A stretch of 64,000 nucleotides of DNA. Source: Aliarcobacter faecis. Its GTDB lineage: Bacteria; Campylobacterota; Campylobacteria; Campylobacterales; Arcobacteraceae. Positions 1-64,000 of this stretch are shown one piece after another (positions within the stretch are counted from its first letter, which is position 1; every line of letters begins with the position of its first letter). The notes under the pieces were generated by a model, which made no database searches, was not told where the DNA came from, and saw nothing but the letters and a program-made list of their open reading frames with translations. The position numbers were made by a program, and so were the translations under genes. The stretch covers positions 2,170,001 through 2,234,000 of the forward strand of contig NZ_CP053837.1 in NCBI RefSeq assembly GCF_013201705.1, in the 5' to 3' direction.

Positions 1-1
1 A

Positions 2-403
2 GAACTTGATAAATTTTATTATGTAATTAATTCAAAATTTAGAGCTGCTTTAGAAATAATTTTAAAACAAAATATTAAAAATGAAAAGAAACAAGTTATT
101 GCTCAATCTTTAGGAGATATTGAAGATTTAGTTGCCTCTTTAAAAGATTTAGATACTCCACAATCTCATACAACTAAACTATCTATTTTAGCTCTTTTAC
201 TTGGTGGAAGTTTTTGGTTAAGTTTTTTTGGACTTAGCATAATAAAAGATAAATATCTTCAAATAGAACCTCTTGAACCACTAAAACAAGAACTTAATTT
301 TGAAAATAGTTTTAAAACAAGGCAATTAAAAACTCTAAGTGATGTACAAAAGGAATATAATAAACTAACAGAGTGTATCACATACAAAGAGGATTTAAAA
401 TGA
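2..403 (+). CDS. C-terminal part of an unknown membrane protein (start outside window)
   Basis: An open frame runs in from the left edge and stops at TGA 401-403. It encodes at least 133 residues. The first part is charged and helical (KQNIKNEKKQVIAQSLGDIE). A single strong membrane segment follows (LSILALLLGGSFWLSFFGLSII, residues about 62-83 of the visible part), and then a polar, coiled-coil-like tail. The stop overlaps the next start as ATGA, so it is translationally coupled to the following envelope genes. I do not recognise the family. The context of single-TM and secreted proteins suggests an envelope complex, possibly pilus or secretion related, but this is inference. Confidence 0.7.
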   Translation, partial: ELDKFYYVINSKFRAALEIILKQNIKNEKKQVIAQSLGDIEDLVASLKDLDTPQSHTTKLSILALLLGGSFWLSFFGLSIIKDKYLQIEPLEPLKQELNFENSFKTRQLKTLSDVQKEYNKLTECITYKEDLK

Positions 404-891
404 TAAGTATTAGTAATAGCACTTTAAAAAAAGTTTCGAAAACTATAGTTTTAGGAATAATTACTTATACACTATTTTTTATGACCTCAACAGTTATAGA
501 ATATTATCACTCATATAAAGATAAAGAACGACTTACAAATGAATTACAAATAAAAAGAGATGAAACAACTGCTTTAAAACAGGAAATAAATAATCTAAAA
601 GAGAAGATAAAAATAATTCAAGAGAGTTATATAAAAGAAGATGAAATAAAAATTAGAGTTAGTGAAATCTTTGATAGGGTATCTTTACTTGACTATCAAT
701 TAAAACTTATAGATGTAAAAAATGAGTGTATAGATAGACATATTATCATTGCTAGATTATATGCAAATAGCGAAAATGGTTTTAAAGTAGGTGAAGGGAT
801 TTTTAACTATCTTGGAGAGACTATTAGAAGTGAACAAGATGAAAATCTATATTTTATAAACTATATCTCAAGACCAAGGGATATAAAATGA
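400..891 (+). CDS. Single-TM coiled-coil membrane protein, unknown function
   Basis: 163 residues. I chose ATG 400 because AGAGGA lies about 7 nt upstream and the start overlaps the previous stop (ATGA); an in-frame ATG at 373 has no such site. An N-terminal membrane helix (TIVLGIITYTLFFMTSTVI, about residues 17-35) is followed by a predicted coiled coil (about 45-90, KERLTNELQIKRDETTALKQ) and a small C-terminal domain. The shape resembles bitopic assembly proteins of pilus or type II secretion inner-membrane platforms (PilN/PilO/GspL-like), but no diagnostic motif is visible, so the role is unknown. It overlaps the next gene by 4 nt. Confidence 0.75.
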   Translation: MISISNSTLKKVSKTIVLGIITYTLFFMTSTVIEYYHSYKDKERLTNELQIKRDETTALKQEINNLKEKIKIIQESYIKEDEIKIRVSEIFDRVSLLDYQLKLIDVKNECIDRHIIIARLYANSENGFKVGEGIFNYLGETIRSEQDENLYFINYISRPRDIK

Positions 892-3266
892 GAATTTTTT
901 TAATTTTGTATCTCCTAGTTTTTAATCTATTTGCAAATAATTATATAGATTCAATAACTCTAACAAAAATAAAAAAACTTGTACAAAAAGAAGAAGAAAT
1001 TGCTCTTGCTTATAAAAATTATATTTTAGAAAAAGGTATAAATCCTTCAAATCTAAATGATTTAAAAACAACAAATTATTTACCAAAGGGTTTTAATACA
1101 ATAAATCCTTTTGGTAAACAAATTTCTCTTATGATTAATAATTCAACACCCACAAATAAAAAAGATGATATTCACAAGATAGAAGGCTTTAAATCAACAG
1201 ATCCTCTACTTAAATCAAATTTATATGATTATTACTATTCAAATAAATATAGAACTAATACAAAAGCTCCTTTAACTATAAATAATAGTGATATTGAAAT
1301 TATTTTATCACCAAAAGAAAAATTCATATATGAAAATAGTTCAAATATTACAACTACTATTCCAAATAATTCAACTAAAACTCCAAAAAATAAATATTAT
1401 TTAGACAATAATGGTGTTTTACATTGGTATGATAGTAATGGAAATTATAAATTTTCTTATGATAAAGAGCTACTTCTTGATCAAAGTGTAACTTTATTTA
1501 ATACAGATGGTACCATAAATAGTGATTATAAAGATTTAGTAAAAGATATAGAATTTATAGGAATGACCATATTACATAAAAAAGACCAAATAGCAGAAGA
1601 ACATATAAATATAAGTTCAAATAATATAATAAAAGTAAATAAACAAAATAGAGATATAGGAAAAACAATTATTCAATTTAGTAGAAGAGCTGGTGGAATG
1701 ATTGTAAATGGAGATATATATACTTGGGGAAATAATGGAAATAAAATAACTGGTATAAATTTAGGATATTCTGGTAATAAATTATCAAATGCTTATCCCG
1801 TAATCACTGGTTTAGTTCCAGTTAGAGCAAAAATGTATGATACAGAAATATATATAGAAGAAACAAATAATAATACAAATAAAGCTACTTGTAAATCACC
1901 TATTGGAAGTGGAACTATAAATTGTAAATATACATCATCTAATTGTGATAACCCTACTGGAAATGGATCTCTTCTTTGTAAAGATATAGGTAGTAAGTAT
2001 TATACACAAAACTATTTTTCATCCCCAAATAGACCAAAATTTGTAGACTTTTTTAGTACAGTTTATGCTGGAACTTGTGGAATAAGCACAAAAGGTGAAC
2101 TATATTGTGGAGCTGGCTCTAATAGAGTTTACACAGATTTTGGAGCTAGTTTTACAAAAGATATAGATAGTTCTCAAAATGGTGAGATGCTTTATAAAAG
2201 CTCTTATTTCGACGGGGTAACTCGTAAAGCAAAAAAAGTATTTCAAAATAATCAACTCTGGTTAGTTTTAAGTGAAGATGGACAAATTTATAGATATGGT
2301 TATGATCATAGTGGCTTTGCAGGAGTTAGTAATAATGCAGATTGGAATAGAACTAACTTAAATAAAAACTTAATAGAAACAATTTCAACTACTCCAACAG
2401 CTTTTTTTCAAGATATTACATATTTATTAACAATTGGTTATAGAAAAATGGGCGCATTATCAACAACTGGGGATATATATATTTGGGGAGTAGAAGATAA
2501 TAACTCAAATAATAAAACTTGTAAGGTCTCTTGGGAAAATATTTCTTTTGATTTATGTGGTCTTACTAAAATAACAACTACAAATTCAACATTAACTTCT
2601 AATAAAAAATTTAATTATATAAAGGGTGGATTACAAGCTTTTGTTGTAAAAGATGAAGCTGAAAAATATTATAAGATTTGGCAACCTGTAAATAAAAAAA
2701 TACAAGTTATAGCTGTAGAAGATATAATAAAAACATATTCAGAATATATAGCAGCAGATGATACAGAGATAAAATCTGTTGATTTTTCTAGTAAATTATC
2801 TGGAAATAACTTATTACAAAACCAAGGAATAGTTTGGGTAAATGGCAAAAAAGAGTTAAAAGGAGACTATTTTACAAGTGTAAATAAGAATGACACTATT
2901 TTTAAAGACGCTATAAAAAAGATAAAATGGGAACAGATAAAAGTTATTGATGATGATAATGGTATGTGTGGAATAGATGAAAATAAACAAATGTATTGTT
3001 GGGGAATTCAATCTTTTTATAGAAGTGGGGCTACAGATATTGATAGAATAGGAAATACTTTTATGATACCTGTATTTAATACAAATATATATGATTTAAA
3101 TAAAGATTTCCTAGTGGCTGAAGGTGGAAGCAATGGTAATCTTACAGGAATAACATCTGAGGAATGGGTTTCATCTACTGCAGGAAGTAATAGTAGTACA
3201 GGAGCATTTCTTATGAAATATCCAACATATATAGGGGGATTTAATTATGAATTTGAATTTAAATAA
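888..3266 (+). CDS. Secreted RCC1-repeat-like protein
   Basis: 792 residues with a signal peptide (MRIFLILYLLVFNLFANN). The mature protein is Asn/Thr/Ser rich. Blocks of the form small-x-G-x-(I/L/M)-Y-x-(W/C/Y)-G recur: NGDIYTWGNN (about 275), KGELYCGAGS (about 402), DGQIYRYGYD (about 464), TGDIYIWGVE (about 526) and NKQMYCWGIQ (about 697). These look like divergent RCC1-type beta-propeller blades. The N-terminal stretch YLPKGFNTINPFGKQISL recalls the conserved segment of type IVb pilus PilV/shufflon proteins. Two tandem C-x10-C elements sit at residues 335-346 and 353-364. It is coupled to its neighbours by short overlaps. A surface or adhesin-like role is inference. Confidence 0.75.
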   Translation: MRIFLILYLLVFNLFANNYIDSITLTKIKKLVQKEEEIALAYKNYILEKGINPSNLNDLKTTNYLPKGFNTINPFGKQISLMINNSTPTNKKDDIHKIEGFKSTDPLLKSNLYDYYYSNKYRTNTKAPLTINNSDIEIILSPKEKFIYENSSNITTTIPNNSTKTPKNKYYLDNNGVLHWYDSNGNYKFSYDKELLLDQSVTLFNTDGTINSDYKDLVKDIEFIGMTILHKKDQIAEEHINISSNNIIKVNKQNRDIGKTIIQFSRRAGGMIVNGDIYTWGNNGNKITGINLGYSGNKLSNAYPVITGLVPVRAKMYDTEIYIEETNNNTNKATCKSPIGSGTINCKYTSSNCDNPTGNGSLLCKDIGSKYYTQNYFSSPNRPKFVDFFSTVYAGTCGISTKGELYCGAGSNRVYTDFGASFTKDIDSSQNGEMLYKSSYFDGVTRKAKKVFQNNQLWLVLSEDGQIYRYGYDHSGFAGVSNNADWNRTNLNKNLIETISTTPTAFFQDITYLLTIGYRKMGALSTTGDIYIWGVEDNNSNNKTCKVSWENISFDLCGLTKITTTNSTLTSNKKFNYIKGGLQAFVVKDEAEKYYKIWQPVNKKIQVIAVEDIIKTYSEYIAADDTEIKSVDFSSKLSGNNLLQNQGIVWVNGKKELKGDYFTSVNKNDTIFKDAIKKIKWEQIKVIDDDNGMCGIDENKQMYCWGIQSFYRSGATDIDRIGNTFMIPVFNTNIYDLNKDFLVAEGGSNGNLTGITSEEWVSSTAGSNSSTGAFLMKYPTYIGGFNYEFEFK

Positions 3267-3276
3267 GGGAGAGAAT

Positions 3277-4341
3277 ATGAAAAAAATAAGTATATTAATA
3301 TCTATACTTTATATTTGTACAAATCTATTTGCACAAGAGGGACAAATAGAACAAACAACAAGTCAAATACAAAATACAGATAAGTTAGATGTTTTAGATA
3401 AACAATCAAAAGATTTTTTCAAAGCAATTACTGGTTTAGAGAAAAGCTATCTTGAAGACCAAATCCAAGAGATAAAAAATAAAAAAGAAGAAGCTGATTC
3501 AAAAAGTTTAAAACCTCAAAATCAATCAGTATCTCAAGGAAAAGATGAAGCTATAATGACAGAAGAAGAGTATGAAAAAAATGTCTTCAATCATCAAAAT
3601 GAGATAGCGAGAATTACAACAGATTTTACAAGAACTAGAAAAATAAAAGATTTAAAAATAAAAAGTATGTATACTTTTAATGGTAAAGATTATGCTGTTT
3701 TACTTTTAGATGATACAGAATCCTCTTCAAGAAATAAGACAAGTACAGAACTTAGTGGAAATATAGAAGGAAGATATGTAGAGGGTGATAATATTTTAGG
3801 ACTTAAAATAATTGATATAAATACTAGAACAAAAAGTATAGAATTATATAAAAAATTAGATGAAGAAACAGGATATACAATCTTTTTGAGTAATTATGGA
3901 ATAAGTGTTAGTAATTTAGAAAAAAGAGATAAAAATGATCCAAGATATACAAAAGTTGTTCCAAAAGAAGCCCATAAAAAAGTAGAGCATTATGTTGAAC
4001 CAACACCAACTCCTGTAGTAGTTGAACAAGTTGAGAAAAAAGAGCCTATTAGTGTAAAAAAAGCTTTTGAAGATGTAAAAGAGTCTAAAACTACCTCTAA
4101 TAAACCTTGTTATATTGTAAATAAACTAAATCTAAATGTTAGAGTTGAACCAAATAATAGTTCTAAAATCTTAAGAGTTTTAAAAGAAAATGATAAATTT
4201 ATAATCCAAAATACAAATGGTGAATGGTTAAATATTGATACTATCTATAAAAAAGTTTCAGGAGATATTATGAATGTTAGTTCTCAAAGTAATTGGATTC
4301 AAAATGCAGATGGAAATTTAAGTCAAGCAAATTGTAACTAG
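3277..4341 (+). CDS. Periplasmic protein with SH3-like C-terminal domain
   Basis: 354 residues from ATG 3277. This start has a good ribosome site (AAGGGAGAG) and gives a signal peptide (MKKISILISILYICTNLFAQ); the in-frame ATG at 3247 lies inside the previous gene. The middle (about 120-220) holds a beta-rich domain (KSMYTFNGKDYAVLLLDD...). It is followed by a Pro/Val linker (EPTPTPVVVEQ) and a C-terminal bacterial SH3-like unit (LNLNVRVEPNNSSKILRVLK, then GEWLNID). SH3b domains usually bind cell wall or protein partners. The middle domain is reminiscent of PilP-type pilus proteins, which is weak inference. It is part of the same + strand operon. Confidence 0.75.
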   Translation: MKKISILISILYICTNLFAQEGQIEQTTSQIQNTDKLDVLDKQSKDFFKAITGLEKSYLEDQIQEIKNKKEEADSKSLKPQNQSVSQGKDEAIMTEEEYEKNVFNHQNEIARITTDFTRTRKIKDLKIKSMYTFNGKDYAVLLLDDTESSSRNKTSTELSGNIEGRYVEGDNILGLKIIDINTRTKSIELYKKLDEETGYTIFLSNYGISVSNLEKRDKNDPRYTKVVPKEAHKKVEHYVEPTPTPVVVEQVEKKEPISVKKAFEDVKESKTTSNKPCYIVNKLNLNVRVEPNNSSKILRVLKENDKFIIQNTNGEWLNIDTIYKKVSGDIMNVSSQSNWIQNADGNLSQANCN

Positions 4342-4349
4342 GAAAAGTT

Positions 4350-5426
4350 TTGGAGAATTTAAACAACTATAAATCACAAATCTCTTTAAATATATCAAAA
4401 TTAGAAAATGAAGTACTAATCTTAAAACAAAAATATGAAAAGTTTTTTAGTATTAGTAATATTTTTTCAAATGAAAATGGTGGGAAAACAAGATTAAATA
4501 GACAACTTTATAATGAAAATCATGAAGATATTCAAACTTCAATTATGGAGATAAACTATATTTTAGAAGAGAGTTTAGGCTTTTTAAAAGAGGAGCTAAA
4601 AATGCTTCTTGCAAAATATAACCAATTTGAGAAACTTGATTTAAATGAATTTTTAATTGATGATAAAAACTTTTTTGAACTTTTAAATATCTCTTTAAAA
4701 AGTCAGATAATTAGTAGTGATTTAAAAAATAGATATATAAATGATATAAAAACTATAATAGATTTAAAAAATAGAATAAATAATCTTAAATACTTTATAG
4801 GTAATTTTGATACATCAATTTTTGACAAACATATAAATAAATTAGGAATTGAAGAGCTTATAAATAGCTCTTTAATTTTTGAAATTATCGATTCTTACGC
4901 TCTACAATATGAAGAACTTAATAAATTTGAAATTGAAGTTTTTAATTTCCAGAAACCAAAAGAGAAGATTAACTCTTTAAAATCGATCAATCATCTTTTA
5001 GACCTACATAAAAGAAAAGTTGATCAATATTTTTATGCTGATGTTAGATATAAGATAACTTTAGATTTTGATACAAATATTGATATAAAAAAAGCTATAA
5101 ATCTAAATCTTGCCTATGTTGAAAATATAATCTCTTACTTAATTGAACAATCTTGTATGGATATTATAAAAAAAGAGCTAAAAAAAGGAAAAGTTCAGAA
5201 ATTTATCTCTATTTTAATTAACCTTCATAAAAATAAACTTGATATTACTATAAAAAACAATGGATTTGAAGTAGGTGATGTATATAATCTTTTTATGTTA
5301 AATAGTGAAAATAAGACAATTATTGAGGTAAAAAATCTTGTAAATGCTCTACAAGGTGAACTTTTTATTGAAACAAAAGAGAATGAAGGTATGCAATATA
5401 GTGTATCTTTAGATACAAAAAATTAA
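4350..5426 (+). CDS. Coiled-coil protein with degenerate GHKL (histidine-kinase-like) C-terminus
   Basis: 358 residues from a TTG start 8 nt after the previous stop, with AGGAAAAG just upstream. The N-terminal two thirds is helical and coiled-coil rich with no membrane segment. The last 130 residues follow the order of a GHKL ATPase: an N-box-like helix (LAYVENIISYLIEQSC), then a strand and turn (LDITIKNNGFEVGD) where a kinase would have its G1 Asp-Gly, and a closing helix and strand (VKNLVNALQGELFIETKENEGMQYSVSL) typical of a kinase C-terminus. No H-box His and no clear N/G1/G2 catalytic residues are visible. It probably binds a partner rather than phosphorylating, if the fold assignment is right. 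Function unknown. Confidence 0.6.
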   Translation: MENLNNYKSQISLNISKLENEVLILKQKYEKFFSISNIFSNENGGKTRLNRQLYNENHEDIQTSIMEINYILEESLGFLKEELKMLLAKYNQFEKLDLNEFLIDDKNFFELLNISLKSQIISSDLKNRYINDIKTIIDLKNRINNLKYFIGNFDTSIFDKHINKLGIEELINSSLIFEIIDSYALQYEELNKFEIEVFNFQKPKEKINSLKSINHLLDLHKRKVDQYFYADVRYKITLDFDTNIDIKKAINLNLAYVENIISYLIEQSCMDIIKKELKKGKVQKFISILINLHKNKLDITIKNNGFEVGDVYNLFMLNSENKTIIEVKNLVNALQGELFIETKENEGMQYSVSLDTKN

Positions 5427-5449
5427 ATATGAGATAAAAACTCATATTT
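5425..5449. terminator. Bidirectional hairpin between convergent genes
   Basis: A perfect 9 bp stem AAATATGAG / CTCATATTT closes the loop ATAAAAA. It lies between the ends of two convergent genes, and the AT-rich flanks supply U-tracts on both strands. Confidence 0.7.
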
Positions 5450-5459
5450 AACCTTATAT

Positions 5460-6257
5460 TTATAAGCCAGCTATTACTAAAGCTTTTTTATTTAAATCTT
5501 CAGTTTTCCCAAAATATCTAAAATCAAACTCTTCAAGATTATTTCCTAAAATTACACTACTTAAAATATCAATATATCTATTTGCAATACCTGAATAATT
5601 TAACATAGTTTTTGATAAAACTAAACCAGAAATTTGACCTTTTCCCTCTTTATGATTATATCTTTGCTCTTGAAAAGATTTATAAGCTATATTTCTATTT
5701 AGATTTAGCATATAAGCTTTTATAGAAGCCTCCAAAGATTCAAATACTCTAATAAAATGTGAAGACCCATACGCTCTTTTCTTTGGAATAATCCCCACCT
5801 CTTTATCATAAGTCCAATGTCCAAAAATATTATTTGCTTCTTTTATAAATCTACTTGTACCCCAGCCACTCTCAACTGCAGCTTGTGCAAGAGCCAATGA
5901 AGGTGGAATAACATCTATTTTTTTAAGATACTCTTCTAAAGAATAAAGATTTTCTATCTTATATTTTTGTTTTATTTCTACTAATTTTTCTAAAAGTTCA
6001 CTATCTTTTTGAAGCTCTAAAAATTTATTATTTAAAGTATCAATTACAAACTCTCGCTCTTTTAATATAGCCCTATTTTCTTGTTCAACAAGTTCATATA
6101 AATACTCTAAAAAGTAAGTTTTCGCTAAATCTTTATCTTTTATAGAGTAAAACTCCTGTGGTAAACCTTTTGCACTGGCAAATTGTACACTAGCTGATAA
6201 AAATAGACTAAGAAGAAGTTTTTTTGAATTTCGTAATAAAATTGATAAAAACTGCAT
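5460..6257 (-). CDS. Bax-like / FlgJ-family glucosaminidase-domain protein
   Basis: 265 residues with an N-terminal hydrophobic signal (KKLLLSLFLSASVQFASA). The core (about 115-200) matches the Bax/FlgJ group of peptidoglycan N-acetylglucosaminidases: PPSLALAQAAVESGWGTSRF with the catalytic-type Glu at about 128, then NNIFGHWTY and a later SYxxFxS-like region (SSHFIRVFESLEASIKAYML). It is expected to trim peptidoglycan in the periplasm. AAAGG precedes the ATG. It lies 30 nt downstream of coaE on the same strand and is probably cotranscribed. The length is typical of Bax-type proteins. Confidence 0.85.
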   Translation of the reverse strand: MQFLSILLRNSKKLLLSLFLSASVQFASAKGLPQEFYSIKDKDLAKTYFLEYLYELVEQENRAILKEREFVIDTLNNKFLELQKDSELLEKLVEIKQKYKIENLYSLEEYLKKIDVIPPSLALAQAAVESGWGTSRFIKEANNIFGHWTYDKEVGIIPKKRAYGSSHFIRVFESLEASIKAYMLNLNRNIAYKSFQEQRYNHKEGKGQISGLVLSKTMLNYSGIANRYIDILSSVILGNNLEEFDFRYFGKTEDLNKKALVIAGL

Positions 6258-6287
6258 ACTAGCCTTTTATGGTCTCTTTTTTTGATT

Positions 6288-6878
6288 TCATACTATTCCT
6301 TTTATTAATTTTTCTACTTCATCTTGAAGGTGCTTTAAATTTTTTGAATTATCAATAATATATGTTGATAACTCTTTTTTCTTCTCTATGTCCATTTGAT
6401 TACTTATTTTTAAAAGTGCTTCTTCTTCACTTATATTATCTCTTTTTTGTAATCTATCAACTTGTAAATCTTTTGGTGTATAAACAACAATAGATTTTTT
6501 AATTGGATAGTGCATTTTTTCAAAAAATAGTGGAATATCTATAAAATAAGGTTTATTTTGTTCTTCACAAATTTGTGCCTCTTTTATAATTTCCTCTTTT
6601 ATAAGTGGGTGTAAAAGTTCTTCTAACTTAAGCTTATTTTCTTCATTGGAAAAAATTATTTTTCCCAACTCTTTTCTTAAAACTTTACCATTTTGCACAT
6701 ACTGTTTACCAAACATCTGCTCTATAGTCAAAGCATTCTTATCTAGCAATTTATGTGCTATATTATCGGCATCTATTATAAGAAAGCCATGTAATTTTAG
6801 TAGATTGCAAACTGTACTTTTACCAGTAGAAATTCCACCTGTTAGTGCAATTGCATTTTTAAATAAATTGTTATTCAT
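6288..6878 (-). CDS. coaE: Dephospho-CoA kinase
   Basis: 196 residues. It catalyses the last step of coenzyme A synthesis, phosphorylating the 3'-OH of dephospho-CoA. The P-loop is GGISTGKST (residues 14-22), followed by the conserved IDADNIAHKLL, LHPLI and DIPLFFE segments. I use the ATG at 6878 because the frame begins MNNNLFKNAIALTGG like the family. An upstream in-frame TTG (6905) would add residues unlike the family and would lie upstream of a TGCTATAAT promoter element. No Shine-Dalgarno is visible, and the -10 sits only 6 nt before ATG, so the mRNA may be leaderless. The Bax-like gene follows. Confidence 0.92.
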   Translation of the reverse strand: MNNNLFKNAIALTGGISTGKSTVCNLLKLHGFLIIDADNIAHKLLDKNALTIEQMFGKQYVQNGKVLRKELGKIIFSNEENKLKLEELLHPLIKEEIIKEAQICEEQNKPYFIDIPLFFEKMHYPIKKSIVVYTPKDLQVDRLQKRDNISEEEALLKISNQMDIEKKKELSTYIIDNSKNLKHLQDEVEKLIKGIV

Positions 6879-6884
6879 CAAAAA

Positions 6885-6893
6885 ATTATAGCA
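6885..6893 (-). promoter_or_regulatory. Extended -10 promoter of coaE (possibly leaderless)
   Basis: On the minus strand the sequence reads TGCTATAAT, a perfect extended -10 (TGnTATAAT). Six bases separate it from the coaE ATG, placing the expected transcription start at or next to the A of the start codon. Confidence 0.6.
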
Positions 6894-6940
6894 CAAAAAC
6901 AGCAATATAAAATTAAAGTGGATAATTTTTATCTTGATAA

Positions 6941-6955
6941 TACGATTATATCGTA
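6941..6955. repeat. Perfect inverted repeat, possible operator
   Basis: TACGAT-TAT-ATCGTA is a 6 bp perfect inverted repeat with a 3 nt spacer. It lies between the divergent coaE and purM genes, about 38-52 bp upstream of the purM -10. It has no U-tract, so an operator is more likely than a terminator. Confidence 0.4.
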
Positions 6956-6990
6956 AGTTTAAAAGCCATCAAAATATTTATAAATGATTT

Positions 6991-6998
6991 GATATAAT
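6991..6998 (+). promoter_or_regulatory. Extended -10 promoter of purM
   Basis: TTGATATAAT gives TGa-TATAAT with the hexamer at 6993-6998, about 37 bp before the purM ATG. An AAAGGT ribosome site follows at about 7025. Confidence 0.65.
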
Positions 6999-7035
6999 GT
7001 AAAAAAATTATAAAACAAATATTTAAAGGTAAAAA

Positions 7036-8031
7036 ATGGCAACAGTTAGTTACAAAGATGCTGGAGTTGATATAGATGCTGGAAATGCTTTTGTAGAAAA
7101 TATTAAACCTTATGTAAAATCTACATTAATACCAGGTGTTTTAGGTGGAATTGGTTCTTTTGCAGGAGCTTTTGAACTACCAAGTGGTTACAAAAAACCT
7201 GTTATTTTAGCAGGAACAGATGGAGTTGGAACAAAATTAAAACTTGCAATTGATGCAAAAAAATTTGATACAGTTGGTATTGATTTAGTTGCTATGTGTA
7301 CAAATGACCTACTTTGTAACTTTGGAGAGCCACTATTTTTCCTAGATTATTATGCAACTGCAAAACTTGAAGTTGAAGAAGCTACACAAGTTGTAAAGGG
7401 AATTGCGCAAGGGTGCATTAGAAGTGAATGTGCATTAATTGGTGGAGAGACTGCTGAAATGCCAGGAATGTATAAAGAGGGTGATTTTGATTTAGCTGGT
7501 TTTTGTGTAGGAATAGCTGAAAAAGATGAATTAGATAGAGTAGAAAAGGTAAAAGAGGGTGATATTTTAATAGCATTACCTAGCTCTGGAGTTCACTCAA
7601 ATGGTTTTTCATTAGTAAGAAAACTATTACTAGAAAAGTTAGGAATGAGTTTAGAAGATGATTTTGAAGGAAAGCCATTAAAAGATGTATTACTAGAACC
7701 AACAAGAATTTATGTAAAAGAGTTTAAAGCAAATAAGTCAAAAATAAATGCTTTAGCTCATATTACAGGTGGTGGAATTACTGAAAATTTACCAAGAGTA
7801 CTACCAGAAAATCTAACAGCAGTAGTAAACAGAAGTAAAATAAAAGTTTTACCAATATTTGAATTTATGAATAAGCATGTAGAAATTGAAGAGATGTATA
7901 GAACATTTAATATGGGAGTTGGAATGATTTTAGTTGTAAACCCTGCAAATGTAGATGACATTTTAGCTTCAACTGATGGTTATGTAATTGGTGAACTAAA
8001 ATCTGGTGAGAAAAAAGTAGAGTTTATATAA
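7036..8031 (+). CDS. purM: Phosphoribosylformylglycinamidine cyclo-ligase (AIR synthetase)
   Basis: 331 residues, close to the usual 340-350. It closes the imidazole ring in purine biosynthesis (FGAM + ATP to AIR) in the cytosol. Family signatures in order: YKDAGVDIDAGN at the N-terminus, GTDGVGTKLKLA (about 55-66), the MCTNDLLCNFGEPLFFLDYY segment, GGETAEMPGMY (about 135-145), SSGVHSNGFSLVR, and THITGGGI-like AHITGGGITENLPRVLP (about 240-256). The start has AAAGGT about 8 nt upstream. It stands alone between a divergent promoter region and a convergent terminator. Confidence 0.96.
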   Translation: MATVSYKDAGVDIDAGNAFVENIKPYVKSTLIPGVLGGIGSFAGAFELPSGYKKPVILAGTDGVGTKLKLAIDAKKFDTVGIDLVAMCTNDLLCNFGEPLFFLDYYATAKLEVEEATQVVKGIAQGCIRSECALIGGETAEMPGMYKEGDFDLAGFCVGIAEKDELDRVEKVKEGDILIALPSSGVHSNGFSLVRKLLLEKLGMSLEDDFEGKPLKDVLLEPTRIYVKEFKANKSKINALAHITGGGITENLPRVLPENLTAVVNRSKIKVLPIFEFMNKHVEIEEMYRTFNMGVGMILVVNPANVDDILASTDGYVIGELKSGEKKVEFI

Positions 8032-8057
8032 ACTCTACAATCTTTACTAAAAAGAAC

Positions 8058-8086
8058 AAAATATAACTCATTTTGAGTTATATTTT
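8058..8086. terminator. Bidirectional terminator between purM and metH
   Basis: A perfect 13 bp stem AAAATATAACTCA / TGAGTTATATTTT closes a TTT loop, with A- and T-runs on either side. It serves the convergent purM (+) and metH (-) genes; the metH stop codon touches its end. Confidence 0.8.
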
Positions 8087-11000
8087 TATACATTATAATA
8101 ATTTGCCTCTTTGTTATGAATTACTATTGCACAAGTTGTCTGTTCTGGATGCATTTGAAAAGTTTCACTAAGTTCTATTCCAAACTGTTCGGGATTTAAT
8201 AAATCAAAAATATCTCTGTTTTGACTTAAATCTGGACAAGCAGCATATCCAGGAGAGTATCTACATCCAATGTACTGTTTCATTTGAACATCACTTAATT
8301 TATGCCCCTCTTTTGGAACTATATTTAAATCAAGTCTTATTTGTTTATGTAAAACTTCTGCTAAAGCTTCAGCTAATTCAACTCCAAGTCCATGAATTTG
8401 GTAATATTTTGTGAACTCTCCTTTATTATAAAACTCTCTTTCATAATCTGTTATTTTAAGCCCCGTAGAAGCAAGTGTAAATGCTACAACATCAAGTCTA
8501 TCATTTGCAAAAAAATCAGCTATACATCTAAAAGGTTTTCTTCTTTGTCGTGGGAATTCCATAACTTTTATAGCTTCACTTAAAGGTGGTACATTTTTTG
8601 CTTCTTCAAGATTATTAAAAAGATATTTTTTATCAAAAATATAAAGTTTATTATCATTTGAAATACAAGGAAAATACTCATAAATAGCTATTGGATCATG
8701 AACTTTTTTACTTATTAACTCCTCTTTTAAAGCTTCATAAGCCGGTTCAACAACTTCTCTTTCATACTTCATAAATGATTCGGGTGTCTGTTTACCTCTT
8801 TTATATCCCCATCTTTGTCTAAATAAAACCCTATGATTTATCCAAGAAAATATAAGTTCTCTATCTAGTTCATCACCTTTTTTAGCCACCCTATTCCAAT
8901 AAGGAGGAACTACAAAATCTCTTTTTGGCATTTGTATCTCTTCATAAGGTGGTATTATAACCTCCTCTTCTTCCTCTTTATTCTCAACTTCAATTTTCTC
9001 TATTAAATCAGCTGCTAATTTTGTATCAAGCTCTCCACCTTTTTCAATTCTTTGCATACCAATAACACCATCAAAAGCATCACGACAATAAAAAATTGGT
9101 CCATCATAAATAGTTCTACAATACTCATCTACAAAATTTTTCGTTAATGCTGCTCCACCAAGAAGTACAGGGATTTTAACTCCTAGTTTTTGTAACTCTT
9201 CAAGATTCTCTTTCATAACAGCTGTACTTTTTACTAAAAGCCCACTCATTCCTAAAGCATCTGCATTATGCTCTTTTGCAGCTTCTAAAAATGAGTTTAA
9301 ATCTGCTTTTATTCCAATATTAATTATCTTAAATCCATTATTACTTAAAATAATATCAACTAAATTTTTTCCAACATCATGAACATCACCCTTTACAGTT
9401 CCTATAACCATAGTTGTTTCAGTTGTTTTTTCTTGTTTTGGTAAAAATGGATTTAAACTATCAACTGTTGCTTTCATAGTCTCTGCACTTTGAAGTACAA
9501 AAGGAAGCTGCATTTGTCCACTTCCAAAAAGTTCTCCAATTACCTTCATACCATCAATTAACCACTCATTTACTATTACCTCAGGAGCTATTGTATCTTT
9601 TAGCTCTAATACAAGGGGTAACATTCGCTCTTTATCTCCATCAAGTAAAAGTTTTTTTACCTTATCAATTGGTTCAAGCTGTTGATACTCTTCATCACTT
9701 TGTTCATCTTGATTTGCTACATTTGAGAAATGCTCTATAAACTTAAATAGTGGGTCACCCTCTTCTTGATTATTAAAAATCAAATCATCACAAGCTTTTC
9801 TATCTTCAGGGCTTATTTTATTTAATGGAATTATATGCTTTACATTTACTATTGCACTTGTAAGCCCTGCTTTTACACAATGGTCTAAGTAAATAGAGTT
9901 TAAATAGATTCTAGTATTTGCATCAAGTCCAAAAGAGATATTTGATAAACCTAAAGTTGTTCCAGATTCTGGATGACGAAGCTGAAACTCTCTTATTGCT
10001 TCCATAGTATCAATTCCAGCATTTCTATACTCATCATCACCTGAACCAATAGTAAAAGTAAGCATATCAAAAACTAAATCGGCTGGGTCAAATCCATGTC
10101 TATTTACACATAAATCAAAAATTCTCTCTGCAACTTCTAGTTTTCGCTTCTTATCTTTTGCCATTCCAATTTCATCAATTACAAGACAAACTAAAGCTGC
10201 TCCAAATCTTTTAGCCAAGGAGCAAACAGCATCAAACTTCTCTTCTCCATCTTCTAAATTTACAGAGTTTATAATACATCTTCCACCAATTTGTTTTAGT
10301 GCTGCTTCAAGTGCTTTTATTTGAGTCGAATCAGGCATTAAAGGAAGTGAAATTTTTTGAGAGTATAAAGCTACAACTTTATCCATATCCCCTGTTTCAT
10401 CTCGTCCAGCAAATCCAACTGAAACATCTATTACATGAGCTCCAGCACGAACTTGTTGTTGAGCTACACTAAGTGTTCCTTCATAATCATTTGCTTTTAA
10501 AAGTTCTCTAAAAGCTTTACTCCCTGTTGCATTACTTCTTTCACCAATTAAAAGTGGTGCTGGTTCTTGTTTTAATGGAACAATATTAAAAAGTGATGCC
10601 AAAGAAGCTTTTAAAAAGCCTTGAGGTTTTTTTGGAATTATTCCTTTAACTGCACTACTTAACGCCTTTATATGTTCAGGTGTTGTTCCACAACATCCAC
10701 CTAAGAATGCAACACCATTTATATCTAAAAACCCTTTTTGTAGAGTTGTAAACTCTTCTGCTTGCATTGGATAATAACTTTTGCCACCCCTATTTTGAGG
10801 AAGTCCTGCATTTGCATGAACTGAAATAGGAAATTTTGATACTTCACTAAGACTTTTTACATGCTTTTGAACTTGAAGTGGTCCTGTTCCACAATTAAAC
10901 CCTAAAGATAAAATATTAAATGGTTTTAAAATAGCTGCAATAGTTTGTGCATCAGTTCCAATTAACATTGTTCCATTTAACTCAATCGTAACTGATACCA

Positions 11001-11559
11001 TAATTGGAATTTGTGGTGCTACATCATTTAATGCATGAAGCCCTGCTTTTATTTGAAGTGGGTCTTGACAAGTTTCAAGTAAAAAAACATCTGTTCCTCC
11101 ATCAGCTAAACCTTGTGCCATAATTTTATAGCCCTCATACATCTCATCATAAGTAATATGACCTAAAGATGGTAGTTTTGTTCCTGGTCCAACAGAAGCT
11201 AATACAAATTTTGGCTCATCTTTTGTGTCATATTTTGATATTGCTTTTTTAGCTTGAAGAGCAGCTAATTTTGATAATTCATAACTTAAATGCCCTATTT
11301 CATACTCATCTAAAACCCAAGGCATAGAACCAAAAGTGTTTGTACTTATAAAGTTAGCACCTGCTTTGGCATAATTTTCATAAATCTCTTCCAAAATATC
11401 TGGAGCTGTAAGATTTAATAGTTCATTACAACCTTCTAAATCTTTTCCTTCATATTGCCAAAACTCACTTTTAATCTCTCTTGATTGAAGCTGTGTTCCC
11501 ATAGCTCCATCTATTATTAAAACTCTATTTTGTATTAAATCTTTAATTTTTTCTAACAT
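8086..11559 (-). CDS. metH: Cobalamin-dependent methionine synthase
   Basis: 1157 residues, slightly shorter than the E. coli enzyme. It transfers methyl from 5-methyl-THF through cobalamin to homocysteine. Domains in order: homocysteine-binding (DGAMGTQLQ at the N-terminus; zinc ligands in GFNCGTGP at about 222 and GGCCGTTPEH at about 287-288), pterin-binding (LLIGERSNATGSKAFREL, about 335-600), the B12 cap, B12-binding with the DxHxxG motif in GDVHDVGKN (His about 725), an acidic linker (VENKEEEEEVIIPP) and the SAM-binding reactivation domain (RYSPGYAACPDLSQN near the C-terminus). All key residues look intact. Its ATG overlaps the stop of the upstream methyltransferase as TAATG. I see no cobalamin riboswitch upstream. 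Confidence 0.97.
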   Translation of the reverse strand: MLEKIKDLIQNRVLIIDGAMGTQLQSREIKSEFWQYEGKDLEGCNELLNLTAPDILEEIYENYAKAGANFISTNTFGSMPWVLDEYEIGHLSYELSKLAALQAKKAISKYDTKDEPKFVLASVGPGTKLPSLGHITYDEMYEGYKIMAQGLADGGTDVFLLETCQDPLQIKAGLHALNDVAPQIPIMVSVTIELNGTMLIGTDAQTIAAILKPFNILSLGFNCGTGPLQVQKHVKSLSEVSKFPISVHANAGLPQNRGGKSYYPMQAEEFTTLQKGFLDINGVAFLGGCCGTTPEHIKALSSAVKGIIPKKPQGFLKASLASLFNIVPLKQEPAPLLIGERSNATGSKAFRELLKANDYEGTLSVAQQQVRAGAHVIDVSVGFAGRDETGDMDKVVALYSQKISLPLMPDSTQIKALEAALKQIGGRCIINSVNLEDGEEKFDAVCSLAKRFGAALVCLVIDEIGMAKDKKRKLEVAERIFDLCVNRHGFDPADLVFDMLTFTIGSGDDEYRNAGIDTMEAIREFQLRHPESGTTLGLSNISFGLDANTRIYLNSIYLDHCVKAGLTSAIVNVKHIIPLNKISPEDRKACDDLIFNNQEEGDPLFKFIEHFSNVANQDEQSDEEYQQLEPIDKVKKLLLDGDKERMLPLVLELKDTIAPEVIVNEWLIDGMKVIGELFGSGQMQLPFVLQSAETMKATVDSLNPFLPKQEKTTETTMVIGTVKGDVHDVGKNLVDIILSNNGFKIINIGIKADLNSFLEAAKEHNADALGMSGLLVKSTAVMKENLEELQKLGVKIPVLLGGAALTKNFVDEYCRTIYDGPIFYCRDAFDGVIGMQRIEKGGELDTKLAADLIEKIEVENKEEEEEVIIPPYEEIQMPKRDFVVPPYWNRVAKKGDELDRELIFSWINHRVLFRQRWGYKRGKQTPESFMKYEREVVEPAYEALKEELISKKVHDPIAIYEYFPCISNDNKLYIFDKKYLFNNLEEAKNVPPLSEAIKVMEFPRQRRKPFRCIADFFANDRLDVVAFTLASTGLKITDYEREFYNKGEFTKYYQIHGLGVELAEALAEVLHKQIRLDLNIVPKEGHKLSDVQMKQYIGCRYSPGYAACPDLSQNRDIFDLLNPEQFGIELSETFQMHPEQTTCAIVIHNKEANYYNV

Positions 11560-12161
11560 TAATTCTCTTTTTTAATTATAACTCTTATAACACTTGCCAA
11601 TCCTTGATGCCCATCACCTTCATCAAGAACAACAATTTCTTCTTTTATATCTTTCTTAAAATCTATAAAATAATTATTAAAATCTTCTACATTATATAAA
11701 AAGTCTATATCTTTTGGTCCACCACTATTATAATTAAGCTGCTCTTTTGAAAAAAACTCACCAATAAAATATCCACCAATAGTTAAACTATTTTCAATTT
11801 TTTTTAATAACTCTTTTAAATAATCTTTATGCATATGAAGATATGAAATCAATATTACATCATATTTCTCAGAATTTTGCCAACTATTCAAATCTATACA
11901 AAAAGTTTTTATATTTAAATTTTCATTTTGAGCTCTTTTTTGAAGTTTTGCTAAAGCAACATCTGAACTATCAATAGCTGTTACATCAAATCCTTCTTTT
12001 GCAAAAAAAATTGCATTTCTTCCTTCTCCCTCTCCTAGACATAAAATTCTCATATTTTTTTCAAATTTATTAATATTTGAAGCTAAAAATTCATTTGCTT
12101 TTAAACCATAAAGAAAATCATCATTTTTAAACTTATTATTCCAAAACTCTTTTTGATTCAT
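11559..12161 (-). CDS. Class I SAM-dependent methyltransferase (TehB-like)
   Basis: 200 residues. The class I methyltransferase core is clear: motif I ILCLGEGEGRNAIFFAKEGF (about 38-57), the acidic residue ending strand 2 (VTAIDSS), then KYDVILISYLHMHKDYLKELL and GGYFIGEFFSKEQL. N-terminal WNNKFKNDDFLYGLKANEFL matches TehB/thiopurine-type methyltransferases (W-x2-rf...yg..pn.fL). The substrate cannot be told from sequence. It overlaps metH by 1 nt, so the SAM-using enzyme and the methionine synthase are coupled; whether that is functional is inference. Confidence 0.8.
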   Translation of the reverse strand: MNQKEFWNNKFKNDDFLYGLKANEFLASNINKFEKNMRILCLGEGEGRNAIFFAKEGFDVTAIDSSDVALAKLQKRAQNENLNIKTFCIDLNSWQNSEKYDVILISYLHMHKDYLKELLKKIENSLTIGGYFIGEFFSKEQLNYNSGGPKDIDFLYNVEDFNNYFIDFKKDIKEEIVVLDEGDGHQGLASVIRVIIKKEN

Positions 12162-12218
12162 CTATTTACCTTATAATATAATTTTTAATAATTTATTATT
12201 AATATAATATCTAAAACT

Positions 12219-12812
12219 TTATTGAATATTCTCATAAGTACAATCTGAAATAACTTCATCAATCAAAGTAATATACCACTCATTCTCAATATATGTTAGA
12301 TAAAATACAATATTATTTGTAATTATTACTTGATAGCTATCTTTGAGAGTATCTCTTATTTTATCTTCTAAATTTAATTTTAAAGCTATATTTTTAAAAT
12401 TCTCATTTACAAAAACTCCTTCTTTACTCCAACCATAAGATGAATCTTTTTCTGCTTTACAAACAAAACTTATATTTTCAAAACTTATATTTTCATTTGG
12501 AATATAATTATCTATTTCTTCAAAAGTTTTACTATGTTCATAACTTAATTGTTCACTCTTATCATCTATAAATACTCGGTAAATTCCAAAATCTTGTTTT
12601 ATATATTTATCATTTAAATAACTACTATTTGAAGTTTTTATTAATAGAACAATATTATTTAATATAACTTTTAACTTATCTTTTTTTTCTTGCTTAACTA
12701 ATTCTATTTTTTCTTTTTCAAATTTTATTTTCTGATCTTCAATAATTTTTTGATTTTTTGCACAAGAACTAAAAAACAATATTAAAAAAATTAAAAATAT
12801 ATTTTTCTTCAT
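12219..12812 (-). CDS. Hypothetical lipoprotein
   Basis: 197 residues from ATG 12812, which has GGAAAAAG just upstream; the in-frame ATG at 12824 has no ribosome site. The N-terminus is a lipoprotein signal with lipobox FFSSC (Cys about 18), followed by a Lys/Glu-rich helix and a C-terminal alpha/beta domain (DSYQVIITNNIVFYLTYIENEWYITLID). No family is recognised. It precedes the methyltransferase-metH pair on the same strand after a 57 bp gap. Confidence 0.7.
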   Translation of the reverse strand: MKKNIFLIFLILFFSSCAKNQKIIEDQKIKFEKEKIELVKQEKKDKLKVILNNIVLLIKTSNSSYLNDKYIKQDFGIYRVFIDDKSEQLSYEHSKTFEEIDNYIPNENISFENISFVCKAEKDSSYGWSKEGVFVNENFKNIALKLNLEDKIRDTLKDSYQVIITNNIVFYLTYIENEWYITLIDEVISDCTYENIQ

Positions 12813-12923
12813 AACTTTTTCCATAAATTTATTTTAATAATACATCTTTTTTTCTTAATCTCTATTTTTAATATGTTTTAGATAAAATATTATGTAAAAA
12901 TTTATTTATAGGAAATAATTAAA

Positions 12924-13844
12924 ATGACTGAATCAAAATATATCTGGATGGATGGTGAATTTACTCCTTGGCAAGATGCAAAAGTACATGTTTTAAGCCA
13001 TACTTTACACTATGGAAATGGTGCAATTGAAGGAACAAAAGCTTATAAAACTGTTGATGGAAAATGTGCTATTTTTAAATTAAATGAACATACTCAAAGA
13101 CTTTTAAACTCTTCTAAAATGACTTTAATGAATGTTCCTTTTTCACTTGAAGAGTTAAATAAAGCTCAAGTTGAATTACTCCAAAAAAATGAACTTACAA
13201 ATGGAGCTTATTTAAGACCTTTAGTATATTTAGGTTATGGTGTAATGGGACTTTACCACAAAGATGCACCTGTTAAAGTAAGTATATCAGCATGGGAATG
13301 GGGAGCTTATTTAGGAGAAGAGGGGCTTAAAAAAGGTGTTAGAGTTAAAATCTCTTCATTTACAAGAACTCCAAATACTTCAGGTATGGGAAAAGCAAAA
13401 TCTGTTGCAAATTATATGAACTCTCAAATGGCAAAATATGAAGCTGTTGAAGCTGGATATGATGAAGCTCTTTTAAGAGATGATCAAGGATATATTGCTG
13501 AAGCTAGTGGAGCTTGTTTCTTTATCGTTAAAGATGGAAAACTTATCTCTCCACCAAATGATAACTCTTTAGAGTCAATTACACAAGCAACTGTTATTGA
13601 ACTTGCAAATGATTTTGGAATTGAAGTTATTAGAAGAAGAATAACTAGAGAAGAGATTTATGTAGCTGATGAAGCATTCTTTACTGGAACTGCTGCTGAA
13701 ATTACTCCAATTAGAGAAGTTGATGCAAGAGTTATTGGTTGTGGAAGTAGAGGAAGTGTTACAGAAAAATTACAAACTGCATATTTTGATGTAGTTACTG
13801 GTAAAAATGAAAAATATATTAAATATTTAACATACATTAACTAA
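12924..13844 (+). CDS. ilvE: Branched-chain amino acid aminotransferase
   Basis: 306 residues, the standard IlvE length. It is a PLP fold-type IV enzyme that makes Leu, Ile and Val from their 2-oxo acids. It shows YIWMDGEFTPWQDAKVHVLSH and HYGNGAIEGTKAY at the N-terminus, the PLP-lysine segment GMGKAKSVANYMNSQ (about 152-166), GYDEALLRD, EASGACFFIV and the C-terminal FFTGTAAEITPI loop that marks IlvE rather than D-amino-acid aminotransferase. TAGGAAAT precedes the ATG. It is divergent from the lipoprotein gene. Confidence 0.95.
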   Translation: MTESKYIWMDGEFTPWQDAKVHVLSHTLHYGNGAIEGTKAYKTVDGKCAIFKLNEHTQRLLNSSKMTLMNVPFSLEELNKAQVELLQKNELTNGAYLRPLVYLGYGVMGLYHKDAPVKVSISAWEWGAYLGEEGLKKGVRVKISSFTRTPNTSGMGKAKSVANYMNSQMAKYEAVEAGYDEALLRDDQGYIAEASGACFFIVKDGKLISPPNDNSLESITQATVIELANDFGIEVIRRRITREEIYVADEAFFTGTAAEITPIREVDARVIGCGSRGSVTEKLQTAYFDVVTGKNEKYIKYLTYIN

Positions 13845-13884
13845 TATTTAGTAGCATAAGCAAAAAATAAAATTAAGGAAGAAT

Positions 13885-14967
13885 ATGCCAATAGACAACG
13901 ACTATTTTAAAAACAGACAACAAAATAATACAAATAAACCAAATGGTGGCGGTGGTGGGAATTTTCAACCACCATTTGAAACTCCAGAGTTTTTCAAAAA
14001 TTTTGGGAAAAAAGCTGGAATGCTTTATGTTGTTATAATTATTATTGGGGCTTTGTTTTTATTTAAGCCATTTGTTATTATTGAATCAGGGCAAGTTGGA
14101 ATCAAATCAACAACTGGAAAATATGACGAACATCCATTAAATCCAGGATTCCACTTCTTTATTCCAGGAATTCAAAAAGTTATTGTTGTTGATACAAAAG
14201 TTAGACTTTTAAACTATAGAAGTGTTGAAGAGATAAGTGGATTTGATCCAAGTATTAAAATAAATGGAGCTATTAGTGTTCTTGACTCTAGAGGTTTACC
14301 TGTTTCTATTGAATTAACAGTTCAATATAAATTAATTGCAGAAGGAGCACCTCAAACAATTGCTACTTGGGGACTTTCATGGGAAGATAAAATTGTAAAT
14401 CCTGTTGTAAGAAATGTTGTAAGAAATGTTGTTGGAGGATATAATGCAGAAGTTCTACCAATGCAAAGAAATGAAGTTGCTTCTAAACTTGATTCTTTAA
14501 TAAAAGAACAAGTTACTGAATTAGCTCAAGGTTCTGTTACTATTGAATCTGTTCAATTAAGAGAGATTGTTTTACCAGAAAAAATCAAAGAGCAAATTGA
14601 AAGAGTTCAAATAGCAAATCAAGAGGCTGAAAGAGTTAGATACGAAGTTCAAAGAGCAAAACAAGAAGCTGAAAAAAGAGCAGCACTTGCAAGTGGAGAA
14701 GCTGAAGCAAAAAGAATAGAAGCTCAAGGTAAAGCTGATGCGGTTACAATTGAAGCAAAAGCACAATCAGAAGCAAATAAAGTTATTGCGGAATCTTTAA
14801 CACCAAATCTTTTACAGATGCAACAAATTGAAGTTCAAGGAAAATTCAATGAAGCTCTAAGAGAGAATAAAGATGCAAAAATTTTCTTAACTCCTGGTGG
14901 CGCTACTCCAAATATTTGGGTTGATACAAAAGATAAAAATAGAGATACTGTAGTAAATCAAAAATAG
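13885..14967 (+). CDS. SPFH/prohibitin-family membrane protein
   Basis: 360 residues. A Gly-rich, polar N-terminus (about 1-40) precedes one membrane helix (MLYVVIIIIGALFLFKPFVII, about 46-66). The SPFH domain follows (QVGIKSTTGKYDEHPLNPGF, then VDTKVRLLNYRSVEEISG), and then a long Ala/Glu/Lys coiled coil (about 235-310, RVQIANQEAERVRYEVQRAK). The order matches bacterial prohibitin/HflK-like proteins that scaffold membrane microdomains or FtsH. The extracytoplasmic topology is inferred from the family. AAGGAAG precedes ATG. It follows ilvE by 40 nt and ends at a strong terminator. Confidence 0.88.
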   Translation: MPIDNDYFKNRQQNNTNKPNGGGGGNFQPPFETPEFFKNFGKKAGMLYVVIIIIGALFLFKPFVIIESGQVGIKSTTGKYDEHPLNPGFHFFIPGIQKVIVVDTKVRLLNYRSVEEISGFDPSIKINGAISVLDSRGLPVSIELTVQYKLIAEGAPQTIATWGLSWEDKIVNPVVRNVVRNVVGGYNAEVLPMQRNEVASKLDSLIKEQVTELAQGSVTIESVQLREIVLPEKIKEQIERVQIANQEAERVRYEVQRAKQEAEKRAALASGEAEAKRIEAQGKADAVTIEAKAQSEANKVIAESLTPNLLQMQQIEVQGKFNEALRENKDAKIFLTPGGATPNIWVDTKDKNRDTVVNQK

Positions 14968-14978
14968 TTTATTTTAAT

Positions 14979-15004
14979 AAAGGAGAGTAAAATCTCCTTT
15001 TTTT
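14979..15004 (+). terminator. Rho-independent terminator after the SPFH gene
   Basis: The 8 bp stem AAAGGAGA / TCTCCTTT with loop GTAAAA is followed directly by a run of T. Confidence 0.85.
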
Positions 15005-15046
15005 CTGATAAAAATCAAAATCTACTAAAATTAAAGGTACAAATCA

Positions 15047-15727
15047 ATGGAACAATTAAATAAAATCGATTGGAAAAAAATGGATAATTTAATTCCTGTT
15101 ATTACTCAAGAGAGTGAAACAAATGAAGTTTTAATGCTAGCATATATGAATAAAGAAGCTCTTGAACTTACAATTAAAACAGGATTTGCTCACTATTTTA
15201 GTAGAAGTAAACAAAGAATTTGGAAAAAAGGGGAGAGTTCAAATCATACTCAAAAAGTAAATGATATTTTACTAGATTGTGATAATGATACAATTTTATT
15301 AAAAGTTACGCAAGAAGGTGTTGCTTGTCACACTGGAAGAAAATCTTGTTTTTTTACAAATCTTAACTCAAATGAAATTATTGAAGATATAAAAATTGAT
15401 ACATCTACTGCTTATGGAGTAATTGATACTCTCTACCATACAATACAAGATAGAAAAAATGAAGATTCTACAAAATCTTATACCTCAAAACTTTTAAATG
15501 GAAACCAAAACTCAATGCTAAAGAAAATAGTTGAAGAAGCAGGGGAGTTTTGTTTTGCTATAAAAGATAACAATACGCCAGAAGCAATATATGAAGCAGC
15601 TGATATAACATACCATGTTTTAGTAGCACTTGCCAGCCTTAATATAAATCCTGATAGAGTAAAACAAGAACTTGCACGAAGATTTGGAATTTCAGGCATA
15701 GAAGAGAAGAATTCACGAAAAGTTTAG
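15047..15727 (+). CDS. hisIE: Bifunctional phosphoribosyl-AMP cyclohydrolase / phosphoribosyl-ATP pyrophosphatase
   Basis: 226 residues. It performs steps 2 and 3 of histidine synthesis. The N-terminal HisI half (about 1-110) shows LIPVITQESETNEVLMLAYM, FSRSKQRIWKKGESS, DCDNDTILLKV (metal-binding Asp residues) and GVACHTGRKSCFF. The C-terminal HisE half (about 120-226) shows YTSKLLNGNQNSMLKKIVEEAGEF and AADITYHVLVAL, the MazG-like metal-binding helices. Both active sites look intact. AAAGGT precedes the ATG. Confidence 0.95.
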   Translation: MEQLNKIDWKKMDNLIPVITQESETNEVLMLAYMNKEALELTIKTGFAHYFSRSKQRIWKKGESSNHTQKVNDILLDCDNDTILLKVTQEGVACHTGRKSCFFTNLNSNEIIEDIKIDTSTAYGVIDTLYHTIQDRKNEDSTKSYTSKLLNGNQNSMLKKIVEEAGEFCFAIKDNNTPEAIYEAADITYHVLVALASLNINPDRVKQELARRFGISGIEEKNSRKV

Positions 15728-15775
15728 AAAATTATTAAAATTTCTTATACAACTAAGTTGCATTTAATACTTACT

Positions 15776-15784
15776 TGTTATAAT
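15776..15784 (+). promoter_or_regulatory. Extended -10 promoter of the small zinc protein
   Basis: TGTTATAAT is a TGn-TATAAT element (hexamer 15779-15784), 32 bp before the next ATG. A TTGCAT at 15758-15763 is a possible weak -35 at a short 15 bp spacing. Confidence 0.6.
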
Positions 15785-15816
15785 TCCAACATTAAAAAAC
15801 AATTAAAGGAGTTATT

Positions 15817-16074
15817 ATGACAAATAGTTGTCAATGTTGCTCTAAAAAAATTCCTATATCAAAAGTTTTTTGTTCTGCTGAATGCAAAGAGAACTTTTTT
15901 CAAAAAATTGCAATCTCTGTACCAAAACCTTTTGTAAAAAAATTATATTTTTTCTGTAATGAAGAGCAAAAAGAGACTGAAATTAAATCGTTTGCCAAAA
16001 GACATAATTGGCATGAAGAACTTGTAACTGAAAAGATTGAAGAGTTATTTCAAGAGTATTATAAGTGTGGTTAA
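15817..16074 (+). CDS. Small protein with treble-clef-like zinc site
   Basis: 85 residues. The N-terminus holds C-x2-C-C followed by FCSAECKENFF, i.e. CQCC...C-x3-C, a pattern typical of small treble-clef zinc knuckles such as YacG or FLZ-type fingers. The rest is helical and charged (KRHNWHEELVTEKIEELFQEYYKCG). A strong AAAGGAG site precedes the ATG and it has its own promoter and terminator, so it is very likely a real gene. The exact family is not recognised; nucleic-acid or protein binding is inference. Confidence 0.75.
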   Translation: MTNSCQCCSKKIPISKVFCSAECKENFFQKIAISVPKPFVKKLYFFCNEEQKETEIKSFAKRHNWHEELVTEKIEELFQEYYKCG

Positions 16075-16101
16075 ATAAAATTTAAATTTTATTAGAATAC
16101 T

Positions 16102-16132
16102 AAAAAGGGAGAGATTTTATCTCTCCCTTTTT
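16102..16132. terminator. Bidirectional terminator between the zinc protein and mrp
   Basis: A perfect 14 bp stem AAAAAGGGAGAGAT / ATCTCTCCCTTTTT with a TTT loop gives a T-run on both strands, and the flanking genes converge on it. Confidence 0.9.
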
Positions 16133-16135
16133 CAT

Positions 16136-17311
16136 TTAGTTACATCCACAACCACTTCCACAACTTCCAGCACTTTTTTTAGCTTCATACTCTGCTTTTA
16201 TTTTTTGCCCTTCAGAAGAACAAGCACTTACACCAGCTGGCATAATTGGTTGAATTGCTTCATTTGAAACCTCATCTTCATCTTGAGCATCTAACATAGA
16301 GATTAATTTATCAGCAGCCATCATATATCTTTTTGCAGTTATTGATTCTGGTTCAAAATAAACTATTGGTTTTCCACTATCTCCACCTAATCTAATAGCT
16401 GGTTCAATTGGAAGATTTCCTAAAACTTGAGTATTATACTCTTTTGCCAACTCTTCACAAGTTCCTTTTCCAAAAATATCACTTTCTGTATTACAATTTG
16501 GGCAGATAAACCCACTCATATTTTCAATAATCCCAGCAGTTGGAATATGAAGTTTTTGGAACATATCTAAACTTCTCCTACTATCATCTAAAGCTACATG
16601 TTGTGGAGTTGTTACATTTATTCCAGCGCTAACAGGTACACTTTGAGCAAGAGTTAATTGTGCATCACCAGTTCCTGGAGGCATATCAATAAATAAAATA
16701 TCTAACTCTTCCCATAAGATATCTCTTAAAAGCTGTTGAATTGCCTTCATAATCATGGCACCTCTCCAAATAACAGCTTCTCCCTCTTTCATTAAAACAC
16801 CCATTGACATAACATCAACTCCAAAGGCATTTAATGGTTTTGCTTTATTTCCTACAACTTCAACCTCTTGCCCATTAACTCCCATCATTCTTGGAATATT
16901 GGGACCATAAATATCTGCATCTAAAATACCTACTTTTTTACCTTGCATAGCTGTTGCAATAGCTAAATTTACAGTTGTTGTTGATTTCCCAACTCCACCT
17001 TTACCACTACTTACCATTACAATCTTTTTAATTTGTGGAACAATATTTTGTCCACTTACACTATTACTTTTTTGAACTTCCTCTTTTGGTTTATTAAAAA
17101 ACAGAGTTACATTTAAATTTGGTAAAACTTTTGGGATCTCTCTTCTTAACTCATCTTCAACCTCTTTTGCAGTTGACGTAATATCCAATAATATACTACA
17201 GGCTTCTTTATCTAATTTAATATCTTTTACAAATCCAAAATCAATAATTGATTTTGAAAAACCAGGATATTTTACATTTTCTAGTGCTTTTTTGATACTT
17301 TCAATACTCAT
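16136..17311 (-). CDS. mrp: Mrp/ApbC-type iron-sulfur cluster carrier ATPase
   Basis: 391 residues. The N-terminal MIP18/DUF59 domain (about 1-75) is followed by a deviant Walker A GKGGVGKST (103-111) of the MinD/ParA P-loop class. Further motifs are LDADIYGPNIPRMMG, IDMPPGTGDAQLTLAQ and the C-x2-C metal motif CPNC (about 270), used to carry a 4Fe-4S cluster to target proteins. The C-terminus ends in a Cys-rich tail (CGSGCGC) that may add metal ligands. In Campylobacter an mrp gene also lies near ispDF, which fits the neighbourhood here. Confidence 0.94.
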   Translation of the reverse strand: MSIESIKKALENVKYPGFSKSIIDFGFVKDIKLDKEACSILLDITSTAKEVEDELRREIPKVLPNLNVTLFFNKPKEEVQKSNSVSGQNIVPQIKKIVMVSSGKGGVGKSTTTVNLAIATAMQGKKVGILDADIYGPNIPRMMGVNGQEVEVVGNKAKPLNAFGVDVMSMGVLMKEGEAVIWRGAMIMKAIQQLLRDILWEELDILFIDMPPGTGDAQLTLAQSVPVSAGINVTTPQHVALDDSRRSLDMFQKLHIPTAGIIENMSGFICPNCNTESDIFGKGTCEELAKEYNTQVLGNLPIEPAIRLGGDSGKPIVYFEPESITAKRYMMAADKLISMLDAQDEDEVSNEAIQPIMPAGVSACSSEGQKIKAEYEAKKSAGSCGSGCGCN

Positions 17312-17454
17312 AAAAATTCCTTTTTTTAATTTCCTAAAATTATATTTTAAATAGGATAATTTTTGTCTTAAATAAAAATTTTGTTATTTTACAATCATAT
17401 TATAATAATAATTAAAGCAATATATAGTTATTTATCATACAAGTAAAATTTGGA

Positions 17455-17460
17455 TATAAT
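17455..17460 (+). promoter_or_regulatory. -10 promoter element of the disrupted gene
   Basis: TTTGGATATAATAG places TATAAT about 28 bp before the TTG start at 17489, with AGGA at 17479-17482. It lies downstream of the in-frame ATG at 17450, which argues against that ATG as the start. Confidence 0.55.
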
Positions 17461-17488
17461 AGTTCTATTTATACATTTAGGATACAAT

Positions 17489-19440
17489 TTGCCAATAAGT
17501 AATCAACAAAATAATTTCTCATTCTTCTCAAAAGAAGAAATAGAAGAGAAAAGTCATATTTATGAAATTTCAAATATAATTGAAAAATATAACATCTTAA
17601 AAGATGCAAACGAATTAGTTGGTCCAAAAGATAGAAACCATCTATATATTATAAATTATGCTTTAAGTCTTCAAAAGGAGGGAATTATTTACAAAATCTA
17701 TTTCTAAATAATATCACACTAAAACAAGATATTAATAGTTACCTTGAAAAGAAACTATCAAATTTAATAATAGACGATAGTAATCATCTTTTAAAAGATA
17801 TAAATATTTTAACTTCTATTTCTTCCATTGGTTCAAATGAAAATATTTTAGACCTATATCATCATTATGATTTAGAAGCAATTTCTAGGCTTTTTAGATT
17901 TTATGAGAATCGGTTACAAGATCTATTTAAGAATAATGAAAAACTATTTAATATTACATTTGATACATATATGATTTTATTAAAAACTCTTTTTCAATTA
18001 TCAATTATTAATTCAATAGATATTTTAAATAACCATCGTCTAATTCATAATATTATGGAACTTATAACAGAAAGTGTTAATGTTATAAAATATACTATTC
18101 TTTTAAACAATATTCAATTAAGTAGAATTAATAATCTTTTAGGAAGATATTTATATATTTTCTCTCATCTTGAAAATATAGAACTTAATCGAAAAGATTT
18201 AGATAGTACTTTTATAAATTTTTTATTATATTTTAATAGACAAGATGATGGTTTTACATTAGCAAGAAATAATAACTTTGGCTATAAAAAAGAGTTTGAT
18301 TATGAAACAGAATTTCTATTATTTAAAAACTATTCAGCTATTTTTATATTAAAATTACTCAAAAAACTTGATGCACTAGATGATTTATCATATACAAACA
18401 ACCCTTTCTTTAGAAAAATTATCTCAACATTTTATAAAAGATTTTCAATTACTGGAAATACTTTAATTCCTAAGAATATTGAGGTTATAAAAAATGATTT
18501 ACTAAACTCTCTTATTTTTAGCTATGACTCAAATCTATCTTTTGATAAAAAACAAAATTATAAATATATTTTAGAAGATTTTCTTTTAAATGACAAAAAC
18601 TTTAATAATATGAACCTTGAACCTATATATAGAATTTTATATTTTGCTTCGAATGTAGAAGAGTTTAAATATACTCATATAGCATCTTTTCTTTCAGAAT
18701 CTGTACCTATAAAAAATGGTTATCAAGAGTTTTTTAAATTAGCCATCTTAGATTTATATATAACAAAAGTAAAAAATAAAGATATATTAAAAGATGATGA
18801 TTTTTTATTATTAGAAAAAATAGCTAATTACTCTATGCAAAACAATTCAAATATTCATCTTCACTCTATATTGACAAAAATTTATTTAAATATATCAACA
18901 ATATTTTCAAAATATAGAATAAAAACTGAAAAAATAGAGAAACTTTATACAATATGTTTATTGATTAATAATTTTTCTATAATAGAAAATAGATATAGTA
19001 ATCAAAATTTATCTATTATAAAATATCTTAATATCTTACCCGATGAGATTGAAAATAACTTTATTAAAAACTACTTTTATAAACTTTCAAATAAGTTAGA
19101 TATAGTTGCTGATAATTTTCTAGAAAAGAATCTACCAAAAGAACAAAATATAAATTTTATAAAAGAGCTTTTAAATAAACAATTATTCTTTTATATAGCA
19201 GAAATTGAATTTATAGATAATTCAAAAGATTTTATAAATAAATATGAACTTGAAAGTTTTATTTATAAAATAGATTCAAAAAATAGTGCAATATTCTTAT
19301 ATATTAAATCAAATGAAGAGATATTTAATACAATTTTTAGATTTAGTAAGATTTTTATTCAAGATAAACTAAATAAATTATTCATAGAATCAAAAAAAAG
19401 TAGTGCAAACTACTATCTTAATGATGATTTAATATTTTAG
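17489..19440 (+). pseudogene. Unknown ~650-codon gene, interrupted by a single-base frameshift
   Basis: The first part reads from TTG 17489 (AGGA 6 nt upstream) to TAA 17705-17707 (72 residues). The second part is open in another frame from at least 17683 to TAG 19440, but its first usable ATG is 17971. Restoring one base at the run AAAAGGAGGG (17673-17682) joins the two frames: ...SLQKEG+NYLQNLFLNN... The total then becomes 651 codons including the stop, exactly in frame. No ATG, GTG or TTG exists in the second frame between the junction and 17971. The product is Asn/Ile/Lys/Leu rich, largely helical and without a signal peptide; the family is not recognised. It is followed 8 nt later by an HDOD gene. 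It could be a real mutation, an assembly error or a switchable site. Confidence 0.7.
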
Positions 19441-19448
19441 GAAATATA

Positions 19449-20270
19449 ATGAAAAAACAATTAATAAAAGAATTAAATAATCTTCCAGAACTTCCAACAC
19501 ATATAATAGAACTTAACGAATTTAAAAAAGAGGATAGTATTGATACACAAAAATTGATGCGTATTCTTCAAAAAGATCCTTTAATTGTTGCTAATATTCT
19601 AAAAATTGCAAACTCTAGTATGTTTGGATTTAGATCAAAAATTGATACTTTAAGTAGAGCTATAAACCTTTTGGGTACAAAGTTTGTAGTTTCTATTGCA
19701 ATTGGCTCTAGTATTACACAAACTTTAAAAGCAAACCTTTTAGCTTATGCAGCAACAATTGATGATTTTTTATTTATTAGTTCACTTGCTAGTAATATAG
19801 TAAATATTTGGGTAGAAAAAATAGATAATGAATTAAAAGAGGAACTTCTTCTTCCAGCATTTTTACAAGAAGTTGGGAAATTTATTATATCTACAGTTAT
19901 TCAAGAAGAGAAAAGAACTGAAGATTTTTTAAAAGAGATTGAAGAAACAAAAGAGATTACTTTAATAGAAGAGAGTTTTATTGGTTACTCATGTGCTAGA
20001 ATTACTGCAAACATATTTAAAAAATGGGATTTAAGCCATAATATAATTTTCCCCATAGCATTTACATCAAATATAAATGATTGTCCAAATGCTTTTAAAA
20101 CAAAAGCTCAGATTCTTCAAATTATAAAAATCTTATGTGATATTAGATATCCACTTAGTGATGAAAGTATTGAGAAAGCATTAAATAAAGTAGTACTTTA
20201 TAATTTTGATGTTGATAAATTTCTAAACTCTATAGAATCAATAAAATCTTCTATATTTAGCAATTCTTAA
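19449..20270 (+). CDS. HDOD-domain protein
   Basis: 273 residues, and the HDOD domain spans most of it: LNNLPELPTHIIELNEF, ILQKDPLIVANILKIANSS (about 43-61), SRAINLLGTKFVVSIAIGSS, and LLPAFLQEVGKFI where HD-GYP enzymes would have HD residues. HDOD proteins lack the catalytic His-Asp pair and act in signalling, often with c-di-GMP or stress pathways. AGGAAA precedes the ATG. It lies 8 nt after the disrupted gene, so the two are probably one operon and possibly functional partners. Confidence 0.88.
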   Translation: MKKQLIKELNNLPELPTHIIELNEFKKEDSIDTQKLMRILQKDPLIVANILKIANSSMFGFRSKIDTLSRAINLLGTKFVVSIAIGSSITQTLKANLLAYAATIDDFLFISSLASNIVNIWVEKIDNELKEELLLPAFLQEVGKFIISTVIQEEKRTEDFLKEIEETKEITLIEESFIGYSCARITANIFKKWDLSHNIIFPIAFTSNINDCPNAFKTKAQILQIIKILCDIRYPLSDESIEKALNKVVLYNFDVDKFLNSIESIKSSIFSNS

Positions 20271-20327
20271 GTTCTATTAAGTAACAATTAGCTAAACTTT
20301 GTAACTTTTTTACTCAAAGGAATAAAA

Positions 20328-21452
20328 TTGCTAGATGTTACTTTAATAGTATTATGTGCTGGGAATTCAAGTAGATTTGACAAATCATGCAAAAAACAGT
20401 GGTTAAGAGTCAAAAATGAACCACTATGGTTAAATGTTACAAATAAGCTTAACTCTTTTTCTAATTTCTTTCAAACTATTGTTGTTTCACATAAAGATGA
20501 ATTAAACTATATGCAAAACTTTAATGATGATTATATCTATATTGAAGGTGGAAACACTAGACAAGAATCAATAAAAAATGCTTTAAAAGTTGTAAAAACT
20601 AAATATGTAATGATAAGTGATGTGGCAAGGGCTTGTATTCCACAAACTACTGTTGAGGAACTCTTAACAAATAAAGAAAAAGCTTCTTGTATAGTTCCTA
20701 TTTTAGATATAAATGATACAGTTATTTTTGAAAAAAATACTATAAATAGAGACGAAGTTAAACTTATTCAAACTCCTCAACTATCAGATACAAAAGTTTT
20801 AATTAATGCCTTAGATACAAATATTGAGTTTACAGATGAAAGTAGTGCAATAAAAAATATTAATGGAAGTATTTTTTATATAAAAGGTGATATTTCAAGT
20901 AAAAAATTAACATTTATAGATGATATTGGGCAAATACCTTGTTTAAAAGAACCATCAAAAGATTTCTTTACTGGAATTGGTTTTGATATTCATGCTTTTG
21001 AAGAACAAAAAGAGATGTTTTTAGGTGGAATAAAATTACCTTATAATTACGGTTTTAAAGCACATAGTGATGGTGATGTTTTAATTCACTCTTTAATTGA
21101 TGCTCTTTTAGGAGCAATTGGTGCAGGAGATATTGGAGAGTTTTTTCCTGACACAGACGATACTTATAAAGGGATTGACTCGAAAATACTTTTAGAGAGA
21201 ATTGTTAATTTTGTTTATAGCGTTGGATATGAGATTGTAAATATCGATCTAACAATAATTGCCCAAAAACCAAAAATAAACCCTTATAAGCAAGAGATTA
21301 AAAATAATCTTTCAAAACTTTTAAATCTTTCAAAACAGTTTATAAATATAAAAGCAACAACAGCTGAAAAACTTGGGTTTATAGGAAGAGAAGAGGGCGT
21401 TGCTGTACAAACTATTGCAAATTTAAAATATTATAATTGGATGGAAAAATGA
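20328..21452 (+). CDS. ispDF: Fused IspD/IspF isoprenoid biosynthesis enzyme
   Basis: 374 residues from a TTG start with AAAGGAAT upstream. The N-terminal IspD half (CDP-ME synthase, about 1-205) has VLCAGNSSRFDKSCKKQW and ISDVARACIP. The C-terminal IspF half (MECDP synthase, about 215-374) has GIGFDIHAFE (metal Asp/His), KAHSDGDVLIHSLIDALLGA, and the GDIGEFFPDTD and TAEKLGFIGREEGVAVQ segments. The fusion is characteristic of Campylobacterota and some alphaproteobacteria. IspE is not in the window. Its stop overlaps the next start (ATGA). Confidence 0.96.
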   Translation: MLDVTLIVLCAGNSSRFDKSCKKQWLRVKNEPLWLNVTNKLNSFSNFFQTIVVSHKDELNYMQNFNDDYIYIEGGNTRQESIKNALKVVKTKYVMISDVARACIPQTTVEELLTNKEKASCIVPILDINDTVIFEKNTINRDEVKLIQTPQLSDTKVLINALDTNIEFTDESSAIKNINGSIFYIKGDISSKKLTFIDDIGQIPCLKEPSKDFFTGIGFDIHAFEEQKEMFLGGIKLPYNYGFKAHSDGDVLIHSLIDALLGAIGAGDIGEFFPDTDDTYKGIDSKILLERIVNFVYSVGYEIVNIDLTIIAQKPKINPYKQEIKNNLSKLLNLSKQFINIKATTAEKLGFIGREEGVAVQTIANLKYYNWMEK

Positions 21453-22339
21453 ATATACTTATAATTGAAAATGAAATTTATTTAGCACAAAAGATTGTTT
21501 CAAGATTACTTGATGATGGACATAGTTGTGATTATGTAGAGAGTATAAATATTGAGAATTTAACAAAAGATTATGATACTGTTTTAATTTCAACATCTTT
21601 ACCATCACTAATATATAAAGCCGTTATTAAAAAATATGCTTCAAACTCTATTATTCTACTTTTAGTATCATATATTTCTGATGAAACAGTAACAGAACCT
21701 ATTAAACTAGGAGCAAAAGATTATATTATGAAACCTTTTTTAATGGATGAATTAGTACGAAAAATTTATCACTATAAAGATTGTAGAAGTATGAGAAGAG
21801 AACTTACAGTATTAAGAGAGTATTTTAATTTTACAATGAATGATATTGATACAAGTGATGTTACTATTCCTTTATCTTTTCCAATTTTAATAGAAACAAA
21901 TTCTCAAAGTTACTCTGATAAACTTGTTTTTGAATTATCAAACAAACTTGATTTACCTATAACTTTTATCTCTTTAAGTTCAAATTCTTGGCAAAAAAAC
22001 TTAGCAAGTTTGAATGAAAAAACGATAATTTATCTTACAGATTTTCATACTCTAAAAAGAAATATAAAAGATCAATTAATCAAACAAATAGCAGATAAGA
22101 ATTGTGTAATTTCGACCCTTGAAATAGAAGATGATTTCCCTTATAGAAAAATTGTTTTTAATAATGATAAAAAAATATTAGATAATACTCAAATTATGTC
22201 AATAAATGATTATGTAAAACTTATGGTAACCACTTATCAAAATAAATATCCAGATACTGAATTATCAAAAAAATTAGGGATTTCAAGAAAATCTCTTTGG
22301 GAAAAGAGAAAAAAACTTGAAATAGAGAAGAAAAAATAA
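21449..22339 (+). CDS. HP1021-like atypical orphan response regulator
   Basis: 296 residues from ATG 21449, overlapping the ispDF stop. The receiver domain (about 1-118) keeps the early acidic pair (ENE) and a late Lys (DYIMKPF). At the phospho-acceptor position it has Ser (VLISTSLP, Ser about 48) instead of Asp. The C-terminus carries a Fis-type helix-turn-helix (LSKKLGISRKSLWEKRKKL). Helicobacter HP1021 and Campylobacter Cj1608 sit in the same place next to ispDF and have the same Ser; HP1021 is known to act as a redox-sensitive regulator and to bind oriC. Cys residues are present (for example GHSCDYV, KDCRSM, DKNCVIS). No partner kinase is adjacent. Confidence 0.88.
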   Translation: MNILIIENEIYLAQKIVSRLLDDGHSCDYVESINIENLTKDYDTVLISTSLPSLIYKAVIKKYASNSIILLLVSYISDETVTEPIKLGAKDYIMKPFLMDELVRKIYHYKDCRSMRRELTVLREYFNFTMNDIDTSDVTIPLSFPILIETNSQSYSDKLVFELSNKLDLPITFISLSSNSWQKNLASLNEKTIIYLTDFHTLKRNIKDQLIKQIADKNCVISTLEIEDDFPYRKIVFNNDKKILDNTQIMSINDYVKLMVTTYQNKYPDTELSKKLGISRKSLWEKRKKLEIEKKK

Positions 22340-22815
22340 TGAGTTTTAGAAGATTTTTCCTAACTGTTGGATTTAGTGGACTTAGCCCAAAAGCACCTGG
22401 GACTGTTGGAAGTTTTGTAGCTCTTATTTTGGGACTTTTTTTATTAGAGTTTGTACACACTTCAACTCTATTTTTATTGGCACTTTTAGTTACTGTTATA
22501 GCTACTAAACAAATAGATATTTATGAAAAAGAACTTGGTATCCATGATAGTAGTGAAATTGTAATAGATGAACTTGCTGGTATGTGGATAGCTCTTTCAA
22601 TTTGTGGATTAAATAGTGAAAATATTTTTATAACTGCTCCACTAGCATTTATTTTCTTTAGACTTTTTGATATCTATAAACCTTCAATTATTGGAAGAAT
22701 TGATAGAGATGTAAAAGGTGGTTTAGGAGTAATGGGAGATGATGTAGTTGCAGGAATCTTTGCAGGGATTTGTACAGCAGGAAGTTGGCAACTTATAGAG
22801 AAATTCTTTCTTTAA
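22339..22815 (+). CDS. pgpA: Phosphatidylglycerophosphatase A
   Basis: 158 residues. It dephosphorylates phosphatidylglycerophosphate to phosphatidylglycerol at the inner membrane. Signatures are the N-terminal GFSGLSPKAPGTVGSFVAL, the IVIDELAGMWIAL segment and FRLFDIYKPSIIGRID, ending with GDDVVAGIFAG. Several hydrophobic segments fit a membrane protein. It is coupled to the HP1021-like gene by a TAATG overlap, an arrangement also seen around the Campylobacter and Helicobacter orthologues. Confidence 0.93.
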   Translation: MSFRRFFLTVGFSGLSPKAPGTVGSFVALILGLFLLEFVHTSTLFLLALLVTVIATKQIDIYEKELGIHDSSEIVIDELAGMWIALSICGLNSENIFITAPLAFIFFRLFDIYKPSIIGRIDRDVKGGLGVMGDDVVAGIFAGICTAGSWQLIEKFFL

Positions 22816-22868
22816 TGAACATACTTTTTATTGATATAAAAACATTTAATATTAATTATTTTGTAGTT

Positions 22869-22892
22869 AATAGGGGCTTTTTAACCCCTATT
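22869..22892. terminator. Terminator between pgpA and yceI
   Basis: The 8 bp stem AATAGGGG / CCCCTATT closes loop CTTTTTAA between convergent genes, with T-rich flanks on both strands. Confidence 0.75.
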
Positions 22893-22901
22893 TATTAGAT
22901 A

Positions 22902-23465
22902 TTATTTTTTTGCTGCTTCAATATCAACTTTAATTTTTACTTCATTTGCAACTGCTACACCACCAAGTTCAATAGCTTTGTTCCATTTTAAATCAAAATC
23001 TTGTCTATTGATTTTTCCTTCAAGAGAAAAACCAACTTTACTTCCTAAAACAGAAATATCCTCAACATCTAAAGTAACTGGTTTTGTAATACCTCTAATT
23101 GTAAGGTTACCACTAATTTTTCCTTCATCTCCATCTGCTTTATATGAAGTCATTTCAAAAGTCATTTTTGGAAACTTTTCACTAGCAAAGAAATCATCAC
23201 TTCTTAAGTGATTATCTCTATCTGTTATTCCAGTATCAATAGATTTTGTATCAATATTTGCAACAAGTTTTTTAAAAGTTTTTGTGCTTTCATCAAAATC
23301 TATTATCGCATCATAAGATGTAAATTTTCCATGAACATTTGTAATCATCATATGTTTTACAGTGAAACCAATATTTGTGTGAGCATTATCTACTTTATAT
23401 TCTGTTGCCATTAGTAAACCTCCTGTTAAAATCATTGCACTTGTAATTTTTGAAATCATATTCAT
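22902..23465 (-). CDS. yceI: YceI-family periplasmic protein
   Basis: 187 residues with signal sequence (MISKITSAMILTGGLLMA). The lipocalin-like YceI fold is evident from YKVDNAHTNIGFTVKHMMIT, FDESTKTFKKLVANIDTKSIDTG, RDNHLRSDDFF, FPKMTFEMTSYKA, GNLTIRGITKPVTLDV and KINRQDFDLKWNKAIE. YceI proteins bind isoprenoid-like lipids in the periplasm; the ligand here is not known. AAAGGGG precedes the ATG at ideal spacing. Confidence 0.93.
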   Translation of the reverse strand: MNMISKITSAMILTGGLLMATEYKVDNAHTNIGFTVKHMMITNVHGKFTSYDAIIDFDESTKTFKKLVANIDTKSIDTGITDRDNHLRSDDFFASEKFPKMTFEMTSYKADGDEGKISGNLTIRGITKPVTLDVEDISVLGSKVGFSLEGKINRQDFDLKWNKAIELGGVAVANEVKIKVDIEAAKK

Positions 23466-23522
23466 ATTTACCCCTTTAAATTAATTTGTTCTTAATATTA
23501 TAATTATAGAGTTAATGCTAAA

Positions 23523-26500
23523 TTAATCATTTTTTCTCTTCACAACCAAATAAAAAATAGTTGGTATTATAAAAAGAGTTAAAAATGTTGAGCTTATCAT
23601 TCCTCCAATCATAGGAGCAGCAACTCTTTGCATAACTTCACTTCCAATAGAGCTAATATACATAATCGGAATTAAGCCTCCAAATATTGCAAAAAGTGTC
23701 ATAAGCTTTGGACGAAGTCTTAAAACAGCTCCTTGATAAATTGCATCTTTTAACTCATTTATTGAAAAATTAGCATTTCTATTTTTCAACTCTTTTAGTG
23801 AAACATCAAGATATAAAAGCATAACTATAGAAGTTTCAGCAGCAATTCCAAGAAGTGCTAGAAATCCTACAATAACAGCAATAGAGATATTAAATCCCAA
23901 AAAATCTAAATAAAAAATTCCACCTGTTATTGCAAAAGGGAGAGTAAAAAATATTATTAAAGTATATGTCATATTTTTTAAAGCTAAATATATTAAAATA
24001 AAAATAAACATCAAAACTATTGGAATAATCATCTCTAATTTATCCATAGCATGCTCTAAAAACTCACTTTGCCCTGACCACTCAAAATAGTAACCAGATG
24101 GCAACTTAATCTCTTGTAAAAGTTCATTGGCTTTATCTTTATACTCTTTTACAGAGTAATCACTTTTGGGACTTATATAAATATATGCTACTTTTAATGC
24201 TTTTTCAGATTGGATTATTGATGGACTCTCTTCATAACTTAAAGTTCCAAAGGTTTTTAGAGGTTTAAATCCTAAATCTGTCTTAATTTGAAGATTTTCT
24301 AAAGCTTTTATATCTTCTCTTTGATGAGCTTCATATCTTAAACTTATTGGATATCTTTCTAAATTATCCAAAAATAAACTTAATTGTTCTGCTCCAACAC
24401 CAAGAGCAAGAGTCTCTAAAATAGAATTTTTATTTATACTGTATCTACTTATTGCCTCTTCATCTATTTTTATATTTAAATAATACCCTTGATTTATCTT
24501 ATCGGCACTTACACTCATAGTTCCTTCATGATTTTTTAGAATACTCTCTATTTTAGAACTCTCTTCTTGTAAAATTTGTAGATTATTTCCATATAATTTT
24601 ATTCCAAGTGGTGTTCTAATACCTGTCAAGAGCATATCAATTCGCCCTTTAATTGGATAAGTCCAACTATTTATAAGCCCTTTTACTTGAAGTTTTTTAT
24701 CCATCTCATCAATTAGTTTTTTATATGTCATTCCTTCTCTCCACTCATATTGTGGTTTAAAAGTTATGATTGTTTCTAACATTGCAAGTGGTGCAGGGTC
24801 TGTTGCAGTAATAGCTCTTCCAGCTTTAGCAAAAGAGTTTTCTACTTCTGGAAAAGATTTTATAACCATATTTGTTTTTTGTGCTAACTCTTTTGCCAAA
24901 TCAACTCCTATTCCATAAGGAGTTACCGGCATATACATAAAAGTTGCTTCATTCAATGTTGGCATAAACTCCCACTTTTGTTTTGAGTATAAATAAAAAC
25001 CAAAGATTAAAGCTATAAAAAAAACGGTAACCACTAAATATTTTAATTTCAAGCTTAATTTTAGAAGAGGGGAATAAATTCTTATAAAAAATCTATTTAA
25101 AATATTTTTATCTTCACTTATAATTTTACCTTTTATAAAATATATCATTAAAATTGGGACTAGAGTAATTGATAAAATAGCACCTCCAAGCATTGCAAAT
25201 GTTTTTGTAAAAGCAAGTGGAGAGAATAGTTTGCCCTCTTGACCACTTAAAGCAAAAATAGGTAAAAAAGAGACTACAACTAAAAGTAGGGCAAAGAAAA
25301 TAGGGCGACCAACTTGTTTTGCTGAAGATAAAATTATCTCTATTCTTTGATCTTTTGTAATATTTTCTTTTCCCTGTAGATGTTTATGTGCATTTTCTAC
25401 CATTACAATAGTTGCATCAACCATTGCTCCTATGGCTATTGCAATTCCACCTAAACTCATAATATTTGAACCAATACCAAAAAGTTTCATAAGTAAAAAA
25501 CTAATCATAACTGTAATTGGAAGAGTTATAATTATAATTAAAGCACTTCTAAAATGAAACAAAAATAGGGCAACTATCAACATAACAATAATCGACTCTT
25601 CTATAAGTGTTCGTTTTAAGGTATCAATCGCGGCATCAATTAAAGATGTTCTATCATAAACCTCAACAATTTCTACATCATCTATTTTTAAAGTTTCAAG
25701 TTTAGTTTTAACATTTTTTATAACACTATGAACATCTACACCATACCTTGTAACAACTATTCCACCAACAGTTTCACCCTCTCCATTTAACTCTGCAACT
25801 CCTCTTCTATCAAGAGAAGTGATATTTACAGTTGCTATATCTTTTATTTTTAATGGGATATTATTTAAAGTTTTTATTGTAATATTTTCAATATCTTTTT
25901 TTGATTTTAAATAAGCTCTTGCACTTATTATTCTTTCATAACCATTTTCAAGTATAACTCTAGCTCCACTATCATTATTGTTCATAGTAAGAGCATTTTT
26001 AATCTCATCTATACTTAAATCATACTTTACAATTTTATCTTGGTTTAGTGTTATCTCATAGTTTCTTACAAATCCACCTATAGTTGCTACTTCACTAACC
26101 CCATCAACTCCTAAAAGGGCAAACTTAAAAAAGTAATCTTGCAGAGTTCTAAGTTCATCAAGACTTCTATTTTTTGACTTTAAAGCATATTCATAAGCCC
26201 AACCAACTCCTGAAGCATCTGGACCTAGTTTTACTTTTGCTAAAGAAGGGAATGTACCTTGCAAAGTTGAAAGTTGTTCTAGAATCCTACTTCTTGCCTC
26301 ATATAAATCAACACCATCTTTAAATATAATATATATCATAGATGATGAAAAGCTACTCATAGCTCTAATAGTATCTATCTTTGGAAGGCTCATAAGATTT
26401 GAGATAAGTGGATATGAAATTTGCTCTTCAATAGTTTTTGCACTTTGATTTGCCCATTCAACTTCTATTATTACTTGATTTGCAGATAAATCAGGAATGG

Positions 26501-26612
26501 CATCAAGACTTGTATTTTTTATAGCCCAAATAGAAGAAAAGGCTAATAAAAATGTGATAAAAACTACAATAAAACGATTTTTTACACTAAAATCTATAAT
26601 TCTTTCAACCAT
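23523..26612 (-). CDS. cusA: Heavy-metal RND efflux pump, CusA type
   Basis: 1029 residues, full length for HME-RND transporters. It starts with MVERIIDFSVKNRFIVV and one TM, then a periplasmic porter region, TM2-6 (about 335-485, with GGIAIAIGAMVDATIVMVEN), a second porter region and TM8-12. The segment RIDMLLTGIRTPLGIKLYG matches the Cu/Ag (CusA) group, which places a metal-binding Met there; Zn/Co/Cd pumps (CzcA) have a different sequence at this point. The pump exports Cu(I)/Ag(I) from periplasm and cytosol using proton flow. It is the last gene of the efflux operon, 3 nt after the adaptor. Confidence 0.93.
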   Translation of the reverse strand: MVERIIDFSVKNRFIVVFITFLLAFSSIWAIKNTSLDAIPDLSANQVIIEVEWANQSAKTIEEQISYPLISNLMSLPKIDTIRAMSSFSSSMIYIIFKDGVDLYEARSRILEQLSTLQGTFPSLAKVKLGPDASGVGWAYEYALKSKNRSLDELRTLQDYFFKFALLGVDGVSEVATIGGFVRNYEITLNQDKIVKYDLSIDEIKNALTMNNNDSGARVILENGYERIISARAYLKSKKDIENITIKTLNNIPLKIKDIATVNITSLDRRGVAELNGEGETVGGIVVTRYGVDVHSVIKNVKTKLETLKIDDVEIVEVYDRTSLIDAAIDTLKRTLIEESIIVMLIVALFLFHFRSALIIIITLPITVMISFLLMKLFGIGSNIMSLGGIAIAIGAMVDATIVMVENAHKHLQGKENITKDQRIEIILSSAKQVGRPIFFALLLVVVSFLPIFALSGQEGKLFSPLAFTKTFAMLGGAILSITLVPILMIYFIKGKIISEDKNILNRFFIRIYSPLLKLSLKLKYLVVTVFFIALIFGFYLYSKQKWEFMPTLNEATFMYMPVTPYGIGVDLAKELAQKTNMVIKSFPEVENSFAKAGRAITATDPAPLAMLETIITFKPQYEWREGMTYKKLIDEMDKKLQVKGLINSWTYPIKGRIDMLLTGIRTPLGIKLYGNNLQILQEESSKIESILKNHEGTMSVSADKINQGYYLNIKIDEEAISRYSINKNSILETLALGVGAEQLSLFLDNLERYPISLRYEAHQREDIKALENLQIKTDLGFKPLKTFGTLSYEESPSIIQSEKALKVAYIYISPKSDYSVKEYKDKANELLQEIKLPSGYYFEWSGQSEFLEHAMDKLEMIIPIVLMFIFILIYLALKNMTYTLIIFFTLPFAITGGIFYLDFLGFNISIAVIVGFLALLGIAAETSIVMLLYLDVSLKELKNRNANFSINELKDAIYQGAVLRLRPKLMTLFAIFGGLIPIMYISSIGSEVMQRVAAPMIGGMISSTFLTLFIIPTIFYLVVKRKND

Positions 26613-26615
26613 TTG

Positions 26616-27593
26616 CTACCACTCATCACTAGATTTTATATCAAACAATCGATTTGTCATAGCATCTGCATCATATAAAAACAGAGAGTTATTTATAACT
26701 TCATCATTTTCATTTAGACCTGAGATAATCTCATATTTATCACCCAAGACTCTTATTGCTTCTATTTTTTTAGGAGTAAATTCTCCATTTTCTTTTGGGA
26801 TAAAGACATAGTAATTACTCTCTTTTTTTATTACAGCTGATGAAGGTAAACTCAAAATCTCTTTACTACTTTGCTCTATTCTTACCTTTCCAAACATTGT
26901 TGGTAAAATTTTATTTTTTGAGTTCTCTAATACAAACCTTACCTCAATAGTTTTATTCTCATTAAAAACGGGATAGATAAAATCAACCTTTGATAAAATT
27001 GTTTCATCAAAACCATCTATCTTGATTTTTGCACTCATATTTGCTTTTATAAATTTTAAATCCTCTTGATAAATAGAGGCTATAAACCAAATATCTTCTA
27101 AACTAGAGATTTGAAAAAGAGTTTTTCCTTTCTCTACAAAACTTTTATTATTTACATTTTTTTGTGTGATTATTCCAGAAATTGGAGAGTTTATTACTAC
27201 TTCATTATTTATAAACTTTGCATTTTGTATATCAAAATTTGTTAGTTTACTATTTGCCTTTTGGTATAAATTTTGATTTAACTCTTTTGCTATTTCAATC
27301 TCATTTTTAATTGTTGCTATATCGCTTGAATAAATTGTATAAAGAGCCTCACCTTTTTTTATATTCATATAATTTTTATTTGCATTTAAATATGTAATAT
27401 ATCCATCAAATCTACTTACAATATCTAATGTTCCACTCTCATTTAATTTTGTGATTCCATAAAACTCTTTTGATTCATTGAAACTCTCTTTTTTTACCTT
27501 TACTCTCTCTATATTAAATAGTTGTTTAGCATCTATTGGATTTGAATTAAGAGTTAAAGCTACTATAAATAGACCTAGAAATATCTTTCTCAT
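26616..27593 (-). CDS. cusB: RND efflux periplasmic adaptor, CusB type
   Basis: 325 residues with a signal peptide (KIFLGLFIVALTLNSNPIDA). It has the membrane-fusion layout: beta-barrel and lipoyl segments (GTLDIVSRFDGYITYLNANK, then INSPISGIITQKNVNNKSFV) around a short helical hairpin, and a membrane-proximal part (GLNENDEVINNSLFLYDADA). It is shorter than E. coli CusB and lacks the long Met-rich N-terminus. It bridges the CusA-type pump and the outer-membrane channel. ATGA overlap with the upstream channel gene shows coupling. Confidence 0.88.
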   Translation of the reverse strand: MRKIFLGLFIVALTLNSNPIDAKQLFNIERVKVKKESFNESKEFYGITKLNESGTLDIVSRFDGYITYLNANKNYMNIKKGEALYTIYSSDIATIKNEIEIAKELNQNLYQKANSKLTNFDIQNAKFINNEVVINSPISGIITQKNVNNKSFVEKGKTLFQISSLEDIWFIASIYQEDLKFIKANMSAKIKIDGFDETILSKVDFIYPVFNENKTIEVRFVLENSKNKILPTMFGKVRIEQSSKEILSLPSSAVIKKESNYYVFIPKENGEFTPKKIEAIRVLGDKYEIISGLNENDEVINNSLFLYDADAMTNRLFDIKSSDEW

Positions 27594-28780
27594 TTTACAC
27601 CTTTGTTTGAGTAATATATAAGTTCACTATAATTTTCAAAATATTTTGCTAATTGTTCACTAGCTTTTAATTCAAAATCTATAAGCTCATTTAAATTTGT
27701 TAAAATCTCTTGAAAACCTACTTTATCAACTCCGATAAACTCCTCTAAACTTTTTTGAACTTTTTGTTTTAATGGTATTATCTGCTCTTGAATGATCTTA
27801 TAATTCGTTTTATACTGCTCTAAATTATTTAAATATATATTCGCTTGAAGTTTTAAATTATGTATTTGACTCTCTTCTCTATGATTTGTCTCATTTGCAT
27901 TTAAATTCGCTTTTAATTTATTAATATTTTCTGTTTTATATATTGGTAAAGGAAGTGAAACTGTAACATTTGCATAATCTTGCTCTTTATTTTGCATATA
28001 CTCTAAAGCCAAAGTTATTTCAGAGAATTTTTTTGCCTCTTCAAGTTGTGCTGTATCTTTATATTTCTGAGTAGTTGTCTGTAAAGTTTTTATTTTTGGA
28101 TGAGTTTGTAAACTCTCTTCAATTTTTTTTCTATCAATTTTTTTTAACTCTAAACTTTCATTGATTTTATCAATCTTTTCATAACTTAAGATCTCTAAAT
28201 TTAGATATAAATTCTCTTTAGTTGTTTTTATCTCATTTAGTTGTATTTGTAAATCAAATTTCGAAATCTGTGTATTTAATATCTCATTTAAAGATGCTTT
28301 ATCATATGTATATAACTTTGTATAAAGCTCTTCTAAGTGATTTAAATTCTTTTGATACTCTTGTAAAAGTTTTAATCTATTTTCTAAAATTAAAAGAGTA
28401 TAAGAATATAAATAAATCTTTGATTCAAACTCTAGCTTTTTATCTTCTAAAGTATGTTCTTGAATAAATTTATCTTTTTTTGCAATACTCTCTTCAAGTT
28501 CAAGTTTTTTTCCAATAGGAATAACTTGAGATAGTTCAATACCATACTCCTTTTGTTCACTTAGGTAGTTTTTATTTAGTGGGATATAATTTGCCTTGAA
28601 ACTGACCATTGGGTTTTGCCAATTTTTTGCTTGTTTTATTTGATAATTAGCAATAGAAATTGAGTTCTCAAGGCTTTTTATATCAAAGTTATTTTCCAAA
28701 CTCTTTGAAACTATATTATCAATCGAAATAGCAAACAAAGAATTTAAAACTAAGATTGAAGTAAAAACTACCCTTTTCAT
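27590..28780 (-). CDS. cusC: Outer-membrane efflux channel (TolC/CusC family)
   Basis: 396 residues with signal peptide (VVFTSILVLNSLFA). It has the OEP repeat structure: paired long amphipathic helices with NFDIKSLENSISIANYQIKQAKNW-type N-terminal half, the GIELSQVIPIGKKLELE strand turn, and a second half with VTVSLPLPIYKTENINKLKA. It supplies the exit duct for the CusBA pump. TAATG overlap with the upstream YtkA-like gene and ATGA overlap with cusB. Confidence 0.88.
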   Translation of the reverse strand: MKRVVFTSILVLNSLFAISIDNIVSKSLENNFDIKSLENSISIANYQIKQAKNWQNPMVSFKANYIPLNKNYLSEQKEYGIELSQVIPIGKKLELEESIAKKDKFIQEHTLEDKKLEFESKIYLYSYTLLILENRLKLLQEYQKNLNHLEELYTKLYTYDKASLNEILNTQISKFDLQIQLNEIKTTKENLYLNLEILSYEKIDKINESLELKKIDRKKIEESLQTHPKIKTLQTTTQKYKDTAQLEEAKKFSEITLALEYMQNKEQDYANVTVSLPLPIYKTENINKLKANLNANETNHREESQIHNLKLQANIYLNNLEQYKTNYKIIQEQIIPLKQKVQKSLEEFIGVDKVGFQEILTNLNELIDFELKASEQLAKYFENYSELIYYSNKGVK

Positions 28781-29163
28781 TAGAAACTTACACTACTTTT
28801 AATAGAGTGAACTTTTTCATCTACTGTTTTAAATCTAAGATGATATTGCCAAGTTCCATCCATACAAAAGTTTATTACAAATCTATATTGATTTGCTTCA
28901 AGACTTCCAACTCCCTCATGTTCCATATAAGGCATTCCTGGCATCTCTGGCATAAAGAATTTTGCTCTTAGTTGAGCATCATTTACCTCTTTTCCATCCT
29001 TAGTAATTTTTGCAAAAAATTCATTTGAACCAGCACTTAAATCTCTTTTACTTGTAAGTTCAACACTATAACCATCTACTTCAAACTTCTCTTTTAAAGA
29101 GTTTGCATTTAAAAAAGTAGCTGTTAAAAATAGTGTTATAAATACTTTAAATAGATTTCTCAT
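28780..29163 (-). CDS. Periplasmic YtkA/FixH-like protein of the metal efflux operon
   Basis: 127 residues from ATG 29163, which sits 6 nt after AAAAGG; the ATG at 29169 is too close to that site. Signal peptide (LFKVFITLFLTATFLNA). The mature domain is a small beta sandwich resembling YtkA-like domains: YSVELTSKRDLSAGSNEFFA, FFMPEMPGMPYMEHEG, YRFVINFCMDGTWQYHL. The Met/His-rich loop MPEMPGMPYMEHE would suit Cu(I) or Ag(I). A role in delivering metal to the pump is inference from the operon position. Confidence 0.8.
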   Translation of the reverse strand: MRNLFKVFITLFLTATFLNANSLKEKFEVDGYSVELTSKRDLSAGSNEFFAKITKDGKEVNDAQLRAKFFMPEMPGMPYMEHEGVGSLEANQYRFVINFCMDGTWQYHLRFKTVDEKVHSIKSSVSF

Positions 29164-29180
29164 ATTCATCCTTTTATGTT

Positions 29181-29224
29181 GATATATGAAAATCTATCTA
29201 AAGTTTTGTGGAGTTTGTGTGGAG
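29181..29224 (-). promoter_or_regulatory. Candidate activator-dependent promoter of the efflux genes
   Basis: Two direct repeats, TTTTGTGGAG (29204-29213) and TTGTGTGGAG (29215-29224) on the + strand, match at 9 of 10 positions and are 11 bp apart. On the minus strand they sit exactly where a -35 would be for the -10-like TATATC (29181-29186; 17 bp spacer). An 11 bp tandem period is typical of OmpR-family binding. It lies between the kinase gene and the pump genes. Confidence 0.5.
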
Positions 29225-29229
29225 AATTT

Positions 29230-30381
29230 CTAAAAAATTAGTTTAAAAGTTGTTCCTTTATCTTCAAAAGAGTCAACTTCTATTTTTATATTATAAGTTT
29301 TACATATCATATTTACAATATTTAGTCCCAAGCCAAAACCACCACTTTGATTTGTAGCCCGATAATATCTATTGAAAATATCTTTTATCTTATCTTTAGG
29401 TATTCCTATACCACTATCTTTTATGATAAGCTCTCTATTTTTTAAAACTATCTCTATCTTTCCATCTATTTTGTTGTATTTTATTGCATTTGAAAAGAGA
29501 TTATTAAAAAGTCTTATAAAATCATCTTTATTTATCAAATAATTAAATTCTTGTAAATCCAAACTTATATTTAGTTTTTTCCTAGCACACATAGGTTCAA
29601 AATGACAAATTTCATCTTTTATAATTTCTGATAAATCAATCTTTTCAATACTTTTTTTCTCAATATTTTCTAAAAATATATAGGTCAAATCTTTATAAAT
29701 TTCACTTACTCTTTTTGCACTAAATTTGATTCTTTCAAGCTGTTTCTTAGTTAGATTTTCACCATCACTTGACATAATTAAAGCACTTATGGGAGTATTT
29801 AATTCATGAGTTGTATCTTTTATAAAATTATTCAGTTTCTCTCTTTCCTCTTTTATTGGTTTTAGAAATAGCTTTGCTAAATACCAACCAACAAGAGCAA
29901 TAATTGAGTAAAAAATTAAAAATATAGCTACAATATTAAACTTTAATTTTGATATCTTCTCTTTTAAACTATTATCTTTTAATACTATATACCAAACTCC
30001 TAAATGACCAACTGTCGAACTATCAAGAATAAGTAATTTATCTTCATCATAATAAAAATTATGTTCAAAACTAAAATTCTCTTCTAAATTCCCAAATAGT
30101 AATCTTTTATCCTTATCATAAAAAGCTATTTTATAATCTTGATTATTTAGATATCTATTTTTATCAAAAATACCATCTGTCATATGGGATACAATTATCT
30201 CATTTGAAGCTTTTGAAACAATATTTTGCATATTTGATTTCACTAAATCTATATATAATATTTTCTCATTTTGATAGTAAAAAAATAGAGAAATTGACAT
30301 TAGAATAAATGAAGAACCTAAATAAAGAGCTAAAAAACTAAAAAAACTCTTTTTTTCACTAGAAGTTAAATTTATAGCCAA
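29230..30381 (-). CDS. Sensor histidine kinase of the metal efflux operon
   Basis: About 383 residues. Two membrane helices (about 14-34 and about 145-168) flank a periplasmic sensor of roughly 110 residues with no Cys/His-rich metal motif. The kinase core shows the H-box KDTTHELNTPISAL, N-box RLFNNLFSNAIKYNK, G1 IKDSGIGIP and G2 GGFGLGLNIV. The frame begins at TTG 30381, inside the regulator gene. The Shine-Dalgarno-like GAGGAG directly abuts this TTG and is better spaced for the ATA two codons on, so the exact start is uncertain. It probably phosphorylates the adjacent regulator in response to periplasmic metal. Confidence 0.87.
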   Translation of the reverse strand: MAINLTSSEKKSFFSFLALYLGSSFILMSISLFFYYQNEKILYIDLVKSNMQNIVSKASNEIIVSHMTDGIFDKNRYLNNQDYKIAFYDKDKRLLFGNLEENFSFEHNFYYDEDKLLILDSSTVGHLGVWYIVLKDNSLKEKISKLKFNIVAIFLIFYSIIALVGWYLAKLFLKPIKEEREKLNNFIKDTTHELNTPISALIMSSDGENLTKKQLERIKFSAKRVSEIYKDLTYIFLENIEKKSIEKIDLSEIIKDEICHFEPMCARKKLNISLDLQEFNYLINKDDFIRLFNNLFSNAIKYNKIDGKIEIVLKNRELIIKDSGIGIPKDKIKDIFNRYYRATNQSGGFGLGLNIVNMICKTYNIKIEVDSFEDKGTTFKLIF

Positions 30382-31018
30382 CTCCTCTTATGTTTAAAAT
30401 AATATCTTCACCAAGAATTTTTCTAATATTTTTAATATATGTTCTAATTGTACTAGCTTCAATGCTATCTTCATAGCTCCAAATATTATTTATTAACTCA
30501 TCTATACTTACTATTTTTACTCTATTATTATACAAATATATCAATACTTCAAACTCTTTTTTTGCTAAATTATAGATTTTATCATCTTTTTTAATGCTTT
30601 GATTTTTCATATCTAAAACTATATTATCTGCTATTTCTATACTCTCTTTTAAATCTATATTAAAAAGCCTTTTTATATTATTGATTCGTAAATCTAGCTC
30701 TTTTAGCTCAAAAGGTTTTCTAATATAATCATCGCATCCACTATCAAAACCTTTTTGCATATCTTCTATCATATTTAGAGAAGTTATAAATATTGCTGGG
30801 GTTTTTATGCTATTTTTTCTTAACTCTTTTAGTAAATCAAAGCCATTTAAATTTGGTACATTTACATCTAAAAGTAGTAAATCAAAATTTTGGGAATATA
30901 GATATTTTTCAGCTTCATCTGAAGAAAAAGTTGTAAAAACTTGGTAATTTTGTTCTTTTAAGTGTTCTTCTAAAATTTCATTTAGTATTAAATCATCTTC
31001 AAGAAGTAAGATTTTCAT
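30359..31018 (-). CDS. OmpR-family response regulator of the metal efflux operon
   Basis: 219 residues. The receiver has acidic pocket LLLEDD, phospho-Asp in LLLDVNVPNLNG (about 51), Thr/Ser in IFITSL and Lys in YIRKPFELKEL. The C-terminal winged helix shows LAKKEFEVLIYLYNN and the recognition region DSIEASTIRTYIKNIRKIL, ending ILNIRGVGYKFNF. It heads a probable operon RR-HK-YtkA-like-cusC-cusB-cusA, overlaps the kinase gene by about 23 nt, and is the natural candidate to bind the tandem repeats near 29204-29224. Confidence 0.92.
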   Translation of the reverse strand: MKILLLEDDLILNEILEEHLKEQNYQVFTTFSSDEAEKYLYSQNFDLLLLDVNVPNLNGFDLLKELRKNSIKTPAIFITSLNMIEDMQKGFDSGCDDYIRKPFELKELDLRINNIKRLFNIDLKESIEIADNIVLDMKNQSIKKDDKIYNLAKKEFEVLIYLYNNRVKIVSIDELINNIWSYEDSIEASTIRTYIKNIRKILGEDIILNIRGVGYKFNF

Positions 31019-31029
31019 ATATTAAGAGT

Positions 31030-31042
31030 GGGGCTTTGCCCC
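31030..31042 (-). terminator. GC hairpin between the RRM gene and the response regulator
   Basis: GGGGC-TTT-GCCCC forms a compact 5 bp GC stem just after the RRM gene stop on the minus strand. No long U-tract follows, so it may attenuate rather than fully terminate. Confidence 0.5.
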
Positions 31043-31051
31043 TAATAGTTC

Positions 31052-31333
31052 TTAGAAGTTTCTTCTTGGTCTATTTTCTCTTGGTTTATCTTCTTTTGGT
31101 TTAGCTTCATTAACTCTTAAAGTTCTACCTTCACAAGCATTTCCATTTAAAGCTTCAATTGCAGCATTTCCAGCAGCAGAATCTTCCATTTCAACAAATG
31201 CAAAACCTTTTGATCTTCCTGTTTCTTTATCCATAATAACTTTTGCACTTTTAACTGCACCAAATTTAGCAAAAGTTGCTTCTAACTCTTTATCGTTCAT
31301 TTTGTACGATAAATTACCTACGTAAATATTCAT
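31052..31333 (-). CDS. RRM-type RNA-binding protein
   Basis: 93 residues, essentially one RNA recognition motif. RNP2 is IYVGNLSY (residues 3-10) and RNP1 is RSKGFAFVEM (about 44-53), with the aromatic residues that stack on RNA. The tail is basic and Arg-rich (KPRENRPRRNF). Such single-RRM proteins are found in cyanobacteria and Campylobacterota and bind single-stranded RNA; targets are unknown. AAAGGAT precedes the ATG and there is a good promoter upstream. Confidence 0.93.
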   Translation of the reverse strand: MNIYVGNLSYKMNDKELEATFAKFGAVKSAKVIMDKETGRSKGFAFVEMEDSAAGNAAIEALNGNACEGRTLRVNEAKPKEDKPRENRPRRNF

Positions 31334-31360
31334 ATTTTTTATCCTTTGAAAAAGTGAGAC

Positions 31361-31389
31361 ATTATGCCTTAATATTTTTTTGAAATCAA
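31361..31389 (-). promoter_or_regulatory. Sigma70-type promoter of the RRM gene
   Basis: On the minus strand TTGATT (31384-31389) and CATAAT (31361-31366) are separated by 17 bp, 27 bp before the RRM ATG. The -35 overlaps the last codons of gltX. Confidence 0.6.
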
Positions 31390-32795
31390 GAGTTTTTAAA
31401 ATTTTTTTCTAAAGCTTTTAAAATTCTTGATTTTATCTCATCAAATCCTAAGATAAAAAGTATGTCATAAACCGATGGTGCTTGTGTTCCACCTGTTAAT
31501 GCTATTCTTATTGGTTGGAATAGTTGAGGAAATTTTAAACCCTTTGCTTCAATAAATGGTTTTGTAAGATTTTCAAGCTCAATAACAGATACAAAACTAT
31601 CTCTATTATTTTCTAAAAGTACCAAATACTCACTTAAAATAGCATTTGTATCCTCTTTTACAAACTTTTTAACTCCAGCTTCTTCAAACTCTTGTGGTTC
31701 ATCTTTTATATCAAGAATTGATTTTTTTAACTCTAAAAGTGTATTTGCTCTTTGTTTTGAAAGATTTAAAATCTCATTCTTTTTAGAATAATTGCTTAAA
31801 TCTAACTCAAAAAACTTCAACTCTTCAATTAATCTCTCATTCGAAGCATTTTTTATATATTCACTATTTAGCCATAAAAGTTTCTCTGCATTATAAGCTG
31901 ATGCTGATTTATTTATATTTTTTGGGTCAAAAAGCTCTAACATCTCTTGCATTGAAAATATCTCTTGATCTTTATTTGACCAACCAAGTCTTACTAAAAA
32001 ATTTAGTAAAGCTTCAGGTAAATATCCCTGTCTTTTATACTCCATAACATCCATTGCACCATCTCTTTTTGATAGTTTTTTACCTTCTGGATTATTTATC
32101 ATAGGAACATGATAGAAATTTGGATGCTTTACGCCTAAGGCATTATAAATAACTATCTGTTTTGGAGTATTCGATAAATGGTCATCTCCTCTTATTACAT
32201 CTGTCATTTGCATTAACATATCATCAATAGTTACAACAAAATTATATGTTGGCATTCCATTACTTCTTGCAATTACAAAATCATCTACAAAAGATGAATC
32301 AAATTTCATATCACCTTTTACACCATCAAGAAATCTAATTTCTCCTGTTTTTGGAGCTTTTATTCTAATAACTGGTTCAACTCCTTGTGGAATTTCTGGA
32401 AGAGTTTTTCCCTCTTCTGGTCTCCAAGTCTCATCATATCTTGGTGTTTGTTTTGCTGCTTCTTGTTTTGCTCTTAGAGTATCAAGTTCATCTTTACTCA
32501 TATAACATTTATAAGCATTACCACTTTCAAGTAACTTATTTATATACTCTTTATAAATTTCTGTTCTTTTTGATTGATATTCAACTTCTCCATCATAAGA
32601 TAAACCTACCCAATTAAAAGCTTCAATAATAGCATTTAAAGCCTCTTGGCTATTTCTTTGTAAATCTGTATCTTCAATTCTAAGTCTAAAAACTCCACCA
32701 TTTTTTCTTGCCCATAAATAGCTATATAATGAAGTTCTTAAACCACCAATATGTAAATATCCCGTTGGACTTGGGGCAAATCTTGTTACAACCAT
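31386..32795 (-). CDS. gltX: Glutamyl-tRNA synthetase
   Basis: 469 residues, normal for bacterial GluRS. The class I signature HIGH appears as PSPTGYLHIGGLRTSLY (about 7-23), the KMSKS loop as KKLSKRDGAMDVM (about 239-251), with RIEDTDLQR, DVIRGDDHLSNTP and the C-terminal anticodon-binding helical domain (TGGTQAPSVYDILFILG). Campylobacterota often have two GltX paralogues, one charging tRNA(Gln); which one this is cannot be told from this gene alone. GAGGAG immediately upstream is contributed by the end of the 33-residue ORF. Confidence 0.95.
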   Translation of the reverse strand: MVVTRFAPSPTGYLHIGGLRTSLYSYLWARKNGGVFRLRIEDTDLQRNSQEALNAIIEAFNWVGLSYDGEVEYQSKRTEIYKEYINKLLESGNAYKCYMSKDELDTLRAKQEAAKQTPRYDETWRPEEGKTLPEIPQGVEPVIRIKAPKTGEIRFLDGVKGDMKFDSSFVDDFVIARSNGMPTYNFVVTIDDMLMQMTDVIRGDDHLSNTPKQIVIYNALGVKHPNFYHVPMINNPEGKKLSKRDGAMDVMEYKRQGYLPEALLNFLVRLGWSNKDQEIFSMQEMLELFDPKNINKSASAYNAEKLLWLNSEYIKNASNERLIEELKFFELDLSNYSKKNEILNLSKQRANTLLELKKSILDIKDEPQEFEEAGVKKFVKEDTNAILSEYLVLLENNRDSFVSVIELENLTKPFIEAKGLKFPQLFQPIRIALTGGTQAPSVYDILFILGFDEIKSRILKALEKNFKNS

Positions 32796-32797
32796 CT

Positions 32798-32899
32798 TTA
32801 TTTCTCCTCATCTTTTTTATTATAAATATAAAATCCTATTCCACTAACCAATACAACTACTACTATAAAAACTAGTAAACTTATCTCAAGAATTTCCAT
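32798..32899 (-). CDS. 33-residue single-TM small protein between rlmN and gltX
   Basis: An ORF of 33 codons begins at ATG 32899, overlapping the last codons of rlmN in another frame, with AAAGGAG 9 nt upstream. It ends TAA 2 nt before gltX. The product starts [20 protein letters not shown] and continues [13 protein letters not shown]: a short acidic N-terminus, one membrane helix of about 20 residues and a charged cytoplasmic-type tail. Its final codons GAT-GAG-GAG-AAA supply the gltX ribosome site. The good ribosome site, TM character and coupling make it likely real. No family is recognised. Confidence 0.65.
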
Positions 32900-33968
32900 T
32901 TAATTCTTTCTCCTTTAATTGCCCACATGCAGCACTTATATCCAAACCTTTTGATTCTCTAATTGTACAAATAACACCTTTAGAATTTAAAAAATCTTTA
33001 AATTTCATCATATCATCTTCAAGTGGTCTTTGATAAGTTGTTCCAGGATATGGATTAAAATATATCAAATTTACCTTTGCTTGTATTCCATCAAGAAGTT
33101 TTACAAGTTTTTTAGCAGCATCAAGTGAATCATTTTTATCTTTTATTACTAAATACTCAAACATAACTTTTTTTCTAGTATCAACAGGGAATTCTTTAAC
33201 TGCTTGTATAATTGAAGCAATATTATAAGCTTTATTCATAGGAATTAGCTCACTTCTAAGTTCATCATCAACTGCATGAAGTGAAATAGCTAATTGGATT
33301 TGTAAATCTTTTTCACCTAATTTTTTTATCTTACTTGCAATTCCAGATGTTGAAACTGTTTGTCTTCTTCTACTAATTGCTAAACCATCTAGTTCCGAAA
33401 AAATCTCAACTGCTTTTACAAAGTTATTAAAATTATCAAGTGGTTCACCCATTCCCATATATACAATATTTAAAGCTTTATTTTCAGCGATATCATTATC
33501 TTTTTTTATATGTACAATTTGAGCAATATACTCTCCAACTGTAAGATTTCTTACAAACCCACCTTTTGCCGTTAAACAGAAACTACAGCCAACTTTACAG
33601 CCAACTTGAGATGAGATACAAACAGTATATTTTTCACTTCTAACTATTTGTCCAACTTCATCAATCTTTTTATCTTTCATCAAAAGTAAAACAGCTTCAA
33701 TAGTATGATTATCTCTTAATTTAAAAAGATATTTTATACTTCCATCTCTACTTTGCTCTTTTTTCACAACTTTTAAAATATCAATTGGATAGTTTGTTTT
33801 TAAATCTTCTATTAACTCTTTTGGAAGATTTTTCATCTCATCATAAGAGTTTGCATACTTTTTATAAAGCCAATTATAAACCTGTTTTGCTCTAAATGAT
33901 GGTTTTAATTTCTCTTTTAATTCGTCAAGTGTATAGTCATATATCGATGACTCATCAAATTTTATCAC
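32886..33968 (-). CDS. rlmN: 23S rRNA/tRNA adenine-C2 methyltransferase (radical SAM)
   Basis: 360 residues from GTG 33968 with AGAGG upstream. It methylates C2 of A2503 in 23S rRNA and A37 in tRNAs. The radical SAM cluster is CKVGCSFC (C-x3-C-x2-C, about 124-131). Further marks are [35 protein letters not shown] and [12 protein letters not shown], with the resolving Cys near the C-terminus in SAACGQL. It overlaps the nucleosidase-like gene by 14 nt and the 33-residue ORF by 14 nt. Confidence 0.95.
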
Positions 33969-34518
33969 TATTTGCCTCTTTTATTTTAATTATATTTTTC
34001 TCTTCTAAATAATTTACAAGTTTTTCCATAGCAATTTTATGATTTTTTATAAAATCAGTATGAGCATTTTGGTCTGTATAATTTGTAACTACAAAAATAC
34101 CAAAAGCTGGTATTTCAAACTCCCTTGCTACACTTAAAACAGAGAAAAACTCCATATTCTCTAAATCTATTTCATAGTTTAAAAACTCTTTTGCCAAATT
34201 CTTATTTGTACTTATATAGTTTGAACTATTTACTACAACTTCACTTTTTGTTAAATTTGTATCTATTCTTATTGCATTATCTATTGGAGTATATGCAAAA
34301 TTTTGTAAAAAACTAAGTTCTATATTACTTGAATTTTTTGCTTCAACAATATCAAAGATATCATATTTTCCATAGCTCCCAGCACTCCCAATAAACAAAA
34401 TATATTCTGGTCTATTAAAAAGGCAAATTTTTGTAAGATTTATTGAACTCTCTATTAGTCCAACACCTAAAGCTGAGGCAAAAGGAAATATTTCATTATT
34501 TCCAGCACTTACTATCAC
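33955..34518 (-). CDS. Compact purine nucleoside phosphorylase / nucleosidase-like protein
   Basis: 187 residues from GTG 34518, overlapping the upstream stop as GTGA. It keeps parts of the PNP/MTAN fold: the N-terminal [10 protein letters not shown], the [10 protein letters not shown] phosphate/ribose loop (about 43-52), the [14 protein letters not shown] helix corresponding to the M-E segment that binds ribose, and a base-pocket loop TNYTDQNAH. It is shorter than typical members (about 230). Candidates include MTA/SAH nucleosidase-like or futalosine-type hydrolases, but the substrate is unresolved. Confidence 0.72.
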
Positions 34519-35207
34519 TTACAATCCAATATAAAGTTTGTATTTATTTTAATATTTTGGTCTGTATTTAATGGTGTAATATCATTTGAAGCAATACTAT
34601 TTTCATTATCCATTGATACACTCATCATTTTTGTTCTTGCCATTGCATATCCAAACTCTTCATTTATAATTACATTTTTAACTTCACATTTTTTTATGAT
34701 TTTATTTGAAAGTTCTTTTGCATAATCTTCTATCCAAATCAAAGTTTCAAATCTAAGTTCATCTGTAACTTTAGTTTGTAATTTATTACTTAATTCCCAA
34801 GATAAATTTGAGATATTTAGTATTAAATCACTTGATTTAATACTATCTTTAAGAGCCATTAAATCATTTAGAAAGCTATTTATATCTGTTGAAATTTCTG
34901 ATTTTACACTAAATCTTAAATCTCCACTATACCCTTTAAAAATAGATTTATTATTTATATATTCATATTTTGGAGTTAAATTATAATTTGTATTTTCTAA
35001 TGTAATATTTTTTCTATTTTTTAGAAAATTATTAAATTTTTCTATCTCACTATTTACACTTTTCTCATCTTTTTTTTCAACTAAAATATTTACATTTGTT
35101 ACTAAAGTATCTGCACTAACATTTTTTGAAAATGATTTACTAAAATTTAGTTCATAAGAAAATGCAAAAGTTCCTAAGAATAGGGTAGTTATTAATACTC
35201 TTTTCAT
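34515..35207 (-). CDS. SIMPL-domain (DUF541) periplasmic protein
   Basis: 230 residues with a signal peptide (KRVLITTLFLGTFAFS). The body matches the SIMPL/BP26 family pattern: an initial repetitive strand (LNFSKSFSKNVSADTLVTNV), helix with NSEIEKFNNFLKNRKNITL, Y-x-G-Y/S-x2 strand (FKGYSGDLRFSVKS), and ALKDSIKSSDLILNISNLSWELS. Family members form beta-rich oligomers in the envelope, of poorly known function. It lies 3 nt after hisF and overlaps the next gene. Confidence 0.85.
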   Translation of the reverse strand: MKRVLITTLFLGTFAFSYELNFSKSFSKNVSADTLVTNVNILVEKKDEKSVNSEIEKFNNFLKNRKNITLENTNYNLTPKYEYINNKSIFKGYSGDLRFSVKSEISTDINSFLNDLMALKDSIKSSDLILNISNLSWELSNKLQTKVTDELRFETLIWIEDYAKELSNKIIKKCEVKNVIINEEFGYAMARTKMMSVSMDNENSIASNDITPLNTDQNIKINTNFILDCK

Positions 35208-35210
35208 TTT

Positions 35211-35972
35211 TTATATCCTTACCTTTATATTATTAGCTTGTAAATATCTTTTTAAATCCATAATATCTACTTCCTTAAAGTGAAAAATCGAAGCAGCAAG
35301 TGCAGCACTAGCTCCACAATCAAAAGCCTCTTTAAAATGTTGCATATTACCTGCTCCTCCACTTGCAATTACTGGAATATTTACAATTTTAGAAATCTTT
35401 TGTGTAATTTCTAAATCAAATCCATTTTTAACTCCATCAGTATCCATTGAAGTCAATAATATTTCTCCAGCTCCTCTATTTTCTACTTCTTTTGCCCAAG
35501 AAATAGCATCAAGTCCTGTATCAACTCTTCCACCTTGTACAAAGACATGGTAAGAACCATCATTTACTTTTTTTACATCAATAGCCACAACTATACATTG
35601 GCTCCCAAATCTTTTTGCACCATCATCTATTAAATTTGGTGTTTTAACAGCACTTGAATTTACTGAAATTTTGTCACAACCTACATTTAATAGAGCATAA
35701 ATATCATCTAAAGAGCGTATTCCTCCACCAACTGTAAGTGGAATAAATACCTCTTTTGCCACATTTTTTACAATATCAACAATAGTTCCTCTATTTTCTA
35801 CACTTGCACTAATATCTAAAAAAGTTAGTTCATCAGCACCTTCATCATTATATCTTTTTGCTATTTCAACAGGATCTCCAGCATCTTTTAGTCCTACAAA
35901 ATTTACACCTTTTACAACTCTTCCATTGTTTACATCAAGACAGGGGATTATTCTTTTTGTTAGATTATTCAA
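35211..35972 (-). CDS. hisF: Imidazole glycerol phosphate synthase cyclase subunit
   Basis: 253 residues from TTG 35972. An in-frame TTG at 35978 is only 1 nt from AAGGA, whereas 35972 has a 7 nt spacing and gives [14 protein letters not shown] like the family. The (beta/alpha)8 barrel has both catalytic Asp residues: [15 protein letters not shown] (about 11) and VVAIDVKK (about 130). Phosphate loops VGGGIRS and ASGGAGN are present. With HisH it makes IGP and AICAR. It heads a compact minus-strand operon running to gltX. Confidence 0.95.
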
Positions 35973-36028
35973 TTGCAATTCCTTAAAAATTAGTTAAAAA
36001 TATTACCTAAATGTAAGTTAAAAAAAGA

Positions 36029-36034
36029 TATACT
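36029..36034 (+). promoter_or_regulatory. Candidate -10 of ksgA with almost no leader
   Basis: TATACT ends 8 nt before the ksgA ATG and no Shine-Dalgarno lies between them, suggesting a leaderless or nearly leaderless transcript. Confidence 0.4.
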
Positions 36035-36042
36035 CCTAACTT

Positions 36043-36840
36043 ATGGAAAAAATAAAAGCAAAAAAAGAGTTCGGACAAAACTTCTTAAAAGATAGTTCAA
36101 TTTTAAACAAAATCATCGAATCGATGCCCCATAACAATAATCATATTGTAGAAATTGGGCCTGGATTAGGTGATTTGACTAAAAACTTAGTCAAATACAA
36201 AGATGTGACAGCTTATGAGGTTGATACTGATTTAATCGGTATTTTAAAGTCGAAATTTGCAACAGAGATAGAAAACAGAAAATTTGAATTAAAGCATATT
36301 GATGTTTTAAAAGCTTGGGATGAGCTAAAATCTCTATATAATGGTAAATATGACTTAATAGCAAACTTACCATACTATATTGCAACAAATATTATATTAA
36401 GAGCTTTTGAAGATGGACTTTGTGAACACATTATCGTAATGGTTCAAAAAGAGGTAGCAGAAAAATTTACAGCTTGTGTAAATGATAAAGAGTATTCATC
36501 TTTAGGGATAATTACTGAAACTATTTCCAAAGAGTCAAGAATACTTTTTGATGTTCCACCAGAGGCATTTGACCCAATGCCAAAAGTTGTATCTTCAATT
36601 CTTTATATAAAAAAGGATTTATCAAAAAAATTCGACAAAGATTTTAATAAGTTTTTAAAGGCTTGTTTTGTACAACCACGAAAAAAACTATCAAAAAATT
36701 TAAGTTCAATTTTAGATAAAGCTAAAATTTCAACTACTTTTAAAGAGTTAAATTTAGACGACAATCTACGACCTCATGAAGTTAGTGCATCTTTGTATAG
36801 CCAAATGTATACAAAGGTAAAAAATGGAAGAGATAATTAA
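36043..36840 (+). CDS. rsmA: 16S rRNA (A1518/A1519-N6,N6) dimethyltransferase
   Basis: 265 residues. KsgA/RsmA dimethylates two adjacent adenines in helix 45 during 30S maturation. Motifs are KKEFGQNFLKDSSILNKI (N-terminus), motif I EIGPGLGDLTKNL (about 33-45), the catalytic NLPYYIA (about 109-115), and the C-terminal RKKLSKNLSS. It overlaps the RNase J gene by 17 nt, so ribosome assembly and rRNA/mRNA processing genes are coupled; a ksgA-rnj pairing is also known in Helicobacter. Confidence 0.96.
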   Translation: MEKIKAKKEFGQNFLKDSSILNKIIESMPHNNNHIVEIGPGLGDLTKNLVKYKDVTAYEVDTDLIGILKSKFATEIENRKFELKHIDVLKAWDELKSLYNGKYDLIANLPYYIATNIILRAFEDGLCEHIIVMVQKEVAEKFTACVNDKEYSSLGIITETISKESRILFDVPPEAFDPMPKVVSSILYIKKDLSKKFDKDFNKFLKACFVQPRKKLSKNLSSILDKAKISTTFKELNLDDNLRPHEVSASLYSQMYTKVKNGRDN

Positions 36841-38785
36841 AGACGAGAATAAACAGGAAAATAAAACAGACTATAAACAAAATAGAGAAGTTAAAGAAAA
36901 CCAAGAGGCTAGAGAAGATAATCAAGAAAATAATACTTCTTTTGAACAAAATACAAATAAAAAACCTCCTTTCAAAAAAAGAAAACCCAAACCAAAATTT
37001 ATCAATAAAGATATTCCTACAAATGGTGAAGGATGGACAAATGATCTTAAAAGAGCTTATATTGTAAATGAAAAAATTCATAAAGATAGATTAAATCCTC
37101 ATTATAAATTAAACTTAAATACAAATGCCAAAATTAGAATTACACCTCTTGGTGGGCTAAATGAAATTGGTGGAAATATGATGGTTGTTGAAACTGAAAA
37201 TGAAGCAATCATAGTAGATGTTGGTATGAGCTTCCCTGATGGAGAGATGCATGGAGTTGATATTTTAATCCCAGATTTCTCATATCTTAGAGATATTAAA
37301 GAGAAAATTGTAGCAGTAATCATCACTCATGGACATGAAGATCATATAGGTGCAATGCCATATTTATATAAAGAGATGCAATTCCCAATTTATGGAACAT
37401 CATTACCTTTAGAGATGATTGGTTCAAAATTTGATGAACATAAAATGAGAGAACATAGATCTTTATTTAGAGCAATTTCAAAAAGAACTCCAATTAAAAT
37501 AGGAAATGATTTTGAAATAGAGTGGATGCATATTACTCACTCAATTATTGACTCATCTGCAATTGCTATTAAGACGGCTGCTGGAACTATGATTCATACA
37601 GGAGATTTTAAAATCGACCATACTCCAATTGATGGTTTTCCAACAGATTTACATAGACTTGCTCATTATGGAGAAGAGGGCGTTTTAGTTTTAACTTCTG
37701 ATTCAACAAATTCTCACTCACCTGGGTTTACGAAAACAGAAAAAGCAGTAGGTCCGACTTTTGAAAGAATTTTTTCAACAACTCAAGGAAGAGTTATTAT
37801 GAGTACATTCTCATCAAATATTCACAGAGTTGCTCAAGCAATTGAAAAAGCTTTAAAATATGGAAGAAAAATCTGTGTTATTGGTAGATCTATGGAGAAA
37901 AACTTAGAAATTGCTATGAGTTTAGGTTATATCAAATTCCCAAGAGATCAATTTATTGAAGCTCACGAAGTTGGTAAATATAATGATAAAGAGATTTTAA
38001 TTGTAACAACAGGAAGTCAAGGCGAATCTATGAGTGCTTTATATAGAATGGCAATTCATGAACATAGACATATCAAAATTAAACCTGAAGATCAAATTAT
38101 CTTATCTTCAAAAGCAATTCCTGGAAATGAAGGAAGTGTTTCTGAAATTATAAACCATCTTTTAAAAGCAGGGGCAAAAGTTGCATATCAAGATTATGCA
38201 GATATTCATGTATCTGGACATGCTGCTCAAGAAGAACAAAAACTGATGCTAAGATTAATTAAGCCTAAATTCTTCTTGCCAGTTCATGGAGAGTATAATC
38301 ATGCTTTAAAACATGGTGAAACTGGTGTAGACTGTGGAGTTTTAGAGAGAAATGTTTATGTAATGGCAGATGGAGAACAAATTGAAGTATCTCCAAAATA
38401 TCTTAAAAAAGTAAAAACTGTAAAAAGTGGAAAAGTTTACATAGATAATCAACTAAATAATAAAATCTCTGATGATGTAGTTATAGATAGACAAACTATG
38501 GCAAAAGAGGGTATTGTTATGATTGTTGCTCAAATAAATGAGAATGATAGAACATTAGCAGGAAAACCAAAAGTTGCTTCATTTGGATTTATATCTGATA
38601 AACAAGATAGATTCTTTACAAATGAGATAGAAGAACTTTTAAATACTTTCCTTTTAAATGCGAAACCTGGAATATTTAAGAATAGTAGAATTTTAGAAGA
38701 TGAGTTAAGAAAAGTTGTAAGAAAACATTGTGTAAGAAAATATAAAAAATACCCAATGATTGTTCCTACTATATTTGTTCAATAG
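36824..38785 (+). CDS. rnj: Ribonuclease J
   Basis: 653 residues, with AAAGGT upstream of the ATG inside the ksgA end. An N-terminal extension of about 95 residues, highly charged and rich in Gln/Asn/Lys/Glu (basic PPFKKRKPKPKF), precedes the metallo-beta-lactamase core. The core has LGGLNEIGGNMMVVE, the metal motif THGHEDHIG (about 167-175), HTGDFKID, the beta-CASP motifs (SRSME-like IGRSMEKN) and HVSGHA. The enzyme is the main 5'-3' exo/endoribonuclease in Campylobacterota. Such extensions also occur in H. pylori RNase J. Confidence 0.96.
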   Translation: MEEIIKDENKQENKTDYKQNREVKENQEAREDNQENNTSFEQNTNKKPPFKKRKPKPKFINKDIPTNGEGWTNDLKRAYIVNEKIHKDRLNPHYKLNLNTNAKIRITPLGGLNEIGGNMMVVETENEAIIVDVGMSFPDGEMHGVDILIPDFSYLRDIKEKIVAVIITHGHEDHIGAMPYLYKEMQFPIYGTSLPLEMIGSKFDEHKMREHRSLFRAISKRTPIKIGNDFEIEWMHITHSIIDSSAIAIKTAAGTMIHTGDFKIDHTPIDGFPTDLHRLAHYGEEGVLVLTSDSTNSHSPGFTKTEKAVGPTFERIFSTTQGRVIMSTFSSNIHRVAQAIEKALKYGRKICVIGRSMEKNLEIAMSLGYIKFPRDQFIEAHEVGKYNDKEILIVTTGSQGESMSALYRMAIHEHRHIKIKPEDQIILSSKAIPGNEGSVSEIINHLLKAGAKVAYQDYADIHVSGHAAQEEQKLMLRLIKPKFFLPVHGEYNHALKHGETGVDCGVLERNVYVMADGEQIEVSPKYLKKVKTVKSGKVYIDNQLNNKISDDVVIDRQTMAKEGIVMIVAQINENDRTLAGKPKVASFGFISDKQDRFFTNEIEELLNTFLLNAKPGIFKNSRILEDELRKVVRKHCVRKYKKYPMIVPTIFVQ

Positions 38786-38794
38786 GAACTATCT

Positions 38795-39757
38795 ATGAAC
38801 TATATAGAGATAGTAAAAGATGTTTTACTAACTGAAGCAAAAGAGTTAGAGAGAGCTTCAAGCTCTATCTCTTTTGATATTGAGAATATTATAAATCTAA
38901 TTATAAAATCAAAAGGTAAACTTATTGTTACAGGGGTTGGAAAGTCTGGACTTGTTGGTGCTAAAATTGCAGCAACACTTGCAAGTACAGGGACTAGTTC
39001 ATTCTTTCTTCATCCAACAGAGGCTATGCATGGAGATTTAGGAATGATTGGAAAAGATGATATTGTTTTAGCAATATCATATAGTGGAGAGAGTGAAGAG
39101 CTTATTCAAATTTTACCACATCTAAAAAGATTAAATATACCTCTAATTGCTATGGCAAAAGATGGAAATTCAACTTTAGCTAAATATTCAGACTATTTTA
39201 TGAATATAAGTGTACAAAAAGAGGCATGTCCACTTGATACTGCTCCAACTTCTTCTACAACTTTAACTATGGCAATGGGTGATGCTCTTGCTGTTTGTCT
39301 AATGAAAAAAAGAGATTTTAAAAAAGAGGATTTTGCTTCTTTTCATCCTGGTGGAAGTTTAGGTAAAAAACTTTTTATAAAAATCTCTGATTTACTTAGA
39401 AAAGATAATCTTCCAATTGTTTCACGTGAAACAAAACTAAAAGATGCAATTATAACAATGAGTGAAGGAAGATTAGGTTCAGTTATTATTGAAGATGAAG
39501 AAAATAGAGTAATTGGAATTTTAAGTGATGGAGATTTAAGAAGAGCATTAATGAAAGATAGTTTTTCTATTGATTGTAAAGTTGAAGATATTGCAACATT
39601 AAATCCTAGAACTTTTGATGATGAAAATCTTCTTGCAAGTGATGCTCTTCAAATAATTGAAAATTATAAAATTCAATTATTAATAGTTACAAATAAAGAT
39701 AAAAAACTAGTTGGAATATTACATATTCATGACTTAATTGAAGCAGGTATAAAATGA
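38795..39757 (+). CDS. kdsD: D-arabinose 5-phosphate isomerase
   Basis: 320 residues. It converts ribulose 5-P to arabinose 5-P for Kdo and LPS synthesis. An SIS domain (about 30-175: GKLIVTGVGKSGLVGAKIAA, GDLGMIGKDDIVLAISYSGE, PLDTAPTSSTTLTMAMGDAL) is followed by two CBS domains (about 205-320). The region encoding IVSRETK, at the SIS-CBS linker, is also a perfect 16 bp parS palindrome. It lies 9 nt after rnj and overlaps the next gene as ATGA. Confidence 0.94.
   Translation: MNYIEIVKDVLLTEAKELERASSSISFDIENIINLIIKSKGKLIVTGVGKSGLVGAKIAATLASTGTSSFFLHPTEAMHGDLGMIGKDDIVLAISYSGESEELIQILPHLKRLNIPLIAMAKDGNSTLAKYSDYFMNISVQKEACPLDTAPTSSTTLTMAMGDALAVCLMKKRDFKKEDFASFHPGGSLGKKLFIKISDLLRKDNLPIVSRETKLKDAIITMSEGRLGSVIIEDEENRVIGILSDGDLRRALMKDSFSIDCKVEDIATLNPRTFDDENLLASDALQIIENYKIQLLIVTNKDKKLVGILHIHDLIEAGIK
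39418..39433. promoter_or_regulatory. Perfect parS (ParB-binding) site inside kdsD
   Basis: TGTTTCACGTGAAACA matches the bacterial parS consensus TGTTNCACGTGAAACA at every position and is a perfect palindrome. It encodes VSRET within kdsD and uses the Arg codon CGT, unlike the AGA used for nearly all Arg codons around it. Confidence 0.9.
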
Positions 39758-40566
39758 AAAAAGATTTTGATAAAAAAGAACAATATGAGATAGTAAGACT
39801 AAATAAATTTATATCTCACAATAGTAACTATTCAAGAAGAGAGGCAGATAAAATTATCGCTGATGGACTTGTAAGAGTAAATAATAAAGTTGTTACAGAT
39901 TTAGCAACAAAAGTAAAAACAACAGATAAAGTTGAAATTGGTAAGAAAATTGTCAAAGAAGATAAAAATAGAATGTACACAGTAATAGTTTATAACAAAC
40001 CAAAGGGAGAGCTTGTAACAAAAAGTGATCCTCAAGGTAGAAAGACTATTTATGATGGTTTAGAGAGTAAATATAAGCATTTTAATAGTGTAGGGCGACT
40101 TGACTATGCTAGTGAGGGATTATTGCTTTTAAGTGATAGTGTTGATGTTGTAAATGCTTTAATGCACTCAAATCTTGAAAGAGTTTATAAAGTTAAAGTA
40201 AGTGGTTTTATAACTCCAAATGTTGAAGAAGCTATGCAAAATGGAATTACTATTGAAGATGCAAGAAAAGGTGCTTATGCTAAAACAGCTATAAAATCTA
40301 TGACTTTTGCTCCATTTTTAGCCTATGATATTCAAACAAATGGTGAAAAATTTTCTAAACTAAAAGTTGTGATTAGTGAGGGTAAAAATAGAGAACTTAG
40401 AAGATTCTTCGCCCATTTTAATCTTAATGTTATGGATTTAAAAAGAGTTGAATATGGTGGAGTTAGTCTAAACAATCTTCCGACTGGAAAATCAAGATTT
40501 TTAACAAAAGAGGAGTATAAAAATTTACGAATCTTTTTAAATGATGAAAATGATAGATCTATCTAA
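39754..40566 (+). CDS. RsuA/RluB-family pseudouridine synthase
   Basis: 270 residues. An N-terminal S4 RNA-binding domain (VRLNKFISHNSNYSRREADK, about 10-70) is followed by the pseudouridine synthase core with catalytic Asp in GRLDYASEGLLLL (about 114) and the later EGKNRELRRFF motif. It modifies uridine in rRNA; the RluB (23S) group is likely but the exact site is not decidable here. It overlaps kdsD by 4 nt and rarA by 26 nt. Confidence 0.92.
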   Translation: MKKDFDKKEQYEIVRLNKFISHNSNYSRREADKIIADGLVRVNNKVVTDLATKVKTTDKVEIGKKIVKEDKNRMYTVIVYNKPKGELVTKSDPQGRKTIYDGLESKYKHFNSVGRLDYASEGLLLLSDSVDVVNALMHSNLERVYKVKVSGFITPNVEEAMQNGITIEDARKGAYAKTAIKSMTFAPFLAYDIQTNGEKFSKLKVVISEGKNRELRRFFAHFNLNVMDLKRVEYGGVSLNNLPTGKSRFLTKEEYKNLRIFLNDENDRSI

Positions 40567-41737
40567 CAAATATAGACCAACATCTTTAGACAATTTTGTT
40601 GGTCAATCTCATATTATAGGTTCTAATAAATCACTTTACAAACTAATCAAACAAAAAGATATTCCTCATCTATTTTTTTATGGAAAACCAGGTACTGGTA
40701 AAACTACTTTGGCAAGAATTATAGCAAAAGAGCTAGGAATAGATTACTACTATTTTAATGCAACCTCTATAAAAGTAGAAGATTTAAGAAAAGTTTTTGA
40801 TAAATATAAAGGTACTCTAATGAAGCCTTTAATTTTTATAGATGAAGTTCATAGACTTTCAAAAAACCAACAAGAGGTTTTACTTCCAATTATGGAAAAT
40901 TATGATGCAATTATTATAGGAGCTAGTACAGAAAACCCTTTCTTTACTCTAACAAATGCTATAAGGTCAAGATCATTTTTATATGAATTTTTACCTTTTA
41001 CTTATGATGAACTACTTAATATTTTAAATAAAGTTTTTAAAGATATTGAGATAAATATAGATAAAGATTGTATTGATTACTTGATATATTCTAGCTCTGG
41101 AGATGCAAGAGCAATGCTAACTTTGTTAAACTTTGCATATAAAGTAGATAAAGATATAAATATCAATACTTTAAAAGAGCTAAGAGCAAATGTTATAGGA
41201 GATGGTGTTAGTTCATCAAGTTCACACTATGATTTAGCAAGTGCTATGATAAAATCTTTAAGAGGTTCAAATATTGATGCAGCTTTATATTATATGGCAA
41301 GATTAATAGAAGGTGGTGAAAGTGTAGATTTTATCACTAGAAGATTAGTTATATTTGCTAGTGAAGATATAGGAAATGCAAATCCAAATGCTTTAAATCT
41401 TGCAGTTAGCACAATGCTTGCTTGCAATAAAATAGGCTATCCAGAATCAAGAATAATTCTATCGCAGTGTGCAATATACTTAGCTTCAAGCCCAAAATCA
41501 AATAGTGCATATAAAGCAATAAATAAAGCTATACAAACTATAAAAGATGGTAAAATCTTAGATATACCAAAACATTTAGATTCACAGCATATTGGATATC
41601 TTTATCCACATGATTTTGGTGGATATGTAGAGCAAGAGTATCTAAAAGAGGATTTGAATCTTTATCAATCTTTAAATATTGGATATGAAAAAACTTTAGA
41701 TGAATGGGTAAAAAAGATTACAAAAAAGGATAAATAA
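40541..41737 (+). CDS. rarA: RarA/MgsA AAA+ recombination factor
   Basis: 398 residues. RarA acts at stalled replication forks. Motifs are YRPTSLDNFVGQSHIIG, Walker A GKPGTGKTTLARII (about 48-61), Walker B PLIFIDEVHRLS (about 95-106), sensor 1 IIIGASTENPFF, sensor 2 SGDARAMLTLLNFA, and the C-terminal tetramerisation part with FASEDIGNANPNALNLA and PHDFGGYVEQEYL. The frame starts inside the previous gene; ATG 40541 and ATG 40550 are both possible, and neither has a clear ribosome site. Confidence 0.94.
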   Translation: MMKMIDLSNKYRPTSLDNFVGQSHIIGSNKSLYKLIKQKDIPHLFFYGKPGTGKTTLARIIAKELGIDYYYFNATSIKVEDLRKVFDKYKGTLMKPLIFIDEVHRLSKNQQEVLLPIMENYDAIIIGASTENPFFTLTNAIRSRSFLYEFLPFTYDELLNILNKVFKDIEINIDKDCIDYLIYSSSGDARAMLTLLNFAYKVDKDININTLKELRANVIGDGVSSSSSHYDLASAMIKSLRGSNIDAALYYMARLIEGGESVDFITRRLVIFASEDIGNANPNALNLAVSTMLACNKIGYPESRIILSQCAIYLASSPKSNSAYKAINKAIQTIKDGKILDIPKHLDSQHIGYLYPHDFGGYVEQEYLKEDLNLYQSLNIGYEKTLDEWVKKITKKDK

Positions 41738-42244
41738 ATGGAATATTATAGTTGGATACTAAGTTTGCATATAATTGCAGTTTTATCATGGATGGCAGTT
41801 TTGTTTTATCTTCCTAGACTTTTCGTATATCATACAGAAAATATTGATAAAAAAGAGTTTGTTGAAGTTGTAAAAATACAAGAGTTAAAAATGGATGCTT
41901 ATATAGGACATCCAGCAATGGCTATAACACTTTTAAGTGGTATTTCTATGATTGTTTTAAATCCAGCTCTTCTAAACCAAAACTGGTTTATAGCAAAGAT
42001 TGTAGCTCTAGTTTTACTTATAACTTATGCAATATCTTTAACAAAATTTAGAAAATCTTTAGCAAAAGATACATGTACAAAAAATGGAAGATTTTTTAGA
42101 ATGTACAATGAAATACCAACAGGTTTAGCTATTTTAATAGTTACTTATGTGATAACAAAAAACTTATCTTGGATATTTACAGCTATTGTAATTCTACTAT
42201 TTGCATTTATTTGTTACAAAATTATAAATTACAAAAAAGGCTAA
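41738..42244 (+). CDS. hemJ: HemJ-type protoporphyrinogen IX oxidase
   Basis: 168 residues, four hydrophobic helices. It matches the HemJ (UPF0093) family: LHIIAVLSWMAVLFYLPRLFVYH with the conserved His (11) and Trp, IGHPAMAITLLSGISMI, the WFIAKIVALVLLITYA helix with its conserved Lys, and RMYNEIPTGLAILIV. HemJ is a membrane heme protein that oxidises protoporphyrinogen IX in haem synthesis. It starts immediately after the rarA stop. Confidence 0.9.
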   Translation: MEYYSWILSLHIIAVLSWMAVLFYLPRLFVYHTENIDKKEFVEVVKIQELKMDAYIGHPAMAITLLSGISMIVLNPALLNQNWFIAKIVALVLLITYAISLTKFRKSLAKDTCTKNGRFFRMYNEIPTGLAILIVTYVITKNLSWIFTAIVILLFAFICYKIINYKKG

Positions 42245-42247
42245 AGA

Positions 42248-43645
42248 ATGAGCTTTGAAAAATACTATTTACTAGATACAAATATCTTACTTGAAGATGC
42301 AACAAATATATTTAGATTAAGTGATGAAGGGAAAAATCTAATCATTCTTACAGAGACTGTTTTAGATGAATTAGATAGTAAAAAGAGTGGCTTTGAAGAG
42401 ATAAATTTTCAAGCTAGAGAGTTCGCAAGAATATTAGAGAACTCAAAAATTATAAGCTCATCAAAATATCAAGATAAGAAAATTATTAGACTAAATATTT
42501 TAAATCAATATAACACAGTTGTTGATATTATCTCAAAAGATGAGTATTTAGTATCTAGTAAAAACATATCTCTAAATATTTTAAATGATAGAAAAATCCT
42601 TGAACTAGCAAATGAAATACAAGAGTATTATGAAAATAAAATTATCTTTATATCAATGGATATTATGGCAAGAACAAGAGCATTAAGTCTTGATATAAAA
42701 ACAGATGCACTTCATGGTAAGGAGAGCATAGATTTTGATTATAACTTTATCAAAGATATAGAGATAAACTTCGAAGATTTAGAGAGTTTAGATAATCAAG
42801 AGATTATAAAATTTGATAAAGAACATAAAGAGAATGAGTACTCATACTGCTTTAAAGTAAAGTATTCAGATCAAGTAGTTTTAGCTTCTATTGAAAATAA
42901 AAGAATAAAACTACTTGATGAAGAAGAGGTAAGAAATCAAATAATCACTCCACTAAATAAAGAGCAACTCTTCTTCTCAAATGCAATAATAAATCACTTT
43001 TATAATGTTTTAATAGTTGAAGCAAAAGCTGGAAGTGGAAAAACTCTTTTAGCTTTAAGTGGAGCTTTAAAGCTAGTAAAACAAAAATATTTTCAGAAAA
43101 TTATATATATTAGAAACTCAATTGAATCACTTGATAAAGGGGAAGATGTAGGTTACTTACCAGGACTTGAAGAGAAATTTAGAATATATAATCATCCTTT
43201 GATGGATAGTTTGGATTATATTGTAAGAAGTGAACATAAAAGAAAAAGAAGCAAAAGAGCAGAAATACCATATACACCTCTTGAAGATAGTGAAGTAAAT
43301 GCTAGAGTTGAACAACTAATATCTAATTATGGAATAGAAACTATGTGGGTAGGAGAAATGCGTGGAAGAACTTTATCAAATAGTTATATAATAATTGATG
43401 AAGCACAAAATATGTCAAACAAAACTATGCAAATGGTTTTATCAAGAATTGATAGTAGCTGTAAAGTTGTAATTCTTGGTTCAAATAAACAAATAGATAA
43501 TTTCTATGTAAATAAATATACAAATGCCTTAACAACTCTTTTAAAATCAACTAAAAATGAGAATAACTTCGTAAATATTTTTGCAATTAAACTTGAAAAG
43601 GTTTTAAGAGGTCCAATTACAGAGTGGGCAGAATCTATATTTTAA
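42248..43645 (+). CDS. phoH: PIN-PhoH ATPase/ribonuclease-like protein
   Basis: 465 residues. The N-terminal PIN domain (about 1-140) shows YYLLDTNILLED and LTETVLDELDSKKSG, with acidic metal-site residues. The C-terminal PhoH domain (about 235-465) has Walker A VEAKAGSGKTLLAL and Walker B SYIIIDEAQNMS, plus LRGPITEWAE. PhoH2-type proteins combine RNA helicase and RNase activity; the cellular role here is not known. It lies 3 nt after hemJ. Confidence 0.92.
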   Translation: MSFEKYYLLDTNILLEDATNIFRLSDEGKNLIILTETVLDELDSKKSGFEEINFQAREFARILENSKIISSSKYQDKKIIRLNILNQYNTVVDIISKDEYLVSSKNISLNILNDRKILELANEIQEYYENKIIFISMDIMARTRALSLDIKTDALHGKESIDFDYNFIKDIEINFEDLESLDNQEIIKFDKEHKENEYSYCFKVKYSDQVVLASIENKRIKLLDEEEVRNQIITPLNKEQLFFSNAIINHFYNVLIVEAKAGSGKTLLALSGALKLVKQKYFQKIIYIRNSIESLDKGEDVGYLPGLEEKFRIYNHPLMDSLDYIVRSEHKRKRSKRAEIPYTPLEDSEVNARVEQLISNYGIETMWVGEMRGRTLSNSYIIIDEAQNMSNKTMQMVLSRIDSSCKVVILGSNKQIDNFYVNKYTNALTTLLKSTKNENNFVNIFAIKLEKVLRGPITEWAESIF

Positions 43646-43699
43646 TCTCATTAACTTAGATTTAAACCAAAATCATAAGATATATTAAAATAAATAGTG

Positions 43700-43708
43700 T
43701 GATATAAT
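43700..43708 (+). promoter_or_regulatory. Extended -10 promoter of the antitoxin-like gene
   Basis: TGATATAAT is TGn-TATAAT with the hexamer at 43703-43708, and AAAGGA lies at 43725-43730 before ATG 43736. Confidence 0.65.
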
Positions 43709-43735
43709 ACATAATTAAATTTGTAAAGGAATATA

Positions 43736-44116
43736 ATGTCACTTCTACAATATAGTTCAAAAGAGATGTTTTCAGCAACTGATTTGGTAAGAAAGAATAA
43801 AGCTATTTTTGATAAATTAAATAGTAAAGAGATTCAAAAAGCAGTAATTCTAAGAGATGGAAAACCATCTGCAATTCTACTTGATTTTGCAGAATATGAA
43901 AAAATCATTGAAGAGTATTTGACTCTAAAGAATATATCAAAATTAGATCAAGATTTTAACTCAACTATAAAAACAAAAAAAGTAAATTTAAAATCTGAAA
44001 TAAGTGATGAAGATTATAAAAATGCTCTTTTAGAGATTGAAAAAATTGGTAAAGATATAAATAGTGAAAATAAAGTAGATAAAAGTGAAGCTTTAAAAGA
44101 TTTCTGGAATAAATAA
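43736..44116 (+). CDS. Orphan Phd/YefM-like antitoxin-type protein
   Basis: 126 residues. The N-terminal half resembles the Phd/YefM DNA-binding antitoxin fold: FSATDLVRKNKAIFDKLNSK, then AVILRDGKPSAILLDFAEYE (the strand-turn that follows in this family). The rest is acidic and helical with no recognisable domain (GKDINSENKVDKSEALKDFW). No toxin gene (RelE/Doc-like) is adjacent on either side, so it is an orphan or a general transcription factor. It has its own extended -10 promoter, and a parS-like site lies 5 nt after its stop. Confidence 0.75.
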   Translation: MSLLQYSSKEMFSATDLVRKNKAIFDKLNSKEIQKAVILRDGKPSAILLDFAEYEKIIEEYLTLKNISKLDQDFNSTIKTKKVNLKSEISDEDYKNALLEIEKIGKDINSENKVDKSEALKDFWNK

Positions 44117-44121
44117 CAAAA

Positions 44122-44137
44122 TGTTTCCCGTGAAACA
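44122..44137. promoter_or_regulatory. parS-like site (one mismatch)
   Basis: TGTTTCCCGTGAAACA differs from the parS sequence found in kdsD at a single base (CCC for CAC) and keeps both half-site ends. It is intergenic, just after the antitoxin-like gene. Confidence 0.65.
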
Positions 44138-44142
44138 TTAGA

Positions 44143-44169
44143 ATTAAAAAAGAATTTTTCCTTTTTAAT
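44143..44169. terminator. Hairpin between convergent genes
   Basis: ATTAAAAAAG / CTTTTTAAT pair with one extra A around an AT-rich loop, giving a T-run on the + strand and A-rich sequence that terminates the other strand. Confidence 0.55.
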
Positions 44170-44216
44170 ATCTAAATATATAAACTTCTATGATGATGAA
44201 CCTTTGCAACTTTAAA

Positions 44217-45809
44217 TTACATATAAACTTTTTTATACCACAAAGAGAATATAAAAAGTGAATATAGATGTTGTTTAAACTTATTTGAACTAGCAAGTGA
44301 ATAAATATGTTTTAGATAGTTTTCATTAAAAAATTGTGTCTGTCTATTTACTTCCAAAATTGTATCTAAAATAGAACTGCCAAATTCACTTTGAAGCCAC
44401 TCGTTAAAAGGAGAATTAAAACCTTTTTTAACTCTATTTATAATCTCTTTTGGTATATGTTTTTGTGCAATCTTTTTAAGAAGATATTTATTTGTATCTC
44501 CAACTTTTATACTACTTTCTACACTAAAAATATATTTTAATATATCATTATCTAAAAATGGTGTGTGTATTTGTAAAGAGTTTGCAGTTGAAACTCCATA
44601 AACCTTTGTTAAAACAGGATTTGCAACCCAAAGTTTTATATCAATATAGCTCATATTATCTACAAAATCTTTTTTGGGTGTCTCACTTTTAAATGTTGGT
44701 ACTTTTGTAAAAAGCTTTCTTTTTTGCATATCATTAAAAACTTCTCCAAAAGAGTTATAAATATTTTGCTTTTTTACAACTCTTCTTAAATATTCACTCT
44801 CTTTTGTATTATTTTGTAAAGCAGAAACTATCTCTTCCAAAAAATCATTTTGCTCTTTGGTTAAAGATTCTTGGAATTTATAATATTTCAAAAATTTTGC
44901 ATAATTATCATATCCTAAAAATAGCTCATCAGCACCTTCACCAGATAATAATTTATTTACTCCACAATTCTTAACATTTTTTAATAAAATATTTAGTGGA
45001 ATTGCTGCACTATCAGCATGTGGTTCATCAAAATTATCTAAAGAGCTATAAAAATTATCTATATATGTTTTTTTATCAATAATCACTTCATGATGATTTG
45101 AACCTATATGTTTTGAAGTAATTTTTGCAAAATCTAATTCACAGTAGTTTTTATATTCACTATATCCTATACTAAAAGTATCTATCTTTTTACCAGATAT
45201 CTTTGTATAAATTGAAGAGATAGTTGAACTATCAACTCCACCACTTAAAAGTGTACTAGGAGATGAAATAAGCCGTTTTTCTATTGCAGAGTATAAAAGT
45301 TCTTCTAAATCCTTTAAAGCTCTATTTTCATCATTTATAGCTTTATATGTATTGATTTTATAATATCGTTTTTTGATTAGATCTTTATTCTTTTCAAAAA
45401 CAATAAAACTAGCCTCTTCAAGTTTATAAATATCTGTATAAAAAGTATCTTCACCAAAAGTTGAAAAATATTGCATATATTTACTAATAGCCACTTTATT
45501 TATCTTTGGTAGAACTGGAAGCTCTTTTAAAATATCTTTAATAGAAGTTGAAAAAATAAATTTATTCTCTTTTATAGTATAGTAAAAAGGAATATTTCCA
45601 AATCTATCACGAGAACAAAAATATAGATTTTTTCTCTTATCATATATGCAAAAAGCAAAAACTCCATCAAGTTTTGACAAAAACTCAAAACCAAACTTTA
45701 GATACAAATCTTCTAAAAGCAAAATCTCATCATAAAATAAAAAGCTATTTTTATTATATATTTCACCTTCAAAAAAAATAGTTAAATCTTTTAAATCAAA
45801 ATTTTTCAA
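44217..45809 (-). CDS. Asparagine-synthetase-like protein lacking the glutaminase nucleophile
   Basis: 530 residues from TTG 45809 with AAGGT upstream. The C-terminal synthetase domain has the PP-loop LLSGGVDSSTISS (about 187-199) and GEGADELFLGYDNYAKF, and is complete. The N-terminus starts at what is normally residue about 65-70 of AsnB (FFEGEIYNKNSFLFYDEI...), so the class II amidotransferase domain lacks the MCG segment with the catalytic Cys. The upstream gene ends only 4 nt away, leaving no room for the missing part. It must use free ammonia, or do a related ATP-dependent amidation or ligation, if active. Confidence 0.85.
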   Translation of the reverse strand: MKNFDLKDLTIFFEGEIYNKNSFLFYDEILLLEDLYLKFGFEFLSKLDGVFAFCIYDKRKNLYFCSRDRFGNIPFYYTIKENKFIFSTSIKDILKELPVLPKINKVAISKYMQYFSTFGEDTFYTDIYKLEEASFIVFEKNKDLIKKRYYKINTYKAINDENRALKDLEELLYSAIEKRLISSPSTLLSGGVDSSTISSIYTKISGKKIDTFSIGYSEYKNYCELDFAKITSKHIGSNHHEVIIDKKTYIDNFYSSLDNFDEPHADSAAIPLNILLKNVKNCGVNKLLSGEGADELFLGYDNYAKFLKYYKFQESLTKEQNDFLEEIVSALQNNTKESEYLRRVVKKQNIYNSFGEVFNDMQKRKLFTKVPTFKSETPKKDFVDNMSYIDIKLWVANPVLTKVYGVSTANSLQIHTPFLDNDILKYIFSVESSIKVGDTNKYLLKKIAQKHIPKEIINRVKKGFNSPFNEWLQSEFGSSILDTILEVNRQTQFFNENYLKHIYSLASSNKFKQHLYSLFIFSLWYKKVYM

Positions 45810-45813
45810 ATAT

Positions 45814-46728
45814 TTACCTTATAAAATAGTCAATAATTTCTATATAAAAATGCAAAAGAGCTACAAAAATAGCACTTGAAACCAAAATAGTTGCTGCTAC
45901 ATCTGTTGGTTTTGTATTATAAATTACAGAAAAATTTACATTATTTACTGCTAATGGCATCATAAGTTCCATAATCAAAATAGAAGCAACCATTGAGTTT
46001 AAATTTGTAAAATTCACTACAACCAAAACTCCAATAATTGGTAAAAGAATATGTTTTGCAAAACTTACTTGTAAAGACAATTTCCAAGGCATAGTTTTCA
46101 CTTTTACATTATAAAGATATGTTCCAAAAATAATTAATTGTAGAGTCAAAGAGGTATAAGCTCCCATTTCTAAAGCAAAGTCAAACTCTTTTGGAATAGG
46201 AACTTCATAATAATTTACACATAAAGCTAAAAGTGCAAACCAAATAACGGGAATCTTAAAGATAGATTTCATAGACTCCTTAAAATTAAATCTCTCTCTT
46301 GCAAAAAAATAGATAGATATTGTGTACATAAAAAAGATATTTGCAATATTTATAATACTTGTATATGGAACAGACTCCACACCAAAAAGTGCAATTCCAA
46401 GAGGGATTCCCAGATTTCCAGTATTTCCTATCAAAGCTGTTGCTAAAAAGATATTTTCATCTGTTTTAGAAGAGAAGATAAATTTTGAGTATAAAAGCAT
46501 TAAAACTAAAGTTACACCCATACAAAGAAGAAAAAATAGTGGAGATATAATAAACTCATAATTTATTGGTTCTTTTGTTAATCCCCAAAAAATCATAATT
46601 GGTTGGAGAAAATATAAAGAAAGAAGAACTAATGATTTTTCATCTATTTGGGTTTTTAGCCTTTTTTTTGCAATAAAACCCAAAAAGATAAAAAAATAAA
46701 TGGGAAGTACAGAGAGTATCGCTTCTAT
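45814..46728 (-). CDS. AEC-family transporter, probable ATA start
   Basis: 304 residues if begun at ATA 46728. The first ordinary start in frame (TTG 46683) would delete the first membrane helix. Codons upstream of it encode EAILSVLPIYFFIFLGF, exactly the first helix of AEC carriers, back to a stop; AAAGGA lies 6 nt before an ATA. Ten hydrophobic segments follow, including SLYFLQPIMIFWGL, LIGNTGNLGIPLGIALFG (the conserved family crossover) and LMMPLAVNNVNF. AEC proteins export or import organic acids or auxin-like molecules; the substrate is unknown. It lies 21 nt after the Pit gene. Confidence 0.85.
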   Translation of the reverse strand: MEAILSVLPIYFFIFLGFIAKKRLKTQIDEKSLVLLSLYFLQPIMIFWGLTKEPINYEFIISPLFFLLCMGVTLVLMLLYSKFIFSSKTDENIFLATALIGNTGNLGIPLGIALFGVESVPYTSIINIANIFFMYTISIYFFARERFNFKESMKSIFKIPVIWFALLALCVNYYEVPIPKEFDFALEMGAYTSLTLQLIIFGTYLYNVKVKTMPWKLSLQVSFAKHILLPIIGVLVVVNFTNLNSMVASILIMELMMPLAVNNVNFSVIYNTKPTDVAATILVSSAIFVALLHFYIEIIDYFIR

Positions 46729-46749
46729 TTTTTATCCTTTTGTAGCAGT

Positions 46750-48336
46750 TTAAACTGCTACAATTCCTTTTATCATATAATAAATCCCAGCTCCAAGAAG
46801 TGCTGAAGCAGGTACAGTAATAACCCAAGCTGCAACTATTTTTTTAACTGCATCTCTTTTTACATATTTTGCACCTTTTGCTTGTTTAAAATCTTTTTTC
46901 TCTTGTTTTACTTGAGCTTCAATTTCATCAATTTTCTTAAATAATTCAACAATTTTTATATAAATTTGTTTATTTTTATCTTTTACAGCTTCAAGTTTTG
47001 CCAAATCTGCTTGAGATTTTTCAAGCTCTTTTTTATGTTTTTTAAATTTTTCTCTTATATCTTGAACATAATTTCTTTCAGTTTTATCTAAAGCTTCTCT
47101 TAAAAATCCAACACCAAAAATTCCCCCAATTGTAATATGAGTAGAAGAAACAGGAAGCCCCAATTGACTAGCAAGAATAACTGTAATTGCTGTAGCTATA
47201 GCAATAGAAAAAGCTCTCATTTGGTCAAGTTCTGTTATCTCATTTCCAACTGTTTTTATAAGTCTAGGACCATATAAAATAAGCCCAATAACTATACCAA
47301 TAGCACCAACTAACATAATCCAAAAAGGAATAGATGCAACACCACCAATTTGACCTGCATTTACAATTGCATCATTAATTGCAGCTAATGGTCCAATAGC
47401 ATTTGAAACATCATTTGCTCCATGTGCAAAAGACAACAAAGCTGCACCAAAAATAAGTGCAGGAGTAAAAAGTTTATTTACACTTGCTCTATCATTTAAA
47501 AGAGATGGGAAACTCTTTTCAACACTTTTTTTAGATAAGAAATATGCAATAATTGCTAAAACCAAACTTATTATTGAAGCACCTATAAAACCAATATGAA
47601 CTAATTGTTTTAAACCTTTTAAAATCAAATAAGTTGAAAATGCCCAAGTCATAACAGCTATTAGAAATGGAACAAATTTTTTAGCTTGTTCTAACATATC
47701 CTCTTTATAAACAATCTGTTTTTTTATAAAATATAAAAAACTAGCAGCTATTAATCCACCTAAAAGTGGAGATATAACCCAAGAACTAACAATAGTTCCT
47801 AAACTTCCCCAATTTAAAATAGTAAATCCAGCTGCTGCTATTCCAGCCCCCATAACTCCACCAACTATTGCATGAGTTGTTGAAACTGGAGCTCCAATAG
47901 AAGTAGCAAAGTTAAGCCAAACTGCACCTGCAAGAAGTCCAGCTGTCATAGCCCAAATAAATGAATTTACATCTGTTATAGCAGAAGGGTCTATAATTCC
48001 ACTTTTAATAGTATTAACAACATCTCCACCAGCAATTATAGCTCCTGCACTTTCAAATATTGCAGCAATTATAATAGCACCTGTTAAAGTTAATGCTTTT
48101 GCACCAACAGCTGGTCCTACATTATTTGAAACATCATTTGCACCAATATTTAAAGCCATATAAGCTCCAAAAATTGCTCCAATAATTAAAAAAGTGTTAT
48201 CTGGGATATTTCCGTGAGATGTGTATGTCCAAAGAAAAACTGCTAATAAAAATAGCAACGAAAGAGTTAATTTTGCAAAGCTAGAAAGAGATTTCTCGGT
48301 GGCACTTTCTATGGTCTTTATGGTCTTCATATCCAT
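46750..48336 (-). CDS. pitA: Low-affinity inorganic phosphate transporter (Pit family)
   Basis: 528 residues. It has the duplicated PHO4 signature: GANDVSNNVGPAVGAKALT (N-half, about 61-79) and AHGANDVSNAIGPLAAI (C-half, about 303-319), with GLPVSSTHITIGGIFGVG and APVSTTHAIVGGVMG, and about ten TM helices. A cytosolic Lys/Glu-rich coiled coil (about 425-500: KFKKHKKELEKSQADLAKLE) is inserted before the last helix. The pump couples phosphate (metal-phosphate) to protons or sodium. AAGGA precedes the ATG. Confidence 0.92.
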   Translation of the reverse strand: MDMKTIKTIESATEKSLSSFAKLTLSLLFLLAVFLWTYTSHGNIPDNTFLIIGAIFGAYMALNIGANDVSNNVGPAVGAKALTLTGAIIIAAIFESAGAIIAGGDVVNTIKSGIIDPSAITDVNSFIWAMTAGLLAGAVWLNFATSIGAPVSTTHAIVGGVMGAGIAAAGFTILNWGSLGTIVSSWVISPLLGGLIAASFLYFIKKQIVYKEDMLEQAKKFVPFLIAVMTWAFSTYLILKGLKQLVHIGFIGASIISLVLAIIAYFLSKKSVEKSFPSLLNDRASVNKLFTPALIFGAALLSFAHGANDVSNAIGPLAAINDAIVNAGQIGGVASIPFWIMLVGAIGIVIGLILYGPRLIKTVGNEITELDQMRAFSIAIATAITVILASQLGLPVSSTHITIGGIFGVGFLREALDKTERNYVQDIREKFKKHKKELEKSQADLAKLEAVKDKNKQIYIKIVELFKKIDEIEAQVKQEKKDFKQAKGAKYVKRDAVKKIVAAWVITVPASALLGAGIYYMIKGIVAV

Positions 48337-48693
48337 AATGTAATCCTTATGTAATTAAATTGTGATTACTATATTATATTGGAAATACTCTTATTTATAT
48401 ATTATAAAAAATAATTTATTTATCTAAGGATTTATAATCCAGAAGTTACTAATTTATCAAGAACTTTATATAAGAAATTAAGAATAATAGAAGCTCTATA
48501 TTTATAAAAATTTAGTTTAAAAAGAAAAGATAATTACATAAGATTTATAAAAATAATAAAATTAGCCCTCTTAAAAGAAAATATTTCTTTAAAATAGAAC
48601 TAAATTTATAGTAGAAAGAGAAATCAGCAATAAAAAAAGATATCGTTCTTAATTTATCACTTATAGTTTCTCTATTAATATGAAAATACTATA
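48337..48693. other. 357 bp gene-free region between pitA and the helicase gene
   Basis: AT-rich, with stops in all frames and no tRNA or other RNA fold that I can recognise. It must hold the pitA promoter: on the minus strand TATAAT (48373-48378) is a candidate -10, 37 bp before the ATG. The far end has the 3' end of the helicase transcript. Nothing else is seen. Confidence 0.5.
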
Positions 48694-50226
48694 TTAATCT
48701 TGTCTTCTAGCTCTTTGAGCTCTAGCTGGTTTATCTGTATTAGTTTTAGAACTATTTGAAGGTCTTTGTCTTGATCTTGAACCTGTAGAATCATCTCTAC
48801 TACTTCTTTCAGTTCTATCTGCTCCTCTTTTATCTCTTCTAAAATTGTTTCTTCTTCCATTTCGATTTCTAGAGCCACTTCTATCATCACCTCTATCCCC
48901 TTTAGAAATCATCTCTAAAAGTTTTTTGATATCAATTTCACTTTTTCCAATATTATTATTTCCTTTAACATAAGTTTTAGAAGCAATAATTGAAGCTAAT
49001 TTAAATGCAATTGTAGAAATATCAAACTCTTCTTTTAACTCTTCAACAATAGTTATTGCATAGTCTTTTACTTCTTGGTCTAATATTGTCTGTTTAAGTT
49101 CATCTATTTTCTTTTGTTTAACAGTTGAAATATTTGGAACAATTTTTGATTCAAGTTTTGCTCCAATTGTTTTTTCAATTCTCTGAAGAGTTCTAAATTC
49201 ATGAGGTGTTACTATAGAAATAGCCATCCCATCTTTTCCAGCTCTTCCTGTTCTTCCAATTCTATGAACATAAGACTCTCCATCAAAAGGTAAATGATAG
49301 TTAAATACATGTGTTACATCATTTACATCAAGTCCTCTTGCAGCTACATCTGTTGCTATTAAAACTTCAAGTTTTGAAGATTTAAAAGCTTTTATAGCCT
49401 CTTCTCTTTGTTTTTGTTCCATATCACCATGAAGTGCTTTTGCCATAAATCCCTGAGATACTAAAAAAGTTGATAATCTATCAACATCTTTTTTTGTTCT
49501 ACAAAAAATTATAGATTTTTTTGGATTTTTATAATCAAAAAGTCTTATTAGTGCATCATCTCTTTCTCTCTCATCAACTACATAAAATGTTTGAGTGATA
49601 TTTATATTTGTTACATTAGCTTGTGTAATTGTTACAAATTCTGGCTCTTTTAAAATAGTTTTTGCTAAATTTTTAATAGCTACTGGCATTGTTGCTGAGA
49701 AAAGTAAAGTTTGTCTATTTTCTGGAAGATATGTAAAAATATCTTTAATATCATCTAAAAATCCCATATCAAGCATCTCATCTGCTTCATCTAAAACTAC
49801 AAAATTTGGTTTAATTTTTATTTGTTCATTTCTTAATAAATCAAGAAGTCTTCCTGGAGTTGCTACAATTACATTTGAATTTTCAAGAAGTTTTATCTGT
49901 CTTGTATATGATTGTCCACCATAAACTGTTGCTGTATTTACTCCTAAATGTTTTCCAAATCTATAAATTTCATCTGATACTTGCATTGCAAGCTCTCTAG
50001 TTGGAACTATAACTAAAGCCTCTCCAGCTTTTTTTCCTAATTTATTTAAAATTGGTAAACCAAATGCTGCTGTTTTACCAGTTCCTGTATGTGCTTGACC
50101 AACAATATCTTTTCCATCTAGCACATATGGAATTGCTTCAATTTGTATTGGACTTGGCTCTTTAAATCCAGCTTCGTCTATCGCTTTTTGTAGAAGCTCT
50201 TTAAAATTAAAATCTTTAAAAGTCAC
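48694..50226 (-). CDS. DEAD-box RNA helicase
   Basis: 510 residues from GTG 50226 with AGAGGAT upstream. All motifs are present: Q motif PSPIQIEAIPYVL, I AHTGTGKTA, Ia PTRELAMQV, Ib TPGRLLD, II VLDEADEMLD, III FSATMP, IV IIFCRTKK, V ATDVAARGLDV, VI HRIGRTGRAG. The tail (about 440-510) is Arg/Gly/Ser/Asp rich (RGDDRSGSRNRNGRRNNF), an RNA-binding extension as in DeaD/CsdA and RhlE. Likely roles are ribosome assembly and cold adaptation. Confidence 0.94.
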   Translation of the reverse strand: MTFKDFNFKELLQKAIDEAGFKEPSPIQIEAIPYVLDGKDIVGQAHTGTGKTAAFGLPILNKLGKKAGEALVIVPTRELAMQVSDEIYRFGKHLGVNTATVYGGQSYTRQIKLLENSNVIVATPGRLLDLLRNEQIKIKPNFVVLDEADEMLDMGFLDDIKDIFTYLPENRQTLLFSATMPVAIKNLAKTILKEPEFVTITQANVTNINITQTFYVVDERERDDALIRLFDYKNPKKSIIFCRTKKDVDRLSTFLVSQGFMAKALHGDMEQKQREEAIKAFKSSKLEVLIATDVAARGLDVNDVTHVFNYHLPFDGESYVHRIGRTGRAGKDGMAISIVTPHEFRTLQRIEKTIGAKLESKIVPNISTVKQKKIDELKQTILDQEVKDYAITIVEELKEEFDISTIAFKLASIIASKTYVKGNNNIGKSEIDIKKLLEMISKGDRGDDRSGSRNRNGRRNNFRRDKRGADRTERSSRDDSTGSRSRQRPSNSSKTNTDKPARAQRARRQD

Positions 50227-50379
50227 TTTTTTATCCTCTAAGTATATATTTCAAATATACACTCTTATATTGAAAAAACCTTTCTATTGAATGTATTATC
50301 AAGCATAAAAAATTATGTAAGTTTTTAGTATAAAATTACTAAATTTTAAAAAAGATAGGCATATAAATGTGTATAAATC

Positions 50380-50385
50380 GGGGGG
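50380..50385. repeat. G6 homopolymer upstream of the helicase gene
   Basis: A run of six G (TCGGGGGGAT) stands out in a very AT-rich intergenic sequence about 155 bp upstream of the helicase start. It is short for a phase-variable tract. Confidence 0.4.
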
Positions 50386-50414
50386 ATTATAACTAAGTTT
50401 ATATTAAGTTTTGC

Positions 50415-50443
50415 TTTAAGAAAGAAATTATTTCTTTCTTAAA
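50415..50443 (-). terminator. Hairpin after accC
   Basis: TTTAAGAAAGAAA-TTA-TTTCTTTCTTAAA is a perfect 13 bp inverted repeat just past the accC stop. The U-tract after it on the minus strand is weak. Confidence 0.55.
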
Positions 50444-50446
50444 TAT

Positions 50447-51799
50447 TTAAATACTATCTAAACCTTTATAGTTTTCAAGGTATTTTGTATCGTAATTATT
50501 TTCTATGAAATCTTTATTTAACATCATTTTTTTAAGAAATGGAATATTTGTTTTTATTCCTTCAACTTCAAATTCACTTAAAGCTCGTTTCATAATATTG
50601 ATAGCTTTTTCTCTATCTCTTCCCCAAACAATTAGTTTTCCAATCATTGAATCATAATATGGAGGTACTACATAATTTGCATAAATATGAGAATCAACTC
50701 TTACATTTCTTCCACCTGGAACCATCCATTGAGTTATTTTTCCAGGGCATGGTAAAAATGTATTTGGATCTTCAGCTGTAATTCTACACTCTATTGCATG
50801 TCCTCTAAATTTAATACTATCTTGAGATGGTAACTTTTCACCTTCTGCTACTTTAATCATCCATTCAATAATATCAAGACCTGAAACCATTTCTGAAACA
50901 GGATGTTCAACTTGAAGTCTTGTATTCATCTCCATAAAATAGATATTTTGTTTATCATCAGCTAAAAATTCAAAAGTTCCAGCCCCTTCATATTTCAAAT
51001 ATTTCGTAGCTTTTATTGCAACATCATGAAGTTTTGCTCTTGTCTCATCATTTAATAAAATTGCAGGAGATTCCTCTATTACTTTTTGATGTCTTCTTTG
51101 AAGTGAGCAATCTCTTTCGCCAATATGAATAGCATTTCCATGACTATCTCCAAGAACTTGAACTTCTATATGTCTTGGATTATTTATAAATCTTTCAAGA
51201 TACATAGTTCCATCACCAAATGCTGCAAGTGCTTCACTTGAAGCCGCAAGATACATATGGTCAAATTCTGACTCCTCTTTAATAAGTCTCATTCCTCTTC
51301 CACCGCCACCAGCAGCAGCTTTTGCCATAATTGGATATCCAATTTCTCTTGCTATTTTTTTACCATCTTCAAGAGTTCGAACAGCACCTTTACTTCCTGG
51401 AACAACAGGAACTCCAGCTTTTACCATCTCCTCTTTTGCTTTTGATTTATCAGCCATTTTCTCCATAACTTCAGATGTTGGTCCAATAAATTTGATATTA
51501 TGCAATTTACAAATCTCTACAAAATCTTGATTTTCAGATAAAAATCCATATCCAGGAAAAATTGCATCACATCCTGTCATTTCAGCTGCAGTTATAATTG
51601 CTGGAATATTTAAGTATGATTCACTTGATTTTGCTCCACCAATACAAACTGCTTCATCTGCATGTTTTAAGTATGAAGCATTTTTATCTCCTGCACTATA
51701 AATAGCAACAGATTTTTTTCCCATCTCTTTAATAGTTCTAATAGCTCTTTGAACTATCTCACCTCTATTTGCTATTAAAATCTTTTTTATTTCTGCCAT
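50447..51799 (-). CDS. accC: Acetyl-CoA carboxylase biotin carboxylase subunit
   Basis: 450 residues, standard length. It carboxylates biotin on AccB using ATP and bicarbonate. It has the biotin carboxylase N-domain (KILIANRGEIVQRAIRTIKE), the ATP-grasp glycine loop KAAAGGGGRGMRLI (about 158-171), VQVLGDSHGNAIHIGERDCSLQRRHQKVIEE, EMNTRLQVEHPVSE (about 287-300) with the catalytic residues, and the C-terminal closure domain. It lies 10 nt downstream of accB. Confidence 0.96.
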   Translation of the reverse strand: MAEIKKILIANRGEIVQRAIRTIKEMGKKSVAIYSAGDKNASYLKHADEAVCIGGAKSSESYLNIPAIITAAEMTGCDAIFPGYGFLSENQDFVEICKLHNIKFIGPTSEVMEKMADKSKAKEEMVKAGVPVVPGSKGAVRTLEDGKKIAREIGYPIMAKAAAGGGGRGMRLIKEESEFDHMYLAASSEALAAFGDGTMYLERFINNPRHIEVQVLGDSHGNAIHIGERDCSLQRRHQKVIEESPAILLNDETRAKLHDVAIKATKYLKYEGAGTFEFLADDKQNIYFMEMNTRLQVEHPVSEMVSGLDIIEWMIKVAEGEKLPSQDSIKFRGHAIECRITAEDPNTFLPCPGKITQWMVPGGRNVRVDSHIYANYVVPPYYDSMIGKLIVWGRDREKAINIMKRALSEFEVEGIKTNIPFLKKMMLNKDFIENNYDTKYLENYKGLDSI

Positions 51800-51809
51800 A
51801 TTTTACTAC

Positions 51810-52289
51810 TTATATTTTTTCAACTACAAAAATTGGCATATCATATTCAACTGGTTCACCATTTTGAACTAATATTTCAACAATTTTACAATCAAACTCT
51901 GCTTCAACTTCATTCATAATTTTCATAGCTTCTAAAATACATAAAGTTTGACCTTTTCTAACAGTATCACCAATTCCACAAAATGCTGGAGAATCAGGAG
52001 ATGGAGAAGAGTAATAAGTTCCAACCATTGGAGCATTTATTGTAATTCCATTTGTAGTTGGTGTAGTTTTATCTTCACTAGCTGTTGATGTAGAAGATAC
52101 AGTAGCTTGAGTAGTTGCTACTTGAATAGGAGCTGAAACTGGAACCATAGGAGAGCTAGCAACAGTTGTAACGCCACCTTCAAAACCTCTTTGCATAGAG
52201 ATTTCAAATTCTCCTTCTTTGATTCTTAGTTTATTAAGTTCACTTTTATCGAAAACTCTAATTAACTCTTTGATATCTTTAAAATCCAT
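51810..52289 (-). CDS. accB: Biotin carboxyl carrier protein
   Basis: 159 residues. An N-terminal helical region (MDFKDIKELIRVFDKSELNK) and Thr/Ala/Ser/Pro-rich linker (about 40-80) precede the biotinyl domain, which carries the biotin lysine in LEAMKIMNEVEAE (about 117-129) and the thumb region APMVGTYYSSPSPDSPAF. AAAGG precedes the ATG and the promoter has an extended -10 (TGATATTAT). Operon accB-accC; the transferase genes accA and accD are elsewhere. Confidence 0.95.
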   Translation of the reverse strand: MDFKDIKELIRVFDKSELNKLRIKEGEFEISMQRGFEGGVTTVASSPMVPVSAPIQVATTQATVSSTSTASEDKTTPTTNGITINAPMVGTYYSSPSPDSPAFCGIGDTVRKGQTLCILEAMKIMNEVEAEFDCKIVEILVQNGEPVEYDMPIFVVEKI

Positions 52290-52321
52290 AATTTAGCCTT
52301 TTTTTTAGTAAAATTTCTATC

Positions 52322-52330
52322 ATAATATCA
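52322..52330 (-). promoter_or_regulatory. Extended -10 promoter of accBC
   Basis: On the minus strand TGA-TATTAT (hexamer 52322-52327) lies 32 bp before the accB ATG, within the divergent accB / dCMP deaminase region. Confidence 0.55.
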
Positions 52331-52402
52331 AAATATTTCTAATATTTATATTTTTATTTAAAAAAATAAGCAATTTTTAAGATTATGAATTAAAATCTCT
52401 TT

Positions 52403-52411
52403 TGATATAAT
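52403..52411 (+). promoter_or_regulatory. Extended -10 promoter of the dCMP deaminase gene
   Basis: TGATATAAT (hexamer 52406-52411) lies 28 bp before ATG 52440, with AGGA at 52429-52432. Confidence 0.65.
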
Positions 52412-52439
52412 CTTATACAAAAAAATTTAGGATAACTCT

Positions 52440-52877
52440 ATGTTAAATGATAAAAGCTTTATAAATATAGCAAAAGAGATTGCACTTGCTTCAAAATGTG
52501 TATCAAAACAAGTAGGTGCAGTAATAGTAAAAGATGGAAGAATTTTATCAACTGGTTATAATGGAACACCCCCAGGATATAAAAATTGTAGCGAATATTG
52601 GAATGGAGAATATACAAAAGAGCATCACGAATGGTCAAAAACTTATGAAATTCATGCAGAGATGAATGCAATTATTTGGGCAGCTAGAAAAGGTATATCA
52701 ATAGAAGGTGCTACTATTTATGTAACTTTAGAACCTTGTAGTGAATGTTCAAAAAATTTAATAGCAAGTGGAATAAAAAGAATAGTTTATGAAAAAGCTT
52801 ATGAACATACAAACTCTCTTATTATTTCAAAATTTTTAGAAGATAATGGGGTTAAGATAGAACAAATTATAAATTGA
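52440..52877 (+). CDS. Deoxycytidylate deaminase (ComEB-like)
   Basis: 145 residues. It deaminates dCMP to dUMP for dTTP supply. The zinc site of the cytidine deaminase fold is complete: EIHAEMNAI (His/Glu, about 71-79) and LEPCSECSKNL (Cys pair, about 98-101). The N-terminal SKCVSKQVGAVIVKDGRILSTG and YNGTPPGYKNCSE segments match the dCMP deaminase group. It has its own promoter and lies upstream of, but is likely separate from, the lactate cluster. Confidence 0.93.
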   Translation: MLNDKSFINIAKEIALASKCVSKQVGAVIVKDGRILSTGYNGTPPGYKNCSEYWNGEYTKEHHEWSKTYEIHAEMNAIIWAARKGISIEGATIYVTLEPCSECSKNLIASGIKRIVYEKAYEHTNSLIISKFLEDNGVKIEQIIN

Positions 52878-52888
52878 ATAAAAAAATA

Positions 52889-52904
52889 TCATAACTTTCT
52901 CATA
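52889..52904 (+). promoter_or_regulatory. TCATA-N6-TCATA direct repeat upstream of lutA
   Basis: TCATA at 52889-52893 and again at 52900-52904 (11 bp period). A -10-like TATAAA follows at 52912-52917, so the pair covers the -35 position. The same arrangement occurs before lctP and dld. Confidence 0.55.
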
Positions 52905-52941
52905 TTTTAATTATAAAATTAGTTAAAAAAAGGAGAAAAGT

Positions 52942-53691
52942 ATGAAAATTGGACTATTTATTCCCTGTTTTATGAATGAACTATATCCGAATGTTTGTAA
53001 AGCAACATATAAATTACTAAAAAATCAAGATTTAGATATAGACTATCCATTAGAACAGACTTGCTGTGGACAAGCTATGGCAAACTCTGGTTGTTCAAAA
53101 GATATCAAAACTTTAGCAAAAAATTTTGTAAATACTTTTAAAGATTATGATTATATTGTTGCACCTAGTGCTTCATGTGTAACTATGGTAAAAGAGCATT
53201 ATGCAGAATTTTTTGATAATGACAAAGATTACAATAAAGTAAAAGCTTCAATTTATGAAATTTGCGAATTTTTACATGATGTAATAAAACTTGAAAATAT
53301 AAAATTTAAACACTCATTTGCATATAAAATTGGTCTTCACAACTCATGTCATGGACATAGAGTCCTAAAACTAGCAACTGCTAGTGAATTAAATATTCCA
53401 TATAACTCAAAATTAAAAAATCTTTTAAATAAAGTAGATGGTATTGAATTAGTAACTTTAAAAAGAGAAGATGAGTGTTGTGGTTTTGGTGGAACATTTA
53501 GTGTCCAAGAAGAGGCTATTTCAGTTGCAATGGGTAAAGATAGAGTAAAAGATCATCTTAATTCAAATGCACAAATAATAACTGGTGCTGATATGTCTTG
53601 TTTAATGCATATGGAAGGTATTATAAATAGAGATAAAACAGCAATCAAAGTTATGCATATAACAGAAATTCTTGCAGGAGTTAGACCATGA
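52942..53691 (+). CDS. lutA: Lactate utilisation protein LutA (CCG-domain oxidoreductase)
   Basis: 249 residues. It carries two CCG domains: LEQTCCGQAMANSGC (about 48-62) and a second DECCGFGGTFSV (about 180-191), as in LutA/LldE, and the HNSCHGHRV cysteine-histidine segment (about 134-142). With LutB and LutC it forms the non-flavin L-lactate oxidising complex in the cytosol or at the membrane face. AAAGGAG precedes the ATG, and lutB overlaps its stop as ATGA. Confidence 0.94.
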   Translation: MKIGLFIPCFMNELYPNVCKATYKLLKNQDLDIDYPLEQTCCGQAMANSGCSKDIKTLAKNFVNTFKDYDYIVAPSASCVTMVKEHYAEFFDNDKDYNKVKASIYEICEFLHDVIKLENIKFKHSFAYKIGLHNSCHGHRVLKLATASELNIPYNSKLKNLLNKVDGIELVTLKREDECCGFGGTFSVQEEAISVAMGKDRVKDHLNSNAQIITGADMSCLMHMEGIINRDKTAIKVMHITEILAGVRP

Positions 53692-55058
53692 GTAGCCATA
53701 GTATAAATGCTGCAAAATTTGTTTCAAATGATGAAAGAATGCATTGGCATGATGGGGCATTATGGTTTGTAAGAGAAAAAAGAGATAAAGCTAGTAAATC
53801 TATTCCTGAATGGGAAAATTTAAGAGAGTATGCAGACCAAATAAAAACTCATACTATGGCAAATTTAGATAAATATCTTTTAGAATTTGAAGAAAATGCA
53901 ACAAAAAAAGGTATTACTGTACATTTTGCTTTTGATGCACAAGAGCATAATGAAATTGTTTATAAAATCCTAAAAGAAAATAGTGTAAAAAAACTTGTAA
54001 AATCAAAATCTATGCTAACTGAAGAGTGCCACTTAAACCCTTATTTAGAAAACCGTGGAATTGAAGTAATAGATACCGATTTGGGAGAGAGAATTGTTCA
54101 ATTAAGAAATGAACCTCCTTCTCATATAGTTCTTCCTGCAATTCATCTAAAAAAATCCGATGTTTCTGATACATTTCATGAAAAATTAGGAACACAAAAA
54201 GGAAATTATGATCCAACTTATCTAACAAGGGCTGCAAGAGCTGCTTTAAGAGAAGATTTTTTAACTGCTGATGCAGGACTTACTGGAGTTAATTTTGCTA
54301 TTGCAAGTACTGGTGGAGTTGTAGTTTGTACAAATGAGGGAAATGCAGATATGGGAGCAAGTGTTCCAAAACTTCATATTGCTTCAATGGGAATAGAAAA
54401 AATAATTCCAAGACTTGAAGATTTAAGTGTATTTACAAGACTACTAGCACGAAGTGCCACAGGACAACCTATTACTTCATATACTTCACATTTTCATAAT
54501 AGTGTTGAAAATGGGCAAATGCATATAATCATTGTTGATAACAAAAGAAGTCAATTTTTAAGCTCAACAAAAAATAAAAAGGCTTTAAATTGTATTAGAT
54601 GTGGTGCTTGTATGAATACTTGCCCTGTTTATAGAAGAAGTGGTGGTCACTCTTATGAGTATGTAATACCAGGACCTATTGGCTCAATTTTAGGAAGTGT
54701 AAAAGAGCCAAAAGCAAATAATAGTTTACCTTTTGCTTGTACTTTATGTGGTTCTTGTTCAAATGTTTGCCCAGTAAAAATAGATTTAGATTCACAACTT
54801 TATAGCCTAAGACAAGATTTAGGAAAGATGAATTTAATAGATAGTAAAAAACAAACTGCTATGAAAGTAACTGCTTGGTTTATGAGTAAACCAGTTTTAT
54901 TTGATTTTCTTGGAAAAATGGCAAGAGTTATAGTGCCAAAACTTCCAAAATCTATACTTTATAATAGATTTAATGTTTGGGGAAAACAAAGAGATTTACC
55001 AAAGTTTCCTAAAAAAAGCTTCAAAGAGATGTTTAAAGATGGAGAATTAGATGACTAG
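53688..55058 (+). CDS. lutB: Lactate utilisation protein LutB (iron-sulfur)
   Basis: 456 residues. The N-terminal DUF162-type domain has VKSKSMLTEECHLN, ETDLGE-like DTDLGERIVQL and GLTGVNFAIASTGGVVVC. Two 4Fe-4S ferredoxin sites follow: CIRCGACMNTCP (about 304-315) and CTLCGSCSNVCP (about 354-365). It is slightly shorter at the C-terminus than some LutB proteins. It passes electrons within LutABC. Overlaps lutA by 4 nt and lutC by 8 nt. Confidence 0.95.
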   Translation: MSSHSINAAKFVSNDERMHWHDGALWFVREKRDKASKSIPEWENLREYADQIKTHTMANLDKYLLEFEENATKKGITVHFAFDAQEHNEIVYKILKENSVKKLVKSKSMLTEECHLNPYLENRGIEVIDTDLGERIVQLRNEPPSHIVLPAIHLKKSDVSDTFHEKLGTQKGNYDPTYLTRAARAALREDFLTADAGLTGVNFAIASTGGVVVCTNEGNADMGASVPKLHIASMGIEKIIPRLEDLSVFTRLLARSATGQPITSYTSHFHNSVENGQMHIIIVDNKRSQFLSSTKNKKALNCIRCGACMNTCPVYRRSGGHSYEYVIPGPIGSILGSVKEPKANNSLPFACTLCGSCSNVCPVKIDLDSQLYSLRQDLGKMNLIDSKKQTAMKVTAWFMSKPVLFDFLGKMARVIVPKLPKSILYNRFNVWGKQRDLPKFPKKSFKEMFKDGELDD

Positions 55059-55638
55059 TAAAGAAAAAATTTTAAATTCTATTAAAAAGAATAACTTAGT
55101 AAAAGATGTGAAACTTCCATCTTATGATAATTTTGGAATTAAATTTGAGAATAAATTTGAAACATTTTCTATAATGATTGAAAGTGTTGGTGGAAAAGCT
55201 TTAAGAGTTTCAAAAGAAGAGTTAAATAAAACAATAAAAGAGTTATATCCAGATGAAAAAATAGTTGCTTCAAATGTAGATTTTTGCTCTTTAGGTAATT
55301 TTGATGCAAACCGTTTTCAAAATGAAAAAGATTTAAAAGATATTGACTTAGCAATAGTTAAAGGAAATTTCGCAGTTGCTGAAAATGGTGCTGTTTGGGT
55401 AAAAAATGAGAATAATAGACATAGAGCTTTATATTTTATTGCACAAAATATAGTAATTGTCATAGATGAAGATGAAATAGTAAATAATATGCATGAAGCA
55501 TATGAAAAAATAAATTTTGAAAAAGCTGGTTATGGAGTATTTATCTCTGGTCCCTCAAAAACTGCAGATATAGAACAATCTTTAGTTATTGGTGCCCATG
55601 GTCCAAAATCTGGTTATGTAATTTTTATTAAATCCTAA
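55051..55638 (+). CDS. lutC: Lactate utilisation protein LutC
   Basis: 195 residues with the LUD (DUF162) domain: ATG starts within the lutB end, and the body has DLAIVKGNFAVAENGAVWV, ALYFIAQNIVIVIDEDEIV, FISGPSKTADIEQSLVIGAHGPKSGYV at the C-terminus. It completes the LutABC lactate oxidase. It is short relative to some LutC proteins (about 220-240) but ends with the conserved segment. Confidence 0.93.
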   Translation: MTSKEKILNSIKKNNLVKDVKLPSYDNFGIKFENKFETFSIMIESVGGKALRVSKEELNKTIKELYPDEKIVASNVDFCSLGNFDANRFQNEKDLKDIDLAIVKGNFAVAENGAVWVKNENNRHRALYFIAQNIVIVIDEDEIVNNMHEAYEKINFEKAGYGVFISGPSKTADIEQSLVIGAHGPKSGYVIFIKS

Positions 55639-55662
55639 TATAATTGCTAAATAGGAATAACA

Positions 55663-57855
55663 ATGAGATACTTTTTACTATTTAGCATACTTTTTATTGG
55701 CTTTGTAAATGCAAGTGAAAATAAAGAGGTATTATTAATACACTCATATCATAAAGGATATGCTTGGACTGATGATATCTCAAAAGCAATTGAAAAAAAC
55801 TTTTCAGAACATAAAAATATTGAGCTTACAACTGTTTATATGGATACAAAAAGAATAGATGATTTACACTATCTAGATAATCTTGCAAAACTTTATAAAG
55901 AACAATTCTCTAATAGAAAATTTGACTTAATAATAATTAGTGATAATAATGCTTTTGATTTTATATCAAAATATTATGACTATCTATTCAAAGATATCCC
56001 TGTCTTATTTTGTGGTATAAATGATTATACAAAAGAGAGTTTAAAAAAACTAAGCTTTAAAGATATTTCAGGAGTTGCCGAAGCTGTAGATATTGAAAAG
56101 AATTTTGAACTAATTTCAAAAATACATCCCAATTTAAAGAACATTTTAATTATAAATGATAAATCAATTACAGGATTAGCTGTAAAAAAAGATTTAACAA
56201 AAATTATTGAAAAATATAAAAAAAAGTTTAATATTGAATATACAGATAACCTTGAAATAAATGATTTAAAAGTAAAAGTATCAAATCTTGAAAAAGGTAA
56301 TAGTGCAATTTTATTTGTCTTACTATTTAAAGATACAACAGGAAAATATTTTACATATAAACAGAGTTTTGAAGAGATAAGAGAAGTTAGCCAAGTGCCA
56401 ATTTATGGTCTTTGGGATTTTTATTTAAATAGTGGAATGGTGGGAGGATTATTAACCTCAGCAGTTGCACAAGGTCAAACTGTATCTCAAATGGCTTTAG
56501 AAGTATTAAATGGAAAAGATATAAAAGATATTCCAGTTCTTGAAAAATCCCCAAATCTTTATATCTTTAACTATAATGAGTTAAAAAAGTTTGATATTAA
56601 TATTCCAAAATATATCGAAAATCCTATAATTATAAATGAACCTAGTTCAATATATAAAGAACATAAAAACTTTTTTATTATTACAATTATTACAATCTCT
56701 TTATTAAGTATTATTGTTATTATTCTAAAAATAAATATTCAAAGAAGGGAAAAACTTGAACTTGAGCTTTCAAATAGAATAGAGTTTGATAAAGTTCTTC
56801 TTGATACTATTCCAAATGCTATTTATCATAAAAATATTGAAGGTAAATTTTTAGGCTGTAATACTGCATTTGCTTCTTTGGTAAACTCTACAAAAAATGA
56901 GATTATAGGAAAAACTGCTTTTGATTTCTTTCCAGAGAAAATTGCTGTTCAAAATACTCATATAGACCAAGAAATATTAAGAACATTTACTACAAATAGT
57001 TCAGATTTTACTTTTTATACTCCTTCAAACGAAATGAAACATATAGTTTTAAATAAAGCTGCATATAAAAATATAGATGGCACTATTGGAGGAATTGTAT
57101 GTATAATGGATGATATGACAGAGAGAATTCAACAAAAACAGTTTTTAATTCAACAAAGTAAATTAGCTGAAATGGGAGATATGATAGCAGCAATTGCTCA
57201 TCAATGGAATGAACCTTTAGTAGAATTATCAGCACTTGTTCAGGATATTCAAACCTCATATTTATTAAATGAACTAAAAGATAATGATGTTGAAAATTTT
57301 GTTAAAGACTCTATGATTCAAATAAAATATATGTCTAAAACTCTAAATGATTTTAGAAATTTTCTAAAACCATCAACAAAAAAAGTTCTTTTTTCTATAT
57401 CAAAAGCATTAAATGAGATAAATGAGATTATAGGAAAACAGATTTTCTACTCAAATATAAATATGAACTTTAACTATAAAAATAAAGATGAAGAACTTCT
57501 TATTTATGGATATGAAAATGAGTTTAAACAAGTTTTATTAAATATTATAAATAATGCAAAAAATAAAATTATTGAAAAGAAACTACCTTTAAATAAAAAA
57601 GGGGAAATTAACATAAATATTCAAAGAGCTATAAATTATAATAAAATAGAGATTATTGATGATGCTGGAGCAATTGATGAAAAAATCATAAACTCTATTT
57701 TTGAGCCTTATTTTACAACAAAAGAAGATGGTATGGGACTTGGTCTTTATATGGCAAAAATAATTATAGAAGATAAGATGAAAGGAACTATAAATGTTAA
57801 AAATGATAAAAATTGTGTTGTTTTTACAATAAATCTTCCATTTAAAGAGGCTTAA
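55663..57855 (+). CDS. Sensor histidine kinase with periplasmic ABC-substrate-binding-like domain
   Basis: 730 residues. A signal sequence is followed by a periplasmic domain (about 20-330) of the ABC_sub_bind type: EVLLIHSYHKGYAWTDDISK, VPIYGLWDFYLNSGMVGGLLTS. One TM helix (about 337-358) leads to a PAS domain (about 370-485, YHKNIEGKFLGCNTAFASLV) and a kinase core with H-box AAIAHQWNEPL (His about 512), N-box QVLLNIINNAKNKI, D-box IIDDAGAID and G2 EDGMGLGLYMA. It lies 24 nt after lutC and before its regulator, inside a lactate cluster, so the ligand is plausibly lactate or a related acid; that is inference. Confidence 0.88.
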   Translation: MRYFLLFSILFIGFVNASENKEVLLIHSYHKGYAWTDDISKAIEKNFSEHKNIELTTVYMDTKRIDDLHYLDNLAKLYKEQFSNRKFDLIIISDNNAFDFISKYYDYLFKDIPVLFCGINDYTKESLKKLSFKDISGVAEAVDIEKNFELISKIHPNLKNILIINDKSITGLAVKKDLTKIIEKYKKKFNIEYTDNLEINDLKVKVSNLEKGNSAILFVLLFKDTTGKYFTYKQSFEEIREVSQVPIYGLWDFYLNSGMVGGLLTSAVAQGQTVSQMALEVLNGKDIKDIPVLEKSPNLYIFNYNELKKFDINIPKYIENPIIINEPSSIYKEHKNFFIITIITISLLSIIVIILKINIQRREKLELELSNRIEFDKVLLDTIPNAIYHKNIEGKFLGCNTAFASLVNSTKNEIIGKTAFDFFPEKIAVQNTHIDQEILRTFTTNSSDFTFYTPSNEMKHIVLNKAAYKNIDGTIGGIVCIMDDMTERIQQKQFLIQQSKLAEMGDMIAAIAHQWNEPLVELSALVQDIQTSYLLNELKDNDVENFVKDSMIQIKYMSKTLNDFRNFLKPSTKKVLFSISKALNEINEIIGKQIFYSNINMNFNYKNKDEELLIYGYENEFKQVLLNIINNAKNKIIEKKLPLNKKGEININIQRAINYNKIEIIDDAGAIDEKIINSIFEPYFTTKEDGMGLGLYMAKIIIEDKMKGTINVKNDKNCVVFTINLPFKEA

Positions 57856-57856
57856 A

Positions 57857-58501
57857 ATGAAAATTCTACTTTTAGAAGATAATCAAAAACTAAATGAAAC
57901 AATCACAAAAAGATTAAAAATGAAAAATTATAATGTGATATCTTTCATTGATGGAGCAGAAGCTTATGAAAAGATAACAGAAGGGTTTTCCTGTTTTATA
58001 TTAGATATTAATGTACCAAATATTGATGGTATTAATATCTTAAAAAAGATTAGAGAACTTTATGAAATTGTTCCAGTTATAATTATAAGTGCTAGTGTTG
58101 AACTTGATATGATAAAACAATCTTATGATTTTGGCTGTAATGATTATCTAAAAAAGCCTTTTTTTATAGATGAATTAGAGATAAAAATAGAAAAATTATG
58201 TAATATAAAAGATAAAAAAATATATTTTGATAAGAACTCATATTTTGATTTTATATCTTCAATAATAATTATAAATGATAAAGAGATAAGATTAACAAAA
58301 AAAGAGAAACTTTTACTAAATCTATTTCTTACTAAACAAAATCAAGTTATCACCTATGAAACCATAGAAAATTATGTTTGGGAAGGAAATTTTGTATCTT
58401 TAGACTCTATTAGAAGTCTAATTCTAAGATTAAGAAAAATTTTAGATAAAGATTTTATTCAAACAGTTATTGATACAGGTTATATTTTTAAAAATATTTA
58501 A
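57857..58501 (+). CDS. OmpR-family response regulator of the lactate cluster
   Basis: 214 residues. The receiver has ILLLEDNQKL, phospho-Asp in FILDINVPNIDG (Asp about 50), IIISASV and the Lys of YLKKPFFIDEL. The C-terminal winged helix has LTKKEKLLLNLFLTKQNQV, SLDSIRSLILRLRKIL and a truncated ending FIQTVIDTGYIFKNI. It starts 1 nt after the kinase stop. The lutA, lctP and dld promoters nearby share an 11 bp-spaced repeat which this protein could bind. Confidence 0.92.
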   Translation: MKILLLEDNQKLNETITKRLKMKNYNVISFIDGAEAYEKITEGFSCFILDINVPNIDGINILKKIRELYEIVPVIIISASVELDMIKQSYDFGCNDYLKKPFFIDELEIKIEKLCNIKDKKIYFDKNSYFDFISSIIIINDKEIRLTKKEKLLLNLFLTKQNQVITYETIENYVWEGNFVSLDSIRSLILRLRKILDKDFIQTVIDTGYIFKNI

Positions 58502-58527
58502 TCTCTTTTTTTAGTTTATTACTAAAA

Positions 58528-58543
58528 TCATATAAATTTCATA
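58528..58543 (+). promoter_or_regulatory. TCATA-N6-TCATA direct repeat upstream of lctP
   Basis: TCATA at 58528-58532 and 58539-58543 (11 bp period). A -10-like TAATAT follows at 58553-58558, so the pair covers the expected -35. Downstream is a strong AAGGAGG ribosome site at 58577-58583. Confidence 0.55.
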
Positions 58544-58588
58544 CCTTTTTATTAATATCCATTTAATATTTTACTTAAGGAGGTTTAT

Positions 58589-60229
58589 ATGCAAACTTGG
58601 CAACAAGTATATGCACCAATAGGGGATAGTCTAATTCTATCAGCTCTTGTAGCACTAATTCCTATTGTTTTTTTCTTTTTGGCACTTGCACTATTTAGAA
58701 TGAAAGGGCACTACGCAGCAATCATTACATTAGCATTATCGATGATTGTAGCAGTTTTTGGATTTGAGATGCCAGTTAATATGGTATTTTCATCAGCTAG
58801 TTATGGTTTCTTATTTGGTTTATGGCCAATTGCTTGGATTATTGTTGCATCAGTATTTTTATACAAATTAACAGTAAAAAGTGGGCAATTTGAGATTATT
58901 AGAAACTCTATTATAAAAATCACTGAAGATCAGAGAATTCAAGTTATTTTAATTGGTTTTTCATTTGGTGCTTTTTTAGAAGGGGCTGCTGGATTTGGAG
59001 CACCTGTTGCTATTACAGCTGCAATTTTAGTAGGTCTTGGATTTAAACCTCTATATGCAGCTGGATTATGTCTTATTGCAAATACTGCTCCTGTTGCCTT
59101 TGGAGCTTTAGGTGTTCCAATTATTGTTGCTGGACAAGTAACTTCAATCGATGCTTTTACAATTGGAGCAATGGCTGGAAGACAATTACCAATACTATCT
59201 TTAATTATCCCTTTATGGCTTGTTGCTATGATGGATGGTTGGAAAGGTATTAAAGAGGTATGGCCTGCTGCAATAGTTGCAGGGGCAAGTTTTGCTATTT
59301 CTCAATATCTTACATCAAATTTTATTGGTCCAGAATTACCAGATGTTACTTCAGCAATAGTTTCTATTGTTGCAACAACAATCTTCTTAAGATATTGGAA
59401 ACCAAAAAATATTATGAAAACAGTAGAGTTAGATGAGGTTGTTTCATCATCATATTCAACTGCTCAAGTATTTAAAGCTTGGTCTCCATTTATTATTCTT
59501 TCAATAATGGTTACAATTTGGACAACAGGTTGGTTTAAAGCTTTTTTTGCAAAAGGTCAAATTTTAGCGAATACTATTTTCAAATTTGAATTTTCAACTA
59601 TTCACAATATGATATTCAAAATGCCACCAATAGTTAGTACACCAAAGTCTTTTGATGTTGTATATACATTTAATCCTATTTCAGCAACAGGTACTGCTAT
59701 TTTTCTAACAGCAATTATTACTATGTTTATATTTAGATTAAATATATCAACAACTACAAAAACAATGGGTGAAACTCTTTTTGAACTTAAATGGGCTATT
59801 GTATCAATTGGTATGGTTCTTGGATTTGCATTTGTTATGAACTATTCAGGTATGTCTTCAACAATGGCTCTAGTATTAGCAAATACTGGTTTCTTATTTC
59901 CATTTTTCTCTCCATTTTTAGGATGGCTTGGAGTATTTTTAACTGGTTCAGATACTTCATCAAATGCACTTTTCTGCGGATTACAACAACAAACTGCTCA
60001 ACAATTAGGACTGAATGAAACACTAATGGTTGCAGCAAATACAACAGGTGGAGTTTGTGGAAAAATGATTTCACCTCAATCTATTTCTATTGCTTGTGCC
60101 TCAACAGGAATTGTTGGGAAAGAGTCTGATTTATTTAGATTTACAGTTAAACATAGTTTAATACTTGTTGTTATTATGGGACTTATAACTATGTCTCAAG
60201 CATATATTTTTACTTGGATGATTCCATAA
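58589..60229 (+). CDS. lctP: L-lactate permease
   Basis: 546 residues with about 13 hydrophobic segments. It matches the LctP/LldP family: GAFLEGAAGFGAPVAITAAIL (about 130-150, the signature), ANTAPVAFGALGVPIIVAGQ, GSDTSSNALFCGLQQQTA and TTGGVCGKMISPQSISIACA near the C-terminus. It carries lactate with protons. The start has a very strong Shine-Dalgarno AAGGAGG and its own regulated-looking promoter after the response regulator gene. It ends at a strong terminator. Confidence 0.95.
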   Translation: MQTWQQVYAPIGDSLILSALVALIPIVFFFLALALFRMKGHYAAIITLALSMIVAVFGFEMPVNMVFSSASYGFLFGLWPIAWIIVASVFLYKLTVKSGQFEIIRNSIIKITEDQRIQVILIGFSFGAFLEGAAGFGAPVAITAAILVGLGFKPLYAAGLCLIANTAPVAFGALGVPIIVAGQVTSIDAFTIGAMAGRQLPILSLIIPLWLVAMMDGWKGIKEVWPAAIVAGASFAISQYLTSNFIGPELPDVTSAIVSIVATTIFLRYWKPKNIMKTVELDEVVSSSYSTAQVFKAWSPFIILSIMVTIWTTGWFKAFFAKGQILANTIFKFEFSTIHNMIFKMPPIVSTPKSFDVVYTFNPISATGTAIFLTAIITMFIFRLNISTTTKTMGETLFELKWAIVSIGMVLGFAFVMNYSGMSSTMALVLANTGFLFPFFSPFLGWLGVFLTGSDTSSNALFCGLQQQTAQQLGLNETLMVAANTTGGVCGKMISPQSISIACASTGIVGKESDLFRFTVKHSLILVVIMGLITMSQAYIFTWMIP

Positions 60230-60237
60230 CTATATCT

Positions 60238-60270
60238 AATTTTATTTAGGCATTTTGCCTAAATAAAATT
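60238..60270 (+). terminator. Terminator after lctP
   Basis: A perfect 15 bp stem AATTTTATTTAGGCA / TGCCTAAATAAAATT with a TTT loop begins 9 nt after the stop. Confidence 0.8.
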
Positions 60271-60285
60271 ACTCCTTTATAAATA

Positions 60286-60301
60286 TCATATTATTATCAT
60301 T
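60286..60301 (+). promoter_or_regulatory. TCATA-N6-TCATT direct repeat upstream of dld
   Basis: TCATA at 60286-60290 and TCATT at 60297-60301 (11 bp period). A -10-like TAAAAT follows at 60311-60316. It is the third copy of the arrangement found before lutA and lctP. Confidence 0.5.
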
Positions 60302-60348
60302 TAGTAAAGTTAAAATTTATATCTTAATAAATCTTAAGGGAATTAAAT

Positions 60349-63189
60349 ATGTTAGAAAGTAAATATCAACAATTTTTTGATGAAATATCAAAAAAAATCT
60401 CAATAAACAAAATTTTCACAGATAAACTTCACACTTTTGCTTACGGAACAGATGCCTCTTTTTATAGACTTATTCCAAAAATAGTAATAAAAACAGATAA
60501 TGCAAAAGAGGTTCAAAATATTATAGAGTTAGCAAATATTATGAATTTATCTATTACATTTAGAGCAGGTGGTACCTCTCTTTCAGGACAAGCAATTAGT
60601 GATTCTATTTTAGTTATAACTTCAAGAAACTTTTCAAAATTTAAAATCTCTTCAGACGCTAGTTATATTTCTCTTCAACCAGCACTTACTGGTGCTCAAG
60701 CAAATGGACTATTAGCACGATATTCTAAAAAAATAGGTCCAGACCCAGCTAGTATAAATGCAGCTATGATTGGGGGAATTGCTGCAAACAATGCTTCAGG
60801 AATGTGTTGTGGAATTTCTCAAAACTCATATAAAACTCTAAAATCTATGAAACTAATCTTTGTAGATGGAACAAAGCTTGATACTGCTGATGAAAATAGT
60901 AAAAATGAATTTAGAAAAACTCATGCCAACTTCCTAAAAGATTTAAAGAACTTTTCTAATCAAACAAAAAACAATGAAGAGTTAAGAGCAAAAATTGAGA
61001 AAAAGTTTAAAATAAAGAATACTTGTGGTTACTCAATAAATTCTTTAATAGATTTTGATGATGAGTTTGAGATACTTCAACACCTAATTATTGGAAGTGA
61101 AGGAACTTTAGCTTTTATCGAAGAGATTACTTACTATACAGTCGAAGATTTAAAAGATAAAGCTAGTGCTTTAATCTATTTTAAAGATATGAAAGAGGCC
61201 TGTAACGCTGTAACAAAACTAAAATTATCAAGAGATTCTAAACAAATTGTTGTTGATGCAGTTGAACTTATGGATAGAGCAGCTTTAAGAAGTATTGAAA
61301 ATGATTCATCAATGCCAAAATTTATAAAAGATTTAAATGATGAGGTAACAGCACTTTTAATAGAGACAAGGGCTATAAATAATGAACAATTAGATACTCA
61401 AATATCTCAAATAGAAAGAATTTTAGAAGATTTTAATGTAGTAAGAGAGATATATTTTACGAAAGATGCTCAAGAATATAATCTTTATTGGAAAATTAGA
61501 AAAGATCTTTTTCCAGCAGTTGGAGCAGTAAGAGTTATAGGAACAACAGTAATTATAGAAGATGTAGCTTATCCAATTGAAGTACTAGCAGAAGCTACTC
61601 TTGAACTTCAAGCTCTATTTCAAAAATATGGTTACTCTGAAGCAATCATTTTTGGTCATGCTTTAGAAGGAAATTTCCACTTTGTATTTACTCAAGATTT
61701 TTCAGATGCAAAAGAGGTAAAAAGATATGATAATTTAATGAATGAAGTAGTTAATTCAGTTGCTATTAAATATCAAGGAAGTTTAAAAGCTGAACATGGA
61801 ACAGGAAGAAATATGGCTGCATTTGTTGAAATAGAGTGGGGAAATGAAGCTTATAATATAATGAAAAAAATAAAAAATCTATTTGACCCAAAAGGTTTAT
61901 TAAATCCTGGAGTTATAATAAATGATGATAAAGAAGCTCATTTGAAAAACCTAAAAACTCTTCCAGCTACTAATGAGATTGTTGATAAATGTATAGAGTG
62001 TGGTTTTTGTGAACCTACTTGTCCATCAAATGAACTTACATTAACTCCAAGACAAAGAATTGTAATAAATAGAGAGATTTCAAGACTTGAAAATATGGGA
62101 AATACAAAAGAGGCAAAAGAGTATAAAGCTTTATACCAATATGATGGAATAGAAACTTGTGCAACATGTAGTTTATGTTCAACTGCCTGTCCTGTAAAAA
62201 TAGATACAGGAAATTTAACAAAACATTTAAGAGCTGAACAATTAACTTCAAAAGATAAGAGTATTGCAAATTTTGTAGCAAATAATTTTAGTACAACATT
62301 AAAAGGTGTCAGATTTGGACTAAAAAGTGCAAATCTTATGCATAAAGTTTTAGGCACTTCTAACATGCAAAAATTTACTAAAACTTTGAGAACTATAAGT
62401 AAAAACAAAGTTCCAAAATGGTCAATAACTATGCCAAAAGCTATAAGTATAAACTTAAACTTTGAACAAAAACAAAGAGATAAAAAAGTAGTTTATTTCC
62501 CATCTTGCTTAAATAGAACTATGGGATTAAACTCTATATCAAAAGAAGATAAGGAGCTTTTTGATGTTACAGTTGAATTATTACAAAAAGCCAATTATCA
62601 AATAATTTTCCCAAATAATTTATCAAATCTTTGTTGTGGTATGCCATTTAGTTCAAAAGGGTTTAATGAAGCATCTAGTACAAAATCCTTGCAACTAGAA
62701 GAGTCTCTTTTAAATGCAAGTGAATTTGGAGAGTATCCAATTTTATGTGATACAAGTCCCTGTACTAAAAAAATGATAGAGAGTTTTTCACATAAATTAT
62801 CAATTTATGAACCAATAGATTTTACTTTGGAGTTTTTAACAAAAGAGTTAGATTTTACTCCTATTGATGAACCAATAACTATTCATACAACTTGTAGTTC
62901 AAGAAAAATGAACTTAGAAGATAAATTCAAAACATTAGCACAATTATGTTCAACAACTGTAATTATCCCATCAGATGTTAAATGTTGTGGATTTGCAGGA
63001 GATAGAGGGTTCAATTTTCCAGAATTAAATAGTTCAGCTTTAAGATATTTAAAAGAGCAAACAGCTAATGCTAAAATGGCATTTTCTACAAGTAAAACTT
63101 GTGAAATAGGATTAAGTGAAAGTTCTGGACTTGATTATAACTCTATTTTTTATCTAGTAAATCAAGTTACAAAAGTTAAAAGTTCATAA
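60349..63189 (+). CDS. dld: FAD- and Fe-S-binding D-lactate dehydrogenase (Dld-type)
   Basis: 946 residues. An FAD-binding PCMH domain (about 25-260: KIVIKTDNAKEVQNIIELAN, FRAGGTSLSGQAISDSILV, GPDPASINAAMIGGIAANNASGM) and FAD-oxidase C-domain (about 275-540: IIFGHALEGNFHFVF, KAEHGTGRNMAAFVE) are followed by two 4Fe-4S sites, CIECGFCEPTCP (about 548) and CATCSLCSTACP (about 604), and two CCG domains (NLCCGMPFSS about 760, KCCGFAGDRG about 878). This fused D-2-hydroxyacid dehydrogenase architecture fits D-lactate oxidation beside L-lactate LutABC and LctP. TAAGGGAAT precedes ATG. Confidence 0.93.
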   Translation: MLESKYQQFFDEISKKISINKIFTDKLHTFAYGTDASFYRLIPKIVIKTDNAKEVQNIIELANIMNLSITFRAGGTSLSGQAISDSILVITSRNFSKFKISSDASYISLQPALTGAQANGLLARYSKKIGPDPASINAAMIGGIAANNASGMCCGISQNSYKTLKSMKLIFVDGTKLDTADENSKNEFRKTHANFLKDLKNFSNQTKNNEELRAKIEKKFKIKNTCGYSINSLIDFDDEFEILQHLIIGSEGTLAFIEEITYYTVEDLKDKASALIYFKDMKEACNAVTKLKLSRDSKQIVVDAVELMDRAALRSIENDSSMPKFIKDLNDEVTALLIETRAINNEQLDTQISQIERILEDFNVVREIYFTKDAQEYNLYWKIRKDLFPAVGAVRVIGTTVIIEDVAYPIEVLAEATLELQALFQKYGYSEAIIFGHALEGNFHFVFTQDFSDAKEVKRYDNLMNEVVNSVAIKYQGSLKAEHGTGRNMAAFVEIEWGNEAYNIMKKIKNLFDPKGLLNPGVIINDDKEAHLKNLKTLPATNEIVDKCIECGFCEPTCPSNELTLTPRQRIVINREISRLENMGNTKEAKEYKALYQYDGIETCATCSLCSTACPVKIDTGNLTKHLRAEQLTSKDKSIANFVANNFSTTLKGVRFGLKSANLMHKVLGTSNMQKFTKTLRTISKNKVPKWSITMPKAISINLNFEQKQRDKKVVYFPSCLNRTMGLNSISKEDKELFDVTVELLQKANYQIIFPNNLSNLCCGMPFSSKGFNEASSTKSLQLEESLLNASEFGEYPILCDTSPCTKKMIESFSHKLSIYEPIDFTLEFLTKELDFTPIDEPITIHTTCSSRKMNLEDKFKTLAQLCSTTVIIPSDVKCCGFAGDRGFNFPELNSSALRYLKEQTANAKMAFSTSKTCEIGLSESSGLDYNSIFYLVNQVTKVKSS

Positions 63190-63226
63190 TATTTACTCCT
63201 TTCAAACCTGATATTTACATTTTTTT

Positions 63227-63235
63227 TGATAAAAT
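63227..63235 (+). promoter_or_regulatory. Extended -10 promoter of the PPIase/chaperone gene
   Basis: TGATAAAAT (hexamer 63230-63235) is a TGn extended -10, 28 bp before ATG 63264; AGAAAGGA precedes the start. Confidence 0.5.
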
Positions 63236-63263
63236 ATCTACTTTATGTAAAGAAAGGACTATT

Positions 63264-64000
63264 ATGAAGAAACTTCTATTATCACTATTTATTGGCTCTA
63301 GCTTATTATATGCAGCACAAAATGGTATTGCAATTATTGTAAATGATGAGCCAATCACAATTTATGATATTGAAAAAACAATCTCTGTAAATAAAATCTC
63401 AAAAAATGAGGCTGTTAGTTATCTAATAGATAAAGCACTTTATGATCAACAAGTTGAAAAATACAATATTACAGCAGATATTTTTGAAATAAATGACTAT
63501 ATTGAAAAACTTGCAAACTCAAATGGTATGGATATTTATACATTTAAATCTATTGTAAAACAAGAGTATCCAAATTATGAAGTATTTGAAAATGAAGCAA
63601 AAAATGCTGTAATTAGACAAAAACTAATTCAACAAATTATAAAAGGGCAATTAGCAGTTGCAACAGATGAAGATATGGAGTTGTATTATGAAAAAAATAA
63701 AAACAAATACACAAGTGCAAAAAACTTTGAGGTAATTCAATACATTTCAAAAAATAAAAATAGCTTAAATCAAGTTATTCAAAATCCAATGTTAAATTCT
63801 GGTGAAGTTACAAAATCTTCATTAAATTTAGATGCTTCTAATCTTCCTCCACAATTTCAATATATCTTAAATAATACAAAAGATAGCACTTTTACACCAA
63901 TTTTTACTGCTGATAAAAACTTTGTAACAATGTTTATTGTAAAAAGAAGTGGAACAACTACTCAATCTTTTGAAGCAGCAAAAGCAAAAATATTTAATGA
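63264..64000 (+). CDS. SurA/PEB4-like periplasmic chaperone or PPIase (C-terminus outside window)
   Basis: 245 residues are visible and the frame is open at the right edge. A signal peptide (MKKLLLSLFIGSSLLYA) is followed by the SurA_N-type chaperone region: GIAIIVNDEPITIYDIEKTI, then VSYLIDKALYDQQVEKYNI and RQKLIQQIIKGQLAVATDEDMELYYEKN. A parvulin-like part seems to begin near residue 150 (FEVIQYISKNKN). It resembles Campylobacter PEB4/CBF2 and SurA, which fold outer-membrane proteins. The missing C-terminus prevents naming the exact type. Confidence 0.87.
   Translation, partial: MKKLLLSLFIGSSLLYAAQNGIAIIVNDEPITIYDIEKTISVNKISKNEAVSYLIDKALYDQQVEKYNITADIFEINDYIEKLANSNGMDIYTFKSIVKQEYPNYEVFENEAKNAVIRQKLIQQIIKGQLAVATDEDMELYYEKNKNKYTSAKNFEVIQYISKNKNSLNQVIQNPMLNSGEVTKSSLNLDASNLPPQFQYILNNTKDSTFTPIFTADKNFVTMFIVKRSGTTTQSFEAAKAKIFN

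Follow-up and report, generated by a model that had tools for sequence, protein, structure and literature searches.

In a 64,000-nucleotide stretch of Aliarcobacter faecis DNA (hereafter, the window), the lactate-use genes lutA, lctP, and dld are each preceded by the same pair of short direct repeats, and a sensor kinase and a response regulator are encoded in the same cluster. This arrangement raises the question of whether the repeats are the operators of that two-component system. The preliminary description of the window proposed that they are bound by the regulator encoded at 57857-58501 and that they define a lactate regulon of three transcription units. We consider it highly likely that the three repeats serve as operators for the two-component system located between lutC and lctP, which would activate the three lactate units. 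The assignment to this regulator is favored by the position of the repeats, their conserved spacing, their co-occurrence with the regulator, and their movement with the target genes.

Gene cluster and repeats in the window

Domains were called on the window proteins using Pfam and NCBIfam. The relevant features are as follows.

52889..52904, + strand: predicted operator of the lutA promoter, TCATA-N6-TCATA
52914..52919, + strand: -10 hexamer of lutA, TAAAAT, beginning 9 bp past the operator
52942..53691, + strand: lutA, CCG domain protein (PF02754)
53688..55058, + strand: lutB, with LUD_dom and LutB_C (TIGR00273 just below cut-off)
55051..55638, + strand: lutC, with LUD_dom
55663..57855, + strand: sensor kinase, with ABC_sub_bind-type sensor (PF04392), PAS, and histidine kinase domains (H-box H513)
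57857..58501, + strand: OmpR/PhoB-type response regulator (Response_reg and Trans_reg_C), the proposed binder of the three operators
58528..58543, + strand: predicted operator of the lctP promoter, TCATA-N6-TCATA
58553..58558, + strand: -10 hexamer of lctP, TAATAT, 9 bp past the second pentamer
58589..60229, + strand: lctP, L-lactate permease (PF02652; TIGR00795 above cut-off)
60286..60301, + strand: predicted operator of the dld promoter, TCATA-N6-TCATT
60311..60316, + strand: -10 hexamer of dld, TAAAAT, 9 bp past the second pentamer
60349..63189, + strand: dld-like FAD/Fe-S dehydrogenase (FAD_binding_4, FAD-oxidase_C, Fer4, CCG)

Among the 25 matches listed, there is no NCBIfam equivalog above its cut-off for the dld-like protein, and therefore the substrate of this protein is judged from context. 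The gaps between lutC and the kinase gene (24 bp) and between the kinase and regulator genes (1 bp) are short, so these two genes are probably transcribed together with lutABC. The regulator gene is separated from lctP by 87 bp, and lctP from dld by 119 bp.

A pattern scan of the window yielded exact matches to TCATW-N6-TCATW on the + strand at all three positions, confirming the two TCAT(A/T) pentamers 11 bp apart that had been described before lutA, lctP, and dld. The -10-like hexamer reported behind each pair is likewise present, but its spacing, given previously as 7-9 bp, is 9 bp at all three promoters. This distance recurs among the exact sites in the family Arcobacteraceae, where the best-scoring -10-like hexamer lies 9 bp after the second pentamer at 54 of 57 lutA sites, at all 41 sites before the TRAP gene dctP, at 10/10 dld sites after lctP, and at 2/2 dld sites directly after the regulator. 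Among the exact lctP sites, this is so for only 6 of 12, and another offset scored higher at the others.

The number of matches is not informative. The window contains a fourth exact match (61726-61741, - strand) that lies within the dld coding sequence and is taken as chance. Its four matches compare with a mean of 2.69 in shuffled sequences, 28 of 100 of which contain at least four, and the count is thus unremarkable. The bare motif is also not enriched in the whole 2.45-Mb genome (67 matches vs 62 for a reversed control pattern). The specificity of the motif is in its position, its spacing, and the -10 element rather than in the number of matches. Because the bare motif occurs at chance level, the case for the repeats rests on placement and conservation.

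Conservation of the repeats and co-occurrence with the regulator

A first scan covered 32 named loci with relatives of the regulator, from Arcobacter-type and other Campylobacterales records, and many of these have a TCAT pair at the equivalent place. The family set comprises 104 Arcobacteraceae genomes, of which 82 encode regulator-like proteins (E ≤ 1e-40, paralogues included), 69 carry lutA, and 15 encode LctP (12 close and 3 distant). The regions compared were the 69 lutA clusters, 4 regulator regions that are on other contigs or lack lutA, and 7 others that are mostly loci of a paralogous system.

The exact TCATW-N6-TCATW pattern is present before lutA in 57 of the 69 genomes and, in 55 of 62 cases, before the first known target gene that follows the regulator. 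When grouped by the identity of this first gene, exact sites precede lctP in 12/12 genomes, dctP in 41/46, dld in 2/3, and a BCCT transporter gene in 0/1. On the coding strand, TCAT-N7-TCAT occurs in 57 of the 69 lutA and 59 of the 62 post-regulator upstream regions, compared to at most 18 for any other spacing from 0 to 30. The sequence beyond these target regions, 1,942,684 strand-bases in all, contains 90 matches. The motif is therefore not equally dense in unrelated DNA, a concern that had been raised in the preliminary description.

Sites were also scored with a 40-bp weight matrix trained on exact matches only, leaving the tested genus out of the training each time. A region passed if it scored above all 400 letter shuffles, which preserve base composition and not dinucleotide composition. 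By this measure, sites are found before lutA in 68/69 genomes, before lctP in 12/12, and before dctP, the TRAP gene that occupies the position of lctP in other genomes, in 46/46. For dld, the counts are 10/12 after lctP, 2/3 directly after the regulator, 1/1 in the genome with the BCCT transporter, and only 2/43 where dld follows dctP of the TRAP genes. The BCCT transporter gene itself scored 0/1. In that genome (G064; loci L019 and L122), the BCCT-type gene is inserted directly after the regulator without a site, and the TRAP dctP gene behind it has one.

The sole lutA region to fail the matrix test (genome G069) lacks both the kinase and the regulator over its 14.3 kb, and no regulator match at E ≤ 1e-40 was found in this genome. 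It is the single negative case for the link between site and regulator. In another genome (G088), the contig breaks off behind the kinase gene, and the regulator was not seen beside lutA. A profile built from 56 aligned sites (R1) has matches at E ≤ 1e-3 in 68 of the 104 family genomes, which are 67 lutA genomes and one genome (G041) with the kinase, the regulator, and TRAP genes. The lutA genomes missed at this threshold are G069 and G016. Strict R1 filters thus lose some sites, because the lutA site of G016 passes the matrix test. Another 11 family genomes have R1 matches only between E 0.003 and 0.01.

Among 298 Campylobacterales genomes, R1 (E ≤ 1e-3) was found in 19 and the regulator (E ≤ 1e-90) in 19, and these are the identical 19 genomes. 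The lutA gene (E ≤ 1e-60) is present in 65 of the 298, and 46 of these have neither an R1 match nor the regulator at E ≤ 1e-90. A more distant homologue of the regulator (E 1e-81 to 1e-67) is carried by 20 of these 46. Divergent sites would escape R1, since the profile was trained on Arcobacteraceae. The preliminary description named loss of the repeats with retention of the regulator as a refuting outcome. Instead, the repeats are kept where the orthologous regulator is kept, neither was found in G069, and the same 19 of 298 genomes in the order have both.

The site rule is firm in the Arcobacteraceae and only partial outside the family, because the site was found at 1 of 20 lutA loci and at 4 of 8 loci of regulator homologues there. 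The lutA loci inspected were 20 of the 45 from outside the family, with the exact motif near lutA in G221, and 8 of the 9 inspected loci from family f20 retain one TATCATA half (by eye). The distant regulator homologue, as inspected at eight loci, is usually part of a kinase-regulator-TRAP-dld cluster. Two of these loci (L255 and L258) have the exact site before a TRAP gene or immediately behind the regulator, and two have it before a lactate permease gene (L257, PF02652 checked; L261, named from its translation). No exact site was found at any target gene in L253, L256, L259, and L260.

Sites at rearranged and exchanged transporter genes

Gene order behind the regulator varies within the family. 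In two genomes (G002 and G006), dld directly follows the regulator gene, and the site is located before dld. In six others (G001, G018, G021, G035, G091, and G095), a convergent second kinase-regulator pair comes after the regulator, and the TRAP operon is elsewhere. The displaced dctP gene retains the site in 6/6 genomes. In the genome G010, the regulator and dctP are separated by a paralogous regulator gene (G010:C1:94253-94768) that contains one stop codon and has probably decayed. By these comparisons, the site stays with the lactate genes across the family, even where one type of lactate importer has been exchanged for an unrelated one.

Two genomes, G022 and G023 (L091 and L092), carry about 150 bp between lctP and dld that match the dld leader of the TRAP-type locus L006 at 92-93% identity, and their dld genes lie behind lctP without a site. 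This stretch would be the remnant expected after loss of a TRAP operon, as if lctP had replaced that operon. The window-type dld promoter is similar to that of dctP in TRAP genomes (TATCATATTATTATCATT..GT..AGTTAAAATTT, by eye), and the surroundings of the lctP promoter, also compared by eye, differ from those of the dld and dctP promoters. We infer that loss of the TRAP genes may have left dld behind the former dctP promoter, whereupon dld would have acquired its site, and that the incoming lctP had an operator of its own.

The closest PDB entries to a Poseidonibacter DctP protein (L015) are 4pet (E 5e-146) and 5cm6 (E 4e-141), both of which we take to have been solved with pyruvate. Papers on these solved relatives of the TRAP protein were not found in the literature searched. 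The same protein is more distantly related to the lactate-binding TTHA0766 chains (7e9y, E 1e-27). These relationships fit a role for the TRAP DctP protein in lactate or pyruvate uptake, and such a role would explain the swap for LctP.

Regulator, alternative explanations, and wider regulon

The 56 aligned sites are invariant for ATCAT in the first half and TCAT in the second (consensus AAAAATATCATAT.TTT.TCATAT), and the operator consists of two TNTCATW heptads in direct orientation, with a period of 11 bp. The regulator combines a receiver (PF00072) and a winged-helix Trans_reg_C domain (PF00486), as in the OmpR/PhoB-type class. Residues E7, D8, S78, and K99 are invariant among 67 orthologues, and the window protein has the phosphoacceptor D50 as well as S78. 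The window kinase has H-, N-, and G-boxes and a sensor part that resembles TrpX-type binding proteins. Each position of the recognition-helix segment SIRSL.RR.RK is conserved in at least 90% of the 67 orthologues, and in the window regulator (SIRSLILRLRK), an L replaces the first R of the family consensus. The helix is similar in homologues outside the family and in paralogues, in line with a shared TCAT core.

Based on these findings, the cluster regulator (57857-58501) very probably binds the three repeats. In the mechanism we propose, the kinase would sense lactate, directly or indirectly, through its periplasmic solute-binding-type sensor domain and would phosphorylate the regulator at D50. 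A dimer of the regulator would bind the heptads head to tail in a PhoB-like manner. With the operator over the -35 region and the -10 beginning 9 bp past its second half, the regulator would activate from the -35 position. The targets would be lutABC-kinase-regulator (forming a feedback loop), lctP, and dld, and it is these genes that point to lactate as the signal.

The sites could instead be operators of another OmpR-type regulator, such as CemR (Cj1608/Abu0127) or a phosphate regulator, which we regard as very unlikely. CemR is also of OmpR type, and in the available text on this protein, Cj1608 interacts in vitro with the Campylobacter jejuni lctP promoter and lctP/lut are lowered in the mutant (PMC11334517). 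However, CemR is described as an atypical regulator whose regulon covers energy metabolism broadly. Its receiver is atypical and has no dedicated kinase, whereas the window regulator has canonical residues and a kinase gene 1 bp upstream. The geometry of the repeats is that of the Pho box, which in the available text consists of two direct repeats of 11 bp recognized by the OmpR-type regulator PhoB (PMC3978041). PhoB, however, serves phosphate genes, whereas the window system is linked to genes for lactate use, and the window regulator scores 91.7 bits against TIGR02154 (PhoB), below the cut-off of 296.2. TCAT also occurs in the Pho box repeat. The Pho-regulon reading was rejected because the 3.9-kb pstS locus of the source genome, where the pstS match itself is below the family cut-off, showed no TCA-N8-TCA on the strand encoding pstS. 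Furthermore, the R1 profile is confined to genomes with the cluster regulator, which argues against any other OmpR-type protein.

Alternatively, the cluster regulator may bind these sites and act as a repressor, with its signal relieving repression. A site over the -35 can also block polymerase, and the direction of control is unreadable from sequence alone. However, Pho-box-like geometry with a fixed distance to the -10 is usual for activators of the PhoB type, and therefore repression seems unlikely and activation probable. One might also propose that the repeats are ordinary A+T-rich core promoter elements or chance occurrences, given that the bare motif is not enriched in the genome and that four matches in the window are unremarkable. 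Yet both letters and spacing are conserved at matched promoters across genera, the site is absent before dld behind TRAP genes (2 of 43 have it), and it is confined to regulator-bearing genomes. This last explanation is exceedingly improbable, and as far as sequence can decide the matter, it is already refuted.

Among known systems, the closest in function to the predicted lactate system is LurSR of Desulfovibrio. In the available text, this two-component system is encoded beside lactate genes and activates an operon for lactate oxidation as well as a lactate permease, with regulator and sites conserved together, as here (PMC6456213). LurS, however, is described as a large hybrid kinase, and LurR as depending on sigma54 and having a 16-bp motif located far upstream, in contrast to the OmpR-type regulator, the direct repeats over the -35, and the solute-binding-type sensor of the window system. 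Only the receiver and Trans_reg_C were found by Pfam in the window regulator, which is therefore not of the LurR-like sigma54-dependent type. LldR and LutR are GntR-type regulators of lactate use that control lld/lut and permease genes. These are one-component proteins, unlike the two-component system with direct repeats in the window.

The predicted regulon in the source genome consists of lutABC-kinase-regulator, lctP, and dld, and the conserved sites before lutA, lctP, and dld bear out, at the level of such comparisons, the three transcription units originally proposed. In the R1 search of this genome, lutA and dld rank first and second (E = 4e-6), and the lctP site is weak, being the seventh-best match (E = 0.088).

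The next match after lutA and dld (C1:1628335, E 0.002) is confined to model positions 9-40, and the 350 bp after it contain the start of no ORF of at least 60 aa. We therefore do not claim a fourth regulon unit. Below this match, there are 62 more up to E 10, with lctP among them.

In eight relatives (G004, G020, G021, G022, G023, G025, G033, and G075), an AEC-type permease gene has a site approximately 116-130 bp upstream (L213-L218, L224, and L227), and the G004 protein was confirmed as PF03547. This permease was not found in the source genome, where there is only a 25%-identical relative. Two single profile matches may be due to chance. One (L219, G060) precedes a gene for a pyruvate dehydrogenase E1-like protein and the other (L225, G075) a gene for a fumarate reductase cytochrome b-like protein, both genes being named from their translations.

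A paralogous kinase-regulator pair, whose kinase lacks the solute-binding sensor, adjoins CoA-transferase and thiolase genes. It is convergent to the regulator at L003, L009, L030, L262, L263, and L264 and was also seen at L028, L029, and L031. Upstream of the CoA-transferase gene, TCAT-N7-TCAT is present in 7 of 12 distinct regions. Five of these seven have the conserved proximal form TCATTATTTA(C/T)TCATA, and two more have it with one changed letter. The paralogue may use this motif as a related operator. Cross-binding between the regulator and this CoA-transferase-linked paralogue is possible, because the recognition helices of the two are alike and their sites partly so.

We found no paper on this system or its motif in the literature searched, which most subscription papers fall outside. 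A broader picture, which we put forward tentatively and at somewhat less than even weight, is that an OmpR-type lactate two-component system is old in the Arcobacteraceae and related Campylobacterales. Its kinase would read periplasmic lactate (or pyruvate) by means of the TrpX-like domain, its operator would have outlived the exchange of TRAP and LctP transporters, and a duplicated system with a related operator would control CoA-transferase and thiolase (acetoacetate-type) genes. The system also provides a natural case in which an operator persists while the transporter under it is replaced by a non-homologous one.
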